A DNA stretch of 13,522 nt from Nitrospirota bacterium. GTDB taxonomy: Bacteria > Nitrospirota > Thermodesulfovibrionia > Thermodesulfovibrionales > UBA6898. The position numbers and the translations under genes were made by a program. Below the pieces are notes generated by a model. It saw only the letters and a list, made by a program, of their open reading frames with translations, was not told the DNA's origin and made no database searches. Location of the stretch: assembly GCA_021787505.1 (NCBI GenBank), contig JAJYLU010000009.1, positions 1-13,522 of the forward strand, in the 5' to 3' direction. How positions within the stretch are numbered: position 1 is the stretch's first letter; each line of letters starts with the position of its first letter. This document shows, one piece after another, positions 1 to 13,522 of this stretch.

Positions 1-297
1 CTTCCTCCTTGCAACATCCGGACGTGTTGGTTTTTATTTACGTTTATCACAAAAAGGACCCATCTGCAAGCGGCCTTTAGTTGCGTCCGGACGCGAGGAC
101 GCGACCGGGAAGGAAACTTTACCCTAAGGGTGCATAAAGTAGAGGCGGCCAGGCCGAAAAAAGCCACAGAAGCACTCCAAACAGATCGGCAGGTAAACGG
201 CAGGATTTGACTGTTATTCACGTAAACTCAGAAATAACCATCAGTGACTTTCGGAAGAAGGTTGGCCGGCCCCGCCCGGGGGACTCGGAGGACTTTG
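1..297. other. non-coding stretch with several short inverted repeats
   Basis: I see no gene here. It lies beyond the stop codon of the leftward ATPase gene. Visible structure: a perfect 12-bp palindrome GCGTCCGGACGC at 83-94; ACCCT-A-AGGGT at 121-131; CGGCC-A-GGCCG at 146-156; and GTTATT / AATAAC arms at 213-218 and 233-238 around a 14-nt loop. None is followed by a T-run on the minus strand, so I cannot assign a terminator to the ATPase gene. The function of the repeats is unknown. Confidence 0.6.
12..40 (+). terminator. possible weak intrinsic terminator, plus strand
   Basis: CAACA (12-16) pairs with TGTTG (25-29), plus a T-G wobble, around a 6-nt loop. A G and then TTTTTATTTA follow. This would end a rightward transcript coming from outside the window. 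The stem is short (5-6 bp), so the call is tentative. Confidence 0.3.
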
Positions 298-1113
298 CTA
301 ACTCTCCAAGCCTAAATCCATTGCGACCGCCTTAATGGTAGAATCGTCGATAAACGGGTTTTTGAAGAGGAACCCTTCGAGGAGCGCATTGTCGCAGATG
401 GTATTGATAAGCCTCGGACTGCCATTAGAGTATTTACAGATCAACTTTATGGCGGACTCCGTGAAAATATTGTCGCTGCAGCAGGCGATCTTCAGCCGGT
501 GGCCTATATACTCCCTGGTATTTTTCTCGGAGAATGCCTGCAGCCTTATCCTGATTGCCACCCTCTGTTTGAGCGGTTCGTCGAGGGAAAGCACCTGGTC
601 GAGTTCAGGAAGGCCGAAGAAGATGAAGTTCTCCATCTTGCCCTGGGTGCTTTCCATGTTTAGAAGGCCCCTGAACTCCTCCATGATCTCCCGCGAGTTC
701 AGCATCTGGACCTCGTCCATGAGGACAACGGCCTTTTTGCCTTCCTCGCTGATCTCGTGCAGTCTCCTGTAGATGCTGCCGAGGAGTTCGATCTTGTCGT
801 CGGACATGTCCTTGACGCCGAGCTGAATTGCGAACTTTTTGAACAACCATTCGGAACTGACCGATGAGTGGATGATCACCAGCAGGGCGGCCTCATAATT
901 CTCTTCATCGAGTTCTTCCAGCAGCTTGCGCGCAAGGGTCGTTTTGCCGGCGCCGATATTGCCGATGACCACCGCGAGCCCTTTCTTGGTATCGATGGCA
1001 TACTTCAGTTTTGCGATCGCCTCGGACTGCTGCGGGCTGTTATAGTAGAACCTGCTGTCCACGACGTTCGAAAAAGGGTGTTCGCTGAGCTTGTAGTACT
1101 CTAAATAATCCAC
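298..1113 (-). CDS. ExeA/GspA-type AAA+ ATPase
   Basis: A 271-residue cytoplasmic P-loop ATPase of the ExeA/GspA/MshM type, a family that powers assembly of secretins, type II secretion or type IV pili; some members accompany exopolysaccharide or exosortase loci. The N-terminus (MDYLEYYKLSEHPF) matches the family's usual aromatic start. Visible motifs: Walker A GNIGAGKT at 51-58, Walker B VVLMDE at 129-134, a sensor-like FFGLPELD near 165-172, an arginine-finger-like LKQR at 181-184, and a C-terminal winged region with NGSPR at 230-234 (sensor 2 arginine). There is no C-terminal TM segment or peptidoglycan-binding domain, so it is the short form, unlike Aeromonas ExeA. The start is GTG, with GGAG (1119-1122) five bases upstream; the in-frame ATG further up is cut off by a stop. 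It lies 88 bases behind the TPR gene on the same strand. The exact partner machine is not shown by this window. Confidence 0.9.
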   Translation of the reverse strand: MDYLEYYKLSEHPFSNVVDSRFYYNSPQQSEAIAKLKYAIDTKKGLAVVIGNIGAGKTTLARKLLEELDEENYEAALLVIIHSSVSSEWLFKKFAIQLGVKDMSDDKIELLGSIYRRLHEISEEGKKAVVLMDEVQMLNSREIMEEFRGLLNMESTQGKMENFIFFGLPELDQVLSLDEPLKQRVAIRIRLQAFSEKNTREYIGHRLKIACCSDNIFTESAIKLICKYSNGSPRLINTICDNALLEGFLFKNPFIDDSTIKAVAMDLGLES

Positions 1114-1201
1114 TTTTACTCCGTTTTATTCATCGGCCAGGAGTAGACGACTGATTTCCCGAGTTCTATCTTAACAGATCCGCAAAAAATACGCAGCAGG
1201 A

Positions 1202-3703
1202 CTACAGATATGACACCCGGTCTTTTTTCGGCTTCGGTTTTTCGCCTGCGCCGCTTTTGCCGAGCTGCGCCCCGATCTGGCTTACCTTCTCTGAAACCCC
1301 CCTGAATCTGGCATTCCAGCCGAATACCTCGGTGTACAGGTCGAGGGCCTCCCTCAGGTTCTTGTTCTTTTCATGCGCCTCCGCAAGGTCGTACTTCACC
1401 GACCAGTATGAATCGTCCCTGTCACTTATCTGGGTGAGCACCTTGCCGAGGACGTCAATAGCGAGAGAATACATGCCCTTTTCCATGTAACAGACGGCGA
1501 GCATCGTGGAGGACTGCAGAAACCGTTTGGGATCGTTCCTTGACGTCTGAAACTCCTTAATCGCATCATCGATCAGCCCCATTTCCTTGTACGCGATCCC
1601 AAGATTATAACGGGTTTCGGAGTCTTCATCACCGAGCTCCTTTTCGAGTCCCTTCTTGAATTCCTGAAAGATCTCGAGGACATCGTTGTCGAGTTCGGGT
1701 TCGGGCATTTCCTGGGCATCGACAAGGTCTTGTTCCGAAAAAGTGAAGTCTTCGAAATCCTCCTCAGGAGATTGTTTTTCCGCGAGTTCCTCTTCCGGCG
1801 GGGGCTCTTCCCGCATCTCAATTTCTGCGCCGGGTGTTGTGAAGGTCTCTTCGGCCTCGCCGGCCGACTCGACGGTGATTTCCCCCTCCTGTTCTTCCCG
1901 GAGGTCGACAGGCGGCGGCATCTCCGGTGTTTCCTCTACCTCGGAGAGTTGCCCGAGGTTCGTCAGCCTCTCGGCCACTTCCTTGTTTTCCGGAAAGATC
2001 GTATGGAGCCTTTCAAGTATCTTCGCCGCCTCCTGTGTGAGCCCTTGCCGTAAGTAGAAATCGGCTTCGGCGATCTCTTCCGCGTAATCCTCGATATCGG
2101 ACGCCCCTGTCCCGGCTTCGCTGAACCGGGCAGGCTCGGCCCCGTATGATGTGGGTTCCAGTTGCGGGATGACCCCCCTTTCTGCGAGTCTAGGGTCATC
2201 GGGATATATTCCGGCGGCTTCCTGCAGCTCTTTTTCGGCGCGATCGAGATCTCCCTGGCGTTTGTACAGTTCGCTCAGGATAAGGCATTCGGTTACGGCC
2301 AATTCTTTATCCGCTGAATCTGAATACAGGGATTTGAGCCGCACATGCACCTCGGCATTCTGGGGGTTCCTCAATTTCAACCCCTCCAGAAGTTTGACCG
2401 CTTCGCTGAGGAGACCGTATCTGGAGAATATGTCCGCCTCTGTCAGGAGCTCTTCAACCGTCTTTCCACCCTCAGATACCCCGGCGTCGGTTGTCTCTTC
2501 CGCCGCCTCCGGCTCGATCCGTGCCTCGAGTTCTTTCTCTTCGGCCGGCCTTTCCTCTAGCTCACCGATCAGCTCGCGCACCCGGGCATTATCAGGATCG
2601 ACCTCGAGGGCTTCCCGGTAACAACCAAGCGCATCATCGGTCAACCCTTTTTCTTTCAGGGCGTCGCCCAGGGAGGCAAGCTCGGCGCCGAGCATCCGCT
2701 TTTCCCCTTTTCCCCTGTACAGCGAGACGAGGCGCCTGCCGGTCTCGAGGGGGTCGATGTCTCTGAATGATCCGAGAAGTCGTATCGGATCATCGTAATT
2801 ATTCTGGAGAATCATATCGTCGATAACCGGCAGATAGAATTCCCACGCCCTTGTCTTCGGGCCTTTCTTGAGGAACACGTCTCCGAGCAGTCTCCTGGCC
2901 CTCATGTTGTCCGGTTCGATCTGCGAGACCCTGCGGAGACAATCTTCCGCAGTTTCATAGTTTCCGGCATCCAGCGAAAGCTCCGCATACCGGAAGAGTA
3001 TGTCAGCGTCGTCAGGGAAGAGGCCGGCCATCTCCTTCATGGCGGCTACTGCGTTGCCGATCTCTCCCGATTTCTCGTAAAGCTGGGCAATCCCGATCGC
3101 CGCCTCCTTGCTCATCGGGTTCAACTCGGAGACTTTTTGATAATATTCCCTGGCCTTGGGAATGTCGCTTTTCCCCTCGTACGACCTGGCGATGGAAAGG
3201 TATTCTTTTGCGGCATCCGATTTCAGACCTTCCTTGAGGAATATCTCGGCGACCTTGTTCCTCAGCGGCACATTGGAAGGAGAAAGCGAAAGTATCTTCT
3301 GGTAGATGTCCAGCAGCCTGTCCTTCTTTCCCTCCTTCGAAAGGCTGTCGGCCGCTGCGAGGTAATACTTTGTCGCGTCGGTGGTCAGGCCCTTTTCTTC
3401 GCTCAGCTCGCCGAGCGCGTACAGGGCATCCGCATCAGCCTGGCTGATGTTCAGGACTTTTTTGTATAGGGCGAGCGCCTTAAGCGAAAACCCCTCCTTG
3501 CGGAAATAGCCGGCCGCGCGATGGTATGATTCTATCGCACTTTTCCTGTCGCCCTTCCTCAGATAGAGGTCTCCGACCGTATTGTACGTGTTGCCGTCCG
3601 GAGATTCCTTGATAAGCTTGTCCCATTCAGCAATGGCCTTATCCAGCTGCCCCCTGGCAAGGTACTTCTGTGCCTCTCTAATTATTGCGGTCTTGTCAGC
3701 CAT
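1202..3703 (-). CDS. large cytoplasmic TPR-repeat protein with acidic linker
   Basis: An 833-residue protein built of tetratricopeptide repeats, a scaffold for protein-protein contacts. It has no signal peptide or membrane segment, so it is likely cytoplasmic. TPR-like helix pairs run from about 5 to 290 and again near 340-380, 415-505 and 540-585. A proline/glutamate-rich, strongly acidic disordered linker spans about 588-672. A conserved-looking C-terminal block follows (LEIFQEFKKGLEKEL at 676-690, then ETRYNLGIAYKEMGLIDDAI and two more TPR-like units to about 810). The tail is lysine-rich. Similar long TPR proteins with an IFxEFKKG-type element occur in delta-proteobacteria and Nitrospirota, often near motility or pilus genes; this is from memory. 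The ATG at 3703 has GAAGG (3711-3715) seven bases upstream. Being upstream of the ExeA-type ATPase on the same strand suggests a shared role in envelope or pilus assembly. I cannot name the gene. Confidence 0.9.
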   Translation of the reverse strand: MADKTAIIREAQKYLARGQLDKAIAEWDKLIKESPDGNTYNTVGDLYLRKGDRKSAIESYHRAAGYFRKEGFSLKALALYKKVLNISQADADALYALGELSEEKGLTTDATKYYLAAADSLSKEGKKDRLLDIYQKILSLSPSNVPLRNKVAEIFLKEGLKSDAAKEYLSIARSYEGKSDIPKAREYYQKVSELNPMSKEAAIGIAQLYEKSGEIGNAVAAMKEMAGLFPDDADILFRYAELSLDAGNYETAEDCLRRVSQIEPDNMRARRLLGDVFLKKGPKTRAWEFYLPVIDDMILQNNYDDPIRLLGSFRDIDPLETGRRLVSLYRGKGEKRMLGAELASLGDALKEKGLTDDALGCYREALEVDPDNARVRELIGELEERPAEEKELEARIEPEAAEETTDAGVSEGGKTVEELLTEADIFSRYGLLSEAVKLLEGLKLRNPQNAEVHVRLKSLYSDSADKELAVTECLILSELYKRQGDLDRAEKELQEAAGIYPDDPRLAERGVIPQLEPTSYGAEPARFSEAGTGASDIEDYAEEIAEADFYLRQGLTQEAAKILERLHTIFPENKEVAERLTNLGQLSEVEETPEMPPPVDLREEQEGEITVESAGEAEETFTTPGAEIEMREEPPPEEELAEKQSPEEDFEDFTFSEQDLVDAQEMPEPELDNDVLEIFQEFKKGLEKELGDEDSETRYNLGIAYKEMGLIDDAIKEFQTSRNDPKRFLQSSTMLAVCYMEKGMYSLAIDVLGKVLTQISDRDDSYWSVKYDLAEAHEKNKNLREALDLYTEVFGWNARFRGVSEKVSQIGAQLGKSGAGEKPKPKKDRVSYL

Positions 3704-3863
3704 GTGGTTACCTTCAATATTATCTCAGTATGGTGAAAAGAGTCAATGTTACGGACACTTAGAACAGGCTATCCCGTTTCCCGGGAAGGGGTAAAAAGCA
3801 CCGACTTTTTTATTGCCACATCCTCCTCTATGTTGCGCGTGTTCATGCAACTACAAGGTCAAT
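3704..3863. other. divergent intergenic region upstream of the pyr promoter
   Basis: There is no credible gene between the leftward TPR gene and the rightward pyr promoter. Structure seen: a 10-bp palindrome TTCCCGGGAA at 3778-3787; AAAAAG / CTTTTT arms (3793-3798, 3805-3810) with a 6-nt loop and one further T; and GTTGC / GCAAC arms (3832-3836, 3847-3851) about 12 bases upstream of the pyr -35 box. The last could be an operator, but nothing supports a specific regulator. Confidence 0.4.
3719..3746 (-). promoter_or_regulatory. possible promoter for the TPR-ATPase transcript
   Basis: On the minus strand TTGACT (3741-3746) and GATAAT (3719-3724) are 16 bp apart, each 5/6 to the sigma70 consensus. 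The weakness is geometry: a start 7 nt downstream would fall near 3712, inside the GAAGG ribosome binding site. Either the mRNA is nearly leaderless or the real promoter is elsewhere. Confidence 0.3.
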
Positions 3864-3893
3864 TTGACAGGTTTTTCCCTTTTGTGGTTTAAT
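3864..3893 (+). promoter_or_regulatory. sigma70-type promoter of the pyr operon
   Basis: A perfect -35 TTGACA (3864-3869) and a 5/6 -10 TTTAAT (3888-3893) are separated by 18 bp. The predicted start is near 3899-3901, immediately before the PyrR-binding hairpin. This leaves a leader of about 160 nt before the pyrR GTG. Confidence 0.75.
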
Positions 3894-3900
3894 AAAACCG

Positions 3901-5503
<1,603 letters not shown>

Positions 5504-5507
<4 letters not shown>

Positions 5508-6805
5508 AGATAGTGATTAAAAATGGACACGTCGTCGACCCTTCCCAGGGCATCGACGGGGTCTGCGATCTGGTGATGGAAGACGGAAAGATCAAAGAAG
5601 TGAAAAGTGAAAAGTCAAAGGGTAAAGGTCAAAGGCATGAAAACAACAGGGGAACAAAAGAGATCGATGCGTCAGGGAAACTCGTTCTTCCGGGTCTCGT
5701 AGATCTCCATGTACATCTCCGGGAGCCGGGCTACGAGTATAAGGAGACGATCCGGACCGGGACCGCGGCCGCGATCAGAGGCGGAATTACCTCGCTCTGC
5801 TGTATGCCGAATACGAACCCCGTCAATGACAATTCAAGTGTGACTGAGTTCATCCTGAAGAAAGCTGCCTCTGAAGGGGCGTGCCGGGTATTTCCGATAG
5901 GCGCCATTACCAAGGGACAAAAAGGCGAGGAACTCGCCGAGATGTCGATCATGCACGAGGCGGGATGCGTCGCTTTTTCTGATGACGGCAGGCCGGTCAC
6001 GGACAGCCTGATGATGCGGCGGGCGATGGAGTATTCGAGGATACTGAAAGTGCCTCTTATTTCGCACTGCGAAGATCTCGCATTGTCCGCGGGCGGAGTG
6101 ATGCAGGAGGGGTTGCTGTCGGTGACGCTCGGGCTCAAGGGCATCCCGCCGCAGGCAGAAGAGGTCATGGTGGCAAGGGACATCGCACTGGCTGAACTCA
6201 CGGGCGGCAGGCTGCATATCGCCCACGTGTCGACCGAAGGATCGGTGGCGCTTATCCGGTCCGCGAAGAAGCGCGGCATGGCCGACGTTACGGCAGAGAC
6301 CTGCCCCCATTATTTCAGTATCACCGAGGAGGCTGTCGGCAGCTATGACGCCAACGCGAAGGTGAATCCGCCGCTGAGGAGCAGAAAGGATGTCGAGGCG
6401 ATAAAGCAGGGGCTCCATGACGGGACGATAGATGTGATTGCCACTGACCACGCACCCCACCACAGAGACGAAAAGCTCGGAGAATTCGACGTTGCGCCGT
6501 CCGGGATTTCGGGACTCGAAACGTCGCTGGGTCTGAGCATGAGACTCGTGGATGAAGGCGTGCTCACATACTCCGGACTCGTCGAAAAGATGGCCTTGAA
6601 ACCCTCCGGTATCGTCGGGATCGACCGGGGCACCCTGAGGCCGGGTGCCGAGGCGGACGTTGTTGTGGTCGACTGCTCCAGGGAATACAGGGTCGACGCC
6701 GGGGAGTTTCTCTCGAAAGGAAAAAATACTCCCTTTGACGGATGGGCGCTCTCCGCTAAACCGGTGCTCACAATTTCTCTTGGAAGGATACACGAATGGG
6801 AATGA
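5504..6805 (+). CDS. pyrC: dihydroorotase, type I
   Basis: A 433-residue metal-dependent amidohydrolase that cyclises N-carbamoyl-aspartate to dihydroorotate. Metal and active-site motifs are intact: [10 protein letters not shown] (H69, H71), FSDDGRPV (159-165, the type I bridging aspartate), SHCED with H188, HIAHVST with H241, TAETCPHY (263-270) and ATDHAPHH with D315. The presence of all ligands argues for an active enzyme rather than a PyrC' pseudo-subunit. An atypical lysine-rich segment at about 34-52 lies between the GKIKEV strand and [11 protein letters not shown]. There, about nine residues are usual (compared from memory with Aquifex), and here there are about nineteen, encoded by a 7-bp tandem repeat. 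The start is coupled to pyrB (ATGA) and the stop overlaps carA. Confidence 0.97.
5600..5641 (+). repeat. 7-bp tandem repeat inside pyrC
   Basis: Six degenerate heptamers in register: two exact GTGAAAA, then GTCAAAG, GGTAAAG, GTCAAAG and GCATGAA. They encode a basic segment (about residues 33-46) in a loop before the metal-site barrel and keep the reading frame open. Confidence 0.6.
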
Positions 6806-8007
6806 AGGCGTTGTTGGTCCTTGCCGACGGAATGGTCTTCGAAGGCAGGGGGTTCGGAGCGGAAGGAGAAACGATAGGGGAGGTGGTCTTCAATACCTCG
6901 ATGACGGGTTATCAGGAGATACTGACCGATCCGTCTTATAAAGGGCAGATCGTGACGATGACCTACACCCAGATAGGCAACTACGGGATAAACGAAGAGG
7001 ACATCGAATCCGCGGGCGGAATAAAAGCGGAGGGGTTTGTCGTGAAAGAGGGATGCGATTTCCCGAGCAACTGGCGGTCCTCCGGAACCCTGGCGGAATA
7101 TATGAAGAAGAGCGGGGTCGTGGGTATCCAGGGGATAGACACGAGGGCGCTGACGAGACACCTGAGGAACCACGGCGCCCAGATGGGCATTATCTCGACC
7201 GCGGATACCGATCCCTGGCTTCTCCTCGGGAAAGTAAGGGCCCATCCCGGGATATCGGCCTTCGATCTCGTAAAAGACGTCACGACGAAGGAAAGGTACC
7301 GGTGGACCGAAGGCTGCTGGAAATGGTGCACGGAAGAGGTGAAGAGCCTGAAGAGAGAAGTCAGGGATAAGGAGTCAGGAGTCAGGGACAAGAAAAGCAC
7401 TGAATCGGACCCTTCGCGCCTAACGCCCCGCTCCTCACTTTCCGTCGTCGTCTATGATTTCGGGATCAAGTTCAATATACTGAGGAACCTTGTCGAGGCA
7501 GGTTTCGACGTGACAGTCGTCCCCGCCCAGACGCAGGCGGAGGCTGTGCTAGAAACGGACCCCGACGGCATAATTTTGAGCAACGGCCCAGGCGACCCCC
7601 AGACGGTCACCTATGCTATAGAGGCGGCGAAAAGGCTGATCGGGAAAAAGCCGATATTCGGGATATGCCTCGGCCACCAGATCCTCGGCTTGGCGATGGG
7701 CGGCAGGACGTACAAACTTAAATTCGGCCACCACGGCGGCAACCATCCGGTGAAAGACCTGGCCACTGACAGGGTCGAGATCACCTCGCAGAACCATAAC
7801 TACTGCGTCGACATCAGGAGCCTCGGCAGCAAGGTAAGGCTGACCCATACGAACCTTTACGACGGGACCGAAGAGGGGATGAGTCATCTGGAATATCCTG
7901 TCTTTTCGGTGCAGCACCATCCCGAGGCAGGTCCCGGACCTAACGATTCGGCCCACCTGTTCAGGAGGTTCAGGGATATGATAAAAAACGGCGGGACATG
8001 GCAATAA
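6796..8007 (+). CDS. carA: carbamoyl-phosphate synthase small (glutaminase) subunit
   Basis: A 403-residue subunit that hydrolyses glutamine and channels ammonia to CarB. The N-terminal CarA domain contains [16 protein letters not shown] (33-48). The C-terminal class I glutamine amidotransferase domain has the nucleophile C291 in FGICLGHQ and H375/E377 in QHHPE. The E. coli catalytic residues (C269, H353, E355) are offset by exactly +22, whereas S47 aligns at 47, so a single net 22-residue expansion lies between. It fits the odd charged linker at about 181-215, encoded by small repeats. The ATG at 6796 is preferred over the ATG at 6802 because GGAAGGA (6782-6788) is seven bases upstream of the former. 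It overlaps pyrC by 10 bases and the next gene by 10. Confidence 0.97.
7352..7444 (+). repeat. purine then pyrimidine heptamer repeats inside carA
   Basis: Heptamers in register from 7359: AGTCAGG, GATAAGG, AGTCAGG, AGTCAGG, then GACAAGA. After a short spacer the sense strand switches to pyrimidine-rich heptamers (CGCCTAA at 7417, CGCCCCG, CTCCTCA, CTTTCCG ending 7444). The whole resembles a degenerate inverted arrangement. It encodes the extra linker between the two CarA domains. Confidence 0.6.
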
Positions 8008-8657
8008 CGAAGGAGAAAGGCTACACGCTTACCAGAAAGGATGGCGCACTCGTCTTCAGGACGTCTCTTTTTTCAGCCGAAAGAGAAAGCGTGCTGCATA
8101 AGGGGATTTACAGTAAGGACTTTGCGTCGGCGCTTTCTTCCCTTTCGATCGCCGGCCTCGTCTACGCCGTCCTGGCCATTAATTATAAACGAACGGTTTT
8201 TTTTCACCTTGTATTTGCGGTCATCTTTATCGGCGGATATCCCCTCTTCAGGGCGTTCGTCTTTAAAGACAGGTTCCTTGAGGCGCTCTTCGATCGCGCC
8301 AGGGGGCTTGCCGAGATATCGGTTACGGGCCTGATAAAGAGGAAAAGCGAGAGCCTTCCCCTTTCGGCGGTGAAGAACGTACTGATAGAAAGCAAGAAGA
8401 TCGGGGTCGAAAACCCTGATGCGGTCGAGTTTGTCGAAAAGATCTCTGCACAGCACGGGACGGTAATCCCGGGTTTCGGCGAGGAGAAGACTTTTTTCAT
8501 GCTGAAGCTGAAGCTTGCCGACGGCACCGACAGAATGATCTATGCGGATACGGAGATGCAGGGCGTGATCGATGCGCATGAGGAGATAAAGAATTTTCTG
8601 GAGGCTGGTCTGGGTGAACGGCAGCACGACAGAGGCGCGACGCTGAAAAATTCTTGA
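7998..8657 (+). CDS. uncharacterised two-TM membrane protein in the pyr operon
   Basis: I do not recognise this 219-residue protein. It starts with a polar N-terminus (1-43). Two adjacent hydrophobic segments follow, about 44-62 ([18 protein letters not shown]) and 67-87 ([18 protein letters not shown]), joined by a short basic turn (NYKR), forming a membrane hairpin. The remaining 130 residues look soluble with alternating beta strands: [45 protein letters not shown], and a final helix [14 protein letters not shown]. This order loosely recalls a PH-like or YcxB-type membrane-anchored domain, but that is only an impression. By the positive-inside rule both ends are probably cytoplasmic. Its ATG overlaps the end of carA by 10 bases, with a GGCGGGA-like site upstream, so it is co-translated with the operon. 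No pyrimidine-enzyme motif is visible; a role in control, transport or localisation is possible but unproven. Confidence 0.85.
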
Positions 8658-8874
8658 ATGACGACTGGATTAAATTATATTCACATGGATGCAGGTGTGA
8701 GTCTGGGTTTCTCTTGAAAAACGGCTGGCTGGCCTCACTGAAGATATTCAAGGTGTCGCAGGCAAGCCTTTTCATCGCCCTGCCTCTGTGCGCTGCGGAT
8801 TCTTTTTCGGTTCATTGGATTTCATGTATAAAATACGATGCGGTCAATAAATAATTCACGTGTGAGAGGTTAAC
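8658..8874 (+). other. 217-base gap before carB, possible internal promoter
   Basis: The tightly overlapping operon is interrupted here. A TATAAA (8827-8832) in an AT-rich stretch could be a -10 box, but no good -35 lies 16-18 bp upstream (TTTTCG at best). A TCAC-GT-GTGA inverted repeat (8856-8865) overlaps the carB Shine-Dalgarno. No terminator-like stem with a T-run is evident. A 66-codon TTG-initiated frame (8654-8854) overlaps the previous stop, but its cysteine-rich product looks unlike a real protein. Confidence 0.4.
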
Positions 8875-8877
8875 TTG
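8864..8877 (+). promoter_or_regulatory. carB: carB ribosome binding site deciding a TTG start
   Basis: GAGAGG (8864-8869) lies five bases before TTG (8875-8877). The TTG gives the standard CarB N-terminus (PKREDI after the initiator). No ATG or GTG sits in frame at a suitable distance. Confidence 0.85.
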
Positions 8878-11800
8878 CCCAAGAGAGAAGACATCAAGAG
8901 CATACTGATCATAGGGTCCGGCCCGATCGTGATCGGCCAGGCCTGCGAGTTCGATTACTCGGGCACCCAGGCCTGCAAGGCCTTGCGCGACGAGGGCTAC
9001 AAGGTCATCCTGGTCAATTCCAATCCTGCGACGATCATGACCGATCCCGAGACCGCGGACGTCACCTACATCGAGCCTCTCACCTCCGAGATCCTCGAAC
9101 TGATTATCAAAAAAGAGCGTCCCGACGCAGTGCTTCCTACCATGGGGGGACAGACAGCATTGAACCTGGCGGTCGAGCTTGCGGAGAAGGGCGTGTTCGA
9201 CAAATACGGGATAGAACTGATCGGCGCTAAGCTCCACGCCATCAAGAAGGCCGAGGACAGGGAACTATTCAAGGAGGCGATGGCGAAGATCGGGCTCGAA
9301 GTCCCAAAGAGTGCTGCGGTCATCAGCTTGAGGGAGGGGATGGATGCGATACGGGAGATCGGTTTCCCTACCATACTCAGGCCGGCATTCACGCTGGGGG
9401 GGACAGGCGGAGGCATCGCGTATAACAAGGAAGAATTTGCGGAGCTGCTCGACAAGGGGCTCAAGCTGAGCCCGGTGCAGCAGGTGCTGATAGAGGAATC
9501 TGCGCTCGGCTGGAAGGAATACGAACTCGAGGTGATGCGCGACAAGAAGGACAACGTAGTGATCGTCTGCTCGATAGAGAACTTCGATCCGATGGGTATC
9601 CATACGGGCGATTCGATCACTGTCGCCCCTGCCCAGACGCTTACGGACAAGGAGTACCAGAGGATGCGGGACGCCTCGATCGCGATCATCAGGGAGATCG
9701 GCGTGGATACCGGTGGATCGAACATTCAGTTTGCGCTGAATCCTGAAGACGGGAGGATGGTCGTCATCGAGATGAACCCCAGAGTATCCAGGAGTTCCGC
9801 ACTTGCCTCGAAGGCGACCGGTTTCCCGATAGCCAAGATCGCGGCAAAGCTCGCCGTCGGGCTCACGCTCGATGAGATCAGGAACGATATCACCAGGGAG
9901 ACGCCCGCCTCATTCGAGCCGACCATAGACTATGTCGTGACGAAGTTCCCCCGCTTTGCCTTCGAGAAGTTCCCGGAGGCCGATCCCGTGCTCACGACCC
10001 AGATGAAGTCAGTAGGCGAGGTGATGTCGATCGGAAGGACATTCAGGGAGTCCCTGCAGAAGTCTCTGAGGAGCCTCGAATCCGGAAGCTACGGTATTGA
10101 AGAAGTCGCCGGCGATCCGGAAAAGATCAAGACAAAGTTGAAGATACCCGGGGTCGAGAGGTTCTGGTATGTCGGCCAGGCGTTCCGCTCCGGGATGAGC
10201 GTGGGGGAGGTGCATGAGCGTACCGCGATAGACCCGTGGTTCCTCTACCATATGAAGGAGATTGTCGAGGCGGAGGGAAGGATCAAAGAGCATGGCGCAA
10301 AGAGCAAAGAGCAAAGTGCAAGAAGAGAAAAGAGAAGCGAAACGGCCCCATTCTCTTTCCCTCCTGACTTATTGCGCGAGGCCAAAGAGAACGGTTTCTC
10401 CGACAAGAGGCTTTCGCAACTGCTTCAGTGCAGCGAGGCCGATATCAGGAACCTTCGGAAGACGCAGGGTATCCGTCCCGTCTACAAGATGGTCGACACC
10501 TGCGCCGCCGAGTTCGAGGCTTATACGCCGTACCTCTATTCGACGTATGAAAGACCTTTTTATAAAATAACGACGGGTAGAGGCGGGGTCACCTCGCCCG
10601 ATGTGGGGGCACAGCATGCCGTGCCCCCACAATCCGCCGCGCCCCAATCCGAGGCGGCCCCCACCGACAGGAAAAAGATCGTGATCCTCGGCTCCGGCCC
10701 CAACAGGATCGGCCAGGGGATAGAGTTCGATTACTGCTGCGTCCATGCGGTCTTCGCGCTCCGCGAACTCGGGTACGAGGCGATCATGGTCAACTGCAAC
10801 CCCGAGACAGTTTCCACCGACTACGATACCTCGGACAGGCTCTATTTCGAACCGCTCACTATCGAGGATGTCCTGAATATCCTCGACGCAGAAAAGCCCG
10901 AAGGCGTGATCGTCCAGTTCGGGGGCCAGACGCCGCTGAAGCTCGCGGTGCCTCTCGAAAGAGAAGGCATACGGATACTCGGGACTTCCCCGGACTCGAT
11001 CGACAGGGCGGAGGACAGGAAGAGATTCAAGACGCTCCTCCATAAGCTCGATCTCCGGCAGCCCGAGAGCGACACCGCGATGTCCGTCGAAGAGGCAGTC
11101 GAAGCGGCGCAGAAGATCGGATATCCGGTAATGGTGAGGCCTTCCTATGTCCTGGGCGGAAGGGCGATGGAGATAGTCTATGACGAGGATTCGATCCGCA
11201 ACTATATGGAGCGGGCCGTGAAGGCTTCGCCGGAACATCCTATCCTTGTGGATAAATATCTCAGCGATGCCGTAGAAGTCGACGTAGACGCGGTCTCGGA
11301 CGGCGCGGACGTGGTGGTCGGCGGCGTGATGGAGCATATTGAAGAGGCCGGCATCCATTCCGGCGATTCCGCTTGTTCCCTCCCGCCCTATTCGCTGAGC
11401 GCCGAAATCACGGAAGAAATCAAGCGTCAGACGAAGGCGCTGGCGAAGGAATTGGAAGTCATCGGGCTTATGAACGTGCAGTTTGCGGTGAAGAAAGAGG
11501 AGATCTATATCCTCGAGGTGAACCCAAGGGCCTCACGGACTGTCCCCTTTGTGAGCAAGGCAACGGGCGTTCCGCTCGCGAAGATAGCGGCAAAGGTGAT
11601 GGCGGGGAAGACGCTGAAGGAGCTCGGGTTCACCACGGAAAAAACAATTGGTCATATCGCGGTAAAGGAGGCTGTCTTCCCCTTCGACAAGTTCCCGGGC
11701 GTCGACACGATACTCGGACCGGAGATGAAGTCTACCGGCGAGGTGATGGGCATAGACGAAGACTTCGGGAGGGCGTTCGCAAAGTCCCAGATCGCGGTGA

Positions 11801-12219
11801 ACAACAGGATACCGCTTTCCGGCAAGATCGTGATCAGCATCAGGGACGAGGACAAGCCCGGGATATGCGATCTCGTCCGGAGGCTCTTTGCCGTCGGTTT
11901 TTCGGTCATCGCCACGAAAGGGACGGCGGCGTTCCTCGACGAAAAGGGGCTCCCGGTGGAGGTGATCAACAAGGTGGCCGAGGGCAGGCCTCACATCGTC
12001 GATCTCATCAAGAACAAGGAGATCGTTTTCGTCATCAATACTGTCAGCGGGGCCCAGGCACAGAAGGACTCTTTTTCTATCAGACGCAGCGCACTCCAGT
12101 ACGGCGTGCCGTATACTACGACGGTCGCTGGGGCACGCGCTGTCGTCAACGCGATCGAATCGCTCAAAAAGAAAACGATCAACATCAAGTCGATCCAGGA
12201 GTATCATCGGAAGGGCTAG
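8875..12219 (+). CDS. carB: carbamoyl-phosphate synthase large subunit
   Basis: A 1114-residue synthetase that makes carbamoyl phosphate from bicarbonate, ammonia and two ATP. It has two homologous ATP-grasp halves. In the first half R129, R169, E299 and N301 fall at the same numbers as in E. coli. In the second, R755, E881 and N883 correspond to E. coli R715, E841 and N843, so a net +40 residues lie between. The excess maps to two odd segments, at about 472-497 in the oligomerisation region and about 563-596 in the linker before the second half (SGPNRIGQG at 607-615). The C-terminal MGS-like allosteric domain (about 980-1114) keeps ATKGTAAFL (1013-1021) and VINTVSG (1053-1059), so nucleotide effector control is plausible. 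The start is TTG. It is separated from the preceding gene by 217 bases, so it may have its own promoter. Confidence 0.97.
10297..10365 (+). repeat. 7-bp tandem repeat and inverted purine/pyrimidine tract inside carB
   Basis: Four heptamers in register: GCAAAGA (10297), GCAAAGA, GCAAAGT, GCAAGAA. A purine tract follows (to 10336) whose end AAAGAGAA (10329-10336) is complementary to TTCTCTTT (10351-10358). It encodes a lysine/arginine/serine-rich segment (about residues 475-495) in the CarB oligomerisation region, where E. coli CarB is about 20 residues shorter. Confidence 0.6.
10582..10631 (+). repeat. two tandem palindromes in the CarB interdomain linker
   Basis: First unit 10582-10598: GGCGGGGT / ACCTCGCC arms around a single C (one G-T wobble). 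Second unit 10602-10631: TGTGGGGGCAC (10602-10612) and GTGCCCCCACA (10621-10631) are perfectly complementary over 11 bp, and the centre holds GCATGC. Overall 14 of 15 position pairs match. It looks like a mobile palindromic element inserted in frame (protein [10 protein letters not shown]). I recall similar GGGGCAC...GTGCCCC elements dispersed in other bacterial genomes, without being able to name the family. Confidence 0.75.
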
Positions 12220-12418
12220 GGGATTACTTCGGTAAGCTGTGCCTTTTGTTGTGAGCCACTTCAGGAATTGTGCGGCGCTAAGATATTTAGGTAGTGAGTC
12301 AGTCAACTGACCCGCTGCAGATATTTCCACTTCCTTGCAAATCCCCGCCTGCCGTGGTATTTTTTCTGGTATCATTACAGAAAGTCCTGAATCGCCGACC
12401 CTTATCCGGAGGTAGCAT
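12220..12418 (+). other. 199-base gap between carB and the PGK-like gene
   Basis: There is no gene here. GTCAGT-CA-ACTGAC (12298-12311) is a 14-bp near-palindrome. AGATATTT occurs twice (12281-12288 and 12319-12326). Promoter-like elements are weak: TTGCAA (12335-12340) with TATTTT 17 bp later, or an isolated TATCAT at 12370-12375. I find no convincing terminator for carB, so read-through into the next gene is possible. Confidence 0.4.
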
Positions 12419-12421
12419 ATG
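12408..12421 (+). promoter_or_regulatory. strong ribosome binding site of the PGK-like gene
   Basis: GGAGGT (12408-12413) lies five bases before ATG (12419-12421), which fixes the start of the last gene. Confidence 0.9.
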
Positions 12422-13522
12422 TCCAAAATAGACGAAAAGCTTCCGCTGCTCCAGAACGCGCCGATAGACGGCAAGGTCGTCCTCGTGAGGTTCGATCATA
12501 ACGTCGTCAAAAACGGCGTCATCAGGGACCCCTACCGGATCGACCGCACGCTCGGCACGCTTTACAACATCGTCGAGCGGGGCGGCAGGCCGGTCCTCAT
12601 GACCCACATAGGGAGGCCGAAGGACAAGAAGACCGGCGAGATCAAGTGCAGGGAAGAGGAGTCGGTCAGGCCCATCGTCGATTACCTCGAGCGCAAGCTT
12701 CATATAAAATTCCACATCCCCGAATTTGCCTCAGGGCCCGGCCGCGGCATCACCGGCATCGACACGTCGATCAACCACGCCATCAGGGTCCTGAGGGAAA
12801 GGCGGATCGGCGGCATCTATCTTCCGAATACGCGCTGGTTTCAGGCGGAAGAGACGGCAGACGGGGAGGCGCGCGACAAACTGGCCCACCAGCTAGCGGG
12901 CCTCGCGGACATCTTCGTCAACGACGCCTTCGGCTCCTGGCAGCCGCATGTCTCAACGTACGACATAACCAAATATCTCCCGTCTTTCGCAGGCTTTCTC
13001 ATGCAGGAAGAGATCGTCAACCTCGATTACGTGCTCAAGCCTGCAAGGCCCTTCACCGCGGTCGTCGCCGGCTCGAAATACGATACCAAGATAGGGCCTC
13101 TCTATGCGATCTACAAGAAGGCGGACAGGCTTATTCTCGGCGGGGTAATCTATAACACCTTCCTCTGCGCCAAATACGGCGTCAGGATCGCGGGCGTCAC
13201 CGAAAAAGACATCGAGGCCGCCAGGGAGCTTGTGGCGATGGATGAAAAAGACGGCAAGATCGTTGAACTTCCCTATATCGTCGAGTCGGACACCCTCGAG
13301 GGCAAGGTCGCGGGCAGATTCAGGACCCTCTCGCTGAAGGATTTCAAAAAGGGAAACAGCTACGGATACATCCTGGACATCGACAGGGAATCTTTTTCGG
13401 ACAAGGCGGTCCTCGACTCGATCCTCCACTCGAGCACAATCTTCGTCAATGCGGTGATGGGGTTGACCCCTCACTTTTACGATGGGTCTCAGGCGCTCGA
13501 CGAAACGATCGACAGGAACACC
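12419..13522 (+). CDS. divergent phosphoglycerate kinase homologue (3' end outside window)
   Basis: A total of 368 codons are visible; the frame is open at the right edge, about 30-40 residues short of a typical PGK. The fold assignment is firm: VLVRFDHN (21-28, usual VRVDFN), MTHIGRP (61-67, usual SHLGRP), YLPNTRW (134-140, usual LENVRF), VNDAFG (167-172), KYLPSFAGFLMQEE (185-198), GSKYDTKIG (218-226, usual GGAKVSDKIG) and LGGVIYNTFL (240-249). Substrate-side D26, N28, R40, H63, R66, R139 and the lysines K220/K224 are kept. Several hallmarks are not: the RAHAS arginine is replaced (SWQPHVS, 173-179), DIGP becomes DIDR (320-323), and WNGPMGVFE becomes VNAVMGLTP (343-351), which removes the ribose-binding glutamate. 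It could be a second, altered PGK or a pseudoenzyme; 3-phosphoglycerate kinase activity should not be assumed. It has its own strong ribosome binding site. It is not part of the pyrimidine pathway and is perhaps an unrelated neighbour. Confidence 0.85.
   Translation, partial: MSKIDEKLPLLQNAPIDGKVVLVRFDHNVVKNGVIRDPYRIDRTLGTLYNIVERGGRPVLMTHIGRPKDKKTGEIKCREEESVRPIVDYLERKLHIKFHIPEFASGPGRGITGIDTSINHAIRVLRERRIGGIYLPNTRWFQAEETADGEARDKLAHQLAGLADIFVNDAFGSWQPHVSTYDITKYLPSFAGFLMQEEIVNLDYVLKPARPFTAVVAGSKYDTKIGPLYAIYKKADRLILGGVIYNTFLCAKYGVRIAGVTEKDIEAARELVAMDEKDGKIVELPYIVESDTLEGKVAGRFRTLSLKDFKKGNSYGYILDIDRESFSDKAVLDSILHSSTIFVNAVMGLTPHFYDGSQALDETIDRNT

Follow-up and report, generated by a model that had tools for sequence, protein, structure and literature searches.

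The window analyzed here, that is the whole stretch of 13,522 nucleotides, comes from a Nitrospirota genome (contig C371) of 2.2 Mb in 393 contigs, 67% complete, and contains in this order a gene with a phosphoribosyltransferase domain, which is probably pyrR-like, pyrB, pyrC, carA, a gene without Pfam match, and carB. The nearest named relatives of its CarA belong to the Nitrospirae assemblies L014 (97%) and L013 (93%), followed by other Nitrospirae, Nitrospira, and Thermodesulfovibrionales records. The gene in the interval between carA and carB (7998–8657) encodes 219 residues and has tblastn relatives in 35 of the 122 loci, own copies counted. The three host genes and the four repeat-derived inserts they contain are listed in Table 1.

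Table 1. Host genes and repeat-derived inserts in the window (TRF, Tandem Repeats Finder; G003, a relative of the same genus).
Feature	Position	Strand	Description	Evidence
pyrC	5504–6805	+	Dihydroorotase, host gene	Pfam Amidohydro_1, DHOase
carA	6796–8007	+	Host gene	Pfam CPSase_sm_chain, GATase
carB	8875–12219	+	Host gene	Pfam CPSase_L_D1, D2, D3, MGS
pyrC site	5587–5635	+	N-terminal loop of dihydroorotase; period-7 array of AAGTGAA/AAGTCAA type units	TRF period 7 (5598–5619, 5610–5635); lag-7 run
carA site	7330–7444	+	Insert between N-terminal and glutaminase domains	84-bp difference from the empty G003 site; TRF period 7 (7359–7386)
carB site 1 (carB1)	10276–10365	+	Oligomerization domain; GCAAAGA-type array	TRF period 7 (10284–10334); lag-7 run; genus comparison
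carB site 2 (carB2)	10600–10635	+	36-bp palindromic insert between the CarB halves	Absent in G003; multicopy palindrome

Inserts of the window and their structural setting

The first-pass annotation had described repeat-derived, in-frame expansions at four sites of pyrC, carA and carB, three of them with a 7-bp period, and this description is borne out: Tandem Repeats Finder returned 14 rows for the window, among them period-7 arrays in all three genes, the fourth insert is a palindrome, and the host reading frames are open throughout. When runs of at least 15 matches in 21 positions were counted, the three genes contained three runs at lag 7 compared with a mean of 0.022 after shuffling, and none of 500 codon shuffles reached three; the same threshold gave one run each at lags 5 and 6 and none at lags 4 and 8–13. 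Raising it to 16/21 leaves two lag-7 runs, so that the carA array is the weakest. The carA insert consists of a left arm of AGTCAGG-type units (about 7359–7388), a spacer, and a C/T-rich right arm (about 7414–7444) that looks inverted as judged by eye. The carB2 insert falls between residues 549 and 552 of the E. coli carbamoyl phosphate synthetase (CPS) chain in the alignment, and its 28-bp palindrome GTGGGGGCACAGCATGCCGTGCCCCCAC (10603–10630) is one of five pattern matches genome-wide.

Two of the quantitative claims concerned the shift of residues flanking the inserts. The offset of +22 in CarA holds, C291 being aligned with E. coli residue 269. For CarB, a shift of +40 between E. coli residues 301 and 715 had been proposed; the alignment shows no offset up to about residue 312 and +40 from query residue 694 (E. 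coli 654), but the figure is a net one that includes one-residue gaps outside the inserts. As for pyrC, the repeat expansion is real but is not additional with respect to near kin, since the array is present in all four genus members compared.

The placement of the inserts in loops or linkers agrees with the AlphaFold2 models of CarA and CarB, the two proteins modelled, in which much of the inserts is of low confidence. In CarA, pLDDT values below 50 are found at residues 181–188 and 195–212, corresponding to the insert region, and also at 380–382; in CarB they are found at 487–492 (carB1) and 563–588 (carB2), and away from the inserts at 338–346, 544–547, 760–762, and 936–950. On its left side, the carB1 insert instead prolongs a predicted helix (454–484). 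The inserts evolve under relaxed, not neutral, constraint, with dN/dS values of 0.26–0.35 as opposed to 0.07–0.10 elsewhere; values below 1 indicate that some constraint on the protein remains.

Empty sites in the genus and related repeats in the genomes

Comparison of the sites involved the window of the source genome (G000) and three relatives of the same genus, G001 (L014), G002 (L013) and G003 (L123); a further member, G004, was left out. Presence and absence vary among these close relatives: G000, G001, and G002 carry inserts at carA (28 codons), carB1, and carB2 (the 36-bp palindrome), and all three inserts are missing from G003, with no obvious target-site duplication, by eye, at its empty sites. 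The carB1 insert moreover lacks 21 bp on its left side in G001 and 21 bp on its right side in G000, the latter being held by both G001 and G002; each of these indels corresponds to three 7-bp units and leaves the reading frame intact. Among G000–G002 the carB2 palindrome varies on both arms in ways that maintain the pairing, save for one mismatch in the window copy.

This palindrome is multicopy. Among the 13 genomes searched, 5 copies were found in G000, 4 in G001, 5 in G002, 1 in G004, and 7 in G005, and none in G003 (with up to 2 mismatches allowed) or in the 7 further genomes. The 7 copies of G005, spread over several contigs, represent a variant with a centre that is mostly GGCGCGCC. Most copies carry GTAG, the window copy GTGG; in the full palindrome this tetranucleotide forms a GTAG...CTAC pair, meaning that the tag is not unpaired unless the element is a head-to-head dimer. 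Matches to the Y1 transposase family PF01797 occur in G000–G003, thus including G003 with its lack of palindrome copies.

Lag runs were also counted in the source genome at large, represented by 59 of its 393 contigs plus the window. A threshold of 18/21 gave too few runs to compare, and 16/21 was therefore used. In 562 kb, window included, 18 runs at lag 7 were found, 5 in non-coding and 13 mostly in coding DNA; lags 4, 5, 8, 10, 11, and 13 gave 0–4 runs each, and lags 6, 9, 12, and 15 gave 8, 6, 13, and 7 runs, mostly coding. Since lags that are multiples of three are also common, period 7 stands out at the linkers and relative to lags not divisible by three, but not overall. Of the repeats in the inserts, the palindrome, the AGTCAGG unit, and the AAGTGAA unit recur elsewhere in the genome, the last at many other positions (its reversed control is void, the unit being identical when read backwards). 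Recurrence is not shown for the GCAAAGA unit, which has just 4 matches outside the window versus 3 in the control; this family is not shown to be abundant, as 3 of its 7 matches are the window itself.

The genes that host arrays in the source genome include a BadF/HgdB-type activase and a tRNA synthetase. The activase (L137:3882–8258, 1458 residues) carries three period-7 array sites, at codons 301–325, 598–625, and 1045–1056, all outside the best Pfam stretches (330–582, 730–941, and 954–1030; a second BadF stretch is unplaced), and inverted arms are visible by eye at two of the three. In relatives, the hosts include radical-SAM, CheB, RecG, adenylosuccinate lyase, and cobalamin genes, although some matches only touch gene ends. 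With unrelated genes holding arrays, the repeat process is not confined to one pathway. The samples taken from relatives were in part limited: for G002, 20 of about 90 contigs were sampled, with a maximum of 20 kb from each, and G012 was represented by 0.4 of 2.25 Mb, in which few arrays were found (4 in CDS and 4 in non-coding DNA).

The three genes are nevertheless enriched. We compared them with other CDS, defined as long ORFs and not by curated annotation, in loci L015–L046 (32 loci, mostly labelled Nitrospirae) and in the more distant loci L047–L092, some of which are Nitrospirae; the source genome was left out because it had been chosen for its inserts. In the closer set, lag-7 runs number 34 in 151 kb of pyrC/carA/carB versus 18 in 349 kb of other CDS, a per-base ratio of 4.4 (binomial p 1.7e-7, runs being taken as independent; genome-level sign test 14 to 2, p 0.002), and 14 further runs lie in 46 kb of non-coding DNA. 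Taking lags 7 and 8 together, the counts are 54 in the three genes versus 22 in other CDS (sign 17 to 2). Four of the 18 runs in other CDS lie in two dihydroorotate-dehydrogenase-B-type genes, which also belong to pyrimidine synthesis, and one lies in the C-terminal half of a split carB (L043) counted under this heading. On the other hand pyrB, located in the same operons, has no period-7 and one period-8 run. In the distant set the enrichment is weak (21 runs in 233 kb versus 19 in 437 kb, p 0.016; sign 10 to 4, p 0.09). The proposed clustering in one pathway is thus retained as a per-base enrichment in the closer relatives and not as an exclusive association, given the arrays of unrelated genes and the near-empty pyrB.

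Identical linkers and different sequences across species

PyrC, CarA, and CarB were aligned over loci that encode CarA relatives, 80 named and 30 others including the window's own; genes with less than 60% coverage or with a stop in the matched stretch were excluded. Runs of at least 17 matches in a 21-base window were then counted in 83 pyrC, 97 carA, and 65 carB genes, after removal of second copies (L002, L012, L093, L094, L095) and of genes sharing an exact 200-base stretch; same-genus relatives were kept, and the genes are therefore not independent. Lag 7 gives 62 runs (11 in pyrC, 26 in carA, and 25 in carB) and lag 8 gives 23 (6, 6, and 11, respectively). In the same genes, lags 4, 5, 11, and 13 give none, and lags 6, 9, 10, and 12 give 2, 2, 1, and 1, that is 6 in total. 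The period-7 and period-8 runs are located at six loop or linker sites, PyrC 30–50, CarA 90–100 and 170–220, and CarB 470–500, 560–590, and 870–880, the only period-7 runs elsewhere being at PyrC 370 and at CarB 410, with a single run each. The phenomenon extends beyond Nitrospirota, as 11 loci of L047–L092, with labels including Deltaproteobacteria, Methylomirabilota, Omnitrophota, Poribacteria, WOR-1, and Margulisiibacteriota, have a period-7 array at the CarA linker. In L016, L018, L020, L022, L023, and L027, period 8 is found at the same linkers in place of 7, and L022, L023, and L027 have both. A survey of repeat types at the linkers (window, L013–L046, and L096–L122, duplicates dropped) revealed that other types exist, for example a C-rich/G-rich palindrome translated as PPHPPLAKGG.

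The sequences of these arrays were compared by their k-mers for 84 arrays from 39 genomes, with L013, L014, L099, L103, L109, and L111 additionally dropped. Mean similarity is 0.035 for the same site in different genomes (732 pairs) and 0.033 for different sites in different genomes (2661 pairs), as opposed to 0.111 for different sites of the same genome (84 pairs), a value that none of 300 label permutations reached. Arrays at one site are thus unlike each other between genomes, and arrays of one genome are alike, which argues for genome-specific pools of repeats and not for ancestral loops; indeed, conservation of the segments across distant relatives, which would have spoken against an insertion process, was not observed.

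Openness of the reading frames and folding were examined as well. In 97 coding arrays an average of 2.13 of the three sense frames are open (at least one being so by construction) and 1.12 of the antisense frames, and in 23 non-coding arrays 1.33 of three. An inverted arm within 120 bp accompanies 33 of 143 arrays compared with 7 of 429 random segments, which were unmatched in composition. The folding-energy z-score, computed with 12 shuffles per window, is most extreme at the CarB2 linker, with a mean of -3.2 and values below -3 in 12 of 21 genomes; it is -1.7 at CarA 195 and CarB 480, and other bins go down to -1.6.

Two genes deviate from the uninterrupted frame. The carB of L043 (13093–16628) is present as two overlapping ORFs (13093–14889 and 14886–16628), which meet within the period-7 array (14852–14916) of the CarB2 linker; either the array has divided the gene or the assembly has miscounted a unit, and a split caused by the array is not claimed since the two would look identical. 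In L053 (11347–14543), the carB match shifts frame near residue 59.

Origin of the inserts

We consider it probable that repeat populations, genome-wide in extent and specific to each genome, supply the inserts, and that those which are in frame and free of stops survive at tolerant loops and linkers. The first-pass annotation had envisaged an active insertion process tolerated at linkers, and the empty sites within the genus, the two 21-bp indels, the similar repeats elsewhere, and the loop or linker placement all point the same way. Two populations would be involved. One consists of short arrays in which a unit of 7 bp, or of 8 bp in some genomes, is repeated in tandem, at times accompanied by a second, inverted arm; the other consists of small palindromes in multiple copies. 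Such repeats arise or land at many positions of the genome, as shown by the period-specific excess, the other copies, and the empty sites. The arrays may be generated by replication slippage in a register of 7 or 8 nt together with fold-back (template-switch) copying, and the palindromes by a REP- or MITE-like route. Units of 7 or 8 bp, genome-specific letters, dispersal, three-unit indels, and some inverted second arms are the observed features on which this proposal is built; its fold-back part is weak, as 110 of the 143 arrays have no clear second arm and the controls were not matched in composition. More likely than selection in the host genes, the generator sets the unit length: if arrays merely grew in genes under selection, frame-neutral units would be expected, and units of 6, 9, and 12 are nearly absent from the three genes. 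An intragenic copy would survive if its length keeps the frame, if no stop is read, and if the loop or interdomain linker can take some 10–40 additional residues, most of them flexible. Of this filter, the placement, the openness, and the relaxed evolution are observed, and selection would be the force behind them. CarA, CarB, and PyrC have several tolerant linkers and would therefore collect inserts repeatedly and in many lineages.

Known systems resemble the inserts in part. In the excerpts of PMC2700814, multicopy elements of Geobacter metallireducens are described as rows of four or five 7- or 8-mers in tandem, with opposite-strand pairs in some classes and one heptamer family both intergenic and intragenic, and binding of IHF/HU-like proteins is proposed. 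The arrays described here share with these elements the tandem 7- or 8-mers and the occurrence between and within genes; in Geobacter, by contrast, there is according to that text one consensus per class in a single genome, interpreted as regulatory sites, whereas here many unit sequences are found in frame and recurrently at homologous linkers of different species. Tandem heptamers, as found here, are also over-represented in cyanobacteria, Xanthomonas, and Beggiatoaceae, mainly in intergenic DNA (excerpts of PMC4692102 and PMC4679880), and PMC6749651 mentions satellite families derived from heptamers. PMC4679880 states that coding regions are where units of a length divisible by three are most likely, contrary to the pattern at the pyrC, carA, and carB linkers, and cites an earlier proposal that 7 nt may be the stretch contacted by DNA polymerase. 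We found no report of recurrent repeat capture at these linkers in the literature searched, many journals being outside its coverage, and nothing relevant on repeats in carbamoyl phosphate synthetase linkers or in Nitrospirae. Palindromic inserts that keep the frame and heptamer arrays within genes are already known, and recurrent capture at these linkers extends them.

A bolder reading, which we regard as unlikely, is that a dedicated generator, independent of sequence and counting 7 or 8 nt, writes tandem and fold-back arrays in several phyla; the linkers would be its lasting record, and hairpins in the coding sequence where domains meet may also adjust folding during translation or split genes. 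Somewhat less likely still is that the inserts are functional, acting as DNA or mRNA hairpins at domain borders (through pausing or co-translational folding) or through a shared effect on enzymes of the pathway. The enrichment of three enzymes of one pathway, the runs in the dihydroorotate dehydrogenase genes, the folding peak at the CarB2 linker, and the paired changes that maintain the carB2 palindrome are consistent with such a role, but palindrome repair or family turnover would also yield paired changes, three of the inserts are absent from a close relative, letters, length, and type vary freely, and arrays occur in unrelated genes while pyrB of the same pathway is nearly devoid of them. 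The shared effect on the enzymes that had been suggested from the window is unsupported.

It is doubtful to a greater degree that all inserts are copies of one transposase-driven palindromic element of REP/RAYT or MITE type. In its favour are the several copies of the carB2 palindrome and the presence of Y1 transposase genes, but the arrays have their period and not their sequence in common, and the Y1 matches of G003 coexist with zero palindrome copies. In the excerpts of PMC3733652, REPs tagged with GTAG or CGTC are also intragenic, perhaps neutral in flexible linkers or loops; the carB2 palindrome resembles the GTAG-tagged elements described there in beginning with GTAG in relatives (GTGG in the window), in being multicopy, and in the paired changes of its arms, and differs from them in its base-paired GTAG and its low copy number. 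The same excerpts describe the Rickettsia palindromic elements (RPE) as small palindromic repeats lying in frame inside genes for functional proteins. The likeness to RPE that had been noted applies to the outcome, namely in-frame inserts in enzymes (known from sequence) that align over their full length, with empty sites in relatives. It does not apply to the source: RPE are defined sequence families of one lineage, whereas the inserts are mostly period-7/8 arrays with letters specific to genome and site, and the same linkers are targeted in several phyla. A single conserved palindromic family was not found, arrays of different genomes being as unlike as background.

That the inserts are ancestral, conserved long loops, repetitive in look alone, is highly improbable: long linkers are common among relatives and the pyrC array is common to the genus members compared, but same-site arrays are no more alike than those of different sites, empty sites exist inside the genus, and periods 7 and 8 stand nearly alone among the lags. 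Artefacts of assembly or binning of short-read metagenomes can be dismissed almost entirely, since, although short arrays are prone to mis-assembly and the carB of L043 is split at its array, the inserts are common to three separate genomes, with ordinary divergence and in frame, and the period-specific pattern runs across dozens of assemblies.

The supply of inserts by genome-specific repeat populations would mean that repeats without homology to each other rewrite protein linkers time and again at the same positions. The six sites, followed over many species, would offer a clean assay for a repeat process with units of 7 or 8, even though the frame-neutral unit lengths 6 and 9 would be expected to have the advantage within genes. 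They also carry a warning, in that the linker sequences of these enzymes hold almost no homology signal.
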